A stretch of DNA of 64,000 nt from an uncultured Pseudomonadota bacterium (GTDB lineage: Bacteria; Pseudomonadota; Gammaproteobacteria; Steroidobacterales; Steroidobacteraceae): NCBI GenBank assembly GCA_903884105.1, contig CAISDJ010000105.1, forward strand, positions 1-64,000, read 5' to 3'. This document shows, piece by piece, positions 1 to 64,000 of this stretch. A program made the translations under genes and the position numbers. The first letter of the stretch is position 1, and every line of letters begins with the position of its first letter. The notes under the pieces were generated by a model. That model did no database searches and was not told where the DNA came from. It was given only the letters and a program-made list of their open reading frames with translations.

Positions 1-102
1 CAGGACGCAGCCACTCGCTGGCTATGGACGTACAACAACGAAAGACCGAACATGGCTCTCGGCGGCTTCACACCCAGGCAGAAACTGGCCATGGCCGCAT
101 AA
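1..102 (+). mobile_element. IS3-family transposase (OrfB), C-terminal end only
   Basis: The first 33 codons read in frame to a TAA stop and encode the end of an rve-type (DDE) integrase-core transposase. The YNNERPNMALGGFTP signature is the hallmark of the last 30 residues of IS3-family OrfB. The catalytic DDE residues lie outside the window. The right inverted repeat should fall just after the stop, near 110-142, where the sequence passes into the truncated integrase gene. Family assignment rests on this short motif only, but the motif is distinctive. Confidence 0.8.
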
Positions 103-135
103 CTCCACTTCTGGCTGCAGCTAGAAATGGGGGGA

Positions 136-879
136 TTACCGTAAGACCCGACGTTCACCATTCTTGGTCTCATGCAACACAGCGACGCGTCGCTTGCTGT
201 CAATCTGGGACCATTTAAGGGAAGTGATCTCACCTTTCCTGGCTCCCGTGAGCAGGGCCAACATGACGATAGGCAAAAGGTTTCTGTTCTTGCTGCGGCT
301 GCAGGCGGTAAGCAAGGCATGGCGTTCGTCATCAGATAGGTAGCGCACTCGACCGCGAGGCTCTTTGAGCTTGGAGACCCTTCGCATGGCGTTGTAGCTG
401 ATCCACTGCCACTCACGCTCGGCGACTGAAAGAACGTGCGAAAGTGCTGAGAGGTATCGATTTACAGTCGCAGGGGCGCGGCTGAAGCGCATTGCGCCCG
501 GCTCGTCGCTCTTTGAGTAGGTGCCAGCGACCAGCATGGCTTTGCACTCTGAGAGTTTGGAAGGCGTTATCTGAGAGAGGGTCAGGGGCCCTATCTGACC
601 GCGCCACCACTGGAGCTGACGCTCACGTTCGTGACGGTCTTTCTGCTTTGCCGATTCTTTGAGGTAGCGTGTTACGGCTTCGTCTAGGGTGCGACGGGTG
701 GCTTCGTCTTCAGCGAAATAGACATTCCGCTCGACTTTGGTCTCGGCGTCTCGTGCCCACTTCTTGGCATCCTCAAGCCGCCCGAACGTTGCGACTACAG
801 GCTTATGCCCTTTCTTGCGAATCTGCACTGTGTAGCGGGCTAACCCGTCTTTTTGAGTGCGTTTGCGGATGGTTGCCAT
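136..879 (-). pseudogene. Tyrosine site-specific integrase, C-terminally truncated by IS
   Basis: The 247-residue product has the layout of a phage or genomic-island integrase. An N-terminal arm-binding region (residues 1-60) is followed by a SAM-like core-binding domain (about 65-170) and the start of the catalytic domain. The first catalytic Arg lies in LLTGARKGEI and the beta-hairpin Lys in TKNGERR. The HxxR box and the nucleophilic Tyr, normally another 80-120 residues on, are absent: the frame runs into a stop right after GERRV, at the junction with the IS3-family remnant. It is therefore almost certainly inactive. It points away from the adjacent tRNA-Leu, the usual geometry of an integrase at its attachment site. 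Confidence 0.8.
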
Positions 880-1021
880 TTAGCTTCTTCTCAGTTCTGG
901 ATACTGAGATGCTAGATAGCACGGCCATTTGCTCCCGTCGGCATACCGATGTGGCGAGGTTGTGGCGGGCAATAACGGGGGCTCTTGTGGGCCCGGCTAA
1001 CGAATTGATCGGAGAGGGGAA

Positions 1022-1090
1022 ACGAACAATCACACTTCTGCGATTGGCAGATTTTGAGTCTGCTGCGTCTACCAATTCCGCCACACCGGC
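1022..1090 (-). tRNA. tRNA-Leu(CAA), 3' part lost (probable pseudo-tRNA / att scar)
   Basis: On the minus strand the 5' acceptor strand, the D-arm and a perfect 5-bp anticodon stem with anticodon CAA (1054-1056) match a class II tRNA-Leu. The sequence stays canonical as far as TTCG at 1023-1026, the first bases of a T-loop. The T-stem does not close after that, and no strand complementary to the 5' acceptor GCCGGTG is found downstream. A functional 3' end was therefore not restored. The truncated integrase sits 143 bp beyond, so this looks like the recombination point of an integrative element. An unusual but functional tRNA cannot be fully excluded by eye. Confidence 0.6.
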
Positions 1091-1211
1091 AAGTGCGAGG
1101 AGGGGCGGAAGTATAGAGGGGCGGGCGCCTGGGCGAAAGTCTGGAATTGAACTGTTCCACCTGCCCCGCCCCCTATCGGGTACCTCGTCCCCCGTGTATC
1201 GTGCGCGGCCC

Positions 1212-3337
<2,126 letters not shown>

Positions 3338-3390
3338 CCCGTATCCCGCGTGCTGCTCGTTGACTTCAAACATCGACCTCGAAAGCCGTA

Positions 3391-4455
3391 ATGCTGTCTG
3401 ACCTTTCCACTGCCCCCTGGTTTCGGCGGCTGCTCGTCGCGGCGATCATGCTGGGCATCCTGCTGCTCACCTACGTGATCCTGCAGCCGTTCATCATTCC
3501 CGTGATTTGGGCTGGCATATTGGCGTACGTCGCCTGGCCACTGCACGTGCGGCTGCAGAAGCTTACTCGCCGACCCTCAATCGCGGCGCTGCTGACGACC
3601 CTGCTGCTGGCTGTAGCGATCATCCTGCCAGTGCTGTGGTTGGTGTTGCTGCTGCGAGTCGAGACGGTGGTGGCATACCGTGAAGTACAGGCATTTCTTG
3701 CGTCCAACCCCAAGCTCCCGCAGGCGCTCAAGGACCTGCCTTGGGCGGGAGCATGGTTGCAACAGCTGCTTGACGAGCTCGTGCAGGATCCGTTGTCGCT
3801 GCGCCAGCAATTGGGTGCCCTGTTCGAGCGATCGACCGGAGAGATCAGCGTGCTGATCGGCGGCGCGGGGCGCAACATCGCCAAGCTGTTCTTCGCCTTG
3901 CTGGCCCTGTTTTTCCTGCTGCGCGACGGCCGCCGTTTTTACGAGCAGCTGAGTGCGGTGCTGGAGGGAATCCTCGGGCCGCAAGTGCAGGACTATCTTG
4001 ACTCGGTGGGGCAGACCACGCGGGCCGTGGTGTACGCGATCGTCCTTGCAGCGCTCGTGCAAGGCGTCTTCGCCGGCCTGGGATACTGGATCGTTGGGGT
4101 GGGGCCACCGGTATTGCTCGGCGCCGTCACCGCGATGATCGCGCTGATTCCGTTCGGTGCTCCCCTGATCTGGGGATCGCTGAGCGTATGGTTGCTGTTG
4201 ACGGGCAAGGTAGGCGATGGCGTGACGTTGCTTTTGTGGGGGTTGCTGGTCGTCAGCTGGGTCGACAACATCGTTCGACCGCTCGTGATTTCCAATGCAA
4301 CCCGGATGCCGTTCCTGCTCGTGGTCTTCGGAGTTCTTGGCGGCGTTCTGGCGTTTGGTCTCGTTGGCCTCTTCATTGGCCCCGTGGTGCTCGCTGTTGC
4401 CATGGCGTTGTGGCGCGAGTGGCAAGAGCACCGGCCCGCAAAGCCGCAGTCTTGA
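3391..4455 (+). CDS. AI-2E family (PerM/YdiK-type) membrane transporter
   Basis: This 354-residue polytopic inner-membrane protein belongs to the AI-2E/PerM family. Two hydrophobic helices start at residue 13. A long cytoplasmic or periplasmic segment follows (about 85-165), then a C-terminal bundle of five or so helices containing the family-typical VSWVDNIVRPLVIS stretch and the final GLVGLFIGPVVLAV helix. Members are variously linked to autoinducer-2 export or Na+/H+ exchange, so the substrate cannot be told from sequence. A hairpin terminator follows immediately, which suggests it ends its transcription unit. Confidence 0.85.
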   Translation: MLSDLSTAPWFRRLLVAAIMLGILLLTYVILQPFIIPVIWAGILAYVAWPLHVRLQKLTRRPSIAALLTTLLLAVAIILPVLWLVLLLRVETVVAYREVQAFLASNPKLPQALKDLPWAGAWLQQLLDELVQDPLSLRQQLGALFERSTGEISVLIGGAGRNIAKLFFALLALFFLLRDGRRFYEQLSAVLEGILGPQVQDYLDSVGQTTRAVVYAIVLAALVQGVFAGLGYWIVGVGPPVLLGAVTAMIALIPFGAPLIWGSLSVWLLLTGKVGDGVTLLLWGLLVVSWVDNIVRPLVISNATRMPFLLVVFGVLGGVLAFGLVGLFIGPVVLAVAMALWREWQEHRPAKPQS

Positions 4456-4479
4456 CCACCTGAGGGTTCCTTCCCCAGC

Positions 4480-4499
4480 ACGGCTTGCAGCCGTCTTTT
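4480..4499 (+). terminator. Rho-independent terminator after the AI-2E gene
   Basis: A 6-bp perfect stem (ACGGCT / AGCCGT) with a 3-nt loop is followed by CTTTTC. It sits 25 bp after the stop of the AI-2E family gene and ahead of the Fur-box region, separating that gene from the iron module. Confidence 0.6.
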
Positions 4500-4557
4500 C
4501 CACCTATTGACTCGCTTCCTGTGCGCATTTGCAGCCAGTCGGGCCCCTTTGACATTC

Positions 4558-4580
4558 CAAATGCGAATCATTAGCATTCG
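4558..4580 (+). promoter_or_regulatory. Fur-box-like operator
   Basis: An AT-rich imperfect palindrome, AATGC-9 nt-GCATT at 4560-4578 with GAATCATTA at its centre, resembles the GATAATGATAATCATTATC Fur consensus. It stands 36 bp upstream of a siderophore receptor start in otherwise GC-rich DNA. The match is by eye. Iron repression of the receptor-piuC-tonB unit is inferred. Confidence 0.65.
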
Positions 4581-4615
4581 TATCCGGACGAGCGAACGTC
4601 CTGTCAGGAGCGAGC

Positions 4616-6853
4616 ATGAAGCGCACACCCCCCCCCCTCTCGGTACACCCCAGCAAGGCCGGGACATCTTCCCTCGGCGCTCTGGCTGCCGGCCTCGGAT
4701 TCGTTTCCCTGTCGATGGCAGAGGAGGCTCCGGTCGCAGTGTCGAGGGCGCTGCCTCCGATCACGGTCAAAGGGGCCCCCGAGCAGTCAGGCAAGGCGAG
4801 TTACCAATCGACTCAGACCCGTATCGGCAAGGCCGAGCAGGACCTGCGGGACATCCCGCAATCCGTCACGGTGGTGACCGAGAAGCTCATTGAAGACCGC
4901 AATCTCGACACCCTGAAGGACGCGCTGCGTAACACGGCAGGCATTTCGTTCCTGGCAGCAGAAGGGGGGGAGGAAGACATCCGTCTGCGTGGATTTTCGC
5001 TGCAGGCGACAGGTGACATTTTCATCGACGGCATTCGCGATCCAGCCTTCTATGAGCGCGATACGTTCAACTGGGATCGTCTTGAGGTGCTGCGCGGATC
5101 AGCTTCGATGCTATTTGGACGCGGATCGACGGGCGGCGCCGTGAACCAGGTGAGCAAGTTGCCGCGCCTTGCGACCGGGTACGACCTCGAACTGACGGCG
5201 GGTTCTGGCACCTACCTGCGAGGTGTGGCGGATATCAATTACCGGACGGGAGATACTTCTGCGCTGCATGTGGCCGCAATGGCTACGGTTGCTGACAATT
5301 ACGGGGCTGCAACTGACAAGAAAGGCATTGCGCCCTCGTTCCGCTGGGGCGTGGGCTCCCCCGATGAATTCGTGGCGGGGCTCTACTACCTACGCAACGA
5401 AAATGGCATCAACTACGGCGTCCCGTGGTTGCCAGGCAGCAGCACTCCGCTTGTCCCGATCGACCCGACCAACTACTACGGCATGTCGAGCGACTTCAGT
5501 GAGGGCGGCGTCAAGTATGCTGCGCTCAATCACACGCATCGCTTTGCAAGCGGCGGACAATGGCGCACGGCAGTCAGAGTCGGGCAGTACGATCGCGATC
5601 AACGAGCGAGCGCTGTGCGGTTTGCCAATGCAACACTGCAACCAGGAGGCCTCGCCGTGTCTCCTGATACGCTCAGTGACGGCACCGTGCTGACGCGCGG
5701 TACGCAGGTCAAGATCATGGACATGGAGACGGTCCATGGCCAAAGCGACTACAGCCGTGAATTCCGCTGGGCCGGCTTGAACCACTCCCTGCAGTCGGGA
5801 CTCGACGCTGCACGCGAAGACTTCGACGGCTACGCTGCACTGCCGCCGACTGGCGTGACCCTTGCAAAGTCTACGACAACCATCGGAGCACCCGACGACG
5901 GCGTTGGCATCGATGAATCGCTCAGGATCAAGGTCCGCAATCGTGACTTTGCAGCCCGTGCCATTGGCGCCTACGTACAGGACCTCGTGCAGGTCGCGCC
6001 CTCGTGGAAATTGCTGGGCGGGCTGCGGTGGGATCGGTTTCAAGGAACGTACCGCGCGTTCTCCACTGCCGTAACGGACTTGGGCTCAATTCCTTCGGAG
6101 CGGGGGCGCGCGGATTCCCTATGGAGCAAGCGTGTCGGCGTCCTGTATCAACCAACGCCGATGACCTCGTTCCACTTCTCGTACGGCACTTCCTTCAATA
6201 CATCCGGCGATACGTACCAGTACGACGCGCTTGGCTCGAATACTCCACCCGAGGCGAGCCGGAACTTCGAACTCGGTGTGCGACTGGATATGGCCGACGG
6301 CAATGCGTCCGTGCGCTTCGCGGCATTTCACGCGACGAAGTCCAACGAACGCAATCGAGATGAGGATTCGGTAAACGCCACGAACTACGTGCTGTCGGGA
6401 GCGCGGCACGCGGCCGGCATGGAAGTTGACGTGTCCGGACGCATCACCCCGGCTTGGGAAGTCTACGCGTCCTACGCGTGGATCCCCGACGCGGAGGTTG
6501 ACAGGGCTTCGTCGGTGCTGGGCACGACGCTCATCGGCGAGACCGTAGGCCAACGTCCGGGGCTCACTCCGCGATACACGGGCACCCTCTGGACAACTTA
6601 TGTGTTGACACCCGGGCTGCGTCTCGGCGGCGGCATCAATGCCCGAAGCCAGGATTCCCCTCAGCAGAGCAGTCTCGTCGCGCCGGCGTTCGTCACGAGT
6701 GATCTTATGGTCGAGTACACCGTGGGCGCACTGCAGTTCAAGGCGAATCTGACCAACGTCACCGACGAACTCTATGCCGACGTGCTGTACCGCGGGCACT
6801 ACGTTGCGGGCAAGCCGAGGACATTGCAGTTCACCGCGGGCTACAGCTTCTAA
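4616..6853 (+). CDS. TonB-dependent siderophore receptor (Fiu/PiuA-like)
   Basis: This outer-membrane beta-barrel imports ferric siderophores with TonB energy. The 745-residue product has a signal region (residues 1-35), a plug domain (about 60-190) with DIPQSVTVVTEKLIEDR, IRLRGF and the barrel-entry motif RLEVLRGSASMLFGRGSTGGAVN, and a C-terminal strand ending in Phe (FTAGYSF). A good AGGAG stands 5 nt before the ATG. Plug wording and the following piuC gene resemble catecholate receptors such as Fiu, but ligand specificity is an inference. The gene contains a C10 run in codons 5-8 and a G7 run near codon 118, both candidates for slipped-strand phase variation. Confidence 0.92.
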   Translation: MKRTPPPLSVHPSKAGTSSLGALAAGLGFVSLSMAEEAPVAVSRALPPITVKGAPEQSGKASYQSTQTRIGKAEQDLRDIPQSVTVVTEKLIEDRNLDTLKDALRNTAGISFLAAEGGEEDIRLRGFSLQATGDIFIDGIRDPAFYERDTFNWDRLEVLRGSASMLFGRGSTGGAVNQVSKLPRLATGYDLELTAGSGTYLRGVADINYRTGDTSALHVAAMATVADNYGAATDKKGIAPSFRWGVGSPDEFVAGLYYLRNENGINYGVPWLPGSSTPLVPIDPTNYYGMSSDFSEGGVKYAALNHTHRFASGGQWRTAVRVGQYDRDQRASAVRFANATLQPGGLAVSPDTLSDGTVLTRGTQVKIMDMETVHGQSDYSREFRWAGLNHSLQSGLDAAREDFDGYAALPPTGVTLAKSTTTIGAPDDGVGIDESLRIKVRNRDFAARAIGAYVQDLVQVAPSWKLLGGLRWDRFQGTYRAFSTAVTDLGSIPSERGRADSLWSKRVGVLYQPTPMTSFHFSYGTSFNTSGDTYQYDALGSNTPPEASRNFELGVRLDMADGNASVRFAAFHATKSNERNRDEDSVNATNYVLSGARHAAGMEVDVSGRITPAWEVYASYAWIPDAEVDRASSVLGTTLIGETVGQRPGLTPRYTGTLWTTYVLTPGLRLGGGINARSQDSPQQSSLVAPAFVTSDLMVEYTVGALQFKANLTNVTDELYADVLYRGHYVAGKPRTLQFTAGYSF

Positions 6854-6865
6854 CGGAGTGTCACG

Positions 6866-7552
6866 ATGCTGCTCCATGTCAGGCAGGTGCTCGAACGCGA
6901 CGAAATAAGGCATGCCCGGGCCATGCTGGAAACGGCGGAATGGGTGGACGGTCGCGTAACGGCAGGCGTGCAATCCGCCGTCGCTAAGAACAATGAGCAG
7001 CTTCCCCAGCAAGGGCAGGGCACCCGCGCATTGCAGGATCTCGTGCTCGCCGGCCTTGGCAGGCACGTGACGTTCTTTTCGGCAGCTCTGCCAAAGCGCG
7101 TGTTTCCGCCACTCTTCAATCGCTACGGCGGCGACGCCAATTCGTTTGGCAGTCACGTGGACAACGCAGTCCGCTTCATTCCGGGCGCCCACCACGAGCG
7201 CGTTCGTACCGACATCAGCTGTACGCTGTTCCTTGCCGAGCCCGACGAATACGACGGTGGGGAACTCGTCGTGCAGGATACGTTTGGCGAACAGCGCGTG
7301 AAACTGGCAGCCGGTGACATGGTGTTGTATCCCGGTACGAGCGTGCATCGGGTGGAGCCGGTGACGCGCGGTTACCGCTTGGCGTGCTTCTTCTGGGTCG
7401 AGAGCATGGTGCGCAGCGATGAGCAGCGCCGTCTGTTGTTCGAATTGGACACGCACCTCATGGCGCTGCGTGAGCAGTACGGCGAAGGCACCGCAGCAAT
7501 CGGATTGACCGGCACGTACCACAATCTCTTGCGGATGTGGGCGGACACGTGA
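6866..7552 (+). CDS. piuC: PKHD-type Fe(II)/2-oxoglutarate hydroxylase PiuC (YbiX family)
   Basis: The 228-residue product matches the PiuC/YbiX family. Its iron ligands are visible as HVD in GSHVDNAV (about 97-99) and the distal His in GTSVHRVEP (about 161). The 2-oxoglutarate-binding Arg follows in [14 protein letters not shown]. Family members are iron-regulated and usually lie beside fiu/piuA receptors, as here, 12 bp after the receptor stop. A role in handling imported siderophore is presumed from context; the substrate is unknown. The stop overlaps the next gene's GTG start. Confidence 0.93.
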
Positions 7553-8214
7553 GCGATGGTTTGCTGCAAGTCCTGGCCGAAGGGCAACAGCTGCGACGCG
7601 GCCAGGCGCCCGTTTTCCTTGCGGTGGTCGCGGTCCATGTTGTTGCCGGCTGGGCGCTGCTTTCCGTCGACATGGTCCGCGATGCAGTGGTTGACGTCGT
7701 GCCGGCGATGGTCGTGACGATGCTCGATACGCAGCTGCAACCGGAGTCCTACACGCCACCCCCTCCGGCTAGCCTGCCATTGCAGTTGACGCCGCTGACT
7801 GCTCTCCTGCCAATCCAGGAGCAGGCAGCGATCCCGTTGGCTCCCATCGACGCGGCACGTTACCAGCCTGTCGAGACGGCGACCATCACAAACGTCGATG
7901 CTCCGGAGCGCTTGCGGGAGTCGGCATCGCTCCCAAGGATCATTCCTGCCAGCGCTGTCGAATATCTTGTGAGCCCGAGGCCGGTCTATCCGCTCTATTC
8001 CCGCAGAGCCCGCGAGATCGGGGTAGTACTACTGCGCGTGCTCATCAATGACAAGGGCCTGCCTGCGCAGGTCGAGGTCGAGAAATCGTCCGGTTACAGT
8101 CGTCTTGATGAGGCGGCTGTGGTCGCGATGCGGGGTGCCCGATTCAAGCCGTATACGGAAAGAGGTGTGGCGCTCGCGGTGTGGGCGCCGGCACCGATCG
8201 TCTTTGAACTCTAG
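7549..8214 (+). CDS. TonB-family energy transducer
   Basis: The product has one N-terminal membrane helix (about residues 18-40), a proline-containing periplasmic linker starting with PPPPAS, and a C-terminal TonB domain. The domain carries [26 protein letters not shown] and the helix [19 protein letters not shown]. It couples inner-membrane proton motive force to outer-membrane receptors. I chose the GTG whose GTGA overlaps the piuC stop; a GTG 12 bp earlier is also possible. No exbB/exbD lies nearby, so it presumably uses ExbBD encoded elsewhere. It is probably dedicated to the receptor two genes upstream. Confidence 0.9.
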
Positions 8215-8221
8215 GCCGCCT

Positions 8222-9526
8222 CTACAGCCGCCGCGTCTGTCCTGCCACCTGCGATACCATGACTTTGTCGATGCGCGTGCCATCCATGTCCACGATTTCG
8301 AAGCGCCAGCCGTTGACGACGAGCGTCTGGCCTGTCCGGGGAATGTAACCGAGCTGCTCGAGCAGGAAACGCGCCAGCGTCGCGAAGCGCTCGCCGATCA
8401 CGAGCCCGCCCATGCCTACCTTGTCCTCGAGTTCGTCCATGCCAATCTGCCCATCGACCAGGAACGAGCCGTCGTCCCGCTTCACGACATCCGGCGTGGC
8501 GTCGTGTCCTTCACCCGCGAGATCGCCGGCGATCGTCTCGAGAATATCGGTCGGCGTGATCATGCCGAGCAGGTCGCCATATTCATCGACAACGATGGCG
8601 ATATGGGGCCGTGCCTTCTTGAATTGTGCGAGCAGGGACAACGCCTTCGTGGACGGGGGTACCACCAGCGGGTCGCGGATCATCGCGCGCAGGTCGAGCG
8701 GCTTGTGCCCGAGGAGTGCATCAATGAGTTCGCGCGTCCGCACATAGCCGAGCACGTTGTCGAGGCTGTCTTCGCACACGAGGTAGCGGCCGTAGCCACC
8801 GGTGATCACTTGCTCGCGAATCTCGGGTACTGGCGCGGCGACGTCGATCCATTCCACCTGCGAACGATGAGTCATCATGCTGCGTACCGGTCGGTCCCCG
8901 AGACTGAGCACCTCGTCGATCATCTGTCGTTCGACAGTGTCGATCACGCCTTGCTCGGTTCCTTCGGCCAGTAGCGCCGTGATCTCCTCATCAGTCACCT
9001 TGCGCTTGTGTTGTTCCTTGATGCCAAGCAGGCGCAGCATCAGGCTGGTGGCGACTTGCAACAAGGCAGCGAACGGGCCAGCCGCCGCAGAAATCCCAAG
9101 GAGAAGAGGCGCGACTGCCACCGCAATGCCCTCCGGATGCGTGATGGCAATGCGCTTCGGCACGAGTTCGCCGACGACGAGCTGCAGGAACGTGATGCCG
9201 ATGAAGACCAGCGTGTAGGCGACCGCCTCGCCATAGCCGCCAAGCCACGCATATTGATCGAGAACCACCGCGAGTTGGGCGCCGAACGCGGCACCGCTGA
9301 CGGCGCCGGCAACGATGCCGATCAGCGTGATGCCGATCTGCACCGTGGACAGGAATCGGGTGGGATCATCCGATAGCTTGAGGGCGGCCGCTGCGCCGCG
9401 TGAGCCGTTCTCGGCGCGTTGCTTCAGGATGCCGCGGCGCGACGAGACAATCGCCAGCTCGGACATCGCAAAGAAACCGTTCAGCAGGACCAGTGCCAGT
9501 AGCAGGGCAAGTTGCCAGTAGACCAT
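8222..9526 (-). CDS. CNNM/CorC-type transmembrane protein with CBS pair (hemolysin family)
   Basis: The 434-residue protein has the standard order of the family. A DUF21/CNNM transmembrane domain (residues 1-190, with GFFAMSELAIVSSRR and VVGELVPKRIAI) is followed by two CBS domains (about 205-330, with MMTHRSQVEWID and DEYGDLLGMITPTDILE). A C-terminal CorC/HlyC domain (about 345-430) ends the protein. Such proteins are linked to Mg2+/Co2+ export or membrane damage resistance; the old hemolysin label is historical. It converges on the tonB-like gene, with 7 bp between stops. Confidence 0.9.
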   Translation of the reverse strand: MVYWQLALLLALVLLNGFFAMSELAIVSSRRGILKQRAENGSRGAAAALKLSDDPTRFLSTVQIGITLIGIVAGAVSGAAFGAQLAVVLDQYAWLGGYGEAVAYTLVFIGITFLQLVVGELVPKRIAITHPEGIAVAVAPLLLGISAAAGPFAALLQVATSLMLRLLGIKEQHKRKVTDEEITALLAEGTEQGVIDTVERQMIDEVLSLGDRPVRSMMTHRSQVEWIDVAAPVPEIREQVITGGYGRYLVCEDSLDNVLGYVRTRELIDALLGHKPLDLRAMIRDPLVVPPSTKALSLLAQFKKARPHIAIVVDEYGDLLGMITPTDILETIAGDLAGEGHDATPDVVKRDDGSFLVDGQIGMDELEDKVGMGGLVIGERFATLARFLLEQLGYIPRTGQTLVVNGWRFEIVDMDGTRIDKVMVSQVAGQTRRL

Positions 9527-9544
9527 ACGCTCGTTGTAATCGAA

Positions 9545-9561
9545 GGCCGGGAGTCCCGGCC
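9545..9561. repeat. Short perfect hairpin in a divergent promoter region
   Basis: GGCCGGG and CCCGGCC are separated by 3 nt, 18 bp upstream of the CNNM/CorC start and about 190 bp before apbE. No T-run follows, so it is more likely an operator or structural element than a terminator. Function unknown. Confidence 0.35.
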
Positions 9562-9751
9562 ACCGATGAGGCTACGCGGCAGCCCCGGTGTTGTCCACGA
9601 ACGGGGCCACCGTGCGCTCGCGGTCTGTTTCGGTACATGCAACGTAAGTGCCTGCGTGGTAAGGCGTTCTGGGCGAAAAGTGCTAGGATTGGTCGCGCCG
9701 CCGTATCCCGGTGGGGAAACCAAGAGGGTTGTAGTGAAGGCCGGTATCCGC

Positions 9752-10759
9752 ATGTCCGCAATGCTTCAGCCCAGGCGTGGCGAGACCCGGTGCCTTCGCT
9801 GGGCGCTGCTCTTGTGCTCCATCGCCTGCGCTTCCGCAGCGCAAGCGGCCTGGTTCCACCGCACCGAAGACGGCATCATGGGGACGCGGATTTCCGTCGA
9901 GCTGTGGGAGGCAAACAAGCTGCAGGCGGACCAGGCACTGGATCGCGTCTTTGACGAGATGCGGCGCATCGACCAGTCGATGAGCACTTACAAGCCGGAG
10001 AGCGAGGTCTCACGCGTCAATGCCACGGCGGCGCAACAGCCCGTCGTCATTTCCGCCGAGCTATTCGATCTGCTGACGACCGCGGTGGAGTACTCGCGAA
10101 TCACGGGCGGTGCTTTCGATATCACCTACGCCAGCGTGGGGTTCATGTACGACTTCCGCGGGCGGATCAAGCCGACCGACAAGGCCATTGCGGCTGCGTT
10201 GCCGACGGTGAATTACCGCTTTCTGGAGCTCGACAAGGCGAAGAGCACGATCCATTTTGCAAGACCCGGAGTCCGTATCGACCTCGGGGGGATCGCCAAG
10301 GGACATGCAGTTGACCGGGGCATTGCCATCCTGCAGGGGCTCAGGATCGAGCACGCCTCCGTCACGGCCGGCGGCGATACCCGCATCATCGGTGACCGGA
10401 TGGGCGCGCCGTGGATCGTCGGGATCCGCCATCCAGATGACAAAAGCAAGGTCATTGCGCGGATTCCGCTGGTCGATACGGCCATCTCGACCTCCGGCGA
10501 CTATGAGCGGTATTTCGACGAGGGCGGCGTCCGGTATCATCACATCATCGATCCGGCCAGCGGTCATTCGGCGAGCAAAGTGCGCAGCGCGACGGTTCTT
10601 GCCGCGACCGCGACGCGCACGGACGGCCTGTCCAAGACGGCATTCGTGCTGGGGGCCGAAAAAGCGATCGAGATTTACGACCGCCTGGGCGATGTCGATG
10701 CCATCCTGGTTACACCGGAAGGCAAGGTGTTGTATACCAAGGGCCTGGAAGCGCCGTAG
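9752..10759 (+). CDS. apbE: FAD:protein FMN transferase ApbE
   Basis: ApbE attaches FMN covalently to Thr residues of flavoproteins such as Rnf/Nqr subunits. The roughly 335-residue product has an export signal (residues 1-29, hydrophobic LRWALLLCSIACASAAQA). It then carries the family boxes GTRISVELW, SMSTYKPESEVSRVN, DLGGIAKGHAVDRG, ASVTAGGDTRIIG, HIIDPASGHSA and the metal-binding TRTDGLSKTAFVLG. A Cys before the cleavage region could make it a lipoprotein. A GTG 18 bp upstream is an alternative start. Its client flavoprotein is not in the window. Confidence 0.93.
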   Translation: MSAMLQPRRGETRCLRWALLLCSIACASAAQAAWFHRTEDGIMGTRISVELWEANKLQADQALDRVFDEMRRIDQSMSTYKPESEVSRVNATAAQQPVVISAELFDLLTTAVEYSRITGGAFDITYASVGFMYDFRGRIKPTDKAIAAALPTVNYRFLELDKAKSTIHFARPGVRIDLGGIAKGHAVDRGIAILQGLRIEHASVTAGGDTRIIGDRMGAPWIVGIRHPDDKSKVIARIPLVDTAISTSGDYERYFDEGGVRYHHIIDPASGHSASKVRSATVLAATATRTDGLSKTAFVLGAEKAIEIYDRLGDVDAILVTPEGKVLYTKGLEAP

Positions 10760-10917
10760 GACGGACTGGGGCCTGCCGTTGTCGGCATGATGGTCTTCGA
10801 CAAGTGGGGCTCCGGCGCGAAGACTGACTGCGTCAGCAGGCCAGATTTGACTTGCCGGTAGGCCGTCCTATAGCTGGGCGACCTACTTGCCGGCGGCCTT
10901 TAGCCTCGCGCGGGCCT

Positions 10918-10957
10918 CCTGCCGATTTATCCCCTGGCCGCAGGGTACGACGGCAGG
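10918..10957 (+). promoter_or_regulatory. Structured leader hairpin upstream of cstA
   Basis: An outer 7-bp stem (CCTGCCG at 10918-10924 with CGGCAGG at 10951-10957) encloses an inner 5-bp stem CCCTG/CAGGG with a GCCG loop. It ends 41 bp before the cstA ATG and has no T-run. This could be a 5'-UTR regulatory structure or a read-through barrier after apbE. It was noted by eye only. Confidence 0.4.
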
Positions 10958-10998
10958 CCGGTTTAAGTGACTAATTCGGACAGGCGGACGAGAACAAA

Positions 10999-13056
10999 AT
11001 GAACAAGATTCTCTGGGGATTGGTTGCCATTGTGGGGGCGGTTGCGCTCTCGGGCGTCGCGTTGTACCGCGGGGAGTCGATCAACGCGCTGTGGCTCGTG
11101 GTCGCTGCGATCTGCGTCTACGCGATCAGCTATCGGTTCTATGCGGCCTGGATCGCGACCAAGGTGCTGATGGTCGATCCGTCGCGGCCCACCCCGGCGC
11201 AGCGTCTCGAGAACGGCCGCGACTTCGTGCCGACTGATCGCTGGATCGTGTTCGGTCATCACTTCGCTGCGATCGCGGGTCCCGGCCCGCTCGTCGGCCC
11301 GACGCTCGCTGCCCAGTTCGGCTACCTGCCCGGAACACTGTGGATCCTGATCGGCGCAGTGCTCGGCGGCTGCGTGCAGGACATGACGATGCTGTTCATC
11401 TCGACTCGCCGCAATGGCCGCAGTCTTGGCCAGATGGCGCGCGACGAGCTCGGCCCCATCGGCGGTTTCGCGGCACTGATCGGCACGCTGCTGATCATGA
11501 TCATCCTGATCGCCGTGCTGGGGTTGGTCGTCGTCAACGCGATGCGCAACAGTCCCTGGGCAACCTCGACCGTGTTCGCGACGATTCCGATCGCGATCCT
11601 GATCGGGCTGTACCTGCGCAACATCCGGCCCGGTCGCGTGATTGAAGCGTCGCTGATCGGCTTCGCGCTGCTGCTGGCCGCGGTGTGGGGCGGCGGCTGG
11701 ATCCAGAATGCGCCCATGGTGCGCGAGTGGTTCAACTTCGACGGCGTGCCGCTCGCGTGGTTCGTCATCGGCTACGGTTTCGTTGCCGCCATCCTGCCCG
11801 TGTGGTTGCTGCTCGCTCCCCGCGACTACCTGTCGACTTTCCTGAAGATCGGCGTCGTGCTGCTGCTGGGAGCGGCGGTGTTCATCATGCGTCCGGAGAT
11901 CCACATGCCGGCCATTACCCAGTTCGTCGACGGTACGGGGCCGGTGGTCGCAGGCAAGGTATTTCCGTTCGTCTTCATCACGATTGCGTGCGGCGCCATC
12001 TCGGGCTTCCACGCGCTGATCGCGAGCGGCACCACGCCGAAGCTGCTCGGCAACGAACGCGACATCCGCCTGATCGGCTACGGCGCAATGGCGATGGAAT
12101 CATTTGTTGCCATCATGGCCATGATCGCCGCGACGCTGCTCGAGCCCGGCGTCTACTTCGCCATCAACAGTCCCACCGGTATCGTCGGAGCCACGGCGCA
12201 GCAGGCTGTCGCCACCATTTCCGGATGGGGTTTCCCGGTCGGCGTCGAGCAAATGGATAAGCTGGCCCGCGATATGGGCGAGAGCACACTGTTTGCCCGC
12301 ACGGGAGGCGCGCCATCGCTCGCGGTCGGCATGGCCAGTATTCTTGCATCGGTGTTCGGCCAAGGGCTGTTGGCGCTCTGGTATCACTTCGCGATCATGT
12401 TCGAGGCCGTCTTCATCCTGACGACCGTGGATGCCGGCACGCGCGTCGGCCGCTTCATGCTGCAGGACCTGCTCGGCCAGGCCTGGGAGCCGCTTGGCCG
12501 GACCTCCTGGTATCCCTCTGTCCTCATCTCCAGCGCGCTGGTCGTGGCGGGCTGGGGGTACTTCCTGTACATCGGCGTCATCGATCCGAATGGCGGCGTC
12601 AATATCCTGTGGGCGCTGTTCGGCATCTCCAACCAGATGCTGGCGACCATCGCGCTGTGCGTCGTCACCGGCGTGCTCATCAAGCAGGGCCGTGTGCGCT
12701 ACGCGTGGGTCACCGTGCTGCCGATGGCGTGGCTCGCCATCGTCACGACCACCGCTGCCTGGCAGAAGCTGCTATCGACCGATCCCCGCATCGGCTTTCT
12801 CGCCGGCGCCAACGACCTGGCTGCCAAACTGGATGCAGGGGTGTTGTCCGAGGCGGCCGCACGGGCAGCCCCGCAGCTGATCTTCAACCAGCGCCTCGAT
12901 GCCGCGCTGACCGTGTTCTTCGTGCTCGTGCTGTGGGTGATCATTCTGGATACCGCCCGCGTCAGCTGGCGTTTCCTTCAGGGGCTGCCCGTGCCGCCGT
13001 CGTCCGAAGTTCCACACTCGCTCGGTGGTGCCGCCGCCGCAGGAGCCCGTCCATGA
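10999..13056 (+). CDS. cstA: Carbon starvation protein CstA (pyruvate/peptide permease)
   Basis: This 685-residue multi-helix inner-membrane protein matches CstA throughout. It has the LENGRDFVPTDRWIVFGHHFAAIAGPGPLVGP signature at about 65-100, GCVQDMTMLFISTRRNGRSLG, FHALIASGTTPKLL and TTVDAGTRVGRFMLQDLLG. CstA and its relative BtsT import pyruvate and possibly peptides when carbon is scarce. It is coupled by an ATGA overlap to a YbdD-family micro-protein, the usual partner. A structured leader lies just upstream. Confidence 0.96.
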   Translation: MNKILWGLVAIVGAVALSGVALYRGESINALWLVVAAICVYAISYRFYAAWIATKVLMVDPSRPTPAQRLENGRDFVPTDRWIVFGHHFAAIAGPGPLVGPTLAAQFGYLPGTLWILIGAVLGGCVQDMTMLFISTRRNGRSLGQMARDELGPIGGFAALIGTLLIMIILIAVLGLVVVNAMRNSPWATSTVFATIPIAILIGLYLRNIRPGRVIEASLIGFALLLAAVWGGGWIQNAPMVREWFNFDGVPLAWFVIGYGFVAAILPVWLLLAPRDYLSTFLKIGVVLLLGAAVFIMRPEIHMPAITQFVDGTGPVVAGKVFPFVFITIACGAISGFHALIASGTTPKLLGNERDIRLIGYGAMAMESFVAIMAMIAATLLEPGVYFAINSPTGIVGATAQQAVATISGWGFPVGVEQMDKLARDMGESTLFARTGGAPSLAVGMASILASVFGQGLLALWYHFAIMFEAVFILTTVDAGTRVGRFMLQDLLGQAWEPLGRTSWYPSVLISSALVVAGWGYFLYIGVIDPNGGVNILWALFGISNQMLATIALCVVTGVLIKQGRVRYAWVTVLPMAWLAIVTTTAAWQKLLSTDPRIGFLAGANDLAAKLDAGVLSEAAARAAPQLIFNQRLDAALTVFFVLVLWVIILDTARVSWRFLQGLPVPPSSEVPHSLGGAAAAGARP

Positions 13057-13244
13057 TTTCCATGGCCACCAGGCGGTTACGCCTTGCCTGGCAGTTTGTC
13101 AGAACGCTTGCCGGTGACGATGCTTACGACCGCTACCAGGAACACCAGCATCGGTACCATGCCGACCGGCCGGCCATGGATCGCAAGGCGTTCTACCTCC
13201 ATTCGCAGCAACAGAAATGGAGCGGCGTGAACCGCTGCTGTTAG
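13053..13244 (+). CDS. YbdD/YjiX family small protein (DUF466)
   Basis: The 63-residue protein starts in an ATGA overlap with the cstA stop. It shows the family's D-x-YDRYxEH core (about 23-32), a PAMDRKAFYLHSQ segment and the terminal Cys-Cys. YbdD proteins accompany CstA/BtsT and are needed for pyruvate uptake in studied enterobacteria. Position and the CC terminus make the call firm despite its size. Confidence 0.9.
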   Translation: MISMATRRLRLAWQFVRTLAGDDAYDRYQEHQHRYHADRPAMDRKAFYLHSQQQKWSGVNRCC

Positions 13245-13429
13245 GGAGCTCCCGCAGAGGTTTCCCGGCGGTCCCCGAGCCCAAGTGGACGGGAGCATCG
13301 GCAAGCGGGGAGGCCTGCCAACCGGAGACGATAACCCTGCCTGCTGGTCCATTCCTGCCTCGGTGCTGCCGGCCTTCAGGGATTCCGGGCCTTCTGTACC
13401 GACCCGCCGCCGCGACAAGGGGCGCTGTG

Positions 13430-13435
13430 TATAAT
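13430..13435 (+). promoter_or_regulatory. Consensus -10 element upstream of yajC
   Basis: A perfect TATAAT preceded by GTG stands 50 bp before the yajC ATG in GC-rich surroundings. No good -35 is visible at 17 bp spacing. It suggests yajC-secD-secF has its own promoter here, since these genes are no longer behind tgt. Confidence 0.45.
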
Positions 13436-13485
13436 GCGCCGCTCAAATCCCTGCCCTCCCCTCCCCCCGGAATAGGAATACCCAG

Positions 13486-13818
13486 ATGGAATGGTTGATC
13501 TCGAGCGCCGCCGCACAGGCAACGGGCATTGCCGCCCCGGGTAACGCACTGATGCAGATGGCACCGCTCGTGCTCATTTTCGTCGTGTTCTACTTCCTGC
13601 TGATCCGCCCCCAGGCCAAGCGCGCGAAGGAGCACAAGGCCCTGATCGCGTCCTTGAGTGCGGGTGACGAGGTCGTGACCGGCGGCGGGATCCTTGGCAA
13701 AGTCACCGAAGTTTCAGAGCAGTTCCTCGTCGTCGAGGTGGCCGAGGGCGTCCGCGTGAAGGTGCAGCGGCACACGGTGACGCAGGTTCTGCCCAAGGGC
13801 TCCGTCAAGAGCGCCTGA
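13486..13818 (+). CDS. yajC: Sec translocon accessory subunit YajC
   Basis: The 110-residue protein has one N-terminal transmembrane helix (about residues 25-45, ending in FYFLLIRPQAKR, the family signature). A small cytoplasmic domain follows, with GDEVVTGGGILGKV. YajC associates with SecDF-SecYEG to aid protein translocation. It lies 38 bp ahead of secD in the classic yajC-secD-secF order. Confidence 0.97.
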   Translation: MEWLISSAAAQATGIAAPGNALMQMAPLVLIFVVFYFLLIRPQAKRAKEHKALIASLSAGDEVVTGGGILGKVTEVSEQFLVVEVAEGVRVKVQRHTVTQVLPKGSVKSA

Positions 13819-13856
13819 AACGCCCCCGGCCCTGCACAAGCACACCGAACCGCACC

Positions 13857-15713
13857 ATGTACCGTTTTCCACTCTGGAAGCACCTGCTCGTCCTGGTCCT
13901 CGTCGTGGTCGGGCTGCTGTTCGCATTGCCGAATGCATTCGGCGAGGATCCCGCCTTGCAGCTTGCCCGCGATGATCGCGCGGCGATGGACGATGCCGCC
14001 CAGCAGCGGGTCCTCGGCATTCTCTCTGCGGCAACCATTCCGGTCGCCTCGGCTCACATTGAGGATGATCGCCTTGTCGTCCGGTTTCCGGACGTTGATC
14101 AGCAACTGAAGGCCCGCGACGCCATCCTTGATACGGCGAACTCGGAGTACCTGATCGCACTGACCAATGCGCCGCGCACGCCAGCCTGGCTGCGCAGCAT
14201 GGGTTTCAAGCCGATGAGCCTGGGACTGGACCTGCGCGGCGGCGTCTATTTCATGTACGAAGTGGATGTCCAGGGCGCGGTCCGCCAGCTGCTCGAGCGC
14301 CTCGATCGGGACTTCCGCACGCTGTTGCGGGATCAGCGCATTCCCTATACGAACCTTGTTGTAGACCGCACCACGCTGCGCGTGGTGTTGCGCCAGGCGA
14401 CTGATATGCCGGCGGCAATCAAGGCCATGCAGGGGCAGGATGCCACGCTGACCGTATCGCGCGACGACGCTGCCACGGAGCCCACCATCCTCGTGCAGCT
14501 GACCCCGGAACAGGTGAAGGTCCGCCAGGATTTCGCGATCCAGCAGAACATCACGACGATGCGCAATCGCGTGAACGAGCTTGGCGTGTCGGAGCCCATC
14601 GTCGCGCGGCAGGGCACCGATCGAATCGTGATCCAGCTGCCGGGCGTGCAGGATCCGAATGAAGCAATCCGCGTACTGGGCGCGACGGCTACGCTTGAGT
14701 TCCGCCTGGTAGACGAAGTCGCTGATCCGTACGAGGCGGAGCGTACCAAGCGCATCCCCCTTGGTAGCAAGCTCTACCAGCGTCGCGAAGGGGGTCCTGT
14801 CCTGCTCAAGCGCGATGTCATCGCGTCTGGCGACCAGCTCACCGACGCCACGAGCGCGTTCGTCGAAGGCCAGTCAGCCGTCAGCGTGAAGCTGGATGGC
14901 CCGGCGGGCGCGAACATGTTGAGGACCACCACGGAAAATCTCGGCAAGCCGATGGCGGTGGTCTACATCGAAAAGAAGCGGCTGCTCGAAGGCGAGCGCT
15001 GCAACGGTACGCGGATCGGTACCGATTGCACCGAGGAAGAGGTCATCAGCGTCGCCACCATTCGTGGCGTGTTCTCGTCCAGCTTCCAGATCACGGGCCT
15101 GCAGTCATCCGAGGCGAGTGAGCTGGCCTTGCTGCTGCGTGCCGGGTCCCTGGCGACGCCGCAGTACATCGTCGAACAGCGGACCGTGGGCCCCAGCCTC
15201 GGCCAGGACAACGTTTCCGCCGGCATGATGGCCATGGCCATCGGCATGGCGCTGACGTTTTCGTTCATGATCGTTTATTACACGGGATTCGGCCTGATCG
15301 CCTGCGTCGTGCTGATCGCCAACGTCGTGCTGCTGGTCGCGGCCATGTCGATGATGCAGGCTTCCCTGTCGTTGCCTGGCATCGCCGGCATCGTGCTGAC
15401 GATCGGCATGGCGGTGGACGCGAACATCCTGATCTACGAGCGCATTCGCGAAGAGCTGCGCATCGGCAATTCGCCCCATGCGGCCATCAACGCCGGCTTC
15501 GACAAGGCTTTCTCCGCCATCGCGGACTCCAATGTCACGACGTTGATCGCCGGCATCGTGCTGTTTGCGTTTGGCACAGGCCCCATCAAGGGGTTTGCGG
15601 TGACGCTGATCATCGGCATCGCGACGTCGCTATTCACGGCGATCCTCGGCAGCCGTTCGCTCATCGATCTCATCTGGGGCCGGCGCCGCCAGCTCAAGAC
15701 CTTGCCGGTCTAG
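13857..15713 (+). CDS. secD: Protein translocase subunit SecD
   Basis: SecD, with SecF, uses proton motive force to pull translocating proteins into the periplasm. The 618-residue product has an N-terminal helix (about 7-27) and the P1 region with LGLDLRGGVYFMYEVD (about 120). A large periplasmic head follows. The RND-like C-terminal helices contain GTGPIKGFAVTLIIGIATSLFTA and the AMSMMQASLSLPGIAGIVLTIGMAVDANILIYERIREE motif region. Length is close to E. coli SecD. Confidence 0.97.
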   Translation: MYRFPLWKHLLVLVLVVVGLLFALPNAFGEDPALQLARDDRAAMDDAAQQRVLGILSAATIPVASAHIEDDRLVVRFPDVDQQLKARDAILDTANSEYLIALTNAPRTPAWLRSMGFKPMSLGLDLRGGVYFMYEVDVQGAVRQLLERLDRDFRTLLRDQRIPYTNLVVDRTTLRVVLRQATDMPAAIKAMQGQDATLTVSRDDAATEPTILVQLTPEQVKVRQDFAIQQNITTMRNRVNELGVSEPIVARQGTDRIVIQLPGVQDPNEAIRVLGATATLEFRLVDEVADPYEAERTKRIPLGSKLYQRREGGPVLLKRDVIASGDQLTDATSAFVEGQSAVSVKLDGPAGANMLRTTTENLGKPMAVVYIEKKRLLEGERCNGTRIGTDCTEEEVISVATIRGVFSSSFQITGLQSSEASELALLLRAGSLATPQYIVEQRTVGPSLGQDNVSAGMMAMAIGMALTFSFMIVYYTGFGLIACVVLIANVVLLVAAMSMMQASLSLPGIAGIVLTIGMAVDANILIYERIREELRIGNSPHAAINAGFDKAFSAIADSNVTTLIAGIVLFAFGTGPIKGFAVTLIIGIATSLFTAILGSRSLIDLIWGRRRQLKTLPV

Positions 15714-15731
15714 CCGCCGGGAGAACCTGAC

Positions 15732-16667
15732 ATGGAATTTTTCAAGAAGACGCCCCGCATCCCGTTCATGGGGAAGCGGGCGTGGTGCTACGGGTTTTCC
15801 ACCTTCCTCATGGTGGCGACGCTCGTACTGTTGGTCACCCGCGGTCTGAACTTCGGCATCGACTTCACGGGCGGCGTCGTACTCGAGCTCGCGTACCCCG
15901 ACACCGCGGACCTCGACAAGGCCCGCGCTGCCGTCTCCGAGGCCGGCTTCCCGGAGGCACAGATCCAGAACTTCGGCACTTCGAGGGACATCCTGGTGCG
16001 GGTATTGCCGAGGGAAGGCGAGGACGTCGTCCAGATCGCCACCGAGATCACCGATGCGCTGCGCGCGGCGCAGGCGGGCATCGAGTTGCGGCGTACGGAA
16101 GTGGTCGGTCCCCAGGTGGGGGAGGAGCTTACCGAGCAGGGTGGTCTCGCCATGCTGTTCACGTTCATCCTGATCCTGATCTATATCGGCTTCCGCTTCG
16201 AGAAGAAGATGGGGGTGAGCGCCGTCATCGCCGCGATCCACGACCCCATCGTGATCCTCGGATTCTTCGCGCTGACGCAGATGCAGTTCGACCTGTCGGT
16301 ACTCGCAGCCATCCTCGCGGTCATCGGCTACTCGATCAACGATACCGTCGTGGTGTTTGACCGAGTCCGCGAAGTCTTCGTCGCGTCCCGCAAGAAGACA
16401 TCCGCGGAAATGATCGATTCCGCCGTCAATGAAACACTGTCGCGCACGGTGATGACCAGCGTAGCGACACTGATCGTCGTCGCTGCACTGTTTATTTTCG
16501 GTGGCGAGGCCCTGAAGGGATTCTCGGCCGCCATCCTCGTGGGCGTCGTCATCGGCACGTATTCGTCGATCTTCGTGGCCGGCGCGCTCGCACTCGACAT
16601 GAAGCTCAAGCCGACCGACTTGATGCCGCCGGTGCGTGACGACAAGGAGCTCGACGCCATTCCATGA
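15732..16667 (+). CDS. secF: Protein translocase subunit SecF
   Basis: The 311-residue partner of SecD begins 18 bp after its stop with a GGGAGA ribosome-binding site. It shows the first helix (about 20-38), GLNFGIDFTGG (about 38-48), and C-terminal helices with YSINDTVVVFDRVRE and GGEALKGFSAAILVGVVIGTYSS. It forms the SecDF export motor with SecD. Confidence 0.97.
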   Translation: MEFFKKTPRIPFMGKRAWCYGFSTFLMVATLVLLVTRGLNFGIDFTGGVVLELAYPDTADLDKARAAVSEAGFPEAQIQNFGTSRDILVRVLPREGEDVVQIATEITDALRAAQAGIELRRTEVVGPQVGEELTEQGGLAMLFTFILILIYIGFRFEKKMGVSAVIAAIHDPIVILGFFALTQMQFDLSVLAAILAVIGYSINDTVVVFDRVREVFVASRKKTSAEMIDSAVNETLSRTVMTSVATLIVVAALFIFGGEALKGFSAAILVGVVIGTYSSIFVAGALALDMKLKPTDLMPPVRDDKELDAIP

Positions 16668-16848
16668 GGCGTGGGGTGTGTCCTCGCGCCAGTTTTCAGC
16701 TGGGCTGGAGTTCCGTCGTTGCTTGCTCATATGGCGCCCCCGTTAGCCGATTGAACAACTGTCGCAGTCAGCTGTCTGCCACTGATAGAGATGCAACGAG
16801 ACCCCTGTCGATCGACCTGACACGCGGGGCTCCTTCTGACGGAGATCA

Positions 16849-17616
16849 ATGATGGAACTGCTTGCTGATCCGCAGACGTGGCTCGCCTTTGCGACGCTGA
16901 CGGCGCTCGAAATCGTCCTCGGCATCGACAACATCATCTTCATTTCCATCCTGGTCGGGCGACTGCCCCCCGAACAGCGCGCCCGCGGGCGCACGATTGG
17001 CCTCGCGCTCGCGATGCTCACGCGCATCCTGCTGCTGCTGTCGATTACCTGGGTCATGAGTCTGGGTGCGGCGCTCTTCACGTTCATGGACAAGGGATTT
17101 TCCGGGCGTGACCTGATCCTGGTCGGCGGCGGCCTGTTCCTGCTCGCCAAGAGCACACTGGAAATCCATACCAGCCTCGAAGGTGAGGAGCACGACCACG
17201 CGGTGGGTGCGGCACGTGCGAGCTTCGTCAGCGTCATCACGCAGATCGCGATCATCGACATCGTCTTCTCGCTCGACTCCGTGATCACGGCCGTCGGCAT
17301 GGCAGATCGCGTCGAAGTCATGATCGCCGCCGTGATGGCCGCTGTCGTCGTCATGATGTTCCTCGCCGGGCCGATCTCCGATTTCGTCGATCGGCACCCT
17401 ACCATCAAGATGCTGGCACTCTCGTTCCTGATACTGATCGGTGTCGCGCTCGTCGGTGAGGGCTTCGGCTTCCATATCCCGAAAGGCTACGTGTACTTCG
17501 CCATGGCCTTCTCGGTGGCAGTTGAAATGCTCAATATCCGCATTCGCGGCAAGCAGCATGACGAGCCGGTGAAGCTGCGCAAGATCATTGACGACGAGGA
17601 CGAACCGTCGAAGTAG
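16849..17616 (+). CDS. TerC-family integral membrane protein (YgdQ/YoaE-like)
   Basis: The 255-residue protein has seven or so predicted helices and the TerC family motifs ALEIVLGIDNIIFIS (about 22-36) and DIVFSLDSVITAVGM (about 139-153). Their paired acidic residues are thought to bind metal. Relatives handle Mn2+ or tellurite stress or metallate exported proteins. An ATG one codon later (16852) has better spacing from GGAG and may be the true start. It has its own 180-bp upstream gap after secF. Confidence 0.9.
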   Translation: MMELLADPQTWLAFATLTALEIVLGIDNIIFISILVGRLPPEQRARGRTIGLALAMLTRILLLLSITWVMSLGAALFTFMDKGFSGRDLILVGGGLFLLAKSTLEIHTSLEGEEHDHAVGAARASFVSVITQIAIIDIVFSLDSVITAVGMADRVEVMIAAVMAAVVVMMFLAGPISDFVDRHPTIKMLALSFLILIGVALVGEGFGFHIPKGYVYFAMAFSVAVEMLNIRIRGKQHDEPVKLRKIIDDEDEPSK

Positions 17617-17851
17617 CCAGCCCGCTCCCGACGCCGCCAGCGGGTGTTTGATCAGCCAGGCAGTGCTGCCCGGTTCTGATGCGAGTTTGCTTGGGCGATG
17701 CCTCGTCGGGGTGCGTCGCTCAGCCATGAATGTGCGCAGGATCTCGCGGAGTGGATCCTCGTCTCTTCCAGTCGAGTCTCATTTTCAGGCCATCCTTCCG
17801 TCCTGCGGAGTGTCGCCGTATGATCGGGCGACCACTCAACGAGGGGCCTTC

Positions 17852-19333
17852 ATGAACTGGCGCATCAAGTCTCTGGATGATTCGTTGGCACTCGCGGAAA
17901 AGCGCGGTCTGCATCGGACCCTCGGGGGGTTCCAGTTGATGATGCTGGGTGTGGGGGCGGTGATCGGCACGGGCATCTTCGTGCTGACGGCCGAGGCGGC
18001 ACAGAAGGCCGGCCCGGGCATGATGCTGTCTTTCGTGATTGCCGGGTTCGTCTGCGCCGTGACCGCACTCTGTTATGCCGAGCTGTCATCGATGGTGCCG
18101 GTGTCGGGATCCGCGTACACCTATTCGTACTCCGTGCTGGGCGAAGTCGTTGCCTGGGTCGTCGGGTGGGCGTTGATCCTTGAATATGCCGTCGCGGCCA
18201 GCGCAGTGTCGGTGGGTTGGTCGAACTATTTCATTCCGCTGGTCGAGCGTTCATTTGATGTCGATATTCCCGTCTTCCTGAGTCGCGGCTATTACTCGGG
18301 CGGTCCCGGTGGGTTGATCAATCTTCCCGCCGTCTGCATCGCGTTGCTCGTGACCTGGTTGTTGCTGATCGGCACGCGCGAGAGCGCCCGCGTCAATGCC
18401 GTGCTGGTGTCGATCAAGATCATCGCATTGACCATCTTCATCGTGTTGTCAGTGCCGGTGATGCAGATGGATAACTTCGAGCCCTTTGCTCCCCTCGGGT
18501 TCGGTGGCATCAGTGCGGCCGCCGCATCCATCTTCTTTGCCTACGTCGGCTTCGACGCCGTGTCGACCGCCGCGGAGGAAACCAAGAATCCGCAGCGCAA
18601 CCTGCCGATCGGGCTGATCGGGAGCCTTGTCATCTGCACGATCTTCTACCTGCTGGTGGCCGCTGGAGCGATCGGTTCGATTGGCGCGCAGCCCGTCCTC
18701 GATGCCGCCGGTGCAGGGCTTGCTCCTGGTAGCCGCGAGATGGGAGAGGTCTGCGCACAGGCCGTCAACTCGGGAGCACTGGCCTGCAGCGACGAACCAC
18801 TTGCGCATGTTCTCCGCCAGCTTGGATGGGAGCGCGTTTCCCGGCTGATCGGACTTGCTGCGTTCCTGGCGCTGCCGTCGGTAATCCTGATGATGCTGTT
18901 CGGCCAGACGCGGATCTTCTTCGCCATGTCGCGCGATCGCCTGCTGCCCGATGTGCTGAGCGACATCCACCCGAAATACAAGACGCCGCATGTGGTGACA
19001 CTGATTACGGGTACGTTCGTGACGGCGGCGGCAGCCTTCTTTCCCGTCGGCAAGCTGGCGGACATTTCGAACAGTGGAACGCTGTTTGCGTTCTTCACCG
19101 TGGCACTCGGGGTCATGGCGCTGCGCAAGTCAGACCCTGACCGCACTCGCCATTTCCGGACCCCGTTCGTCGGGGTCGTCGGTCCGCTGGCGTTGCTTGG
19201 GTGTGCGTACCTGTTCGTCTCGCTGTCGCTCTATACCCAGCTGCTCTTCGTCGGCTGGACGGTATTCGGTCTCATCATCTACAGGTTTTACGGATATCGC
19301 CGCAGTCCGTATGCGTCGGTCCGTGAGCAATGA
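17852..19333 (+). CDS. APC-superfamily amino acid permease (CAT-like)
   Basis: The 493-residue transporter has about 12 to 14 hydrophobic helices. The first carries the APC substrate-binding glycine motif GVGAVIGTGIFVLT (about 31-44), followed by CYAELSSMVPVSGSAYTYSY (about 72-91). FFAYVGFDAVSTAAEETKNPQRNLPIGLIGSL (about 230-260) is typical of cationic amino acid transporters. I chose the ATG preceded by GAGGGG; the longer frame upstream lacks family character. Substrate unknown. Confidence 0.92.
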   Translation: MNWRIKSLDDSLALAEKRGLHRTLGGFQLMMLGVGAVIGTGIFVLTAEAAQKAGPGMMLSFVIAGFVCAVTALCYAELSSMVPVSGSAYTYSYSVLGEVVAWVVGWALILEYAVAASAVSVGWSNYFIPLVERSFDVDIPVFLSRGYYSGGPGGLINLPAVCIALLVTWLLLIGTRESARVNAVLVSIKIIALTIFIVLSVPVMQMDNFEPFAPLGFGGISAAAASIFFAYVGFDAVSTAAEETKNPQRNLPIGLIGSLVICTIFYLLVAAGAIGSIGAQPVLDAAGAGLAPGSREMGEVCAQAVNSGALACSDEPLAHVLRQLGWERVSRLIGLAAFLALPSVILMMLFGQTRIFFAMSRDRLLPDVLSDIHPKYKTPHVVTLITGTFVTAAAAFFPVGKLADISNSGTLFAFFTVALGVMALRKSDPDRTRHFRTPFVGVVGPLALLGCAYLFVSLSLYTQLLFVGWTVFGLIIYRFYGYRRSPYASVREQ

Positions 19334-19391
19334 GGCGCTACGGGCTCGATGGTGGGGTTACGCGTGCGGACCTGCGAGTGGGGGAGCTACG

Positions 19392-19934
19392 TTGACACAG
19401 TCGCTGCCGCGTTCCTTTTCCGTGACCTTGCTGGCCTGGGTCACGATCATTCCGGCGGCCTTTGGTGTCCTGATCAGCCTGGTGCAGAACGCTCTCTTTG
19501 CGACGTTCATGTCACCTGAGCAACTCGAGCAGCTCTTTGCCCTGCTGCCACCCGGCATGGAAGCGGTGCCGCGAGTTTCCTTTGACACGCTGCGCATCGT
19601 GCTGCTCGCGTTCCTCGCATTGTCTGTGATCTTCCTTGCGACGGGGATCGGCCTGCTCAGGCGGCGCAACTGGGCCCGCGTCGTGTTCATCGCCGCCGTT
19701 GCGCTCGGTACGCTCTACAGCGTAGTCACTTACTTCTTTCTGGATACGACAGCGGATCTGTCGGCGATGATCCCGCCCGCCTCTTTTAACGGTTCGCAGG
19801 TGGACCTTGCGTCGATCATGGTGATGGTGCGAACCGCCACGACCGTCCTGACCGCCGTCTTCACTGCGCTGAACCTGTGGCTGATCTGGTGGCTGTGGTC
19901 GCCTGTCATCCGCGCAGAGTTCCGCCGCCCCTAG
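19392..19934 (+). CDS. Small membrane protein of unknown function
   Basis: The frame from a TTG start behind GGGGGAG gives 180 residues with four hydrophobic helices (about 10-35, 62-85, 92-110 and 145-168). No ATG is available in frame. A polar loop follows the third helix (FLDTTADLSAMIPP). I do not recognise the family. It is tail-to-tail with suhB, with stop codons overlapping by 4 bp, and 58 bp behind the permease, so it may be co-transcribed with the permease. Confidence 0.6.
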   Translation: MTQSLPRSFSVTLLAWVTIIPAAFGVLISLVQNALFATFMSPEQLEQLFALLPPGMEAVPRVSFDTLRIVLLAFLALSVIFLATGIGLLRRRNWARVVFIAAVALGTLYSVVTYFFLDTTADLSAMIPPASFNGSQVDLASIMVMVRTATTVLTAVFTALNLWLIWWLWSPVIRAEFRRP

Positions 19935-20731
19935 GCGTTGCGCAACTCTGTGGGCACGAACGGCTTCAGCAGCTCCACGAGCGCCGGGTAGACCTTTGGC
20001 GTGCCTGCAATCACGTGGCCGCCCTGGGTGTACTCGCCACCGGTCATCGTGCCGACCAGGCCACCGGCTTCGGTAATCAGCAGCGTCCCTGCGGCAGTGT
20101 CCCATGGCGACAGCCCCATCTCCCAGAAGCCGTCGAGTCGTCCCGCTGCAACGTATGCCAGGTCGAGCGCGGCGGCTCCCGCATGACGACAGCCGGCGGT
20201 GTTCTGCGTGACGGCGCGGAACATGTTGATGTACTCCTCGAGCCACTGGCTGTTCTCTCGATGGGGAAAGCCGGTGCCGATGAGCGAACGTTCCAGTCCA
20301 ACCTGTCGGCTGACACGGATACGTCGTCCGTCGAGCTGCGCCCCGTCACCCCGCGAGGCGGTGAAGAGCTCCTGGCGCAAGGGGTCGTACACCACGCCGT
20401 GCTCGAGGCGCCCGCGGCGCTGCAGGGCCAGCGAGACGGCGAATTGCGGGAATCCGTGCAGGAAGTTGGTAGTGCCGTCGAGCGGATCGACGATCCACAG
20501 GAACTCGTCGTCGCCCGACCGACCGCTCTCCTCCGCGAGGAAGCCGTGGTTCGGGTAGCTCTGGCGAATCGTTCCGATAATTTCCTGCTCCGCCAGATGG
20601 CCGATTTCGGTGACGAAATCGCTCTTACCATTGGGCCGGACTTCGAGGTTCTGCACCCGGTTCAGGTTGCGGAAAATGACGTCACCGGCACGGCGGGCGG
20701 CCTTGACGGCAAGGTTGAGCATCGGCTGCAT
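19931..20731 (-). CDS. suhB: Inositol-1-monophosphatase SuhB
   Basis: The 266-residue product has the two metal-binding signatures of the family: WIVDPLDGTTNFLHG (about 84) and SPWDTAAGTLLITEAGG (about 218), plus an AEESG box. SuhB hydrolyses inositol phosphates and in enterobacteria also joins the rRNA antitermination complex. I chose the ATG that begins MQPMLNLAVKAARRAG because the longer frame runs into low-complexity DNA. It is divergent from trmJ across an inverted 7-mer repeat region. Confidence 0.96.
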   Translation of the reverse strand: MQPMLNLAVKAARRAGDVIFRNLNRVQNLEVRPNGKSDFVTEIGHLAEQEIIGTIRQSYPNHGFLAEESGRSGDDEFLWIVDPLDGTTNFLHGFPQFAVSLALQRRGRLEHGVVYDPLRQELFTASRGDGAQLDGRRIRVSRQVGLERSLIGTGFPHRENSQWLEEYINMFRAVTQNTAGCRHAGAAALDLAYVAAGRLDGFWEMGLSPWDTAAGTLLITEAGGLVGTMTGGEYTQGGHVIAGTPKVYPALVELLKPFVPTELRNA

Positions 20732-20815
20732 GGAATCCTCGAAGCGGTTTTGGCAAAGAGCGGAGGGCGCGCAGCCCTCTGGAGGCGGGTAGGATAGCAG
20801 GAGCGCAGAGGGGAG

Positions 20816-20950
20816 GAAGAGGATAGGGGATAGGGAATAGGGAATAGTCATAACCAGGTGGTTGCACACCTGATGTCGTGCAAACTCTGATTTCGCTCGG
20901 CTTCGGATCTTCCTCTACTCCACGCTATCCCCTATCCCCTATCCCCTACC
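20816..20950. repeat. Facing arrays of GGGGATA / TATCCCC units (hairpin)
   Basis: The left arm (about 20820-20846) holds GGATAGGGGATAGGG plus two GGGAATA variants. The right arm (20924-20950) holds three and a half CTATCCCC units. Fifteen bases of the left arm are perfectly complementary to the right arm, and more pair with mismatches. A second small stem (CAGGTG / CACCTG) sits in the loop. The arms occupy the divergent suhB/trmJ upstream region. It belongs architecturally with the arrays near 29.7, 44.1 and 48.3 kb. Confidence 0.7.
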
Positions 20951-20967
20951 GCCTGTTTTCCCGACTC

Positions 20968-21729
20968 ATGCCCCATCCCATCCGCATCGTACTGGTCGAA
21001 ACCAGCCATCCAGGCAATATTGGCGCTGCCGCCCGTGCCATGAAGAACATGGGCCTTACGGAATTGCACCTGGTGAGTCCTCGGGTGTTTCCCGATGCCG
21101 AGGCCACGGCGCGCGCCGCCGGAGCGGACGACGTGCTGCAGGCGGCCATCGTGCATGACCGGCTCGACACCGCGATTGCCGATTGCGGGCTCGTGGTAGG
21201 CACCAGTTCCCGGCACCGCCACCTGCCCTGGGACCTCGTGGAACCGCGTGAGTGCGCCCAGCGCGTGGCGGCTGCCGCCCAGGCCAAACCTGTGGCGGTG
21301 TTGTTTGGATCAGAGCGCATTGGCCTGACAAATGAAGCGCTGATGACGTGCAACCTGCTCGTCACGATCCCGACTGACGCAGCCTACAGTTCGCTGAACG
21401 TGGCCATGGCAGTGCAGCTGGTGAGCTATGAGCTCTGGATGGCGCTGCGTCCGGGCGAGCCTGCGCCGCGCGAACGCGACGTGCCGCTCGCCACTGCCGA
21501 TGAGATGGCGCGTCTCTACCAGCACATCGAGGAGGTGCTCGCGGAGATCGACTTCCGCGACAGGACCGGCGGTGGCTTCCTGATGGCGCGCATCCGGCGA
21601 TTGTTCAATCGCGCACAGGTGGACCAGAACGAGCTGAATATCCTGCGTGGTATCCTCACTGCAGTGCAGTCCCGCCGCCGGATTGCCGGTTCCAAGTCCG
21701 TGACCGGACATTCCGGAAGCAGCTCATGA
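20968..21729 (+). CDS. trmJ: tRNA (cytidine/uridine-2'-O-)-methyltransferase TrmJ
   Basis: The 253-residue SPOUT-class methyltransferase modifies nucleotide 32 of tRNA anticodon loops using SAM. It shows VETSHPGNIGAAARAMKNMG (about 12-31), VGTSSRHRH, VALFGSERIGLTNE-type text (about 110-123) and SLNVAMAVQLVSYELW (about 143-158), the knot motifs. The start is the ATG ahead of PHPIRIVLVE; the upstream frame is low-complexity repeat. It overlaps iscS by ATGA, matching the trmJ-isc neighbourhood of gammaproteobacteria. Confidence 0.95.
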   Translation: MPHPIRIVLVETSHPGNIGAAARAMKNMGLTELHLVSPRVFPDAEATARAAGADDVLQAAIVHDRLDTAIADCGLVVGTSSRHRHLPWDLVEPRECAQRVAAAAQAKPVAVLFGSERIGLTNEALMTCNLLVTIPTDAAYSSLNVAMAVQLVSYELWMALRPGEPAPRERDVPLATADEMARLYQHIEEVLAEIDFRDRTGGGFLMARIRRLFNRAQVDQNELNILRGILTAVQSRRRIAGSKSVTGHSGSSS

Positions 21730-22931
21730 CGACCGCCGCGACTTCTCCTGTTCCTGCCGTGCCGCCTGCGTATCTCGACTACGCAGCCACCACGCCGGTC
21801 GACCCCCGAGTGGCGGCGCTCATGTGCGAGTGCCTCATGTCGCAGGACCTCTGTGGCAATCCTTCATCGACGGGGCACGCGTTCGGACGCCGTGCGCGAG
21901 CACTTGTGGAAGCCGCGCGACGGCAAGTCGCTGCGCTTCTGAATGCGCGGCCGGAAAGCATCGTGTGGACGTCGGGTGCCACCGAATCGAACAATCTCGC
22001 GTTGCTGGGGGCCGCGCGCTTCAATGCTGCCCGTGGCCGGCACATCGTTTCTGCCCGCACGGAACACAAGGCGGTGCTCGATCCCTTGAAGCGACTGGAG
22101 CGAGAGGGATTCTCCGTCACGTACCTCACGCCCGACCGCGACGGCATCGTGCAGCCGGGGCAGGTTTTCGAGGCCTTGCGTCCCGACACGGTGCTGGTGT
22201 CGCTGATGCATGTGAACAACGAGACGGGTGTGATCCAGGACATCGGTGCCGTCGGCGCGGCCTGCCGCGAGCGGGGCATCCTGTTCCATGTCGATGCGGC
22301 GCAGAGCGCCGGCAAGGTGCTGATCGATGTGGAGGCGCTCGGTGTCGGCCTGATGTCGTTGACCGCGCACAAGGTGTACGGCCCCAAGGGCGTGGGCGCT
22401 CTGTACCTGCGTCGTCGTCCGCCGCTCGGACTCACACCGCTGATCGAGGGAGGAGGGCAGGAGGGCGGGCTGCGCTCCGGCACGCTGGCCACGCATCAGA
22501 TCGCGGGCATGGGACTCGCGTTTGAACTGGCTGCTCGTGAAGGCGTTGCTGACAGCGCGCGGGTCACCGGGTTGCGCGAGCGCTTGTGGCAGGGAATCAG
22601 TGCCATCGGTGGCGTGCGCCTGAACGGTCATCCGGAGCGGCGCATCGCCGGTGTCCTGAATGTCGCATTCGGCGATATCGAGGGCGAAAGCCTGCAGTTC
22701 AGCCTACGCGATCTGGCGGTGTCCGCCGGCGCGGCGTGTTCCTCGGAATCGGAGGAGCCTTCCTATGTGTTGCGAGCGCTCGGGCTCAGCGATTCAGAGG
22801 CGCGTAGCTCGCTGCGGTTCAGCCTCGGGCGATTCAGCACGGCAGCCGAGGTCGACTTTGCCATCGACTGTGTGCAGCGTGAGGTGCCACGGTTGCGGTG
22901 CTTGGCGCCGAGTTCCCCGGGACGGCCGTAG
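21726..22931 (+). CDS. iscS: Cysteine desulfurase (IscS/NifS family)
   Basis: This class-V PLP enzyme takes sulfur from cysteine for Fe-S clusters and tRNA thiolation. The 401-residue product has the N-terminal YLDYAATTPVDPRV, the WTSGATESNNLAL cofactor region and HVDAAQSAG. The PLP lysine lies in LTAHKVYGPKGVGALY (about 217). The sulfur-acceptor loop is SAGAACSSES, with the active Cys at about residue 338. No iscR is present upstream; trmJ overlaps instead. It is followed by an unusual IscU-like protein. Confidence 0.94.
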   Translation: MTTAATSPVPAVPPAYLDYAATTPVDPRVAALMCECLMSQDLCGNPSSTGHAFGRRARALVEAARRQVAALLNARPESIVWTSGATESNNLALLGAARFNAARGRHIVSARTEHKAVLDPLKRLEREGFSVTYLTPDRDGIVQPGQVFEALRPDTVLVSLMHVNNETGVIQDIGAVGAACRERGILFHVDAAQSAGKVLIDVEALGVGLMSLTAHKVYGPKGVGALYLRRRPPLGLTPLIEGGGQEGGLRSGTLATHQIAGMGLAFELAAREGVADSARVTGLRERLWQGISAIGGVRLNGHPERRIAGVLNVAFGDIEGESLQFSLRDLAVSAGAACSSESEEPSYVLRALGLSDSEARSSLRFSLGRFSTAAEVDFAIDCVQREVPRLRCLAPSSPGRP

Positions 22932-22936
22932 CCGAC

Positions 22937-23323
22937 ATGACTGCCGAGCAGGATTTCCCCGTAGCGTCGCCTGACTACAGTGATCTGGTTGTCGAGCATT
23001 TCGACCGACCTCGCAACGCGGGTGAGTTGCCTCCAGGGCCCGGCATCCGCCGGACTCATTCGGGGAACCGGGCGGCAGGTGCTGAGGTCTCCTTGAGTGT
23101 CCGGATCGCGGGGAGCGAGGTTGCCGAAGTCCGCTTCCAGGCGTTCGGGTGTCCGCATTTTCTGGCTGCGGCCTCGCTTGCGACGGAGCGGTTGCCGGGG
23201 CTGCCCATCGCGGCATTGGCCGTCTGGACGGCGAGGGAACTGGGCCGCGACCTTCGGGTGCCGGTTGAAAAACGCGGTCGACTCCTCATTCTGGAAGATG
23301 CCGTGCGTGCGGCGGCGCAATAG
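22937..23323 (+). CDS. IscU/NifU-N-like protein lacking two of three cluster cysteines
   Basis: The 128-residue product aligns with Isc[17 protein letters not shown] at the start, [18 protein letters not shown] in the middle and ILEDAVRAA at the end. In IscU the first ligands sit in an ACGD segment; here it reads AAGA, so Cys and Asp are both gone. The third Cys, normally ahead of the LAEDA helix, is also absent. Only the central Cys (about residue 72) remains. It cannot bind a cluster like canonical IscU and may serve as a sulfur carrier, a regulator or a decaying gene. It lies 5 bp after iscS. Confidence 0.82.
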
Positions 23324-23351
23324 TCGAAACGATCGGTGTATATTCAATTCC

Positions 23352-23675
23352 ATGCCTATCTCCCTGACCGCCTCTGCTGCCAACCGGGTCCGGACCTTCC
23401 TCGCGAATCGCGGGAAGGGCGTGGGATTGCGGTTGGGCGTCAAGCAGACCGGCTGCTCCGGGTATGCGTACGTGGTCAATTACGCCGATGCGGTCGAGAA
23501 CAACGACGTCGTGTTCGACAATCAGGGCGTCAAGGTCATCGTTGACCGGGATAGCCTGGGCTACATCGATGGCACCGAGGTGGACTTCGTCAAGGAAGGC
23601 CTGAACGAGGCGTTCCGCTTCCGGAATCCCAACATCAAGGGCGAGTGCGGCTGCGGCGAAAGCTTCACCGTCTGA
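23352..23675 (+). CDS. iscA: HesB/IscA-type Fe-S cluster assembly protein
   Basis: The 107-residue A-type carrier has the three conserved cysteines: TGCSGYAY (about 35) and GECGCGESF (about 99 and 101). Length and motif spacing are standard. It receives or delivers Fe-S clusters or iron and completes the iscS / IscU-like / iscA trio. HscA, HscB and ferredoxin genes are absent here, so this is a reduced isc set. Confidence 0.94.
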
Positions 23676-24060
23676 TCCGCCCTCCTCGGGGTGGCGCTCT
23701 AACCCCCTGTTTATATTATAGTTGTTGCCCTCTTTCCGGCTGTGCTGGCGGGCCAGTAGGCGGCCATCCTCGGCGGTTTGGTGCGGGCCTGCGACAAACC
23801 CAATTGCCACCCGCGTGCAGAATCAACGAGTTGCGCCCCGCCGCTTTTGAACCGACGTGTCTGATCCCAAGCTAACAGGTTGCTGCAAAAGGGTTTTGCC
23901 GCATCCTGTTAGCAGGTAAACTTCGCGGCTCGAAAATCCCAAGCCCGGCGCCTGGAAATCGGGTTCCCCTTTGCTCACAAGGGATCTCGGCCCCTCGCGC
24001 CGGTCTATCTCCCACCGCTGGCCGTCACTGGCCACTCAAGTCTTAAGGATCGCAAAGTCC
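23676..24060. other. Non-coding gap between iscA and ndk
   Basis: This 385-bp stretch has no convincing gene on either strand. It holds an AT-rich patch (TTTATATTATAG near 23711) that could be a -10 region, and a strong 43-nt palindrome described separately. The ndk promoter must lie here or further upstream. Confidence 0.6.
23871..23913. repeat. 43-nt near-perfect palindromic hairpin
   Basis: GCTAACAGG (23871-23879) pairs perfectly with CCTGTTAGC (23905-23913). Inside, TGC and GCAAAA pair with GCA and TTTTGC, broken by two symmetric mismatches, around a GGG loop. That is about an 18-bp stem in a 43-nt element. No T-run follows on either side, so it is not a standard terminator. It could be a REP/MITE-like unit or a protein-binding site upstream of ndk. 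Confidence 0.6.
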
Positions 24061-24486
24061 ATGGCGCTCGAACGCACCCTGTCCATCGTCAAGCCCGACG
24101 GCGTAAAGAAGAACCTCATCGGCGCGGTCTACGGCCGCTTCGAACAGGCCGGCCTGCAGATCATCGCTGCCCGCATGACCAACCTGTCGCAGAAACAGGC
24201 TGAAGGCTTCTATGGCGTCCATCGCGAACGCCCGTTCTTCAAGGATCTCGTCAAGTACATGACGTCGGGTCCCGTGATCGTGCAGGTGCTCGAAGGCGAC
24301 AACGCCGTGCTCAAGCACCGTGACCTCATGGGTGCCACGGATCCCAAGAAGGCGGCGCCGGGCACGATCCGCGCCGATTTCGCCAGCAGCATCGAAGAGA
24401 ACGTGGTGCACGGTTCCGACAGCGCCGAGAACGCCGCGAATGAAATCGCGTACTTCTTTGCGGCCTCGGAGCTTTGCCCCCGCTAA
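24061..24486 (+). CDS. ndk: Nucleoside diphosphate kinase
   Basis: The 141-residue enzyme equilibrates NTP pools by phosphotransfer through a His intermediate. It starts [17 protein letters not shown], has [11 protein letters not shown], and carries the catalytic His in [17 protein letters not shown] (about 117). It heads the ndk-rlmN-pilW-hisS series. Confidence 0.97.
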
Positions 24487-24508
24487 CGGCCGGCAGCCTG
24501 ACTTCGCC

Positions 24509-25657
24509 ATGACCGACACAGCCATTGCCACCGACGCTCGCGTCAACCTGCTCGGGTTGACGCGCTCGGAGCTTGAGGCGTTCGCGAGCAGCATCGGCGA
24601 AAAGCCGTTCCGCGCGCGGCAACTCATGAAGTGGCTGTACAAGCGCTCGGTGGCGGAATTCGGGCAGATGACCGACCTCGCCAAGGACTTCCGTGCGCGG
24701 CTCGCAACCGTCGCGGAAGTTCGCGTTCCCGAAGTGCTGCTGCGACAGTCCTCGGCCGACGGTACGCGCAAGTGGCTGCTGAGCATGGACGGCTCCGGCA
24801 ACGCGAGCCAGGCCATCGAGATGGTGTACATCCCTGAACCCGGCCGCGGCACGCTGTGCATTTCCAGCCAGATCGGCTGTGCGATGGACTGCTCGTTCTG
24901 TTCCACCGGGCAGCAGGGCTTCAACCGCAACCTGTCGGTTGCCGACATCGTCGGCCAGGTGTGGCTCGCCAATCGCGAGCTCGGCAACGCGGACCAGTTC
25001 GCGGGCACCACGGCCTTTCGGGTCATTACCAATGTCGTCTTCATGGGGATGGGTGAGCCGCTCGCGAACTATCGCAGCATCGTCCCCGCTGCCGAGATCC
25101 TGATGGACGATCTGGGCTTCGATATCTCGCGTCGTCGCGTCACCGTCAGCACATCCGGCCTCGTGCCGCAGATGCGCAAGCTTGCCGAAGAGACGAACTG
25201 CGCACTCGCCGTCTCGCTGCATGCGCCGAACGACGCACTGCGCGACGAGCTCGTGCCGATCAACCGCAAGCACCGGATCGCCGAGTTGCTCGAGGCTTGC
25301 TGGTACTACGTCGAGCGGCAGAACGCGCGTGGCATCACGTTCGAATACGTCATGCTCGATGGCGTCAACGACAAGCCTGAGCACGCGTACGAACTCGCCG
25401 AGCTTCTCCGCGGCAAGCCGGGAAAGGTGAACCTGATTCCGTTCAATACGTTCCCGGGAACGCAATACAAGCGTTCAACGGCCGCCGCGATCGAGCGGTT
25501 CCGCGACATCCTCAACTCTCACGGCGTGATCGCAACCACCCGTCGCACGCGCGGCGATGACATCGATGCCGCGTGCGGGCAGCTGGTCGGCCGGGTTCGC
25601 GACCGCACGACCGTGCGCCTCGGATCCAAGGTCATGTCCGTCTCGGTGCAGTCATGA
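24509..25657 (+). CDS. rlmN: Dual-specificity 23S rRNA / tRNA adenine-C2 methyltransferase RlmN
   Basis: This radical-SAM enzyme methylates A2503 of 23S rRNA and A37 of some tRNAs. The 382-residue product has the 4Fe-4S motif CAMDCSFC (about 125-132), GMGEPL, SRRRVTVSTSG and the RGDDIDAACGQL end containing the mechanistic Cys. The start is the ATG 22 bp after ndk. Its stop overlaps pilW by ATGA. Confidence 0.97.
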   Translation: MTDTAIATDARVNLLGLTRSELEAFASSIGEKPFRARQLMKWLYKRSVAEFGQMTDLAKDFRARLATVAEVRVPEVLLRQSSADGTRKWLLSMDGSGNASQAIEMVYIPEPGRGTLCISSQIGCAMDCSFCSTGQQGFNRNLSVADIVGQVWLANRELGNADQFAGTTAFRVITNVVFMGMGEPLANYRSIVPAAEILMDDLGFDISRRRVTVSTSGLVPQMRKLAEETNCALAVSLHAPNDALRDELVPINRKHRIAELLEACWYYVERQNARGITFEYVMLDGVNDKPEHAYELAELLRGKPGKVNLIPFNTFPGTQYKRSTAAAIERFRDILNSHGVIATTRRTRGDDIDAACGQLVGRVRDRTTVRLGSKVMSVSVQS

Positions 25658-26439
25658 AGTCTGCAGTTCCCGTATTCGTCCTTGCACTCTGTCTGCTGGC
25701 GGGCTGTGTCGCCAGCGCGCCCAACCAGCCGCCCAAAGCGGCCAACAAGGTGTCGAGTCAGGACCTTGATCAGGCTGCCATCTACAACACGCAGCTCGCA
25801 GTCGACGCGCTGAGGAAGAACAACCTCCAGGAAGCCAAGGACAAGATCACTCGCGCACTCGAGCAGGATTCACGCAATGCCGAGGTCCAGGCAGCGGCAG
25901 GCCTCATCTACGAGCGCCTGGGTGATGACCGCCAGGCCGACACGCATTATTTGCGTGCACTGTCGCTGGCGCCGAAGAACCCCTCGATCCAGAACAACTA
26001 CGCGGTGTACCTGTGCCGCAACGGCAACGCGGATCGCGGCCAGAAGATGTTCCTGGAAGCAGCCGCCAATCCGCTCTACCGTACGCCCGAAGCGGCCTTC
26101 GTGAATGCAGGCACGTGCGCACGCGGGGCCGGCAACGCGGAACAGGCCGAGCAGCATTTCAGGAAGGCGCTCGGATTGAACCCACGCAATGTGGAGGCGT
26201 TGATCCAGTTGGCTGATCTCGAGCTTGCAGCCGGCAACCTGTTGCCGGCCCGCGCGTTCCTTGAACGCTATCTCGCGTTGACGCCTGCCACGGCGCAATC
26301 GCTGTGGCTCGGCGTCAGGCTTGAGCGCGCGATGGGCAACCCGCAAACTGCGATGACCTATGGCGACCGGCTGAAGAGCCAGTTTCCGACCTCGGTCGAG
26401 ACCAGGCAGTTGCTCGACAGCGAACGGGCTTCCCGCTGA
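25654..26439 (+). CDS. pilW: Type IV pilus biogenesis lipoprotein PilW/PilF (TPR)
   Basis: The product is a pilotin that targets the PilQ secretin to the outer membrane. The 261 residues begin with a lipoprotein signal ending LLAGC (Cys at about 17). About six TPR helices follow (from 45 on, with YERLGDDRQADTHYLRALSLAPKNPSIQNNYAVYLC and later FRKALGLNPRNVEALIQLADLEL). The ndk-rlmN-pilF order supports the assignment. It is translationally coupled to rlmN. Confidence 0.92.
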   Translation: MKSAVPVFVLALCLLAGCVASAPNQPPKAANKVSSQDLDQAAIYNTQLAVDALRKNNLQEAKDKITRALEQDSRNAEVQAAAGLIYERLGDDRQADTHYLRALSLAPKNPSIQNNYAVYLCRNGNADRGQKMFLEAAANPLYRTPEAAFVNAGTCARGAGNAEQAEQHFRKALGLNPRNVEALIQLADLELAAGNLLPARAFLERYLALTPATAQSLWLGVRLERAMGNPQTAMTYGDRLKSQFPTSVETRQLLDSERASR

Positions 26440-26473
26440 CGGCGCGGCAGCGTTCGCCGTCCTCATCCCGATC

Positions 26474-27766
26474 ATGACTCAAGAACAGACACCCCAGCCC
26501 GTCCGCGGCATGAACGACGTGTTGCCGAGCGAAATAGCGCTGTGGCATCGCCTTGAGGACGCGGCCCGCGCCACCTTTGCGGCTTACGGCTACCAGGAAC
26601 TGCGCACTCCCATCGTCGAGCGCACCGAGCTGTTCAAGCGGTCCATCGGCGAGTTCACCGATATCGTCGAGAAGGAGATGTACACCTTCATCGACCGCAG
26701 CGGCGATTCGCTGACGCTGCGGCCGGAGGGTACGGCTGGTATCGTTCGCGCGATGATCACCAACGGCCTGCTGCACAACCAGAAGAGCCGCGTGTGGCTC
26801 AAGGGTGCGATGTTCCGGCACGAGCGCCCGCAGAAGGGCCGCTTCCGGCAGTTTCACCAGATCGATGTCGAGGCCTTCGGCTACGCAGGCCCAGATATCG
26901 ATGCGGAACTCATCATGATGAGTGCGAGGCTCTGGAAGGAGCTCGGGATCTCGCGCCTTGCGCTCAACCTGAACTCGCTCGGCACTCCCGAGTCGCGGCG
27001 TGTCTATCGCGACAAGCTGATCGCCTATTTCAGTGCGTACCGCAGCCAGCTCGACGAGGACAGCCTGCGACGCCTCGAGGGCAACCCCATGCGGATCCTC
27101 GACAGCAAGAATCCGGCGATGCAGGACATTGTCGCGCGCGCGCCGCTGTTGACCGAGCACCTCGACCCTGAGTCGGCCGCCCATTTCAGCGGGTTGCGCC
27201 AGCATCTCGACGCCGTTGGCATCGCGTATGTGGTCAACCCCCGGCTGGTGCGGGGCCTCGACTACTACAGCCGCACGGTCTTCGAATGGATCACCACCGA
27301 ACTTGGCTCGCAGGATGCGGTCTGTTCTGGGGGCCGCTACGACGGCCTGGTCACGCACTTGGGAGGGGAGGCCACGCCGGCGATCGGCTGGGCGCTGGGT
27401 GAAGAGCGTATCGTGGCGTTGATGCAGGCTCAGGGCATCGGCGCCCAGGGCGGCACGCCGGATGTCTACCTGGTCGTCGTTGGCGAGCGCGCTGCAGCAC
27501 AGGGACTCTCGCTGGCGGAACGCCTGCGCGACACCGTTCCTGGTCTCTGCATCGAGACGAATGCCGGCGGCGGCAGCTTCAAGTCGCAGCTCAAGCGGGC
27601 AGACAAGAGCGGGGCACGCTGGGCGCTGGTGGTGGGCGACGGCGAGGCGGAGCGCGGCGTCGCGGGGCTCAAGTCCCTGCGGACGGATGCGCCGCAGGTC
27701 GAGGTCGCCCTGCACCAGCTCGGGCCTGAACTGATGACCCGTCTGGCGGTCAGTACCACGGGCTGA
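26474..27766 (+). CDS. hisS: Histidyl-tRNA synthetase
   Basis: This class II synthetase has 430 residues with motif 1 (YQELRTPIVERTELF), motif 2 (MFRHERPQKGRFRQFHQIDVE, about 110-130) and the His-specific LVRGLDYYSRTVFEW (about 258-272). Motif 3 (GWALGEER) and a C-terminal anticodon-binding domain follow. rodZ and ispG, which stand between pilF and hisS in several relatives, are missing here. Confidence 0.97.
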   Translation: MTQEQTPQPVRGMNDVLPSEIALWHRLEDAARATFAAYGYQELRTPIVERTELFKRSIGEFTDIVEKEMYTFIDRSGDSLTLRPEGTAGIVRAMITNGLLHNQKSRVWLKGAMFRHERPQKGRFRQFHQIDVEAFGYAGPDIDAELIMMSARLWKELGISRLALNLNSLGTPESRRVYRDKLIAYFSAYRSQLDEDSLRRLEGNPMRILDSKNPAMQDIVARAPLLTEHLDPESAAHFSGLRQHLDAVGIAYVVNPRLVRGLDYYSRTVFEWITTELGSQDAVCSGGRYDGLVTHLGGEATPAIGWALGEERIVALMQAQGIGAQGGTPDVYLVVVGERAAAQGLSLAERLRDTVPGLCIETNAGGGSFKSQLKRADKSGARWALVVGDGEAERGVAGLKSLRTDAPQVEVALHQLGPELMTRLAVSTTG

Positions 27767-27832
27767 CGATTGTTGACGGCGCGCAAGGCGCGCAACGAAT
27801 TGCACGACAGGCAAGAACGACGGAATTCAAAC

Positions 27833-28513
27833 ATGGCAATCGAAGACGATCTGAACGAAGCCGAGCAGGTAGAGCAACTCTTTGCATGGTGGAAGGAGAA
27901 CTGGGCCTGGCTGCTTTCCGGCATCGCCATTGGCCTGCTGGTCCTCATCGGCTGGTTCTACTGGACCGGCAAACAGGACGCGAACGCCGAACAGGGGAGC
28001 ATGCTGTATCGACAGCTCGTGGCTGCATCCGACCGCAACGACTTCGGCCGCATGGAAGGCCTGCACGAACAGATCGACAAGGACTACTCCTCGACGCCCT
28101 ACGCCGACCAGGGCCGTCTGCTCGTGGCACGCATGTACGTCGAAACCGGGGAGTACGAGAAGGCGACGACGTTGCTCCGCCAGGTGGCCGACCAGGCCAA
28201 GGATGTGGAGCTGCGCGCCGTTGCCGAGGTCAGGCTGGCCCGGGTGCTGATCCAGATGGACAAGTCGGAAGACGCCATTGCGTTGATGAAGCCCGATGCG
28301 GCGGGCGCATTCACGGCCATTCAGCAGGATGTCCGTGGTGATGCCTATTTCGCCAAGGGCGACATGGAGGCCGCGCGGGCGGCGTATGCCGCGGCGTTGG
28401 CGGCGGTTCCGGCGCTCTCGCCCGACGAGCGGCAGATTGTGGAACTCAAACTGCAGGATCTCGCGGCGGAAGCGGGCGCTACCGTTCCTGCACAGGAACA
28501 GGCTGCCCCATGA
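27833..28513 (+). CDS. YfgM-like periplasmic TPR membrane protein
   Basis: The 226-residue protein has a cytoplasmic N-tail (EDDLNEAEQVEQLFAWWKENW), a single helix (about 23-42) and a TPR-like periplasmic domain. This is the layout of YfgM, an ancillary SecYEG/PpiD-associated chaperone. The hisS-yfgM-bamB-der order is classic. I chose the ATG starting MAIEDDLNEAE; the longer frame has no family match. The stop overlaps bamB by ATGA. Confidence 0.93.
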   Translation: MAIEDDLNEAEQVEQLFAWWKENWAWLLSGIAIGLLVLIGWFYWTGKQDANAEQGSMLYRQLVAASDRNDFGRMEGLHEQIDKDYSSTPYADQGRLLVARMYVETGEYEKATTLLRQVADQAKDVELRAVAEVRLARVLIQMDKSEDAIALMKPDAAGAFTAIQQDVRGDAYFAKGDMEAARAAYAAALAAVPALSPDERQIVELKLQDLAAEAGATVPAQEQAAP

Positions 28514-29658
28514 AGAAGCTGCTTGCCGCGCTGGCTGCTCTCGCCATCCTCGCCGCCTGTTCCGACAGCAAGAAAGGCCAGGAGCCGCCCGCCGAGCTCG
28601 TCGATATCAAGTCGCAGCTGGTCATTCAACGTGAATGGAGCGAGAGCCTGAGCGGCAAGTCAGACCACCTGCGGCTCGCATTGCGTCCGGAAGTGGCTGA
28701 CGGCGTGGTGTATGCCGGCGGACACAAAGGCGAAGTCGTCGCGCTCAATGCCGAGACGGGTCGGCGCCTGTGGCGCGTCAACACCAAGCTCGCGCTGTCT
28801 GCTGGCCCCGGAGTCGGCGACGGTGTCGTGGTCTTCGGCTCGAGCGACGGCAATGTAGTGGCGCTCGATGCGGCGACCGGTGCAGAGCGCTGGCGACATG
28901 CCATGTCTAGCGAAGTGCTTGCCAAGCCGCTCGTCACCGATGGTTCGGTTGTCGTCCGTACTGTAGATGGTCGATTGCAGGCCTTGTCGCTCGCCGATGC
29001 CGCGCAGCGCTGGGTCATTCAGGAGGCCGTGCCACCGTTGTCGCTGCGAGGGACCGCTCCTGCCCTCCGGGTGGGAGATGCAGTGCTTGCCGGCTTCGAC
29101 AATGGCAAGGTTGTCGCCGTCGATGTGAAAACCGGTGAGACACTCTGGGGCACGGTCGTCAGCCCGCCGCAGGGCCGGACTGAACTTGAGCGGCTGGTCG
29201 ACCTCGACTCCGCCATCAAGGCATCAGGCGATGACATTTTCGTGGTGGGCTTCCAGGGCAGGGCAGCAATGCTGGCGCGCGAATCGGGCCAGATCTGGTG
29301 GGCCAAGGAGATCTCGAGCTATCGGGGTCTCGGCATGGATGAAACCAATCTCTACATCACCAACGCGAATGGTGGTGTGGTGGCGTTCAAGCGGCGTGAT
29401 GGCGGCCCGGTGTGGGAGCAGCTCACTGCGCTGCGACTGCGTGGACTCACTTCCCCGGAAGTGGATGGTGACGCAGTGGTCGTCGGTGACTTCGAGGGTT
29501 ACCTCCACTGGCTGGACAAGAACACGGGCGCGATCATCGGACGCGTCAAGACAGGCGGCGACCGCATCACGAACGCGCCGCTGGTCGCTGGTGGCAGGGT
29601 CTACGTGCAAACCGACACGGGCAGGCTTGTAGCGTACAAGTCCACGCCACGGGGATGA
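28510..29658 (+). CDS. bamB: Outer membrane assembly lipoprotein BamB
   Basis: BamB is the beta-propeller scaffold of the BAM complex. The 382-residue product has a lipoprotein signal with lipobox LAAC (Cys at about 17), then repeated PQQ-type blades such as GVVYAGGHKGEVVALNAETGRRLWR and GVVVFGSSDGNVVALDAATGAERWR. It sits between yfgM and der as in many gammaproteobacteria. Confidence 0.96.
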   Translation: MKKLLAALAALAILAACSDSKKGQEPPAELVDIKSQLVIQREWSESLSGKSDHLRLALRPEVADGVVYAGGHKGEVVALNAETGRRLWRVNTKLALSAGPGVGDGVVVFGSSDGNVVALDAATGAERWRHAMSSEVLAKPLVTDGSVVVRTVDGRLQALSLADAAQRWVIQEAVPPLSLRGTAPALRVGDAVLAGFDNGKVVAVDVKTGETLWGTVVSPPQGRTELERLVDLDSAIKASGDDIFVVGFQGRAAMLARESGQIWWAKEISSYRGLGMDETNLYITNANGGVVAFKRRDGGPVWEQLTALRLRGLTSPEVDGDAVVVGDFEGYLHWLDKNTGAIIGRVKTGGDRITNAPLVAGGRVYVQTDTGRLVAYKSTPRG

Positions 29659-29673
29659 TGCGGGGAGTCCACA

Positions 29674-29816
29674 GGGACTGGCGATTGGCGATTGGCGATT
29701 GGTGGGATCGGGGAACAACTATGCAGCGTTTATCATCTCGCCGGCCTCCTTGGGGCGCACCTGGCTGCGGCGCTGATTTCACGAGTTCTGGCTCATCGCC
29801 AGTCGCTCGTCGCTAG
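29674..29816. repeat. GGCGATT tandem units with facing degenerate complement
   Basis: After the bamB stop, GACTGGCGATT is followed by two more GGCGATT units and GG (29677-29702). About 90 bp on, ATCGCCAGTCGCTCGTCGCTAG (29795-29816) contains a 9-bp perfect complement (ACTGGCGAT / ATCGCCAGT) and decayed further units. It fills most of the bamB-der gap. The plan is the same as the arrays at 20.8 and 44.1 kb, with a different unit. Confidence 0.6.
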
Positions 29817-29825
29817 CCGCATCTC

Positions 29826-31211
29826 GTGCTGCCTGTCCTCGCCCTCGTTGGTCGTCCGAATGTCGGCAAGTCCACGCTGTTCAACGCGCTCACGGGTACG
29901 CGTGACGCGCTCGTCGCCGACCTTCCCGGCCTCACGCGCGATCGCAAGTACGGCTATACGCGTGCCGATTTCGCTCCCTGCATCGTCGTCGATACCGGAG
30001 GCCTCATCCCGAGCGCGGATGGGGTCGAGCGGCTCATGGCGCAACAATCGCTGCGGGCAGTTGACGAAGCAGACCGCATACTCTTCCTCGTTGACGTCCG
30101 TGAAGGATGCACCCCGGCAGACCAGTTCGTCGCTTCGCTGATCCGGCGCAGCGGCAAGCCCGTCATTCTGGTTGCCAACAAGGCAGAAGGGCTCGACGGC
30201 AGTACGGCCGGGGCCGATTTCCACCAACTCGGGTTCGGTGAGCCCCAGGCGATTTCGGCCGCCCATGCGTCGGGCCTTGCAGCCCTGATGGAGCGGGCGC
30301 TGGAAGGCCTCGAGACCAATGTGTCCGACCTGCCGGACGATCGGGATCGTATCAGCGTTGCGGTCATCGGCAGGCCCAACGTCGGCAAGTCGACCCTGAT
30401 CAATCGCTTGCTTGGCGAAGAGCGGCTGGTGGCATTCGACCAACCGGGCACCACGAGGGACAGCGTGTTCGTGCCGTTCGAGCGGGAAGGCCGGGAATAC
30501 ACGCTCATCGATACCGCGGGTGTACGGCGCCGGGCGCGCGTCGAAGAGGCTGTCGAGAAGTTCAGCGTGATCAAGGCGCTCCAGGCGGTCGAGTCTGCGA
30601 ACGTCGTCATCGGTGTCGTCGATGCCCACGACACGGTGGCGGACCAGGATGCCAGCCTGTTCGGCATGGCGGCCGAGCGCGGTCGGGCCCTCATCATCGC
30701 GGTGAACAAGTGGGACGGGATTCCGAATGACAAGCGCGAGGAGATCCGGACGGGACTCGATCTCAAGCTGCCGTTCCTCGATTTTGCACCCGTGATGTTC
30801 ATTTCCGCGCTCCATGGCACCGGCGTGGGCGAACTCCTGCGGGCGGTTGCCCATGCTTTCGATGCCTCGATGCGCGAGATGCCGACGCCGGAACTGACGC
30901 GGGTTCTTGAGCAGGCGATCGAGCAGCACCAGCCACCCCTTGTCAGAGGGCGGCGCATCAAGCTCAGGTACGCGCACCAGGGTGGACGCAATCCGCCCGT
31001 CATCGTGATCCATGGAAACCAGATAAACCAGGTCCCGGATGCCTATCGCCGTTACCTGATGGGCGTCTACCGCAAGGTGTTCAAGCTGGAAGGGACGCCG
31101 GTGCGCATCGAGTTTCGCAGCGACGAGAATCCGTTCGCCGGGCGTCGCAACACGCTGACCCCGAGGCAGCGGCGGTCCAAGACACGGATGATCAAGCGCA
31201 ACAAGCGGTAG
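29826..31211 (+). CDS. der: Ribosome biogenesis GTPase Der (EngA)
   Basis: Der is a tandem-domain GTPase for 50S maturation. The 461-residue product starts at GTG and has two P-loops, GRPNVGKS at 9-16 and about 182-189. Switch motifs follow each (DLPGLTRDR / DTGGL and DQPGTTRDS / DTAGV), with NKAEG and NKWDG as the two G4 motifs. A C-terminal KH-like domain follows, ending in a basic tail [17 protein letters not shown]. Confidence 0.97.
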
Positions 31212-31326
31212 GCAACCGACCCGCGACTGCCAGGATCAAAGACAAGCTGTGCCGCCATAGCGAGGCGCTAGGCGCTCGTAACCATCCGCCATATGGACGC
31301 AGACAGCAGGGCGCTACAATCCGGTC

Positions 31327-32433
31327 ATGACTACTCCCGCCCGCCAGTTTGTCGATCTTGAAGAGCCCTTCCAGATGCGCCGGGGCGGGGTGCTCCATGG
31401 AGTGAGGCTTGCCTACGAGACGTGGGGCGAACTGAGTAGCGCCCGCGACAACGCGGTGCTGCTTTTTACGGGTTTGTCGCCTTCCGCGCATGCAGCTTCC
31501 TCGGTTGCGGATCCGACGCCGGGGTGGTGGGAAGACATGGTGGGGCCGGGCCGGCCCATCGATACCCGCCGCCATTTCATCATCTGCGTCAATTCGCTCG
31601 GTAGCCACTTCGGGTCGACGTGCCCGGCCTCGACCAACCCGGCAACCGGCCAGCCCTACCGGCTGACATTCCCGGTGCTGACCGTGGAGGACATCGCCCG
31701 CGGCGGTTACGAGGTGATGCGTCATCTTGGTCTTGATCGCGTAGCCTACGTCATCGGCCCTTCGCTCGGCGGCATGACGGCGCTCGCGTTTGCAGCGCTG
31801 TTCCCGGACGCACTCACCAACCTCGTGTCGATTTCGGCGGCTGCGTGTTCGACGCCATTCGCGATTGCACTCAGATCCTTGCAGCGCGAAATCATCCGCA
31901 AGGACCCGGCGTGGGCCGACGGCAACTATCCCCTGGACCACGGGCCGATCACTGGCATCCGTCTCGCACGCAAACTCGGCATGATCACGTATCGCTCGGC
32001 ACAGGAATGGCAGGTCCGCTTCGGACGCGAACGCGCCACGCAGGAGCGCAAGCCCGGCGACCCGTTCGGCATGGACTTCGAGGTGGAGGAGTATCTCGAG
32101 AGTCACGCGATCAAGTTCACAGGCCAGTTCGACCCGAACGCGTACCTCTACCTGTCGCGTGCCATGGATCTCTTCGATCTCGCGGACCATGGGGACGGAT
32201 CGGTGGCAGAGGCGCTGCGTCGCTTCAAGGTGCAACGTGCGCTGATCATCGGCGTTGAGACCGACCTTCTATTCCCTGTCGAGCAGCAGCTCGAACTCGC
32301 CGAAGGCCTCAAGGCACCGGAGCGGCGCGTGGAGTTCGCCCGCCTGCCATCGCTGCAGGGACACGATTCGTTCCTGGTCGACATGGATCGCTTCCGGCCA
32401 CTGATTGGCGACGTCCTGCGCGCAGGCGTCTAG
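31327..32433 (+). CDS. metX: Homoserine (or serine) O-acyltransferase, MetX family
   Basis: This alpha/beta-hydrolase-fold acyltransferase activates homoserine for methionine synthesis. The 368-residue product has GLSPSAHAAS, NSLGSHFGSTCPAS, the nucleophile elbow GPSLGGM (Ser about 146) and late catalytic Asp and His (ETDLLFPV; LQGHDSFLVD). The elbow differs from the GGSMGGM of classical homoserine O-acetyltransferases. Proteobacterial MetX proteins may use succinyl-CoA or act on serine, so substrate is left open. A TACAAT -10 candidate lies just upstream (31314-31319). Confidence 0.9.
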   Translation: MTTPARQFVDLEEPFQMRRGGVLHGVRLAYETWGELSSARDNAVLLFTGLSPSAHAASSVADPTPGWWEDMVGPGRPIDTRRHFIICVNSLGSHFGSTCPASTNPATGQPYRLTFPVLTVEDIARGGYEVMRHLGLDRVAYVIGPSLGGMTALAFAALFPDALTNLVSISAAACSTPFAIALRSLQREIIRKDPAWADGNYPLDHGPITGIRLARKLGMITYRSAQEWQVRFGRERATQERKPGDPFGMDFEVEEYLESHAIKFTGQFDPNAYLYLSRAMDLFDLADHGDGSVAEALRRFKVQRALIIGVETDLLFPVEQQLELAEGLKAPERRVEFARLPSLQGHDSFLVDMDRFRPLIGDVLRAGV

Positions 32434-32573
32434 GTCTGCTGCAGCTCTCCCTGCCCCGCATGTCTGTTTGCGCCACTGCATCGGCCGGAGTCGACACGCA
32501 ACGCGAACGCAGGGTTCACTGGTTTGCGCGTACTTGCGGTGCGCAGCCTGCGACGGAAAAACGGCAACCAGCC

Positions 32574-33392
32574 ATGAACAAGCAGAAATCCAAGCTATTG
32601 ACGCTGGCGGCCTTGGCCATTCTGTACCTCGGCATGCCGGGGCCCCTGCACGCCCAGAGCTGGCGTACCGCGACGCGCGAGCCCGCGGGCCTCGCTCCCG
32701 ATCCTGCTGCCACGCCTGAGCCGGTTGTCCAGGTCTACGCAGCGCGTGCTGTCAGCTGGCGGGGCTACTTTGGCGCGCATACCTGGATTGCGGTCAAGCC
32801 GACGCGGGCCGAACGCTTCACGGTGTACGAGGTACTGGGCTTCCGGCTCTATCGTGGAGGCGATACCGCCGTCGTCGCACGCGAGCGCGCGCCCGACGGT
32901 TACTGGTTCGGCAATCGCCCCGAGCTGCTGTCCGACTTGCGCGGCGATGGAGTCGATGACGTCATCCACCGGATTGAAGCCGCCGTAGCCAGCTATCCCT
33001 ATCCCGGCACCTACCATGTCTGGCCCGGACCCAACTCCAACACGTTCGTGGCCCATGTGCTGCGCGCGGTCCCGGAATTACGGGTCGACCTGCCGTCGAC
33101 GGCGATCGGCAAGGACTATCTTGGCATCAAGTCCTTCGGCGTCACGCCCAGCGGGACAGGGGGGCAAGTGAGCTTGTTCGGTCTGGCTGGCATCCTGGTC
33201 GGCGTTGAAGAAGGGCTCGAGATCAATCTGCTGGGGCTGACATTCGGCATCAATCCCAAGCGTCTCGCACTCAAGCTGCCGATCATCGGCACGCTGCGCC
33301 CGGGTGGCGACGCCAAGGCGGCGACCCTGCCACCAAAGTCCGCTGCCGCCTCGACGCTCCGAGCGAACGGCCACTCGACCGTAGCCAACTGA
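32574..33392 (+). CDS. DUF3750 family exported protein
   Basis: The 272-residue product has a signal peptide (about 1-27, ending LHAQS). Its domain then has AARAVSWRGYFGAHTWIAVKP, YEVLGFRLYRGGD, YHVWPGPNSNTFVAHVLR and IGKDYLGIKSFGVTPSGTGGQVSLFG, which I recognise as DUF3750. The conserved His, Asn and Thr residues look like those of an enzyme, but no activity is known to me. It converges on tex with 16 bp between stops. Confidence 0.82.
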   Translation: MNKQKSKLLTLAALAILYLGMPGPLHAQSWRTATREPAGLAPDPAATPEPVVQVYAARAVSWRGYFGAHTWIAVKPTRAERFTVYEVLGFRLYRGGDTAVVARERAPDGYWFGNRPELLSDLRGDGVDDVIHRIEAAVASYPYPGTYHVWPGPNSNTFVAHVLRAVPELRVDLPSTAIGKDYLGIKSFGVTPSGTGGQVSLFGLAGILVGVEEGLEINLLGLTFGINPKRLALKLPIIGTLRPGGDAKAATLPPKSAAASTLRANGHSTVAN

Positions 33393-33408
33393 AGCATTTG
33401 GCGGCGAG

Positions 33409-35766
33409 TCAGCGCTTCTTGAACGCCTGCGCCAGCGCGTCGGCCATCGCGCCGTTTCCCTGAGGGTCGGGCGCGCGCGTTCTTGCTGGCGCACGCACAT
33501 CGCTTCTCTGCCCCGGCCGCGCTTCGTCATTGCGCGCCACCGGCGCCGCATCCAGCTTCATCGTCAGCGCGACTCGTTGACGCTTGATGTCGACCTCCAG
33601 CACTTTGACCTTCACGACATCCCCAGCCTTGACGACCTCGCGCGGGTCCTTCACGAAGCGATTCGCAAGCATCGAGATGTGGACGAGGCCGTCCTGGTGC
33701 ACGCCGATATCGACGAACGCCCCGAAGTTCGCGACGTTGGTGACCACGCCCTCGAGCAGCATGCCAGGTCGCAGGTCTGCAAGGGACTCGATACCCTCCT
33801 TGAATTCGGCTGTCTTGAATTCCGGGCGCGGGTCGCGGCCCGGCTTTTCCAGTTCCTTGAGGATGTCGCGGACCGTCGGCAGGCCGAAGCGTTCGTCGGT
33901 GTACTTCTCGGCCAGTGCCGACTTGAGCACGCCTGCGTCACCCATGACTGCATTCATCGGGCGCTTGAGGTCGGCCAGGATACGTTCCACGACGGGATAG
34001 GCCTCCGGATGCACGGCCGACGCGTCGAGCGGATTGTCGCCCCCGACAACGCGCAGGAAGCCGGCAGCCTGCTCGAACGTCTTGTCACCGAGCCGAGGTA
34101 CTTTCTTGAGTCCGGCCCGGCTCGAGAAGGGTCCGTGCTCGTCGCGGAATCTCACGATGTTGTCGGCCAGCGTCGCAGACAGGCCGGAAATGCGCGCAAG
34201 CAGCGCGACCGACGCCATGTTGACGTCGACACCCACGGCGTTCACGCAATCCTCGACGACGGCATCGAGCGAGCGCGCGAGCTTCGCCTGGTTGACATCA
34301 TGCTGGTACTGGCCGACACCGATCGACTTGGGGTCGATCTTCACGAGCTCTGCGAGCGGGTCCTGCAAGCGCCGCGCGATGGACACAGCGCCGCGCAGGG
34401 TGACATCCAAGTTCGGGAATTCCTTTGCGGCCAGTTCCGATGCAGAGTAGACGGAGGCGCCTGCTTCCGATACCACGATCTTCGTCATCTTCAGGTCGGG
34501 CAGTCCGTTGATCAGTTCCGCCGCGAGCTTGTCGGTTTCCCGGGAGGCCGTGCCGTTGCCGATACTGATGAGGTCCACCTTGTGCTTTACGCAAAGCAGG
34601 CCGATCGCATGCAGCGCCCCATTCCAGTCGTTGCGTGGCTGATGCGGGTAGACCGTCGCGGTATCGAGCACCTTGCCCGTACGATCGACGACCGCCACCT
34701 TCACCCCCGTGCGAATGCCGGGATCGAGACCCATGGTGGCGCGAGGGCCGGCGGGCGCCGCCAGCAACAGGTCGTGCAGATTGCGTGCGAAGACACGGAT
34801 CGCTTCTTCTTCCGAGCGCTCACGCAGCGCAGTGAACAACTCCGCTTCCAGCATCACGGCCATCTTCATCTGCCAGGCCCAACGCACCGTTGTGCCGAGC
34901 CACGCGTCTGCAGGCCGGCTGCGGTCGGCGACGTTGAAGCGGGCCGCGATCTTCAGCTCGCAGGTGTTCATGGGTGCAGTCGCCGTACGCGGGGGCGCCA
35001 CGGGCTGGTCGAGTTCTTCCGGGAGCTTCAGCGTGACGCGCAGGAACTCTTCCTTGCGGCCGCGGAACAGCGCCAGTGCACGATGTGAAGGTACCGTACG
35101 CAGCACCTCCTGGTAGGCGAAATAGTCGCTGAACTTGGCGCCCGCCTCCTGTTTGCCGTCAACGACGGCGGATACGACCATGCCGTTGTCTTCGAGGTAC
35201 TTGCGCAGGTTGCCGAGCAGCTCGGCATCTTCCGAAAATTGCTCGATGAGGACTTGCCTGGCGCCGTCGAGGGCCGCCTTGACGTCAGGCACGCCCGGAT
35301 TTTCACCCGCCTCGCTTGTGAATGCCGGCTTCAGGAAGCTCGCCGCTTCGCTCTCTGGAATCAGCGACGGGTCTGCGAGCAGCGAGGTGGCGAGGCCATC
35401 GAGCCCTGCCTCGCGCGCAATCTGCGCGCGTGTGCGACGCTTCTGCTTGTAGGGAAGGTACAGGTCTTCGAGCCGCTGTTTCGTGTCGGCCGCTTCGATG
35501 CTGGCCCTGAGCGCCGGGGAGAGCTTCTTCTGCTCTTCGATGCTGGCGAGGATCGTGTTGCGCCGCTCCTCGAGCTCCCGCAAGTACACAAGGCGTTCCG
35601 CGAGCGTGCGCAACTGCGTGTCGTCGAGGCCGCCAGTCGCCTCCTTGCGGTAGCGTGAGATGAACGGCACCGTCGCGCCTTCGTCCAGCAGCCCTATCGC
35701 AGCCGCGACCTGTGACGGTCTGGCGGCCAATTCGGTCGCGATTCGGGATTCGATTGAGGGCAGCAT
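33409..35766 (-). CDS. tex: Tex-family RNA-binding transcription accessory protein
   Basis: The 785-residue product is full length for Tex. The N-terminal helical domain has [24 protein letters not shown] YqgF-like RNase-H fold follows ([20 protein letters not shown], about 345-365), then helix-hairpin-helix segments ([22 protein letters not shown]). An S1 RNA-binding domain ([36 protein letters not shown], about 645-680) ends with a basic disordered tail. Tex binds RNA and affects transcription fitness and toxin expression in some bacteria. Confidence 0.96.
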
Positions 35767-35943
35767 GGGCGTTCAGGTAGACCCGCGGTTTGGAAGGCGA
35801 GCTTGAAGAGGCACGCACTATGCAGAAAGCAGGCGAAGCCAACAAGAGTTGACAGGGGTGGTTAATGGGGTAACGGGGTGTCCTGATCCTGCGCAGTGGC
35901 GGAGGCAGGAAGGGCCGCGGTGTGCGATAACTTTTCTGTGTCC

Positions 35944-36348
35944 ATGCGCGTCCCATCGATCATCGCCCTGTGCGTGGCCCTGGTGGCTGTCCGTTCGCTT
36001 GGGCTGCATTCGCACGTTTCGCACTGGGACGATGACGAACTTGCCGAGCAGAGGCACGCAGCCGTTCATGGTGCACACTCAGGTCACACCACCGCCCTGG
36101 AAGCCGGCGCGGACCACATCGAGGCCCACGTCGATCATGGCGATGTCGATCTCGACGAGCCGACCATTGCAACTGCCAAGAGTCTGTTGCTGAAAGCGCC
36201 GGTGGCACTCGTCAGCCTGGTCTGCACGGCACTGCTGACTGGTTCATGCCTGTCGTTGCCGCTATCTCAGCCGCCCCACCGGCCGCCGAAGTCCCGTTCG
36301 AAGCCGTACCTGTTCCCTCCCTCGCGCGCGCCACCCCACGCGGCCTGA
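35944..36348 (+). CDS. His/Asp-rich exported small protein upstream of a metal efflux operon
   Basis: The 134-residue product from the ATG that begins MRVPSIIALC has a signal-like N-terminus. A stretch dense in His and acidic residues follows (HSHVSHWDDDE, AHSGH, HIEAHVDHGDVDLDE; about 20-75), then a hydrophobic segment and a Pro/Arg-rich tail. No family is recognised. Its place ahead of czcC-like genes is the position held by small periplasmic CzcI-type proteins, and the His-rich stretch fits metal binding. The longer open frame (from 35896) is less likely. Confidence 0.65.
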   Translation: MRVPSIIALCVALVAVRSLGLHSHVSHWDDDELAEQRHAAVHGAHSGHTTALEAGADHIEAHVDHGDVDLDEPTIATAKSLLLKAPVALVSLVCTALLTGSCLSLPLSQPPHRPPKSRSKPYLFPPSRAPPHAA

Positions 36349-36364
36349 GTGGCTGAGGCTTTCT

Positions 36365-36387
36365 GCATCCCGCTCGCAGCGGGGTGC
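36365..36387 (+). repeat. Intra-operon hairpin before the czcC-like gene
   Basis: GCATCCCGCT and AGCGGGGTGC form a 10-bp stem with one G-U pair around a 3-nt CGC loop. It lies 20 bp upstream of the outer-membrane factor ATG, with GGGAGG between. No T-run follows. It may tune read-through or translation between the His-rich gene and the efflux genes. Confidence 0.45.
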
Positions 36388-36406
36388 CTGTTCCCGGGAG
36401 GTACAC

Positions 36407-37702
36407 ATGTTCGGTTTGTCGGTTTACCCCGGTGTGGGGGCGTCAGCCAGGTGGCGTCTGGCTGCGCTCGGTCGCATCGGCCTCATCGCCGGTGCAGTCT
36501 GCCACCTTGCATCGGCCGCAGGCGCCGAAGCGCCGCAATCGTTTCCTGAAGTCTTTCGCCTTGCGGAGCGAGCCTCACCGAGGCTGAGGGAGGCGGAAGC
36601 CCAGGTCGGCGTGGCGGCAGGGCGTTCGCAACAGGCTGCGGCGTGGTTGAATCCACAGCTAGGCATCGAAATTGAGGATTTCGCCGGAACCGGACCCTAT
36701 CGTGGCTCGTCACAGGCACAGACCACGGTGTCGCTCAGTGAGCCTCTGGAGTTGGGTGGTCAGCGGTCGGCGAGGGTTGCTGCCGGCCGCGCCGAACTCG
36801 CCACGGCGCAAGCTAGGCGCGTGCAGGTGCGTATCGACTTCGGATTCGAGCTGGCAATTGCCTATGCGGCCGCAGAAGCAACCCGGACGCGCGTCAGCCT
36901 CATGGAAGAAGATCTGGTTCGGGCCCGGGAGACGCTGCGCTCCACAACGGCGCTTGTCGCTGCGGGCAAGGAGGCAGAGTTGCGTGCGCTGCAGGCGGAC
37001 GCCGCGGCGTCCGCCGCTGAAGCCGACCTGGAAGCCGCGCGAGCGGACGACGTGGCTGCCCTGTCGTCACTCTCCAGCCTGGTCGGTGTCACCGATCCCT
37101 TTGGCGGCGTGGGCCCGTCGCTGCTGATCGCGACGCGACCGTTTGCAATAGAGCCACCATCCCCCACCGCCTCGGTCACGGGGCCCGCGATCGTGACTGC
37201 CGAAGCCGAGCACGAGACCGCCGAGCGCCGGCTGCAGGTAGAGCAGCGACGGGCAATCCCGACCCCGTCACTGACCGTGGGTGCGCGACGGCTGGCGGGT
37301 GACGATGCCACTGTCTGGGTTGCGGGTGTTTCGATCCCGGTGCCGCTGTTTGATCGCAATCGAGGCGGTATTGCGGCAGCCCGCGCTGAACTCGATGCCG
37401 CCGGCGCGCGCTTGCGGGCGACCCGACTCGACACGGCGGCGGCATGGCGATCCGCTTCTGCGCAGGCCGCTGCGGCCCACAGCCGCCAACTTGCCGCGGA
37501 CAAGGCGGAGACGTCCGCAGGAGAAGCCTATCGGCTTGCGGGCATTGGCTACGATGCTGGACGTACCCCGCTGTACGAACTGTTGACGACGAGGCGCGCG
37601 CTGACCGATGCGCAGTTGCGTTCCCTGGATACCCGTCTCGCCCGCCTGCGCGCGGAAGCTTCACTTGCCCGCATCGAGGGGCGCGTTCCCTTCATAGAGT
37701 AG
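36407..37702 (+). CDS. CzcC/TolC-family outer membrane efflux protein
   Basis: This 431-residue outer-membrane factor has a signal region (about 20-41), then two OEP repeats of long Ala-rich helices. FRLAERASPRLREAEAQVGVAAGR opens the first, and VSLSEPLELGGQRSARVAAGRAEL is typical of CzcC. A second repeat (VSIPVPLFDRNRGGIAAARAELDAAG) follows, and GYDAGRTPLYELLTTRRALTDAQ lies near the end. It should form the exit duct for the adaptor and CzcA-type pump encoded next, 6 bp downstream. Confidence 0.9.
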   Translation: MFGLSVYPGVGASARWRLAALGRIGLIAGAVCHLASAAGAEAPQSFPEVFRLAERASPRLREAEAQVGVAAGRSQQAAAWLNPQLGIEIEDFAGTGPYRGSSQAQTTVSLSEPLELGGQRSARVAAGRAELATAQARRVQVRIDFGFELAIAYAAAEATRTRVSLMEEDLVRARETLRSTTALVAAGKEAELRALQADAAASAAEADLEAARADDVAALSSLSSLVGVTDPFGGVGPSLLIATRPFAIEPPSPTASVTGPAIVTAEAEHETAERRLQVEQRRAIPTPSLTVGARRLAGDDATVWVAGVSIPVPLFDRNRGGIAAARAELDAAGARLRATRLDTAAAWRSASAQAAAAHSRQLAADKAETSAGEAYRLAGIGYDAGRTPLYELLTTRRALTDAQLRSLDTRLARLRAEASLARIEGRVPFIE

Positions 37703-37708
37703 ACAACC

Positions 37709-38872
37709 ATGATGGATGCCGATCGAAACAGTCGTTGGGTCCTGGTTGCAGGTGGATTGCTCGTTGCCGGTGGCCTGGGCTTTGGCCTTGCGCAGCTGAC
37801 TGGAGATCAGGCGAGTTCAGACGGAACCGGCAATCAAGCTGCAGCTGTTGGAATTGCCCGTGACTTGCAGATGCCGGAGTCCTACCTGACGCTGATGAAC
37901 ATCGCGGTGGAGCCGGTTTCCGTGGGTGATCTCGGCGCCGAAATCCAGGCCCCGGGCGCGGTCGTCGCCGCCACGAATGGACAAGCCACTGTCACGGCTC
38001 GCGCGGCGGGAACACTCGCAAGAGTCAATCGGAAGCTCGGGGATGAGGTCAAGGCCGGTGAGATTCTTGCGATCGTCGCGAGTCGCGAGGCAGCCGCGAT
38101 GGCGGCAGAAAGCGCCATCGCCCGGTCCAGGGCCGACCTCGCCCGCTCAGTCCTGCAGCGCGAGCAGCGTCTCTACAACCAGAAGGTCACGCCCCGCCAG
38201 GATCTGGAATCGGCCGAGGCCGCGTTTACTGCCGCCGAAGCGGAGGCTACTCGCGCGCAGGCCACTGCCGCGGCAGCCGGTTTGTCGAGTGATGGCCGGA
38301 CACTGGCGGTAACCAGCCCGATCGCCGGCCGCGTCACGTCGGCCAACGCAGTCGTCGGGACTTACGTCGACCCTGCCACAGAACTGTTCCGCGTTGCCGA
38401 TCCCCGCTTCGTGCTGATCGAAGCAGCGGTACCCGCGTCGGAAGCGCGCCGAATCAAGGCCGGCGATACCGCACGCGTCACGGCAGGATCCGGCGATCCC
38501 CTCCAGGCAACGGTCGTTTCGGTGACGCCTACGATCAGCGAGCGGACGCGATCTGCAACAGCCACTTTGTCGTTGGCAGAGGAGCAAGCGATGCCAGCCC
38601 CCGGCGAGCTCGTGCAGGTCGTGATCAAGACAAGTGCGGACGGCGCAACGGGCATCGTCGTGCCGGACGAGGCAGTGTAGAAGGTCGATGGCCATGATGC
38701 GGCGTTCGTTCGGACAGAGAACGGTTTCAGGGTGGTACCGGTGGTCGTGGGTGTTCGCAGTGGCCACCGGGCCGCCATTCTCTCGGGATTGAAGGCCGGC
38801 GATACTGTGGCGACGCGGAATGCGTTCCTGCTCAAGGCGGAAGTGGCCAAGGGCGCCGAGGACGAAGAATGA
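37709..38872 (+). pseudogene. HlyD/CzcB-type RND periplasmic adaptor with in-frame amber codon
   Basis: The frame encodes a membrane-fusion adaptor: N-terminal anchor (about 8-28), barrel-sandwich half-motifs (GQATVTARAAGTLARVNRKLGDEVKAGEILAIV), a coiled-coil hairpin (about 125-190) and a beta-barrel. Translation stops at a TAG at 38678-38680, right after IVVPDEAV, where relatives read on. The same frame then continues without interruption for 63 more codons (KVDGHDAAFVRT through LKAGDTVATRNAFLLKAEV). It ends with an ATGA overlap to czcA. The TAG therefore looks like a CAG-to-TAG nonsense change removing the membrane-proximal domain. Read-through or a sequencing error remain possible. Confidence 0.85.
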
Positions 38873-41800
38873 TCAGCAACATCCTTGCGTTCTCGGTCCG
38901 CGCCCGCTGGATGGTCGTCTTCCTGACGACTGTCGCGGCAGCCTACGGGCTGTGGCAGATCTTCCTCCTGCCGATCGATGCGCTCCCGGACATCACGAAC
39001 AAGCAGGTACAGATCAACACCGTCGCTCCTGCCCTCGGTCCGGAAGAAGTCGAGAAGCGCGTGACCTTTCCGATCGAGACCGCGTTGTCCGGCCTCTCAG
39101 GAGTCGAAAGTACACGTTCCTTCTCCCGCAACGGTTTCAGCCAGGTCACGGCGATCTTCAAGGAAAGCGTCGACCTCTATTTCATGCGGCAGCAGGTGAC
39201 CGAGCGCTTGTCCCAGGCCAAGCCCAGCCTTCCTGATGGCGCCGAGCCGCAGATGGGGCCGGTCTCGACCGGGCTCGGCGAGATTTTCATGTATACGGTC
39301 GAGTACGAGCATCCGGACGGCAAGGGCGCCACGCCGAATGACGGCCAGCCGGGATGGCAGAGCGACGGCTCATTCCTCACCGACGAGGGCGAACACCTCA
39401 CCGATGAGATTGCGAGGCTTGCCTATCTGCGCACGGTGCAGGACTGGATTCTGCGGCCCCAGCTGCGCATCGTTCCCGGTGTGGCGGACATCGACTCCCT
39501 CGGTGGGTACGAGAAGCAGTATGTCGTCGAGCCGGACCCCATCAAGCTGTCTGCCTTCGGGATCTCCTATGCCGAGCTGGCGAAGGCACTGTCCGCTGCC
39601 AATCTCTCTGTCGGCGCGAACTACATCCAGCGCGCCGGCGAGTCTTACCTCGTGCGCGCCGATGCGCGCATCCGCTCGATGGATGAAATCTCCCGCGCCG
39701 TCATCGGCAATCGCGGTGGCATTCCAGTAACCGTGCACGACGTCGCGACGGTCCGCATCGGCGGTGAACTGCGTACCGGCGCCGCCAGCAAGAACGGCTA
39801 TGAAGTCGTCATCGGCACGACGTTGATGCTGGTCGGCGAGAACAGCCGCACGGTTGCCCGTGCCGTCGGTGCCAAGCTCGCCGATATCAGCAGGACCCTG
39901 CCCGCCGGGATTGCCACGCACGTGGCACTCGATCGATCGGAACTCGTGGTCGCGACCATCACGACGGTTGCAGACAACCTTGCGATTGGCGCGCTGCTGG
40001 TGATCGCAACCCTGTTCCTGATTCTTGGCAACGTTCGCGCCGCGATCATCGCGACGCTGGTCATTCCGCTGTCGCTGCTGATCAGTGCCGTCGGCATGAA
40101 TTCGCTGAAGATTTCCGGCAACCTGATGAGCCTCGGCGCGCTCGACTTCGGCCTGATCATCGACGGCGCGGTGATCGTCGTGGAGAACACGCTCCGGCGC
40201 ATTGCGGAACGGCAGAAGAGCGAAGGGCGTGAACTGCTTGAGTCCGAGCGGCTCTCCGAAGTGATCGAGTCCTCGCAGGAGATGATTCGACCGACCATCT
40301 ACGGGCAGGTCGTGATATTCCTGGTGTTCATTCCCTGCCTCACCTTCCAGGGGGTGGAAGGCAAGATGTTCTCGCCGATGGTGATCACGCTGATGCTCGC
40401 GCTGGCCTCCGCCTTCGTTCTGACCCTGACCTTCGTGCCGGCGATGGCGGCGCTGCTCATCAAGGGGCGCGTGGCCGAGACGGAAGTGTCCGTCATTGTC
40501 AGGGCGAAGCGCTTCTACGAGCCCCACCTGCGGCACACACTCGATCGGCCCTGGCCGTTCATCGCTTCCGGGGTGTCGGTGTTTGCGGTCTCGGTGGTCA
40601 CGTTCTTCTACCTTGGGCAGGAGTTTCTGCCGACGCTGGACGAGCAGAACTTCAACCTGTCTTCGGTGCGGATACCGTCCACGTCGATCGAGCAGTCGGT
40701 GAAAATGGACTTGCCGCTGGAGAGGCAGATCCTGGCGCTGCCGGAGGTGAACCTGGTGTTCTCCAAGACCGGAACGGCCAATCTCGCTGCGGATCCGATG
40801 CCACCCAATGCGTCCGACAACTACGTCATGCTGAAGCCGCGCGACCAGTGGCCGAAAGAGGTCCGCACGAAGGACGATGTCATCAAGCGAATCGAAGAGC
40901 AGACCGCCTCGATTGTCGGCAACGCCTACGACGTCACCCAGCCGATCCAGATGCGCTTCAACGAATTGATCGGCGGTGTCCGCAGCGATGTCGCGGTCAA
41001 AGTCTACGGCGATGATCTCGATATCATGACGACGACAGCCGGACAGATAGCCGCGCAGATGGCAAAAGTGGCGGGTGTCGCAGACCTGCGGGTAGCGCAG
41101 ACACATGGCTTTCCGACGCTGGACATCCGTTTTGATCGCGAAGCCATCGCACGCTTCGGCCTCACGATCGAGGAGGTGGCGACCACGGTGGAAGCGGCAT
41201 TGGGCGGCTTCCCTGCGGGGATGCTGTTTTCGGGAGATCGCCGCTTCCAGATCACGGTCAGGGCAGCGAGCGATGCGCGCAACGATCTCGACGCGATCGG
41301 CGCGCTGCCCGTCATGCTGCCTCCCGTCGAAGGGCGGTCCCGGAGTTCGGTTCCGCTGCGACAGCTCGCGACGTTCGTGACATCCGAAGGGCTGAACGAG
41401 ATCAGCCGGGACAACGGCAAGCGGCGCGTCTACATCGAGGCCAATGTCCGGGGTCGCGACATCGGCTCGTACGTTGCAGAAGCTCAGGCGCTGATCGATC
41501 GCGAGGTAAAGATTCCGGCGGGCTCATGGCTTGAGTGGGGCGGGCAGTTCCAGAATCTGCAAGCCGCCAAGGACAGGCTGGCGATCGTGATCCCCGTCTG
41601 TCTGGTGCTGATCTTCGCGGCGCTGTACATGGCCCTCGGCAGCATCGCGCTGTCGCTGGTCGTCTTCACTGCGGTGCCGCTGGCCGTGGCGGGCGGCGTG
41701 TTTACGCTGGCGCTCCGCGGTATCCCGTTCTCGGTGTCTGCCGCCGTGGGCTTCATCGCCGTTTCTGGTGTGGCTGTCCTGAACGGGCTGGTCCTGATGT

Positions 41801-42108
41801 CAGCCATCCGTCGACGACTGCAGACGGGCGACGACGTGGCGACCGCGATCATTCAAGGGTCGCTGGAACGCGTCCGGCCGGTTCTCATGACCGCGCTGGT
41901 GGCATCGCTGGGTTTCGTGCCGATGGCGCTCGCGACGCGAGCGGGTGCGGAAGTGCAGAAGCCGCTGGCGACGGTAGTGATCGGCGGTTTGATCACGTCC
42001 ACGGCGTTGACTCTGTTTGTATTGCCTGCGATTTGCGGGCTCGTGCTCAGGCGGCGCAGGACCCAGGCGGAAGGAGCGGAACGCTCATCGGACGAACTGA
42101 GCGCCTGA
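38869..42108 (+). CDS. CzcA/CusA-family heavy-metal RND efflux pump
   Basis: The 1079-residue inner-membrane proton antiporter has the RND layout of twelve helices and two large periplasmic loops. Helix 4 carries LGALDFGLIIDGAVIVVENTLRR (about 425-445). The DFG...DG...EN form is typical of divalent-cation (Zn/Co/Cd/Ni) HME pumps rather than Cu/Ag ones, so a Zn/Cd/Co-type substrate is likely but inferred. PIDALPDITNKQVQINT near the N-terminus and SVSAAVGFIAVSGVAVLNGLVLMSAI near the C-terminus also match. It overlaps the adaptor end by ATGA. Confidence 0.93.
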   Translation: MISNILAFSVRARWMVVFLTTVAAAYGLWQIFLLPIDALPDITNKQVQINTVAPALGPEEVEKRVTFPIETALSGLSGVESTRSFSRNGFSQVTAIFKESVDLYFMRQQVTERLSQAKPSLPDGAEPQMGPVSTGLGEIFMYTVEYEHPDGKGATPNDGQPGWQSDGSFLTDEGEHLTDEIARLAYLRTVQDWILRPQLRIVPGVADIDSLGGYEKQYVVEPDPIKLSAFGISYAELAKALSAANLSVGANYIQRAGESYLVRADARIRSMDEISRAVIGNRGGIPVTVHDVATVRIGGELRTGAASKNGYEVVIGTTLMLVGENSRTVARAVGAKLADISRTLPAGIATHVALDRSELVVATITTVADNLAIGALLVIATLFLILGNVRAAIIATLVIPLSLLISAVGMNSLKISGNLMSLGALDFGLIIDGAVIVVENTLRRIAERQKSEGRELLESERLSEVIESSQEMIRPTIYGQVVIFLVFIPCLTFQGVEGKMFSPMVITLMLALASAFVLTLTFVPAMAALLIKGRVAETEVSVIVRAKRFYEPHLRHTLDRPWPFIASGVSVFAVSVVTFFYLGQEFLPTLDEQNFNLSSVRIPSTSIEQSVKMDLPLERQILALPEVNLVFSKTGTANLAADPMPPNASDNYVMLKPRDQWPKEVRTKDDVIKRIEEQTASIVGNAYDVTQPIQMRFNELIGGVRSDVAVKVYGDDLDIMTTTAGQIAAQMAKVAGVADLRVAQTHGFPTLDIRFDREAIARFGLTIEEVATTVEAALGGFPAGMLFSGDRRFQITVRAASDARNDLDAIGALPVMLPPVEGRSRSSVPLRQLATFVTSEGLNEISRDNGKRRVYIEANVRGRDIGSYVAEAQALIDREVKIPAGSWLEWGGQFQNLQAAKDRLAIVIPVCLVLIFAALYMALGSIALSLVVFTAVPLAVAGGVFTLALRGIPFSVSAAVGFIAVSGVAVLNGLVLMSAIRRRLQTGDDVATAIIQGSLERVRPVLMTALVASLGFVPMALATRAGAEVQKPLATVVIGGLITSTALTLFVLPAICGLVLRRRRTQAEGAERSSDELSA

Positions 42109-42177
42109 TTCAAGCGCATGCCTCGGGCGGATGGGCCGTCGGGGGCTGTCGGGACAGGTGCGGATGGAGGAGATAAG

Positions 42178-42206
42178 GGCCACGCAGGCAGTGCGCCTGC
42201 GTGGCC
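42178..42206. terminator. Bidirectional terminator hairpin between convergent genes
   Basis: A perfect 12-bp stem, GGCCACGCAGGC / GCCTGCGTGGCC, with a 5-nt loop lies between the czcA-like stop and the stop of the convergent SnoaL-like gene. There are no clear T-runs, but stem strength and position suit transcription termination from both sides. Confidence 0.65.
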
Positions 42207-42220
42207 TCCGACAGTTCAAA

Positions 42221-43135
42221 TCAGCCGGCAGCGGGGCGCGGCGGATTCTTCATGGCCTGGTCCCAGTGCTCCTGGATCATGCCTTTGTCGACGCGGACCA
42301 TGTCGAACCAGTTCCACTTGTACATCTTGGTCGGGTCGGCGGGGTCCTTGCTCTCACGGTCGAACATCATGAGGACCATGTTGCCGCTGACGAGCGTCAG
42401 GGCAGCCGGACGTTTCCATTCCGGCTTCAGCGGCTCCGGCTTGCGGATCTTGCTGAAGAAGTCCACGAAGCCCTTGCGGCCACTCGGCACGTTCGGGTTG
42501 TGCTGGATATAGGCTTCCGCCATGACTTTCTCGGCGAGTTCGACATGGCCGTACTCCAGGATGTCGTGGAACTCGACGTTGGCGATCGCGAGATTCTTCT
42601 CTTCGTCTGCTGTGTTCTTCGGCGAAACCGGCTTGGGACCGACGCCCGTGATGACCGGCACGTTCGGCTGGCCTTCGCGCGGCGGGTTCTTCTCGACGCT
42701 GTCCCAATGCTCCTGCACCTTGCCGTTCTGCACGCGGACGACGTCAAAGAAGTTGTACTTGTACGTCTTCGTGGCATCAACCGGATCCTTGCCTTCGCGC
42801 TCCCAGATCAGCGCGACGTAGTCGCCCTTGGCAAATTGGACGACCGGCGGGCTGGCCAGCGTCGGCTGGATGTCCTTGGCCGGACGTGCGCTGAACACCT
42901 TGACGAACGCATCGCGTCCGGTCGAGATGTTCGGGTTGTGCTGGATGTAGTCCTCGGCCATGTACTTCGGCGCGAGTTCCATGTGGCCGGCCTGCAGTAC
43001 TTCGCGCCACCAGTCGAGCACCAGCTTCAGATTGGCCTGTTCCTGCGCGGTCATGTTCTTGGCCTGCGCAAAGACCGGCCCGCTCATGCTGACAACGAGG
43101 GCGGCCCCGACGGCCACCGCTTTCAAGAATTTCAT
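42221..43135 (-). CDS. Exported protein with two tandem SnoaL-like domains
   Basis: The 304-residue product has a signal peptide (about 1-23, ending VFAQA), then two homologous halves. The first has GHMELAPKYMAEDYIQHNPNISTGRDAFVKVF and the second GHVELAEKVMAEAYIQHNPNVPSGRKGFVDFF. Each ends with a KYNFFDVVRV...EHWD or KWNWFDMVRV...EHWD strand. This is the SnoaL/NTF2-like fold, often seen in polyketide cyclases and uncharacterised hydrolases. The start was chosen for its upstream AGGGG; a longer frame exists. Confidence 0.85.
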   Translation of the reverse strand: MKFLKAVAVGAALVVSMSGPVFAQAKNMTAQEQANLKLVLDWWREVLQAGHMELAPKYMAEDYIQHNPNISTGRDAFVKVFSARPAKDIQPTLASPPVVQFAKGDYVALIWEREGKDPVDATKTYKYNFFDVVRVQNGKVQEHWDSVEKNPPREGQPNVPVITGVGPKPVSPKNTADEEKNLAIANVEFHDILEYGHVELAEKVMAEAYIQHNPNVPSGRKGFVDFFSKIRKPEPLKPEWKRPAALTLVSGNMVLMMFDRESKDPADPTKMYKWNWFDMVRVDKGMIQEHWDQAMKNPPRPAAG

Positions 43136-43217
43136 GTTCAGTCCCCTTCTGTTGAATCGAAAAACCGTTCCCCGCATGCCGGTTGCCGGCAAGCGCAGAA
43201 CCCAACCCTAACCAAAG

Positions 43218-43793
43218 TTACTTGCCGCCTGCCGCAGCGAGTACGCCTTCGATCGCCTTGTTCAGCGCCGGCGATTCAGGCGTGGCGTCGCTGTCGAAGT
43301 AGCTGACGACCTTGCCGTCGGCTGCGACGACATACTTGTTGAAGTTCCAGGCCGGCTCCTGCGCCTGGCGAGCGAGTTCCTTGAAGATCGGGTTGGCGGC
43401 GCGGCCCTTGACGCTGCTCGGCGCGATCATCGTGAATGTCACACCGTTGTTCAGGAAGCACACTTCGGCAGCCTCGGCTTCGTCCTTGGCTTCCTGGTTG
43501 AAATCGTCCGACGAGAATCCGACCACGACCAGGCCCCGGTCCTTGTACTTGCGATGCAACGCCTCGAGTCCCTTGAACTGGGGGGTGTAGCCGCAGTGGC
43601 TCGCGGTATTGATGATCAGCAGCGGCTTGCCGGCGGCCAGCTTGCAGACATTGACTGTCTCGCTCGAATGCAGCTTCCGGACCGTCTGGTCCAGGTAAGC
43701 AGGGCAGTCCGCGGCCGAGGCGGCGGGGCTATGGAACAGGACGGCAAGCCCAAGCGCGAAGCCCGCGGCAACGAAGGACAGACGACCCGTCAT
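43218..43793 (-). CDS. Glutathione peroxidase family protein, exported
   Basis: The 191-residue product has a signal peptide (about 1-28) followed by a GPx thioredoxin-like fold. The peroxidatic Cys lies in NTASHCGYTPQFKGLEAL. VVVGFSSDDFNQE supplies the Gln position, and the conserved Trp-Asn are in EPAWNFNKYVV. The usual FPCNQF box is altered to FSSDDFNQE, so the family resolving Cys of that box is absent. Extra Cys residues (DCPAYLD; VNVCKLA; VCFLNN) could serve instead. Periplasmic peroxide defence is the likely role. Confidence 0.88.
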   Translation of the reverse strand: MTGRLSFVAAGFALGLAVLFHSPAASAADCPAYLDQTVRKLHSSETVNVCKLAAGKPLLIINTASHCGYTPQFKGLEALHRKYKDRGLVVVGFSSDDFNQEAKDEAEAAEVCFLNNGVTFTMIAPSSVKGRAANPIFKELARQAQEPAWNFNKYVVAADGKVVSYFDSDATPESPALNKAIEGVLAAAGGK

Positions 43794-43858
43794 GGCATTC
43801 ACCTGGATGGACTCATGGGGGTTGCTGCAACCCTGCCGCAACCCGGAAAACCGCTGCG

Positions 43859-44044
43859 TCAGGATAACCTGACTCGCTCTTTGCCGCACCGTTTGCAGCG
43901 CTCCGGGGTGATCAATTTTCCCTCGTGAACGTCGAATCGCGCTGCGGCTACGACTGCCCACTTGTGGAAGCCGGACACGCACAGGTTCTTGCCCTCCGCG
44001 CGCTGCCGCTTCACTTTCTTGAGCTGGATGACGTTGGAGGGCAT
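43859..44044 (-). CDS. Zinc-ribbon micro-protein, conserved hypothetical
   Basis: The 61-residue basic protein begins MPSNVIQLKKVKRQRAEGKNLC. It has Cys-x5-His early (CVSGFHKWAV), then CKRCGKERVRL near the end, which together could form a zinc-binding ribbon. I have the impression of similar small proteins in Xanthomonadales-type genomes, without a named function. It sits just upstream of the glutathione peroxidase gene on the same strand and just downstream of the large GGAAGC repeat. Confidence 0.65.
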   Translation of the reverse strand: MPSNVIQLKKVKRQRAEGKNLCVSGFHKWAVVAAARFDVHEGKLITPERCKRCGKERVRLS

Positions 44045-44079
44045 CTAAGGTTGGGAGGCAGTGAAGCGGGCAGTGGGGT

Positions 44080-44298
44080 GGGGAAGCAAGGAAGCAAGGA
44101 AGCAAGGAAGCCGGGAAGCTAGGAAGCTAGGAAGCTAGGAAGCTAGGAAGCCAGGAAGCCAGGAAGCCAGGAAGCCAGGAAGCAAGAAGCTGACCCGAAT
44201 GGTGCGCAGATTTTCTGGCTTCCTCACTTCCTCACTTTCTTGCTTCCTTACTTCCTAGCTTCCTAGCTTCCTTAACTTCAGCTTCCCTGATCTTCCCC
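44080..44298. repeat. Large inverted array of GGAAGCNA / TNGCTTCC octamers
   Basis: From 44080 to about 44192 about thirteen 8-nt units run head to tail, in blocks: GGAAGCAA, then GGAAGCTA, then GGAAGCCA, then GGAAGCAA. After a roughly 22-nt spacer, about 44214-44298 carries the complementary octamers (CTTCCTCA, CTTCCTTA, CTTCCTAG, GCTTCC). The two arms could form an imperfect hairpin of 80 bp or more. It lies between the DUF4159 gene and the zinc-ribbon gene, both transcribed right to left, and is free of coding potential. Confidence 0.85.
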
Positions 44299-44315
44299 GG
44301 TGCGCGCCGCTTCCG

Positions 44316-45167
44316 CTAGTGCGTCAACGTGTAGAGGGCGTAGTTGACGCCGACCCGGATTCCGAGAGCGGAATCTTCCTGCGGGTAGCTCGGGTCGTCG
44401 GCCCACTGCATGGAGTCGCCCATGTCGTTGTTGAACAGGATCGCGGCCATGACACGGCCGTCGTCGTCGAGCACCGCGCGCCAGTGCGGGTCGACGCCAT
44501 CGGCACGGTAAGGCACGCCGCGGCCGTTCAGGGACTGCCAGTTCGCGATTTGCTTGCGGTCCTTGAGATCGTAGAGCACATGGAAGATGGGGTGGTCTTC
44601 TGCCAGCTCGATGATCGGCCGGTCAGGGAAGACGCGCCGCATGGTCTCTTCGAAGCCCTGCCATTCCCGCGTGCCGAAGAAGCTGTCACACAGCAGGAAG
44701 CCGCCGCGCAGCAGGTAGTCGCGCAACTTGGCGACCTGCTCGTCCGATAGCTCCCAGGTCCCCGGCAGGCCCACCATCAGGAAGGGCCAGTCGTAGACGT
44801 CGTCACCGTCATCCAGGTTGACCGGCTGCTCCACGGAACGGACATCGATCGTGGTCAGTCTCTTGAGCAACCGGGCATAGGTCCGATCACCCCGCGGATA
44901 GTCGACCGCCCAGCTGGTGCCGCCTTCCCGCCAGTCGCCGCCCCGTCCGAACCGCCAGCCCGCGCGCGGCGGATACATCAACCGGCCGACGACAAACTCG
45001 GCGGGGACATTGTAGTCAGGGGGCAGCGCGACGTCGGCCTGGTCCTCGAGGCTGCGGTACACGCGAAATTCGCGTTGCGCGTAGAGCGCGGTGCTGAACA
45101 CGGCCAGGCCCGCCGCCAGCAGCCATGCCAGCCTGGAAACCGACCGGGGAGGGCCTATCGCCGGCAC
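44316..45167 (-). CDS. DUF4159 domain protein, exported
   Basis: The 283-residue product has a signal segment (about 10-30) and the DUF4159 pattern: EFVVGRLMYPPRAGWRFGRGGDWREGGTSWAVDYPRGDRTYARLLKRLT. It then has PFLMVGLPGTWELSDEQVAKLRDYLLRGGFLLCDSFFG and AILFNNDMGDSMQWAD. The fold resembles class-I glutamine amidotransferase-like domains, but the activity is unknown. It starts 6 bp after the cotH-like stop, so it is probably in the VTC-DUF4956-CotH operon. Confidence 0.88.
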   Translation of the reverse strand: MPAIGPPRSVSRLAWLLAAGLAVFSTALYAQREFRVYRSLEDQADVALPPDYNVPAEFVVGRLMYPPRAGWRFGRGGDWREGGTSWAVDYPRGDRTYARLLKRLTTIDVRSVEQPVNLDDGDDVYDWPFLMVGLPGTWELSDEQVAKLRDYLLRGGFLLCDSFFGTREWQGFEETMRRVFPDRPIIELAEDHPIFHVLYDLKDRKQIANWQSLNGRGVPYRADGVDPHWRAVLDDDGRVMAAILFNNDMGDSMQWADDPSYPQEDSALGIRVGVNYALYTLTH

Positions 45168-45173
45168 CGGGGA

Positions 45174-46736
45174 CTACTGCACTGTCGCGGAGCGCCGCGC
45201 GCGGTCGTACATCTCGAGCGCGACCGTGATGTAGGCATGCCGTTTCTCGACAAAGGATTTCAGGCTGAGCCCGGGGTTCGTCACCGGCCCACCGAAGCTC
45301 TCCGGCCTGTCGATGGTCACGCCCTCCGTGAACTCCTCGGTGGACCCGAGCTTCCGCAGGTCCGCCCGGACGTCCGGTGCGATCAGGGCCTGATAGGTGG
45401 CTGCCAGTGGGCCAAGACGCTCCCAAGTCAGCCACTTGTCATTGATGTCGCGGACATAGCCGAGATACTTCACCCGCAGCTCCGGTACCTGCATCAGGCG
45501 GCTGAGCAGCGGCTTGGTGGGATCATCCGAGCCGGCAAACAGGTCGAGATCGACGGCACTCGCTTCCCTGTTCGTGTCGGCGTCGAAGCGGCCCCAGCCC
45601 AGGTTCTCGATCGGCCGCAGGGTCTCGTTGACGTCGTGCGGAACCACGTGGAAGCGGTTTTGCTTGTCGATATACAGGCTGTAGTCGCTGCCACGGGTCC
45701 AGTAGCCGTCGTTGTTGATCAGGGCTTTTTCGACCGCGAGGAAACGCAGGACCTCGTCGATATCGAGAATCGGCTCCAGTTCGGCGACGAGCTTCGACAA
45801 CGGAGTCTGGTTCAGGACGCGCGCGAGGTTGATCAGCTTCGCCCACGATGCCGGCTTGTCCTTGCCGCGGATCTCGTAGTAGCGCTTGTACTGCTCCGGA
45901 TCTTCACCGAGCCACGCGAGCCCACCGCCGCGGCTGCGCGGATTCCCCGGGACCTTCCAGCGCTCGCCGGACCCGCGCCCGGCTTCCTTGGTGAACTCAC
46001 CGTTGAACTGCTGCAGGTTGAGGTAGATGCCCCAGTTCTCGCCGTTGATGACGACGCGCATGTAGTTGGCCTTGGGGGCGGGGAGGTAGTCCCGTGCGAT
46101 CTGCATGTACAGCATCGTGCGCAGGAAAGTCGGGTCGGCCGCGGAGTTGAGCAGGTTGAGCGTCTGGTAGCCAAGGAGACGCTGCGTCTTGTCGACGTCA
46201 TCGAACGACAGGTTCAACGATCGCTTCTGGCCGGGGCCGATCATCCGGAACGAGGTCATGCCGCGGAAGTGCACGCCGACATCCTTGTAGGCCTTGCCAT
46301 CCACCACGACGGAGGCGGGGACCTCGGCGTCGGTGTTGTAGAAGAACGCGAGTTCGTCTTCCCAGTCCTTGTTCTCGAACGTCAGGAACAGCGTCCTCAG
46401 GGCCTTCGGGTCGTAGAGCGCTTCGTTGGTGTAGGACTCGACGTTGACCGGGCTCAGCGTCGAGTTCCTCGGATTGGAAGGCGGTCCGTTCTGGTCCGGA
46501 GGCCAGTTCCTGCCGGCCCGTCCACTGCTCGCTCTGGCGGCGTCGCGAACCGCTTTGCGCTCGGCAGCATTCAGGTGGCCGTCCTTGTCGCGGTCCCAGG
46601 TCTCGACGAGGCTGGCTTCGCGATTCATCATGTCGCCGCCGAAGCGGCCGCCGAATTGCGCGAAAGCGGGCAGCGTGGCGAGCAACGCCGCGGTTGCAGC
46701 GAGAGTGCTCGTCCAGTTCCGTGTCACCGTGTTCAT
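45174..46736 (-). CDS. CotH-family protein kinase-like protein, exported, with EF-hand
   Basis: The 520-residue product has a signal peptide (about 1-27). An EF-hand-like loop follows (WDRDKDGHLNAAE, about 47-59), then the CotH kinase fold: VHFRGMTSFRMIGPGQKRSLNLSFDD, YMRVVINGENWGIYLNLQQFN, ALINNDGYWTRGSDYSLYID and the HVVPHDVNETL metal-binding segment. CotH kinases phosphorylate spore-coat proteins in Bacillus; outside spore formers their targets are unknown. It directly follows the DUF4956 gene, an association I recognise from other bacteria. Confidence 0.9.
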   Translation of the reverse strand: MNTVTRNWTSTLAATAALLATLPAFAQFGGRFGGDMMNREASLVETWDRDKDGHLNAAERKAVRDAARASSGRAGRNWPPDQNGPPSNPRNSTLSPVNVESYTNEALYDPKALRTLFLTFENKDWEDELAFFYNTDAEVPASVVVDGKAYKDVGVHFRGMTSFRMIGPGQKRSLNLSFDDVDKTQRLLGYQTLNLLNSAADPTFLRTMLYMQIARDYLPAPKANYMRVVINGENWGIYLNLQQFNGEFTKEAGRGSGERWKVPGNPRSRGGGLAWLGEDPEQYKRYYEIRGKDKPASWAKLINLARVLNQTPLSKLVAELEPILDIDEVLRFLAVEKALINNDGYWTRGSDYSLYIDKQNRFHVVPHDVNETLRPIENLGWGRFDADTNREASAVDLDLFAGSDDPTKPLLSRLMQVPELRVKYLGYVRDINDKWLTWERLGPLAATYQALIAPDVRADLRKLGSTEEFTEGVTIDRPESFGGPVTNPGLSLKSFVEKRHAYITVALEMYDRARRSATVQ

Positions 46737-46761
46737 GCGAATAGGCTCCCTGTAGCGGTGG

Positions 46762-47448
46762 TCATGCCCGCTCCGGTTCGACGCTTTCAAGCCGGATATC
46801 CTGGATGCCTTCCACCAGATTGACCGCCTTGACCAGGGCTTCAGGCGAACTCGCCGGGCGCAGGCGTGCCTCGATCAAGTATTCGAGGGACGCACCTTGC
46901 CGGTTTGTTGCAACCGAGAGCACGCGGCGCGACACGCAAAACTGGTTGAGCGTCGGACCCACCGTTGTCTCAATGTCGTGGCCGAGCGCCATTCGCAGGC
47001 GCAGGGTGTACGGAACTGCAAGGTCTGCGGCAAAGCCCGTGCGCGTGGCGATGACGAATGAGGTGACGCCTACGATCACGACGCCGATCACGGCGACCCA
47101 CAGGTTGGCCGCGCCGACTGCCATGCCAACGACCACGGCGAAGATCACGAAGGCGGTGTCGCGCGTATCCCGGACGACGGTCCGGAACCGGACGATCGAC
47201 AGGGCTCCGACGAGACTGAAGGCGCGCGCCACGTTGTTGCCGATGACCTGCGTGACCATCGCGATCAGCACGGACAGCAGCACGAGCGTGACCAGGAACG
47301 AAGAGCCCGCTTCCGCCTGGCGCGAAGTGCGCACGTAAATCCAGGCTACAACGCAGCCAAGCAGTACGGCTACGCCAAGCCGGATAAAGATGTCGACCGG
47401 TGCGATCGCGACATCCCCGATAAACGGGGTAGTCAGGAATTCAGGCAT
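46762..47448 (-). CDS. DUF4956 membrane protein
   Basis: The 228-residue product has about four to five helices in its first 125 residues, including the family signature NNVARAFSLVGALSIVRFRTVVRDTRDTAFVIFAVVVGMAVG (about 70-110). A soluble C-terminal domain follows, ending in a ferredoxin-like strand (LEYLIEARLRPASSPEALVKAVNLVEGIQDIRLESV). It overlaps the VTC gene end by 8 bp. The function is unknown; pairing with VTC and CotH suggests a joint process at the cell envelope. Confidence 0.9.
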   Translation of the reverse strand: MPEFLTTPFIGDVAIAPVDIFIRLGVAVLLGCVVAWIYVRTSRQAEAGSSFLVTLVLLSVLIAMVTQVIGNNVARAFSLVGALSIVRFRTVVRDTRDTAFVIFAVVVGMAVGAANLWVAVIGVVIVGVTSFVIATRTGFAADLAVPYTLRLRMALGHDIETTVGPTLNQFCVSRRVLSVATNRQGASLEYLIEARLRPASSPEALVKAVNLVEGIQDIRLESVEPERA

Positions 47449-48205
47449 CGGCTCTCTCCGTCCTGGGCCGGTGTTGCAGGGAGGCAGCGGCCGGAGCGGC
47501 CAGTCCCAGCGTAGTGACCGCGAGTCGATACTTGGAAATGCGCTGCGGCGAGGGTGCAAGTTCCGTAATCAGCCGCTTGAACAAGGCAGGCAGCGTGTGG
47601 CGATACTTGAGTTCAAGTATCCATGTCTGGTCCAGTAACGGCGTCCCGACGCTGCGGTCATCGAACGCATGCGCGAGCCGTGCCGATGCCCGGAGGTCGC
47701 GGTCCAACGTCATCCGGATTGGATGGCCTTCAGCGGTGCCGACTCGCGCGGTCCGCTGATACGAGATCTGGCAGACCGGTTGCAGTTGCCGCCCAAGCAG
47801 GCGACGGTGAAACCAGAACCCCGGCCAGTCGACGGAGGCCGACGCGCCCTTCAGGAGGGGCAAGGAATCGATGCCGACCAGAGAACGCCGCTTGCTGACC
47901 CAGATCCTCGTCTTGGTCTTGCGCTCCAGGAAGATGGACTCGTTGCCGTTATAGCGCCGCACGCGGTACTTGCTGCGTCCGAACGAACCACTGCCGTGAA
48001 AGACATCAAAGCGGTTCGTGTCGAAGTAAAGGCTGGTGATGCCGTAGGTGTCGTGGTCTGCGCCGGTCCCGTTCGGGTCAGGCTCGAGGTGGGTTCGAGC
48101 CCACGCGCGGATCAACTCGACCCGGTCGGGAGGAATGAGGAACTTGATCTCCGACGCGAACTCGCGCCGCTCCACGGTACCTGAGTGGCGCTTCATCAGA
48201 CCCAT
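47441..48205 (-). CDS. VTC-domain (polyphosphate polymerase-like) protein
   Basis: The 254-residue product matches the VTC/CYTH-type tunnel domain. It has an early EIKFLI strand (E-x-K), YGITSLYFDTNRFDVF, SKYRVRRYNGNESIFLERKTKTRIWVSKRR, and a late WILELKYR with acidic and basic tunnel residues. In yeast this fold makes polyphosphate from ATP. It heads the VTC-DUF4956-CotH-DUF4159 series. A Met three codons in is an alternative start. No SPX domain is attached. Confidence 0.88.
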   Translation of the reverse strand: MGLMKRHSGTVERREFASEIKFLIPPDRVELIRAWARTHLEPDPNGTGADHDTYGITSLYFDTNRFDVFHGSGSFGRSKYRVRRYNGNESIFLERKTKTRIWVSKRRSLVGIDSLPLLKGASASVDWPGFWFHRRLLGRQLQPVCQISYQRTARVGTAEGHPIRMTLDRDLRASARLAHAFDDRSVGTPLLDQTWILELKYRHTLPALFKRLITELAPSPQRISKYRLAVTTLGLAAPAAASLQHRPRTERADA

Positions 48206-48280
48206 GGATTGACGATCTTGGCGACGCTGTCCATCCCGACACTCCGCATAACGCGCTTGACCTTAAGCCTGGTTGAATCC

Positions 48281-48380
48281 GGGGAAGTCAGGGAAGCCAG
48301 AATTGCCGCTGCTACGCATCTGATTTCCCTTGTCCGGCTTCGTAAGGCTTCCTCGCTTCCCCAGCTTCCCAGCTTCTCCA
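48281..48380. repeat. GGGAAGC / GCTTCCC facing units
   Basis: GGGGAAGTCAGGGAAGCCAG (48281-48300) faces a right arm of four GCTTCC-type 8-9 nt units (48336-48380: GCTTCCTC, GCTTCCCCA, GCTTCCCA, GCTTCTCC). This is a shorter relative of the octamer array at 44.1 kb. It fills the gap between the MBL-fold gene and the VTC gene, both on the minus strand. Confidence 0.6.
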
Positions 48381-48410
48381 GAGGCATGGCTCAGTGGCGT
48401 CCTGAACCCA

Positions 48411-49988
48411 TCAGAGGGTATTGGTTACCGGACAGCCCTGCACGTTGAGGCGTGCCGCTTCCGCGCTCGCGCAGAGCTTCACGGCATTCCCCGTCTGTTG
48501 CCGCAGCTGGCCCATGACTTCCTGCCACGTATGGATATTGCCGTGCACCGGCAGGTCCTTGTCCACGGTCAGGTTCCAGTGCTTCACGCTGTCGGGGTAG
48601 GCGTTGCCCCACCAGACGATGTCCCAGCCCTCATCGACGAGGTCGCCCTGCGCCACGAGGCGGTCGCGTGCGACGTAAGCGAACAGGCCCGACGAGAAAT
48701 GGCTGCTGTTGACCACACGATAGATGTCGAGCTCCATCGACTTGTCCTTGAGCTTCAGGTGATCGTCTACCGGGATGACGTTCACCGCCTTCGAGTTCTT
48801 TCCCAGCGCGTCCGGAAACAGCTTGGCCGACCGCGAAGTGACTTCCTTCACGTATGCCACGTTTTCCCGATTGGTGATGACCGTGAGTCCTTCCGACACC
48901 GCGGCCCGCAGCCCGCCGGTATGGTCGATATGGTGGTGCGACACGATGACGTGCGTGACGGGCTTGCCCGGCACGGTTGCGCGCGCCTTCTCGATGACGG
49001 CGAGCGCGTTTGCCTCGCTGCCATAGGTTTCATACAGCACCAGGTGATCGTCGAACTCGAACAGCGTTGAATTGCCGCCCGGCGTGACCTTCATGAACCA
49101 CACGCCCTTGCCCATCGGCACGGCGTCGACTTTGGGGCGGCCGGGGACGGGGGCAGCCGCTGAGCGCACATCCGCAGGGGCGGCGAGATCGGGAATCGTG
49201 CCGTTCACCACATACTTGTCGACGTAGATCTTCTGCTGCACCACGTTACGGAAATCACTGATCGTGTTGTAGCCGCTCGGCAGCACGAGGCCGTTGCCGT
49301 CAAGGGGCTGGTAGCCCGCATAGTGGGTGCGATACGTGACGTCGCCGAAATTCGGGTGCGGTGCGACCCAGCTGAGCCAGGCGGGCAGGTGCGTGTCGCT
49401 GTTGAAGGCGAGGACGAGGTGGTCGCCTTGGCGGGTCGTCAGGTCGAGTACTTGCAAGTTGTCCTGCTTGCGCAGCTTGCCGAGCTTCGTCGCCGGATCG
49501 AATGCCGCGCGCACGATGGACACCGGATTGTTCAGCATGTCGAGGCGCCGCGCGCGCACGGCGGCCTCAGGGACGCGTGCCGCCTTGCCGTCCGCGCCGA
49601 CATTGAAGGCGACGTCGCCGTCGAGGGAATTGTTCACGCGGATATCGCCATTCATGTTGCGTGCGTACGCAAAGACGAAGTCCTGGATGTTGCGCTGTTG
49701 CACGTTCATGCGGCCGTGCTCGAGGTCGATCACGCGCTGGTGGGCGCTGATGTTGATCCACTTCTGCGGGGCATCGGGCGTGCTCGAGATGTTGCCGCCG
49801 CCGTCCTGGTAGGCGATCTGGCCATAGCCGATGATCTTGAGCGACTTCGCGCCCATGACCTTGTCTTTGCCACCGAGAGCGGCAACCGCCTGGTTCACGA
49901 CATCCAGTTCAGCCGTCTGTGCATGGCCCACTCCCGCAAGGCTCGCGCCAGCCAGGCAACCGAGCAGCATTTGAGTCCAGCGCTTCAT
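48411..49988 (-). CDS. MBL-fold metallo-hydrolase, exported
   Basis: The 525-residue product has a signal peptide (about 1-23, ending VGHAQ). A 250-residue N-terminal region of unknown fold follows, then a metallo-beta-lactamase domain with the zinc motif VSHHHIDHTGG (about 371-381), a later VNSSHFSSG and a metal-bridging Asp in VAQGDLVDEGWD. The fold covers many hydrolases, so the substrate is unknown. The start at the second ATG was chosen for spacing from AGGGGG. It is divergent from the paralog/TonB locus. Confidence 0.88.
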   Translation of the reverse strand: MKRWTQMLLGCLAGASLAGVGHAQTAELDVVNQAVAALGGKDKVMGAKSLKIIGYGQIAYQDGGGNISSTPDAPQKWINISAHQRVIDLEHGRMNVQQRNIQDFVFAYARNMNGDIRVNNSLDGDVAFNVGADGKAARVPEAAVRARRLDMLNNPVSIVRAAFDPATKLGKLRKQDNLQVLDLTTRQGDHLVLAFNSDTHLPAWLSWVAPHPNFGDVTYRTHYAGYQPLDGNGLVLPSGYNTISDFRNVVQQKIYVDKYVVNGTIPDLAAPADVRSAAAPVPGRPKVDAVPMGKGVWFMKVTPGGNSTLFEFDDHLVLYETYGSEANALAVIEKARATVPGKPVTHVIVSHHHIDHTGGLRAAVSEGLTVITNRENVAYVKEVTSRSAKLFPDALGKNSKAVNVIPVDDHLKLKDKSMELDIYRVVNSSHFSSGLFAYVARDRLVAQGDLVDEGWDIVWWGNAYPDSVKHWNLTVDKDLPVHGNIHTWQEVMGQLRQQTGNAVKLCASAEAARLNVQGCPVTNTL

Positions 49989-50470
49989 CATCAACCCCCT
50001 GTTCGGATTCGGTTTCGGTCGGGGCAGCCGCCCTGAAAGTGACACTGCAGCAACCCCTGCCCGTTGTCCACACTAGCAGCGCGTGGTCGCCCGTTGCCAG
50101 TCGCAATCGCGGCCACGTCTGCCGGGACCGGGCTTGGGCCCGCCGATCCCGCCATGTCTCTTTCGCTGGATGCATGAGGATCGTCGACACCGCTGCGTAT
50201 TGGTTTTCTAGGGTGACCCGTGTCGGCACCGGAGTTATTGTGGCGATGCAGCACGATAGAGCGGCCAAGGTCGCGCGGGAACTTGCGCGAACGATTGCGG
50301 GTCAGTTTGTGTTGCCGCGCGGGCTCTACAGAGGGTCGCCGTTTGATGCATTAGATCGTGGATGGAGCTTTGTGAGAGCATGCGCTCCGTTCTGCAATCC
50401 CGGGTCGCGGCCGGTCAGCGCCAGCGTGCGCGCAAGGTTTCAGGTTCTTCATGATGAGGTAGGGGTAGCG
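49989..50470. other. Divergent intergenic region, no gene recognised
   Basis: The 482 bp between the MBL-fold gene and the first paralog hold no recognisable gene. The frame of the following gene stays open throughout, but the stretch has no signal-peptide or family features, and the AGGGG-preceded ATG at 50471 begins a clear signal peptide. Both divergent promoters must lie here; no consensus is evident by eye. Confidence 0.5.
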
Positions 50471-51538
50471 ATGTCAATTCTTCGTCGGTTTGCGGTGCTC
50501 ATGGCCTGTTCGGTCGTGCTCGGCAGTGCGAGTTTCGCGCAGGGGCGCGCTGGCAGCCTGAGTGCCCGCATGGTCGATCCCAATGGCGCGGTGATCACGA
50601 ACCTCGAATCCGTGACCGTGACGATGACCAACAAGGCAACGGGCGAAGTGAAGTCGCTGCCCTTGCCGGCCTCGGGTACGTTCACGATTGCGGGCCTCGC
50701 GGCTGGCAACTACGACCTCGTCATCCCGATCGGCTGCTGCATGTACACCCGCTACGAACAGCAGGGCATCCAGATCGAGGCCGGCAAGGAGAGCAAGGTC
50801 GATCTGCCGGTTTCCTGGGGCATGAACCTCGGCACCATCGGTGACGATCCGGTGCAGCTCGCCAACGACATGCGGGTCACTGCCGGCGATGTTTCGGGTC
50901 CGACTCCCCGCATGCCCGACGGCAAGGTGGACTTCAGCGGCTTCTGGGCGAACTTCCCCGCGCCTCCGGGGCAGGGTCCGAGGCTGCCGCCGATGCAGCC
51001 TTGGGCAGCCGAAATGCAGCAGCAGCTGCAGAAGCTGAACACGCAGAACGCCGGCGCTTACTGCCTGCCGCAGCATGCGATTCCGATCGCGATGTCGTTC
51101 CCGTACAAGATTTACCAGACGAAGGATGCGCTGATCTCGGTCACCGAATTCGTGACGCCCGGCTGGCGCCAGGTGTTCATGGACGGGCGTCCTCATCCGG
51201 CGGCCGACGACTGGAATCCGGCCTGGCTCGGCCACTCCACGGGCAAGTGGGAAGGCGATACGCTGGTCATCGACACAGTCGGCTACAACGAAATCACGCC
51301 CGGATTCGCGGTGCACTCGGAGAAGTTGCATGTGATCGAGCGGTGGCGTCGTCCGAATCGGGCCCGCCTCGAAGTCGAGATCACCGCCACCGATCCGGAG
51401 GCGTGGACCGGTGAATACAAGACGAGCTTCGCGGCGAGCCTGATTCCGAACCAGGAAGTGCTCGAGTTCATTTGCGCGGAGAACAACCAGGACGTGAACC
51501 ATTGGCGCACGGACCGTGCCTGGAGAGGCCGTCCCTGA
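50471..51538 (+). CDS. Exported TTR-like-domain protein, paralog A
   Basis: The 355-residue product is the first of five related proteins. It has a signal peptide (about 1-23), then a carboxypeptidase-regulatory/transthyretin-like beta domain (ARMVDPNGAVITNLESVTVTM ... GTFTIAGLAAGNYDLVIPIGCCMY, about 30-120). A linker (MNLGTIGDDP) leads to an uncharacterised C-terminal domain (WANFPAP ... AYCLPQHAIPIAMSFPYKIYQTKD ... RQVFMDGRPHPAADDWNPAWLGHSTGKWEGDTLVIDTVGYNEIT ... EVEITATDPEAWTG ... FICAENNQD). It is the most diverged copy at the C-terminus. It precedes the sigma/FecR genes, so it may share their regulation. Function unknown. Confidence 0.82.
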   Translation: MSILRRFAVLMACSVVLGSASFAQGRAGSLSARMVDPNGAVITNLESVTVTMTNKATGEVKSLPLPASGTFTIAGLAAGNYDLVIPIGCCMYTRYEQQGIQIEAGKESKVDLPVSWGMNLGTIGDDPVQLANDMRVTAGDVSGPTPRMPDGKVDFSGFWANFPAPPGQGPRLPPMQPWAAEMQQQLQKLNTQNAGAYCLPQHAIPIAMSFPYKIYQTKDALISVTEFVTPGWRQVFMDGRPHPAADDWNPAWLGHSTGKWEGDTLVIDTVGYNEITPGFAVHSEKLHVIERWRRPNRARLEVEITATDPEAWTGEYKTSFAASLIPNQEVLEFICAENNQDVNHWRTDRAWRGRP

Positions 51539-51560
51539 GCGACGATTTGAGTTGAGCGCC

Positions 51561-52076
51561 ATGTCTCCGGAAGGCAATCCGCACGCGTCCCCCGACAGTA
51601 CGGCATTCATTGCCGATCTGCGGCCGGCGCTCGTTGCCTATTTCCGGCGCCGTTGCGGCAACGCCGCCGAAGCCGAGGACCTTGCGCAGGACGTGATCCT
51701 CAGGGCCTTGACCCATGCCGAGTGGACCTCGGCGGAGGAGGCGAGGGGTTACATATTCCGGATCGCGCTCAACCGCTGGCGGGATCGAGGCCGCCGCCAG
51801 GTGACGCACGGCACGGAAATCGCCTGGGATGACGAAAGTGCGCAGTCGGTAGGTGAGGAAATCTCGCCCGAGCGCGTATTGAGTAGTCAGGAGCAACTGC
51901 GCCGGATTGCCGTTGCCCTGCAGGAACTTGAGCCGCGGACCCGCGACATCTTCGTCCTGTGCCGGCTTGAACAGATGAAGCAGAAGGAGATCGCCGACTT
52001 GCTCGGGATCTCGGTCAGCGCGGTGGAGAAGCACCTCGTGAGGGCGCTCGCCCACGTGGCGCGACGGATGGACTAA
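51561..52076 (+). CDS. ECF sigma factor (FecI-like)
   Basis: The 171-residue sigma-70-family protein has region 2 (LVAYFRRRCGNAAEAEDLAQDVILRAL ... YIFRIALNRWRDRGRR, about 25-85). Region 4 follows (LQELEPRTRDIFVLCRLEQMKQKEIADLLGISVSAVEKHLVRALAHVARR, about 115-168). It is followed after 2 bp by fecR and then by an STN-bearing TonB receptor, the standard FecIRA cell-surface signalling arrangement. It likely directs transcription of that receptor and perhaps of the paralogs. Confidence 0.94.
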   Translation: MSPEGNPHASPDSTAFIADLRPALVAYFRRRCGNAAEAEDLAQDVILRALTHAEWTSAEEARGYIFRIALNRWRDRGRRQVTHGTEIAWDDESAQSVGEEISPERVLSSQEQLRRIAVALQELEPRTRDIFVLCRLEQMKQKEIADLLGISVSAVEKHLVRALAHVARRMD

Positions 52077-52078
52077 CG

Positions 52079-53137
52079 ATGACGTTTATCGGCAACAGCG
52101 ATCCTTCCGAGGCGCTGCCCACCATTGACGAGTGGGCAGCCGCTACGGTCCTGCGCCGGCAGACGGGCGAATGGACCGCAGACGATCAGCGGGAGTTCGA
52201 CGCAAGACTTGCGGATCCCGCTGTTGCGAAGGCGTTTGCCAGCGCGAGCAGCGCCTGGCGGGCAGTCGGGGAGCATGCCACCGCGCCCGAATTGATGGTG
52301 CTGCGGGAACAGGCGCTTGCCGGGGTGCGGCGCACGAACCTGCAACGCTGGTTCATGCCGCGGCGGGTCCTGCAGTGGGGTGCAGCCGCAGCCGTCGTTG
52401 CCTTCCTCGCCGTCGGCCTGATGGTGGGTACGCTGTTCGATGACGTCACCGAGGCGAGCTTTGCGACCGAGATCGGCGAGCAGCGCATCGTCGAACTCGA
52501 GGACCATTCGCGGATTGCGCTGGATGCCGGCACTACGCTGCGGGTCCGGTTGGCGCGAGACTCAAGGATCGTCGAGCTGGTGCAGGGGCAGGCACAGTTC
52601 ATGGTGGCGCACGATCCGCGCCGGCCTTTCCGCGTGCAGGCGGGAGAGCACACGATCACTGCCGTCGGTACGTCCTTCAACGTCGAGTACCTGGATCAGC
52701 GCATGGAAGTGGCGATGGTCGAGGGCAAGGTCGCGGTGAGCATCGGGGCGCCTGCCGATGAAGCCGTAGGGTCCGTCTCGAGGGTCGCCGTTGCGGGCAA
52801 GGGAACCGTGACCGACCTGGTGGCGGGCGAGGCGCTCCGCGTCGACGCTGACGGGCGCACCCGGCTCGACCGGAAAGCGGACATTGATGCGGTTATTGCA
52901 TGGCGGCAGGGCAAGATCATCCTGAAGGACACGCCACTCGGCGAGGCCGTGCGCCGGCTGAATCGCTATTCCCGATTGCAGGTCAGGATCGGCGACGCAT
53001 CCCTGGCTGCCTTGCACGTCAGCGGAGTGTTCGAATCGGGCGATACGCTGGCTTTCGTCGAGGCGCTGCAGTCCTACCTCCCGGTTGTGGTGTACCGGGA
53101 TGGGCCGGATCTCTTGAGTCTCTCTCCGCGTCAGTAG
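52079..53137 (+). CDS. FecR-family anti-sigma / signal transducer
   Basis: The 352-residue product has the FecR N-terminal DUF4880-type helix region (TIDEWAAATVLRRQTGEWTADDQREFDARLADP, about 14-48) and one membrane helix (about 99-122). The periplasmic FecR domain follows (ELEDHSRIALDAGTTLRV ... ELVQGQAQFMVAHDPRRPFRVQAGEHTITAVGTSFNVE). A C-terminal STN-interacting-type region has TPLGEAVRRLNRYSRLQVRIGD. It should relay receptor occupancy to the sigma factor encoded just upstream. Confidence 0.94.
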   Translation: MTFIGNSDPSEALPTIDEWAAATVLRRQTGEWTADDQREFDARLADPAVAKAFASASSAWRAVGEHATAPELMVLREQALAGVRRTNLQRWFMPRRVLQWGAAAAVVAFLAVGLMVGTLFDDVTEASFATEIGEQRIVELEDHSRIALDAGTTLRVRLARDSRIVELVQGQAQFMVAHDPRRPFRVQAGEHTITAVGTSFNVEYLDQRMEVAMVEGKVAVSIGAPADEAVGSVSRVAVAGKGTVTDLVAGEALRVDADGRTRLDRKADIDAVIAWRQGKIILKDTPLGEAVRRLNRYSRLQVRIGDASLAALHVSGVFESGDTLAFVEALQSYLPVVVYRDGPDLLSLSPRQ

Positions 53138-53189
53138 AGTATTCCTCCAAGGGGTCCCCCAATGTAGGGGACGCTCGCGCTTGCGGGGG

Positions 53190-56189
53190 ATGAAAAGAGC
53201 AATGTCCTTGTCGACGAGGATCTTTCGACTGCGCGCGTATTCAAGTACGGCGGCGGGGATCGTTTGTCGTTTCCTGCCGCTTCGCCCCCGCATGCGTGCC
53301 ACAGAGGCAGCCTTCCGGATGGCCACACCTGGCATGGGGCGGGCGTTGGTAGCCGGCCTCTGCATCGTGCTCTGCTTGCCTGTCAGCCTGAATGCTGCCG
53401 TTCCACAGAGCCGCATCGCCGACAACACCAGTCTCTACGACTTCGATATCGCAAGTCAGGACCTGCACAGCTCACTGCAGTCGGTGGCCCTCGCCACGAA
53501 CCTGCGTCTGCTTTATCGCTCGGATATCGTCGCTGGCGTTGTCAGCCCGGCGCTCAGGGCGCGTTGCACGGTCCAGCAGGCCATCGAGGCGTTGCTCGCG
53601 GGGACCCATCTCAATCACGAGGTGCTGTCGTCCGGCGTGATCCTCATCCGTCGCAACGACCCCACGCTCGTTGACCGCATCCGCGAAGCGCTGGTGCGTC
53701 GCCGCGAAGCGCCGGTGGCGGTGGCCCTGGACGACGGCAACGGGCAGGTCGCAGCAGCCGCCACCGTCCTTGAGGAAATCATCGTCACGGCGCAGAAGCG
53801 CGAGGAGTCGGCGCAGGCCATTCCGGTTGCCATCAACGTCGTGTCGGGCCGAACCCTGGTCGAAGAGGGCGTCCGCGAGGTCAAGGACGTCGGCAAGACG
53901 GCGACGGCACTCGAGATCAACACGCGGCAGGGACAGGCCACCGTGGTCGGCATGCGCGGCATGCAGCAGCAGGGCTTCGCGCCGACGGGCGATACGCTGA
54001 CGGCCGTGCACCTGGACGGCGTCTTCCTCAATAATTTCTGGGGCATGAACGGGATGATGTTCGACCTCGAGCGGGTCGAAGTCCTGGCCGGTCCGCAAGG
54101 GACTTTGTACGGGCGCAATGCAGCGGCCGGCGCCGTCAATCTCATTACCACCCGGCCGGGTGATCAGCTGGCGGCCAACGCATCGGTCGAGTACGGCAGC
54201 TTCAATACCTTCCGGACCGATGCGGGCATCAGCGTGCCGTTCAGCGACACGCTGGCCTTGCGGGTTGCCGGCACTCGCTATACGCGCGATGCGCTGTACT
54301 CCGACGGCGAGGCGGGGATCGACCAGTGGGCAGGCCGCCTGTCCGTGAACTGGAAACCGACGCCTGCTGATACCCTGTACCTGACCTACGACCACATCAA
54401 TACTGGCGGCACGAACGAGGGCGGCGGGCTGTACGCCGTGGATCCCGATGTCCGTGCCTACAATCCGGCGACCAATACGTTTCTAGCGGCACCACCCGAG
54501 TCGGTGACCCGCTTCATCGGCACGGTGGGCGATCCCTACGACAATGCCGGCTATGTGGCGGCTCGCGGCCAGGTGTTCTCCGGCAAGATCCAGTCCGTCC
54601 ATTGGGGCGCGATGGCCCAGTACACGCACGATTTCGGCGCTTTCGACTCCGTGCTGCTGGTCAGTCATCGCGAGCTCGAGGCCATCTCGCAGACCGCGAC
54701 GAAAGCAGTCGGTGCCCCGTTCCCGCAATTGTTTCCGCAGGTTGCCGATACGGACGTTGCCGAACTGCGGTTCGTGTCCGATGACCAGGGGTCGTGGAAG
54801 TGGGTGGGCGGCCTGTTCTGGCTGAAGAGCGCCGCCTTGCACGGCAATGCCGTGCCGAACAGTCTCGAACCCGCCCCCGGCTTCCCGGGATTCGTTGCCA
54901 CCGCGACAGGATCCGTTTCCACGCTGGGCACGCCGGCACCGGATCCCAACACGGGGCTGAACGTGCCGGGATGTCCTTGCGTGTCCGGGTTCTCTCCGGT
55001 CAATGGCGAGACGACGGCCTATGCCGCCTACGGCCAGACGACCTGGACGCCTGTCGCGCTGGATCGCTGGCACTTCACGGCCGGGCTGCGCTACTCGTAC
55101 GACAGCAAGCGATCGACGCAGGGATACTTCGTGAACAGCGTGCTGCAGAGCCTGTGGGTGCCGGATGCGAACAGCATCCCGGATTTCCTGTCCGCCTCGA
55201 TCATCACGCCGGCTCAGGCCGCGGGAACGAACATCCCGCCCACAGTCGTGCATACCGACGGCTCCGGCACGTGGAGCCAGGTGCAGTACCGCTTCGGCGT
55301 CGAATACACCGTCGACGAGCGGTCGATGCTGTATGGCACGATCGCAACGGGTTACAAATCGGGCGGCTTCGCCTACGGCTCGACACCGAAGCTCAAGCCC
55401 GAGACATTGCTTGCGTACGAGATCGGCTCGAAGAACCGCTTCCTGGGCGATTCGCTGCAGCTGAATGCGGCGGCCTGGTGGTACGACTACACGGATCTCG
55501 AAGTCGCCGTCTCGCGGCCCATTCCTCCGCCCTTTCCGTTCGTCAACAACGTGCCCCAGACGGTCGTGCCGTCCGTGGCCAGCGCAGGCAGGGTCAATCT
55601 CGGCGGCTTCTCGTTCGATTTCGACTGGGCGGTGACGCCCCGCGATCGCCTTGGGATTTCGTCGACGTATGTCTACAGCCGCATTGTCGATGGCCGGGAA
55701 ACCCTGGACGGCGTCGTGACCGAAGTGATCCGCGAGAGTCAGCGTCTCGGCGATGCACCGAAGTGGCAATGGCTCGGCCGCTACTCGCATCGCTTCGATC
55801 TGGCCGGAGGCGCGTCGATCGTGCCCGCACTGAAGTACCAGTGGCAGAGCACGAAACATGACGACGGCACGATCCCTGCCGGCAGCGTGCTGCCCGGCGC
55901 CACGTCGGTCGACCCGGTCAGCGGAACGTTCAACCTGGCGCGGGAAGTGCCAGGGCAGACCACGATCCCTGCGCAACGGATCATGGACCTGCAGGTCAAG
56001 TTCGTGCCGGCAAGCAGCGCGTGGGACTTGACCGCCTATGTCCACAACCTGACCGATGAACTCGAGATCAAACAGCTGTTCTATGCGGCCAATCCGCTCG
56101 GCGGCGGGCCCACCGGCAATTATGGGCACACCACCGCGCTGCTCGGTGAGCCGAGAACGGTTGGCGTGATACTGAACCTGCGGTTCTAG
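53190..56189 (+). CDS. TonB-dependent receptor with N-terminal STN signalling domain
   Basis: The roughly 999-residue outer-membrane receptor has an export signal (hydrophobic MGRALVAGLCIVLCLPVSLNA). An STN domain follows (YDFDIASQDLHSSLQSVALATNLRLLYRSD, about 75-150), then a TonB box/plug start EEIIVTAQKREESAQAIPVAI (about 198). The plug has RVEVLAGPQGTLYGRNAAAGAVN, and the barrel ends VILNLRF. STN plus the adjacent sigma/FecR pair mark it as a transducing receptor. The start is uncertain: 53190, 53202 and 53292 are all possible, the last giving the neatest signal peptide. Plug wording suggests the large sugar/aromatic/xenobiotic receptor group rather than siderophores, but the ligand is unknown. 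Confidence 0.9.
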   Translation: MKRAMSLSTRIFRLRAYSSTAAGIVCRFLPLRPRMRATEAAFRMATPGMGRALVAGLCIVLCLPVSLNAAVPQSRIADNTSLYDFDIASQDLHSSLQSVALATNLRLLYRSDIVAGVVSPALRARCTVQQAIEALLAGTHLNHEVLSSGVILIRRNDPTLVDRIREALVRRREAPVAVALDDGNGQVAAAATVLEEIIVTAQKREESAQAIPVAINVVSGRTLVEEGVREVKDVGKTATALEINTRQGQATVVGMRGMQQQGFAPTGDTLTAVHLDGVFLNNFWGMNGMMFDLERVEVLAGPQGTLYGRNAAAGAVNLITTRPGDQLAANASVEYGSFNTFRTDAGISVPFSDTLALRVAGTRYTRDALYSDGEAGIDQWAGRLSVNWKPTPADTLYLTYDHINTGGTNEGGGLYAVDPDVRAYNPATNTFLAAPPESVTRFIGTVGDPYDNAGYVAARGQVFSGKIQSVHWGAMAQYTHDFGAFDSVLLVSHRELEAISQTATKAVGAPFPQLFPQVADTDVAELRFVSDDQGSWKWVGGLFWLKSAALHGNAVPNSLEPAPGFPGFVATATGSVSTLGTPAPDPNTGLNVPGCPCVSGFSPVNGETTAYAAYGQTTWTPVALDRWHFTAGLRYSYDSKRSTQGYFVNSVLQSLWVPDANSIPDFLSASIITPAQAAGTNIPPTVVHTDGSGTWSQVQYRFGVEYTVDERSMLYGTIATGYKSGGFAYGSTPKLKPETLLAYEIGSKNRFLGDSLQLNAAAWWYDYTDLEVAVSRPIPPPFPFVNNVPQTVVPSVASAGRVNLGGFSFDFDWAVTPRDRLGISSTYVYSRIVDGRETLDGVVTEVIRESQRLGDAPKWQWLGRYSHRFDLAGGASIVPALKYQWQSTKHDDGTIPAGSVLPGATSVDPVSGTFNLAREVPGQTTIPAQRIMDLQVKFVPASSAWDLTAYVHNLTDELEIKQLFYAANPLGGGPTGNYGHTTALLGEPRTVGVILNLRF

Positions 56190-56412
56190 GTCGTTCAGAG
56201 ATTCCCTCTGCCTTCCCCCCAGGCGGCCCGGAATTGTTGGCACGCAGCAATGGCGTGTCGTTCCTGCTTGCCATGAACTTAACGTGATGAGGATTCCCCC
56301 GCATCGTGCGTATTGACGGGGAAGGGCAGAGTCCATCTGCTCGCTGAACACGGCTGCCGCAGATCGAAAGCTGCAGCAGTTGGCGCAGGTTCCGATCAGG
56401 GGCGAGACAATA

Positions 56413-57489
56413 ATGCTGGGCATCAGGGTATCGGTTGGGGTTCGGCAGTTCCTGTTCCTGATGACGGGCATTTTTGTGCTGTGCGGCGCAGCGCAGGCCC
56501 AGCGGGCCAACGGGTCCATCACCGGCAAGTTGATCGACCAGAACGGGGCGGTGATCACGCTGCTCGAAGCTACGATCACGCTCAAGGACACGCAGACGGG
56601 CGAAACGCAGACGGCCGTCGTCAAGGAGTCCGGCGAGTATTCGCTGGCGGGCCTGAAGGCGGGCACGTATGACCTGAATATTCCCATTGCCTGCTGCATG
56701 TATCGCAGCTATGAGCAGAAGACGATCACGTTGCAGGCGGGCGAGAAGAAGAAGATCGACCTCAACGTCGGCTGGGGCATCAACCTCGGCACGATCGGCG
56801 ATGACCCCGGCCAGCTCAGCATGGATATGCGCAAGCGGGCCGGCGAGATCAAGGGTCCGGCACCGCGCACGGCTGAGGGCAAAGTCGATTTCTCGGGCAT
56901 CTGGTACAACGTTCCCGCTCCGCTTGGTGGGCAGCAAGCCCGAGTCCCGATGCAGCCCTGGGCGCTCGAGATGCAGGAGCAGCTGCGGAAGATCAACAGC
57001 CAAGGTCCTGCCGTGTACTGCCTGCCACAGAGCGCGATCCCCACCGATCTGCCGTTTCCCTACAAGGTCGTGCAGACCAAGGACCTGATGGTCCACCTCG
57101 TCGAGTTCACCACGCCTGGCTACAGGCAAGTGTTCCTCGACGGCCGTCCGCATCCGCCGTCGGAAGAATGGAATCCGGCCTGGCTCGGTCATTCCGTCGG
57201 TCACTACGACGGCGACACGCTCGTGATCGAGTCCGTGGGTTTCAACGAGATCACCCCGGGATTCGGCGTGCATACCGAGCAACTGAAGATCACCGAACGC
57301 TGGACGCGCCCTGACCGCGGGCACCTCGAGGTCGAGATCACCGCAACGGATCCGGGCGCCTGGACGGGTGAGTACAAGCGCAAGTTAAGTGCGGGCCTCG
57401 TGCCGGACGAAGAGATCCTTGAGTTTGTCTGTCCGGAGAACAACCTGGATGCCCTGCATAACGGCCAGCCGTGGAGAGGTCGTCCCTGA
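56413..57489 (+). CDS. Exported TTR-like-domain protein, paralog B
   Basis: The 358-residue product has a signal peptide (about 1-31, ending AQAQ). The TTR-like domain (GKLIDQNGAVITLLEATITLKDTQTGE ... YDLNIPIACCMYRSYEQKTITL) keeps the double-Cys CCMY motif. It then has WGINLGTIGDDPGQLSMDMRKRAGEIKGPAPRTAEGKVDFSGIWYNVPAP and a C-terminal domain with YCLPQSAIPTDLPFPYKVVQTKDL and DGRPHPPSEEWNPAWLGHSVGHYDGDTLVIESVGFNEITPGFGVHTEQLKITERW. The tail ends in the shared LHNGQPWRGRP. It begins 223 bp after the receptor. Confidence 0.82.
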   Translation: MLGIRVSVGVRQFLFLMTGIFVLCGAAQAQRANGSITGKLIDQNGAVITLLEATITLKDTQTGETQTAVVKESGEYSLAGLKAGTYDLNIPIACCMYRSYEQKTITLQAGEKKKIDLNVGWGINLGTIGDDPGQLSMDMRKRAGEIKGPAPRTAEGKVDFSGIWYNVPAPLGGQQARVPMQPWALEMQEQLRKINSQGPAVYCLPQSAIPTDLPFPYKVVQTKDLMVHLVEFTTPGYRQVFLDGRPHPPSEEWNPAWLGHSVGHYDGDTLVIESVGFNEITPGFGVHTEQLKITERWTRPDRGHLEVEITATDPGAWTGEYKRKLSAGLVPDEEILEFVCPENNLDALHNGQPWRGRP

Positions 57490-57590
57490 CTTGCGGCAAT
57501 GGAATGCTGTTGCATGAGGCGATGCCGGGCGCAAGCCGGATCGCATGGATCAAGTCTCTAGTGTTTCCAGAAGAGTAATCGAGGAGTGAC

Positions 57591-57998
57591 ATGATGAAGA
57601 TGCATCGACTGCGTGCCCTGGCCGCAACGCTGCTGGTCGCCGTAGCGGTACCGGCCATTGCGCACCATTCGTTCGTGGCCCAGTACGACCCGGCCAAGCC
57701 CGCGACCCGCACGGGCAAGGTGACGAAGGTCGAATGGACGAACCCGCATGCGCGCTTCTACATGGACGTGGCAGGTGCCGACGGCAAGGTTGGCAACTGG
57801 CACGTTGAGCTTGGCAGCCCGAACACGCTGCTGCGCTACGCCTGGAAGCGGGACACGCTGAAGGTCGGTGATGAAGTGACCGTGGAAGGCTTCCTGGCCC
57901 GCGACGGGTCGGACCTGATCAACGCGAAGACCGTCAAGTTCAAGGACGGCCGCGAAGTGAATGCGGGTTCGTCTTCCGACCTGACTGATACGCGCTGA
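57591..57998 (+). CDS. DUF6152 family exported small protein
   Basis: The 135-residue product has a signal peptide (about 1-24, ending IAHHSF). The DUF6152 text follows: AQYDPAKPATRTGKVTKVEWTNPHARFYMDV, NWHVELGSPNTLLRYAWKRDTLKVGDEVTVEGFLARDGSDLINAKTV. This is a small OB-like or beta-sandwich periplasmic protein of unknown function. A strong GAGGAG precedes the ATG pair. As I recall, such proteins often co-occur with the C-terminal domain type of the neighbouring paralogs, hinting at a shared pathway. Confidence 0.85.
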   Translation: MMKMHRLRALAATLLVAVAVPAIAHHSFVAQYDPAKPATRTGKVTKVEWTNPHARFYMDVAGADGKVGNWHVELGSPNTLLRYAWKRDTLKVGDEVTVEGFLARDGSDLINAKTVKFKDGREVNAGSSSDLTDTR

Positions 57999-58126
57999 CC
58001 TCTGCAGGCAACGCGGAGCCCGGCTGGTCGCCGGATTCCCGTTGCCATCGGCAACGGGAATGGGCGAGAGAGCTGCCGGCACAGGCAGCAATGGAAGAAC
58101 GGCTCGGATCGCGGGGGGGGGAATAC

Positions 58127-59185
58127 ATGTCTGCATTCATTCGTCGCCTGGCAGCGTTGGCAGTGCTGCTCGCTTCCGCCGGTGCGAGTCTGGCGCAAGG
58201 GTCGCTCGGCGGGATTGCCGGGCGGCTGGTTGACCCGAACGGCGCGGTCATCGTGAACGTGGACGCCACCATCTACGTGAAGAACACGGCCACCGGCGAG
58301 ATCAAGTCGACACCTCTGTCCAAGGCAACCGGGGAGTTCATCGTCACCGGGCTCAAGGCCGGGGTCTACGACGTGAACATCCCGATCTCGAGCGCCATGT
58401 ACAGCACGTTCGAGCAGAAGAGCGTGACGCTGAAGGCCGGCGAGAACATGCGGGGCGACATCAACATCGCCTGGGGCATGAACCTCGGCACGATCGGCGA
58501 CGACCCGACGATGCTGGGTGCCGACATGCGCAAGCGCGCCGGCGACGTCAGCGGCTCGACACCGCGCATGGCCGACGGCAAGCCCGATCTCTCCGGCATG
58601 TGGTACGTCATCCCGCTGGATCGCGGCGCCATTCCGCCCGTGCCCATGCAGAAGTGGGCAGACGACATGCAGAAGCAGCTCAACAAGATCAACCAGCAAT
58701 ACGCGGCTGTCTATTGCCTGCCGCAGTCCGCGGTGCCGACCTCGCTGCCGTTCCCGCACAAGTTCGTGCAGACCAAGGACCTGCTGGTACACATCACGGA
58801 GTTCACGACGCCCGGGTACCGGCAGATCTTCCTCGACGGCCGCCCGCATCCGCCCGCCAATGAGTGGAATCCCGCGTGGATGGGGCATTCGGTCGGTCAT
58901 TGGGAAGGGGACACGCTCGTCATCGACACCGCCGGCTTCAACGAAATCACGCAGGGATTCGGCGTGCACACGGAAAAGCTGCATGTCATCGAGCGGATCA
59001 GCCGGCCCAATCGTGGCCTGCTCGAGATCGAAATGACCGCGACCGATCCGGACGCATGGACTGGCGCCTGGGGATACAAGTACACGGCCGGCCTCACGCC
59101 CAACGAGGAGATCCTCGAATTCGTGTGCCCTGAAAACAACCTCGACGTGTTGCATAACGGCCAGCCCTGGCGCGGCCGTCCTTGA
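58127..59185 (+). CDS. Exported TTR-like-domain protein, paralog C
   Basis: The 352-residue product has a signal peptide (about 1-22, ending SLAQG). Its TTR-like domain carries GRLVDPNGAVIVNVDATIYVKNTATGE, with SSAMY where paralogs A, B and E have a Cys pair. It continues DMRKRAGDVSGSTPRMADGKPDLSGMWYVIPLDRG, YCLPQSAVPTSLPFPHKFVQTKDL and DGRPHPPANEWNPAWMGHSVGHWEGDTLVIDTAGFNEIT, and ends LHNGQPWRGRP. The ribosome-binding site is a run of nine G residues 5 nt before the ATG, an unusual and potentially slippage-prone arrangement. Confidence 0.82.
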   Translation: MSAFIRRLAALAVLLASAGASLAQGSLGGIAGRLVDPNGAVIVNVDATIYVKNTATGEIKSTPLSKATGEFIVTGLKAGVYDVNIPISSAMYSTFEQKSVTLKAGENMRGDINIAWGMNLGTIGDDPTMLGADMRKRAGDVSGSTPRMADGKPDLSGMWYVIPLDRGAIPPVPMQKWADDMQKQLNKINQQYAAVYCLPQSAVPTSLPFPHKFVQTKDLLVHITEFTTPGYRQIFLDGRPHPPANEWNPAWMGHSVGHWEGDTLVIDTAGFNEITQGFGVHTEKLHVIERISRPNRGLLEIEMTATDPDAWTGAWGYKYTAGLTPNEEILEFVCPENNLDVLHNGQPWRGRP

Positions 59186-59218
59186 ACCCACGTGTTACGC
59201 ACGGATAACGAAAGAGCC

Positions 59219-60278
59219 ATGAAAATGACAAGCCGCTGCCTTGCAGTCCTTCTCGCAAGCACCGTGGTGTTCAGTGGTGCCTCGCTTGCCCAAGGAAGTG
59301 CTGGGCGCATTGAGGCCCCGACTTGTCGATCCGAACGGCGCACAGATCGTCAACGTGGATGCCAATGTGTACGTGAAGAACACGGCGACCGGCGAGACGA
59401 AGTCGATGCCGCTGCCGATGGAAGGGGTGTTCACCATCGCGGGCCTTGCGCCTGGTGTGTACGACCTCACCATCCCGATCCAGAGCGCGATGTATGCCGC
59501 TTACGAGCAGAAGACCATCACGATCGCTGCGGGGCAGGTCGTGAAGACGGATCTCAATGTGGGCTGGAGCGGCAACCTCGGTACGATCGGCGACGACCCG
59601 ACGATGCTGGGCGCCGATATGCGCAAGCGGGCCGGCGATGTCAGCGGCCCGACGCCGCGCATGGCGGACGGCAAGCCGGACCTCAACGGCATGTGGTACG
59701 TCATCCCTCAGGACCGCGGTGCCCGTCCGCCCATTCCCATGCAGAAGTGGGCGGAGGACATGAACAAGCAGCTGCAGAAGCTCAACCAGCAAGGGGCGCA
59801 TGTCTACTGCCTGCCGCAGTCCGCCACGCCCATCACGCTGCCCTTCCCGCACAAGTTCGTGCAGACGAAGGACGTGCTGGTGCACATCACCGAGTTCACG
59901 ACGCCGGGCTACCGGCAGATCTTCCTCGACGGCCGTCCGCATCCGCCTGCGGAGCAATGGAATCCCTCGTGGATGGGGCACTCCGTCGGCCACTGGGAAG
60001 GCGACACGCTGGTCGTCGATACCGTCGGCTTCAACGAAATCGCGACGGGATACGGGGTGCACTCCGAAAAGCTGCATGTCGTCGAGCGCTACCGGCGGCC
60101 TGATCGCGGTCGGCTCGAAGTCGAGATCACCGCTACCGATCCAGACGCCTACACGGCCGAGCACAAGTTCACGGTCATTGCCGGCCTCACTCCGGCCGAG
60201 GAGATTCTCGAGTTCGTGTGCCCGGAGAACAATCTCGATGCGCTGCATAACGGCCAGCCCTGGCGCGGACGTCCCTGA
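59219..60278 (+). pseudogene. TTR-like-domain paralog D, frameshifted after the signal peptide
   Basis: The ATG at 59219 begins a good signal peptide (MTSRCLAVLLASTVVFSGASLAQGSAGRIEA). The mature domain, beginning RLVDPNGAQIVNVDANVYVKNTATGE, continues one frame over. Comparison with paralog C indicates one extra C in the CCCC run at 59316-59319. Removing it restores GRIEARLVDPNG without further breaks to the shared end LHNGQPWRGRP. The mature part closely resembles paralog C (QSAMY in place of the Cys pair, DMRKRAGDVSGPTPRMADGKPDLNGMWYVIP). It may be a fresh pseudogene, a phase-off state or a sequencing error. Confidence 0.8.
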
Positions 60279-60284
60279 GGCACC

Positions 60285-61403
60285 ATGAGCGGCAACGACG
60301 TGGCTCAATTGCGCATCAGTGGATCGTGGCAGGCGATGGGTTCGTCCCTCCGTTTGGCGGCGATCACGCTGGTGTCCACGAGTCTGATTGGTTGCGCCAC
60401 GCTGCCTCACGGCAATACGGGCAGCTTCACGGGGCGCTTGATTGATCCCAACAGCACTGTCGTCACCGGGCTTGAAGCCACGGTGCACCTGAAGAATACG
60501 GCAACAGGCGAGACGCAATCCGTCGCCTTGTCGATGGACGGCAATTTCGCGTTCGCAGGGCTCGCACCGGGCAACTATGACCTCAACATCCCGATCGCCT
60601 GCTGCATGTACGGCAGCTACGAGCAGAAGAGCGTAACGATCGCTGCGAGGCAAGCGCTCAAGGCCGATTTCAACGTGACCTGGGGCATCAACCTCGGCAC
60701 CATCGGCGACGATCCTACGATGCTCGGTGCCGACATGCGCGCTCGTGCAGCGAAGGTGGTCGATATGACTGCGCCTGCGCCGCGGATGCCGGACGGCAAG
60801 CCCGACCTTTCGGGCATGTGGTACAACATTCGTGTCCAGCCCGGCTATCCGCCGCCTCCGCCCATGCAGAAGTGGGCCGAAGACATGCAGAAGGAGCTGA
60901 ACCGGATCAATCAGCAGGGTCCTGCGCTCTACTGCCTGCCGCAGTCGGCGATCCCCACCACGCTGCCGTTCCCCTACAAGTTCGTGCAGACGGGCGACCT
61001 CATCGTGCACATCACTGAGTTCACGACGCCCGGTTACCGACAGATTTTCCTCGACGGCCGTCCGCATCCGCCTGCGGAAGAGTGGAATCCCGCGTGGTAC
61101 GGGCACTCCGTAGGCCACTGGGATGGCGACGCGCTCGTCATCGACTCGATCGGCTTCAATGAGATCACGCCTGGATTCGGAGTGCATACAGAGAAGCTGC
61201 ATATCGTTGAGCGCATCCGCAGGCGGAACCTCGGCACGCTCGAAGTCGAGATCACCGCCACTGATCCAGACGCGTTCACCGGCGAATACAAGTTCAACTT
61301 CTCGGCGGGTTACGTCCCGACGGAAGAGATCCTCGAATTCGTGTGTCCGGAGAACAATCTCGACGCGCTGCATAACGGCCAGCCCTGGAGGGGACGGCCT
61401 TGA
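60285..61403 (+). CDS. TTR-like-domain paralog E, lipoprotein form
   Basis: The 372-residue product follows paralog D by 6 bp. Its signal ends in a lipobox (STSLIGCATLP, Cys at about 38), so unlike the other copies it is probably membrane-anchored. The TTR-like domain has GRLIDPNSTVVTGLEATVHLKNTATGE and ACCMYGSYEQKSVTI. It continues DMRARAAKVVDMTAPAPRMPDGKPDLSGMWYNIRVQPGYPPPPP and a C-terminal domain with YCLPQSAIPTTLPFPYKFVQTGDL and DGRPHPPAEEWNPAWYGHSVGHWDGDALVIDSIGFNEIT, ending LHNGQPWRGRP. Confidence 0.82.
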   Translation: MSGNDVAQLRISGSWQAMGSSLRLAAITLVSTSLIGCATLPHGNTGSFTGRLIDPNSTVVTGLEATVHLKNTATGETQSVALSMDGNFAFAGLAPGNYDLNIPIACCMYGSYEQKSVTIAARQALKADFNVTWGINLGTIGDDPTMLGADMRARAAKVVDMTAPAPRMPDGKPDLSGMWYNIRVQPGYPPPPPMQKWAEDMQKELNRINQQGPALYCLPQSAIPTTLPFPYKFVQTGDLIVHITEFTTPGYRQIFLDGRPHPPAEEWNPAWYGHSVGHWDGDALVIDSIGFNEITPGFGVHTEKLHIVERIRRRNLGTLEVEITATDPDAFTGEYKFNFSAGYVPTEEILEFVCPENNLDALHNGQPWRGRP

Positions 61404-61504
61404 TCGGTGAGATCGCATCGAACAAGGCTGCGTGGAGCGCTCCGCAGCGCAGCAGCGTTTTCTATGGGAAAACGATTTTTTAGTGATTGCCAATAAGGAG
61501 TTGT

Positions 61505-61711
61505 ATGTTCAGCAACACGCGTTGCGCCGCCGCCACGGCGATGCAACCTGCGTGTCGGCAGAAGGGGGAAGGGCTGGCAGTGCGGCGGCAGTCGCGATCC
61601 ACGACTGGGGGTGGGGCGTTGACGAGGCAGCAGCTTGCCGCTCATGCGATGTTTGACGTGAATCTCACAAGTGCGCACTCGCTGCGCGATGCTCAAAAAA
61701 GAGGGGTATGA
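61505..61711 (+). CDS. Possible leader ORF translationally coupled to the second receptor
   Basis: A 68-codon frame starts at an ATG 4 nt after a strong AAGGAG. Its TGA overlaps an ATG in the receptor frame as ATGA (61708-61711), 3 bp before the receptor's preferred start. The peptide is basic and Ala/Arg-rich (MFSNTRCAAATAMQPACRQ...) with no recognised family or hydrophobic segment. It may be a regulatory leader or a chance frame; the ribosome site and the overlap are the only support. Confidence 0.35.
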   Translation: MFSNTRCAAATAMQPACRQKGEGLAVRRQSRSTTGGGALTRQQLAAHAMFDVNLTSAHSLRDAQKRGV

Positions 61712-61713
61712 GG

Positions 61714-64000
61714 ATGAAACTCAGGAACTACATACTGGGAACCAGCCTGACGGCGCTGGGTCTTGGCTTCACGATCTCTGCGCTCGCGCAGGGCATCGAG
61801 GAAGTCATCGTAACGGCTCAGAAGCGCGAGGAATCTTCGCAGGACATTCCGATCGCGATCGACGTCATCTCCGGTGACACCTTCATTCAGGAAGGCATCC
61901 GCGACATCAAGGACATCGGCAAGACGTCGACCGAACTCGAGATCAACAGCAACAACGGCCAGGCAACGCGCATCGGCATGCGCGGTCTGCAGCAGAACGG
62001 ATTTGCGCCCACTGGTGACACCATGGCAGCTGCCCATCTAGATGGCATCTTCCTGGGGTCTTTCTGGTCGCTGAACGGCTTGATGTTCGACCTGGAGCGG
62101 GTTGAAGTGCTCGCAGGCCCGCAGGGCACCCTGTACGGCCGCAACTCAGCGGCCGGTGCGATCAATCTGATTTCCCGCCGTCCTGGAAAGGAGTTTGCGG
62201 CAGATGGAAACATCGAGTTCGGCAGCTTCAGCACGCAGCGCATCAATGCCGGTATCAGTGCGCCTCTCACTGACACGTTCGCAGTCCGGCTCGCGGGCAC
62301 GAAGTACAAGCGCGATGCGGTATACACGGATGGTGGCGGCGCAGTCGACCAGTGGGCTGGCCGGCTGTCGGCGGTCTGGGATGTCACGGATAACGACCAG
62401 CTGCAGTTCACGTATGACTACATCAAGACAGGTGGAACGAACGAGGCGGGTGGCCTGCTGCGAGTTGAGGCCGTAAACGATTACACGACAACCTGGAATG
62501 GCACCACTTCGGTCGGGGCGTTCAGCGCTACACCGCCTGCTTCGGTCACTCAGGTCGCGGGTCTCGTCGGCGATCCCTACAACAATACGGCGTACGAGAC
62601 GGCGCGCGGCCTGGTGTTCGATGGCAACCTGTCGTCCACGCACTGGGGCGCCATGCTGAACTACACGCACGACTTCGGGGGCTTCGACATGGTGGCGCAG
62701 TACAGTCATCGCGATCTGGAGGCGATTGCGTGGGTGGCGACCCGCGGCGCCACTGCGGCGTTCAACCAGGTCTATCCGCAGACCGCGGAAAGCGACGTGG
62801 GCGAGCTGCGGTTCGTGTCGGACGACCAGGGGGCGATCACCTGGGTGGGCGGCCTGTTCTGGTATCGGACCAGCATCGTTCATGGCAATGCGATTCCCAA
62901 CTCGTTCAGTCTTGCTCCGCTGACATTGCCGGGTGGCAGGCAGGTACCGATTGCCGGTAATCCTATCGACCCGAATACGTTGCTCGACCTGCCAGGTTGC
63001 CCCTGCTCCAGCGGCTTCTCGCCGGTCAACGGGGATACGGATGCCTATGCTGCCTACGGGCAGATGACGTGGACGCCGGACAGCATGCAGAACTGGCACT
63101 TCACAGCCGGGCTGCGGTACTCGTATGACAAGAAGTCCACTGTGCAGGGCTACTTCGTCAACAGCACGCTCTACTCGCTGTGGGTACCGGGTAACAACAT
63201 TCCGGCCTTTCTGCAGCCATCCATCGTGCTGCCGTCGGAAGCAACAGCGGCCAACGTCGCGACGACAATTCGTACGGACGGCGAAGATACGTGGGGATCG
63301 TTCCAGTATCGCCTTGGGTTAGAGTACGACGTCAGTGACACGTCACTCCTCTACGGCAGCATCTCCACGGGCTACAAGTCGGGCGGCTTTGCGTACGGCA
63401 GCACGCCCCGGCTGGAGCCGGAAACGCTGCTCGCCTACGAGGTGGGTACAAAGAACCGTTTCCTCGATAACACCGTGCAGTTCAATGCGTCCGCCTGGTT
63501 CTATGACTACAAGAATATCGAGTTCGGTATCTCCCGCGCGCTCCAGCCTCCGTTCCCGTTGGTGAACAACAATCCGCTGACAGGCATCGGCTCGGTGGGC
63601 AACGTGGGCAAGGTGCAACTTGGTGGTGTGGCATTCGACCTTGACTGGGCGCCTAATACGAGCGACCGCATCGGGTTGGCCGGCACGCACATCTACAGCA
63701 AGGTGGTGGACGGGTACGAAACGCTGGATGGTGTCCGTCGCCAGGTGCTGAACGAGGGCGAACGATTCGGTGATTCGCCGCGTTGGCAGTGGATCGGCCG
63801 TTACTCGCATGCATTCGAGTTCGCGGGCGGATCCTCTCTGACGCCCTTGGTGAAGTACCAGTACCAGACGTCGAAGTATGACGGCGCCCAGATTCCGGCC
63901 GGCAGCGTCGCGGAAGGGGTCACGACGATCGATCCTTCAAGGGGCACCTATAATCTGGAGCGGCAGAATCCCGGTCAGACCATTGTTCCGGCGCAAGGCA
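61714..64000 (+). CDS. TonB-dependent receptor (no STN domain), cut by window end
   Basis: The frame is open from the ATG, with GAGGGG 7 nt upstream, to the window edge (762 codons seen). It has a signal peptide (about 1-27, ending ISALAQ), then directly the TonB box/plug (IEEVIVTAQKREESSQDIPIAIDVISG). The plug continues with AAHLDGIFLGSFWSLNGLMFDLERVEVLAGPQGTLYGRNSAAGAIN and a long barrel. It is clearly related to the STN receptor 5.5 kb upstream, including the barrel segment GCPCSSGFSPVNGDTDAYAAYGQMTWTPD. Lacking STN, it should not signal through FecR itself. The last strands lie outside the window. Confidence 0.9.
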   Translation, partial: MKLRNYILGTSLTALGLGFTISALAQGIEEVIVTAQKREESSQDIPIAIDVISGDTFIQEGIRDIKDIGKTSTELEINSNNGQATRIGMRGLQQNGFAPTGDTMAAAHLDGIFLGSFWSLNGLMFDLERVEVLAGPQGTLYGRNSAAGAINLISRRPGKEFAADGNIEFGSFSTQRINAGISAPLTDTFAVRLAGTKYKRDAVYTDGGGAVDQWAGRLSAVWDVTDNDQLQFTYDYIKTGGTNEAGGLLRVEAVNDYTTTWNGTTSVGAFSATPPASVTQVAGLVGDPYNNTAYETARGLVFDGNLSSTHWGAMLNYTHDFGGFDMVAQYSHRDLEAIAWVATRGATAAFNQVYPQTAESDVGELRFVSDDQGAITWVGGLFWYRTSIVHGNAIPNSFSLAPLTLPGGRQVPIAGNPIDPNTLLDLPGCPCSSGFSPVNGDTDAYAAYGQMTWTPDSMQNWHFTAGLRYSYDKKSTVQGYFVNSTLYSLWVPGNNIPAFLQPSIVLPSEATAANVATTIRTDGEDTWGSFQYRLGLEYDVSDTSLLYGSISTGYKSGGFAYGSTPRLEPETLLAYEVGTKNRFLDNTVQFNASAWFYDYKNIEFGISRALQPPFPLVNNNPLTGIGSVGNVGKVQLGGVAFDLDWAPNTSDRIGLAGTHIYSKVVDGYETLDGVRRQVLNEGERFGDSPRWQWIGRYSHAFEFAGGSSLTPLVKYQYQTSKYDGAQIPAGSVAEGVTTIDPSRGTYNLERQNPGQTIVPAQG

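Follow-up and report, generated by a model that had tools for sequence, protein, structure and literature searches.

Facing tandem octamer arrays between genes of a Steroidobacteraceae genome: layout, position and unit turnover of a repeat class

The focal locus and its neighbourhood

The DNA analysed here, referred to as the window, is a stretch of 64,000 nt from an uncultured member of the Steroidobacteraceae (assembly GCA_903884105.1, contig CAISDJ010000105.1). Three minus-strand genes border the focal locus: a DUF4159 gene on one side and, on the other, a small ORF with a glutathione peroxidase-family gene after it. Between the DUF4159 gene and the ORF lie 13 GGAAGCNA octamers faced by imperfect complementary octamers (Table 1). 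The same minus-strand gene run contains a VTC-domain gene (47441-48205), whose neighbours we take to be a CotH-like and a DUF4956-like gene. Genes were called with a purpose-built hexamer model, the starts of which are over-long at 20.8 kb (homology begins at residues 47 and 35).

Table 1. Coordinates of the focal arrays, the adjoining genes and the companion loci in the window.
Feature	Position	Strand	Remarks
Left G-rich arm, 13 GGAAGCNA-type octamers	44082..44188	+	TRF, arm pairing, unit reading
Spacer (hairpin loop)	44189..44211	.	No match in the other sequence examined at E 0.01
Right C-rich arm, complementary octamers	44212..44279	-	Recurring apex word TCTGGCTTCC comes first
Degenerate outward extension of the right arm	44280..44314	-	Further CTTCC words
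Whole stretch lacking in same-genus G001	44046..44319	.	2 nt in G001
Small ORF, 61 aa	43859..44044	-	Called; no Pfam/NCBIfam match; start just left of the insertion
GSHPx, glutathione peroxidase-family gene	43218..43889	-	Next after the small ORF, same direction
DUF4159 gene	44316..45167	-	Stop codon at the right edge of the insertion
GGGATAG / CTATCCC facing heptamer arrays	20815..20954	.	Divergent inositol-monophosphatase / trmJ intergenic region
TGGCGAT array with weak facing partner	29679..29820	.	Between bamB and der
GGGAAGC-type short facing hairpin	48283..48381	.	G001 site: different G-first sequence

A preliminary description of this DNA had proposed that about thirteen octamers are followed by complementary ones that could form a very long hairpin, and this was borne out. 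TRF placed the left array at 44082-44183 (12.8 copies, 94% matches, score 148), and its units read, in order, CAA (three times), CCG, CTA (four times), CCA (four times) and CAA. The best arm pair was 61 nt long, 85% complementary and 30 nt apart, and degenerate CTTCC words prolong the right side to 44314. Folded as RNA on the strand of the neighbouring genes, the region reached -125 kcal/mol (z -9.93), below 200 of 200 dinucleotide shuffles. A unit-agnostic tandem scan of the window returned five array stretches and none in five mononucleotide shuffles. Given both this difference and a fold below all shuffles, the focal arrays are not due to chance. The suggestion that they could be assembly artefacts is unlikely to hold, since the focal and other compared arrays lie inside contigs with unique flanks, and the flanking genes have the same order in a relative that has no array. 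No T-run follows either focal arm, so that the locus lacks the U-tract of an intrinsic (Rho-independent) terminator, and an Rfam search of the window gave no match at gathering scores.

Three companion loci had been named alongside the focal one, and they proved to be unequal. At 20.8 kb the two heptamer arrays face each other and form a strong pair (fold z -6.5). At 29.7 kb, however, a clean left array has a weak partner (score 12; fold z -1.2), and the locus at 48.3 kb is short (z -0.9); these two of the four window loci fold no better than their shuffles.

Facing arrays elsewhere in the genome

The four loci had also been taken to represent a genome-wide class with shared architecture and locus-specific units. 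Three perfect octamers in a row (GGAAGCNAGGAAGCNAGGAAGC) were found in 84 matches at 24 separate places in the genome (3.73 Mb, 144 contigs), and the reversed control gave no match in the same genome. As the octamer triple recurs at 23 places besides the focal one, units are specific to families rather than to loci. Four GGGATAG units (up to three mismatches) occur at 14 places, including the 20.8 kb locus of the window; the reversed control is uninformative here because GGGATAG reads alike backwards.

The shared architecture, in contrast to the locus-specific units, was upheld. In 464 kb, a unit-agnostic scan found 28 arrays, 16 of which have an inverted partner at a score of at least 14; at four control positions per array, one such partner was found. 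A search for paired inverted arrays with a catalogue of their units, as had been advised, yielded further loci: facing arrays were counted at 29 loci in the 576 kb sampled, or about 190 per genome if evenly spread. This set includes GGAAG loci obtained by a G-first word search, and gene context was assigned for 27 of the 29. At least four unit families coexist in the genome. Strict arrays in the unbiased stretches comprise GGAAG (12), GGTGGTC (12), GGGGATA (5), GCGAYT (2) and unclassified units (4); in all own sequence examined, which was partly fetched by unit, the corresponding numbers among 84 arrays are 46, 13, 17, 2 and 6. Among 16 neighbouring array pairs, 13 are G-then-C pairs of one family, none is C-then-G and three involve unclassified arrays. 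By eye, the locus L219 (G000:C82, about 47.5 kb) has a G-first/C-last pair with non-complementary arms, GGTGGTC/GGTGACT on the left and TATCCCC on the right; as these belong to different unit families, the layout is possible without complementarity. GGGGATA-type arrays with no inverted partner within the scanned distance are present at L217, L222 and L223.

Among the genomes searched, the GGAAG unit is private to this one. A four-unit GGAAGNNN pattern had 143 matches here and matched one of 199 other family members, where its reversed control matched equally often. The facing pattern GGGRATN, searched in 274 genomes of the class, matched a single GGGGATA locus, in this genome; that search used a strict pattern and about one genome per genus, and is uninformative on Xanthomonas. 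In relatives sampled irrespective of unit, an orientation-blind detector located a single strong facing locus in G001, the closest genome (734 kb examined), and another in the 411 kb that came from other relatives. The latter (L075:8797-8909, JAGVUU010000103.1), in another gammaproteobacterial MAG, consists of facing, G-first arrays of a unit of its own, AGTGATT. Transfer by a virus was considered and rejected: seven viral contigs match the three-unit pattern, and no large facing GGAAGC pair was seen in the stretches inspected. Two of the viral contigs, with 62% GC (L254 and L259; IMGVR_UViG_3300017987_004049 and 3300029258_002569), carry a small facing hairpin just past a stop codon; one of its arms has GGAAGC units, the other AAGCCTC (GAGGCTT) units.

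Orientation and position relative to genes

The G-rich arm came first in 17 of 17 loci found by the orientation-blind detector in the 576 kb of unbiased sequence, and in 26 of 26 in the stretches fetched by pattern (some loci are in both sets). This order is seen whichever strand is read. When GGAAG-type loci were collected with the same word criteria for both orders, 39 were G-first, two of them with a right arm in common, and none was C-first; in the unbiased stretches the count was 20 to 0. A figure of 29 G-first loci in 29 is partly so by construction because that set includes loci from the G-first word search. No significant G-first skew was detected in array-free intergenic regions of this genome, G001 or other relatives.

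Arrays have a preferred place between genes. At 22 loci between tandem genes, the array starts at a median of 9.5 nt past the stop codon and ends at a median of 49 nt before the next start, with two of the 22 distances deriving from overlapping start calls; 18 of the 22 arrays are closer to the stop than to the start (p 0.01). Arrays are depleted between divergent genes: of 27 regions with an array one is divergent, compared with 64 of the 209 that have none (p 0.002), and adding the 20.8 kb locus, missed by the first tally, makes it two of 28 (p 0.007). For convergent regions the unbiased sample gave no significant enrichment: they account for 5 of 27 regions with an array and 20 of 209 without (p 0.18). 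A larger tally gave 12 convergent, 17 tandem and three divergent contexts; some of its loci had been selected by unit, and two were duplicates (L038 = L052, L048 = L062). All 11 unique convergent loci are G-first. Avoidance of Shine-Dalgarno sequences was ruled out as the cause of the orientation, since convergent gaps, which have no start codon to protect, are also G-first. Three of 29 loci lie mostly within a called gene, one of them owing to an over-long start call.

Canonical terminators are no rarer beside arrays: terminator-like sites were found at one of 30 array-bearing gene ends and at 14 of 165 elsewhere (p 0.47), which gives no evidence that arrays replace terminators. By eye, an ordinary terminator adjoins the array at L035, L043 and L045, and a hairpin-plus-T-run terminator lies within the spacer between the arms at L046:1961-2176, so that this spacer looks like native gene-end sequence.

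Growth of the arms and the common apex

Local expansion of sub-blocks (CAA, CTA and CCA variants) had been noticed at the focal locus, where CTA and CCA each form a run of four, and it is general. Adjacent units were identical in 107 of 288 cases, as against 59.7 +/- 5.1 expected from shuffles within arms, a value reached in none of 2000 shuffles. Such an excess is the signature of units being duplicated locally inside each arm. The same description had seen in the layout a hairpin-templated or palindrome-generating process, and that part failed. Templated copying should leave the order of units mirrored between the arms; over 34 loci, five positional identities were counted against 6.0 expected from shuffled order, and the outer units of the two arms of a locus are no more alike than those of different loci (p 0.53). 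The arms are therefore not copies of each other, and a palindromic or hairpin-templated origin was rejected.

The innermost units, which meet at the apex, are more uniform. Of 39 right arms, 30 have CCA or CCG innermost, whereas 55 of the 213 other units are of these two types (p 2e-9); for left arms the corresponding counts are 22 of 39 and 42 of 170 (p 2e-4). The exact apex pattern GGAAGCCRGA-N8..38-TCYGGCTTCC is present at 15 places in this genome and in 0 of 58 relatives. When the letters beside the apex were compared, the two arms of a locus matched no better than arms of different loci (p 0.97), and counts revealed no covariation at the apex; selection on pairing is thus unsupported by the apex letters. 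When the spacers were compared with the sequence examined, with duplicate records set aside, their matches were other GGAAG arms and one 16-nt match in G001 (E 0.010).

Orthologous sites in the sister genome

G001 belongs to the same genus, is 77% complete and has 1.8% N in the part examined. Among 47 facing loci in own sequence, 19 have both flanks in the G001 stretches examined. Five of these 19 sites (five of 16 gap-type sites) are empty in G001, where they hold 2-31 nt: 274 nt here correspond to 2 nt at the focal site, 164 nt to 26 nt between bamB and der, 205 nt to 21 nt at L058, 192 nt to 24 nt at L054 and 221 nt to 31 nt at L031. L058 also has a lone GTGGCCG heptamer array (2757-2783), apparently in or beside coding sequence, and the G001 sequence is shorter there. 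At the focal junction a target duplication could be at most TA (2 nt) by eye, and the flanks of the empty sites are too diverged for short duplications to be recognised. In nine other loci (L072-L080), the bamB-der gaps measure 67, 127, 2, 2, 2, 2, 6, 15 and 131 nt; as the gap is not short in the two that come closest after G001, a gain between bamB and der is suggested mainly by G001 and by the absence of a comparable array.

Three of the 19 sites align through and, by eye, hold homologous hairpins in G001 that are shorter or degenerate, one of which has the same spacer with a shorter right arm. The other 11 hold unalignable sequence in G001, at one site 1385 nt long, in which the detector found no facing array. 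Ten of the G001 gaps are shorter than 200 nt, and eight of these are G-first in skew, one of them weakly (0.09), while the skew of the other two is negative. A skew of at least 0.44 was found in six of the ten against 16 of 206 comparable spacers (p 9e-5, the threshold having been chosen after the values were seen); a Mann-Whitney test against the background gave p 0.0009, with the edges of G001 gaps set by BLAST ends and those of background spacers by gene calls. Several unalignable gaps look like facing repeats of other units, such as GGGCTGGGGGCTGG ... CAAGCCTCAAGCC. A run of three GAGGCTT units, with one mismatch allowed, was found at three places in G001 (C140, C175 and C38; six matches) and at one place here (C137; two matches), with no match among 57 other relatives. 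Not every unit has changed, as an AGCGRCT facing site is common to both genomes (L062 and L180). GGAAG words also occur in G001 at low copy, 16 G-first and nine C-first and mostly coding; three of the 16 G-first cases are fully and one is partly non-coding, against none of the nine C-first cases. On the whole, the units are replaced from one species to the other, but the sites and the layout tend to be retained.

Possible origin and function

The focal locus is probably a member of a facing-repeat hairpin family, strongly expanded in this genome, that has grown by slippage and whose layout is kept for a role at RNA 3' ends, a reading that we favour with some reserve. The comparisons above show a GGAAG-family hairpin, with the recurring apex GGAAGCCRGA ... 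TCYGGCTTCC and a locus-specific loop, in the spacer directly behind a stop codon, where at some sites the sister species has nothing. Each arm lengthens independently by duplicating neighbouring units of 7-9 nt, as replication slippage would do. Units turn over between species, the G-rich-first/C-rich-second layout tends to be retained, and arrays mostly avoid both coding sequence and the promoter regions of divergent genes. Position, symmetry and hairpin strength suggest that the element may act in RNA at transcript 3' ends. The layout might be kept because an RNA hairpin works there whichever direction is transcribed, and the hairpin could limit read-through, 3'-to-5' decay or both, as REP/BIME hairpins do.

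Much of this could also be produced by neutral, slippage-prone DNA, an explanation that is possible if rather unlikely: the arrays would be microsatellite-like by-products that survive where they are harmless, behind stop codons, with no function and with hairpin and orientation as side effects. Local duplication of units and a location outside genes and promoters fit such a view, and so do species-specific units, unrelated spacers, arrays that are single or non-complementary and the lack of covariation at the apex; nor was a regulatory role identified in Xanthomonas by the authors of the study of its repeats, as far as the accessible part of that study goes (PMC4692102). Neutral slippage alone, however, predicts neither a preference for facing pairs nor the fixed G-first order that was seen (17 of 17; 39 to 0), and it predicts neither a common apex motif nor G-first sequence of other units at the same sites in G001 (the Mann-Whitney result above). 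The spread of one unit to two dozen and more sites is not explained by slippage alone. A bolder proposal, to which we give little credence, is that some bacteria possess an orientation-locked process by which facing G-first/C-last short-repeat hairpins are placed in tiny intergenic gaps, their units being multiplied and altered later in each species separately. The element class would then be defined by layout and not by sequence, and its polarity would be the one that results when repeats are added at the two 3' ends of a break. Were this true, a site and its architecture would be inherited while the repeat "dialect" changes.

Two further explanations concern how the arrays could have arrived. 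They might be the ends of a mobile element of MITE or REP type moved by a host transposase such as RAYT, which we consider improbable. Empty sites in a relative, many copies with a common apex word and the presence of two Y1_Tnp (RAYT-like) genes in the genome would all suit mobility. The spacers, on the other hand, are locus-specific in the sequence examined, which means that no conserved core was copied; neither Y1_Tnp neighbourhood contains GGAAG arrays, one of the two genes lying about 200 nt from a contig end; REP tags (GTAG/CGTC) stand at five of 78 array feet, where 8% is expected by chance; and any target duplication at the focal junction is, by eye, not longer than 2 nt. Still further from what we expect, and very improbable, is end-addition, in which repeats would be added to the 3' ends of an intergenic break and the ends then joined, leaving G-first/C-last arrays. 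Telomere-telomere fusions show this polarity. The strictness of the polarity agrees with end-addition, and so do the empty sites, where 2-31 nt take the place of the two arms and the spacer seen here; the homologous low-copy hairpins of G001, however, fit gradual growth better, and the genome, which is 99.3% complete, has no match to the reverse transcriptase family PF00078, for which five of 21 genomes searched have matches. Repeat addition driven by a reverse transcriptase, whether telomerase-like or retron-like, was rejected as far as PF00078 shows. The hairpin family with a role at 3' ends remains the reading that we prefer.

Comparison with known systems

REP and BIME sequences of enterobacteria and pseudomonads are short dispersed intergenic hairpins that stand behind stop codons and act at mRNA 3' ends; the REP/RAYT type has a GTAG or CGTC tag at the foot of a palindrome of 20-40 nt and flanks a Y1_Tnp (RAYT) gene. 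The arrays described here are likewise dispersed intergenic hairpins behind stop codons, but their arms consist of 7-9 nt units repeated in tandem and their loop is not conserved. Identity with REP/RAYT systems was rejected, as there is no array near the Y1_Tnp genes and no enrichment of GTAG/CGTC; a MITE with a copied core was rejected as well, as the spacers are locus-specific in the sequence examined. One Y1_Tnp gene (L212, G000:C61:1196-1519) is flanked by imperfect inverted repeats of the GCCAGCCTTGCATTATTTGCCATAT type that are, by eye, unrelated to the GGAAG arrays. The BrickBuilt MITE is also an intergenic element with tandem repeats but, as far as its accessible description goes, it has a 23-nt unit, leader and tail subunits and one array instead of two facing arms (PMC4596501). 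The TAACTGA heptamers of Beggiatoaceae and cyanobacteria resemble the present units in being tandem 7-mers that are spread across intergenic regions and patchy among species. They form direct arrays, mostly just upstream of starts, and the accessible text gives 169 direct sets and one inverted repeat in the genome concerned (PMC4679880). Facing pairs are thus the rule here and not there.

The kind of element is already known from Xanthomonas. The study of its GGGAATC repeats appeared in PLoS One in 2015, reportedly with Rehm as first author. According to the accessible part of that paper, on which the following statements draw, GGGAATC heptamers (defined as GGGAATC, or GGGANTN with at least one GGGAATC) form 186 and 183 G-rich tandem arrays, biased to intergenic regions, in Xcc and Xac (PMC4692102). 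Two repeats stand in close convergent orientation in 70 (Xcc) and 75 (Xac) cases, which bears out the impression, voiced in the preliminary description, that similar arrays occur in Xanthomonadaceae (PMC4692102). The repeats lie near stop codons and are rare between divergent genes; for 83% the gene context is conserved in the sister species, though lengths differ (PMC4692102). Transcript starts and stops were reported to be commoner in repeats capable of forming quadruplexes than in others, and such repeats were identified in Xanthomonas and not in other gammaproteobacteria (PMC4692102). The facing pairs were noted in 2015 in the course of work on G-quadruplex elements and were left without a function (PMC4692102).

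The class described here agrees with the Xanthomonas one in that facing pairs have the G-rich strand first, are intergenic, lie near stop codons and are rare between divergent genes. It differs in its units (GGAAG, GGGGATA, GGTGGTC and GCGAYT), several families of which share one genome, and in the sister genome, which has no GGAAG arrays at the orthologous sites save short degenerate forms, five of 19 sites being empty. The GGAAGCNA and GGTGGTC units have GG only, although the GGGATAG family has GGG. Since the two commonest units, GGAAG and GGTGGTC, lack GGG, three-tetrad G-quadruplexes were rejected as the common principle; that these units nevertheless have the same facing layout, orientation and stop-codon position suggests that what the two classes have in common is the hairpin with its polarity. 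A full-text literature search, which covers few subscription papers, brought up no report of facing octamer arrays in this lineage that was recognisable from titles and abstract openings. To conclude, what is new with respect to the known repeats is a non-quadruplex octamer unit, the presence of several families in one genome, a polarity measured blind across families, and sister-site evidence that points to gain and unit replacement. The comparison with G001 catches sites that are empty, that hold short or degenerate forms or that carry other units, and thereby offers a handle on the birth and replacement of such arrays.
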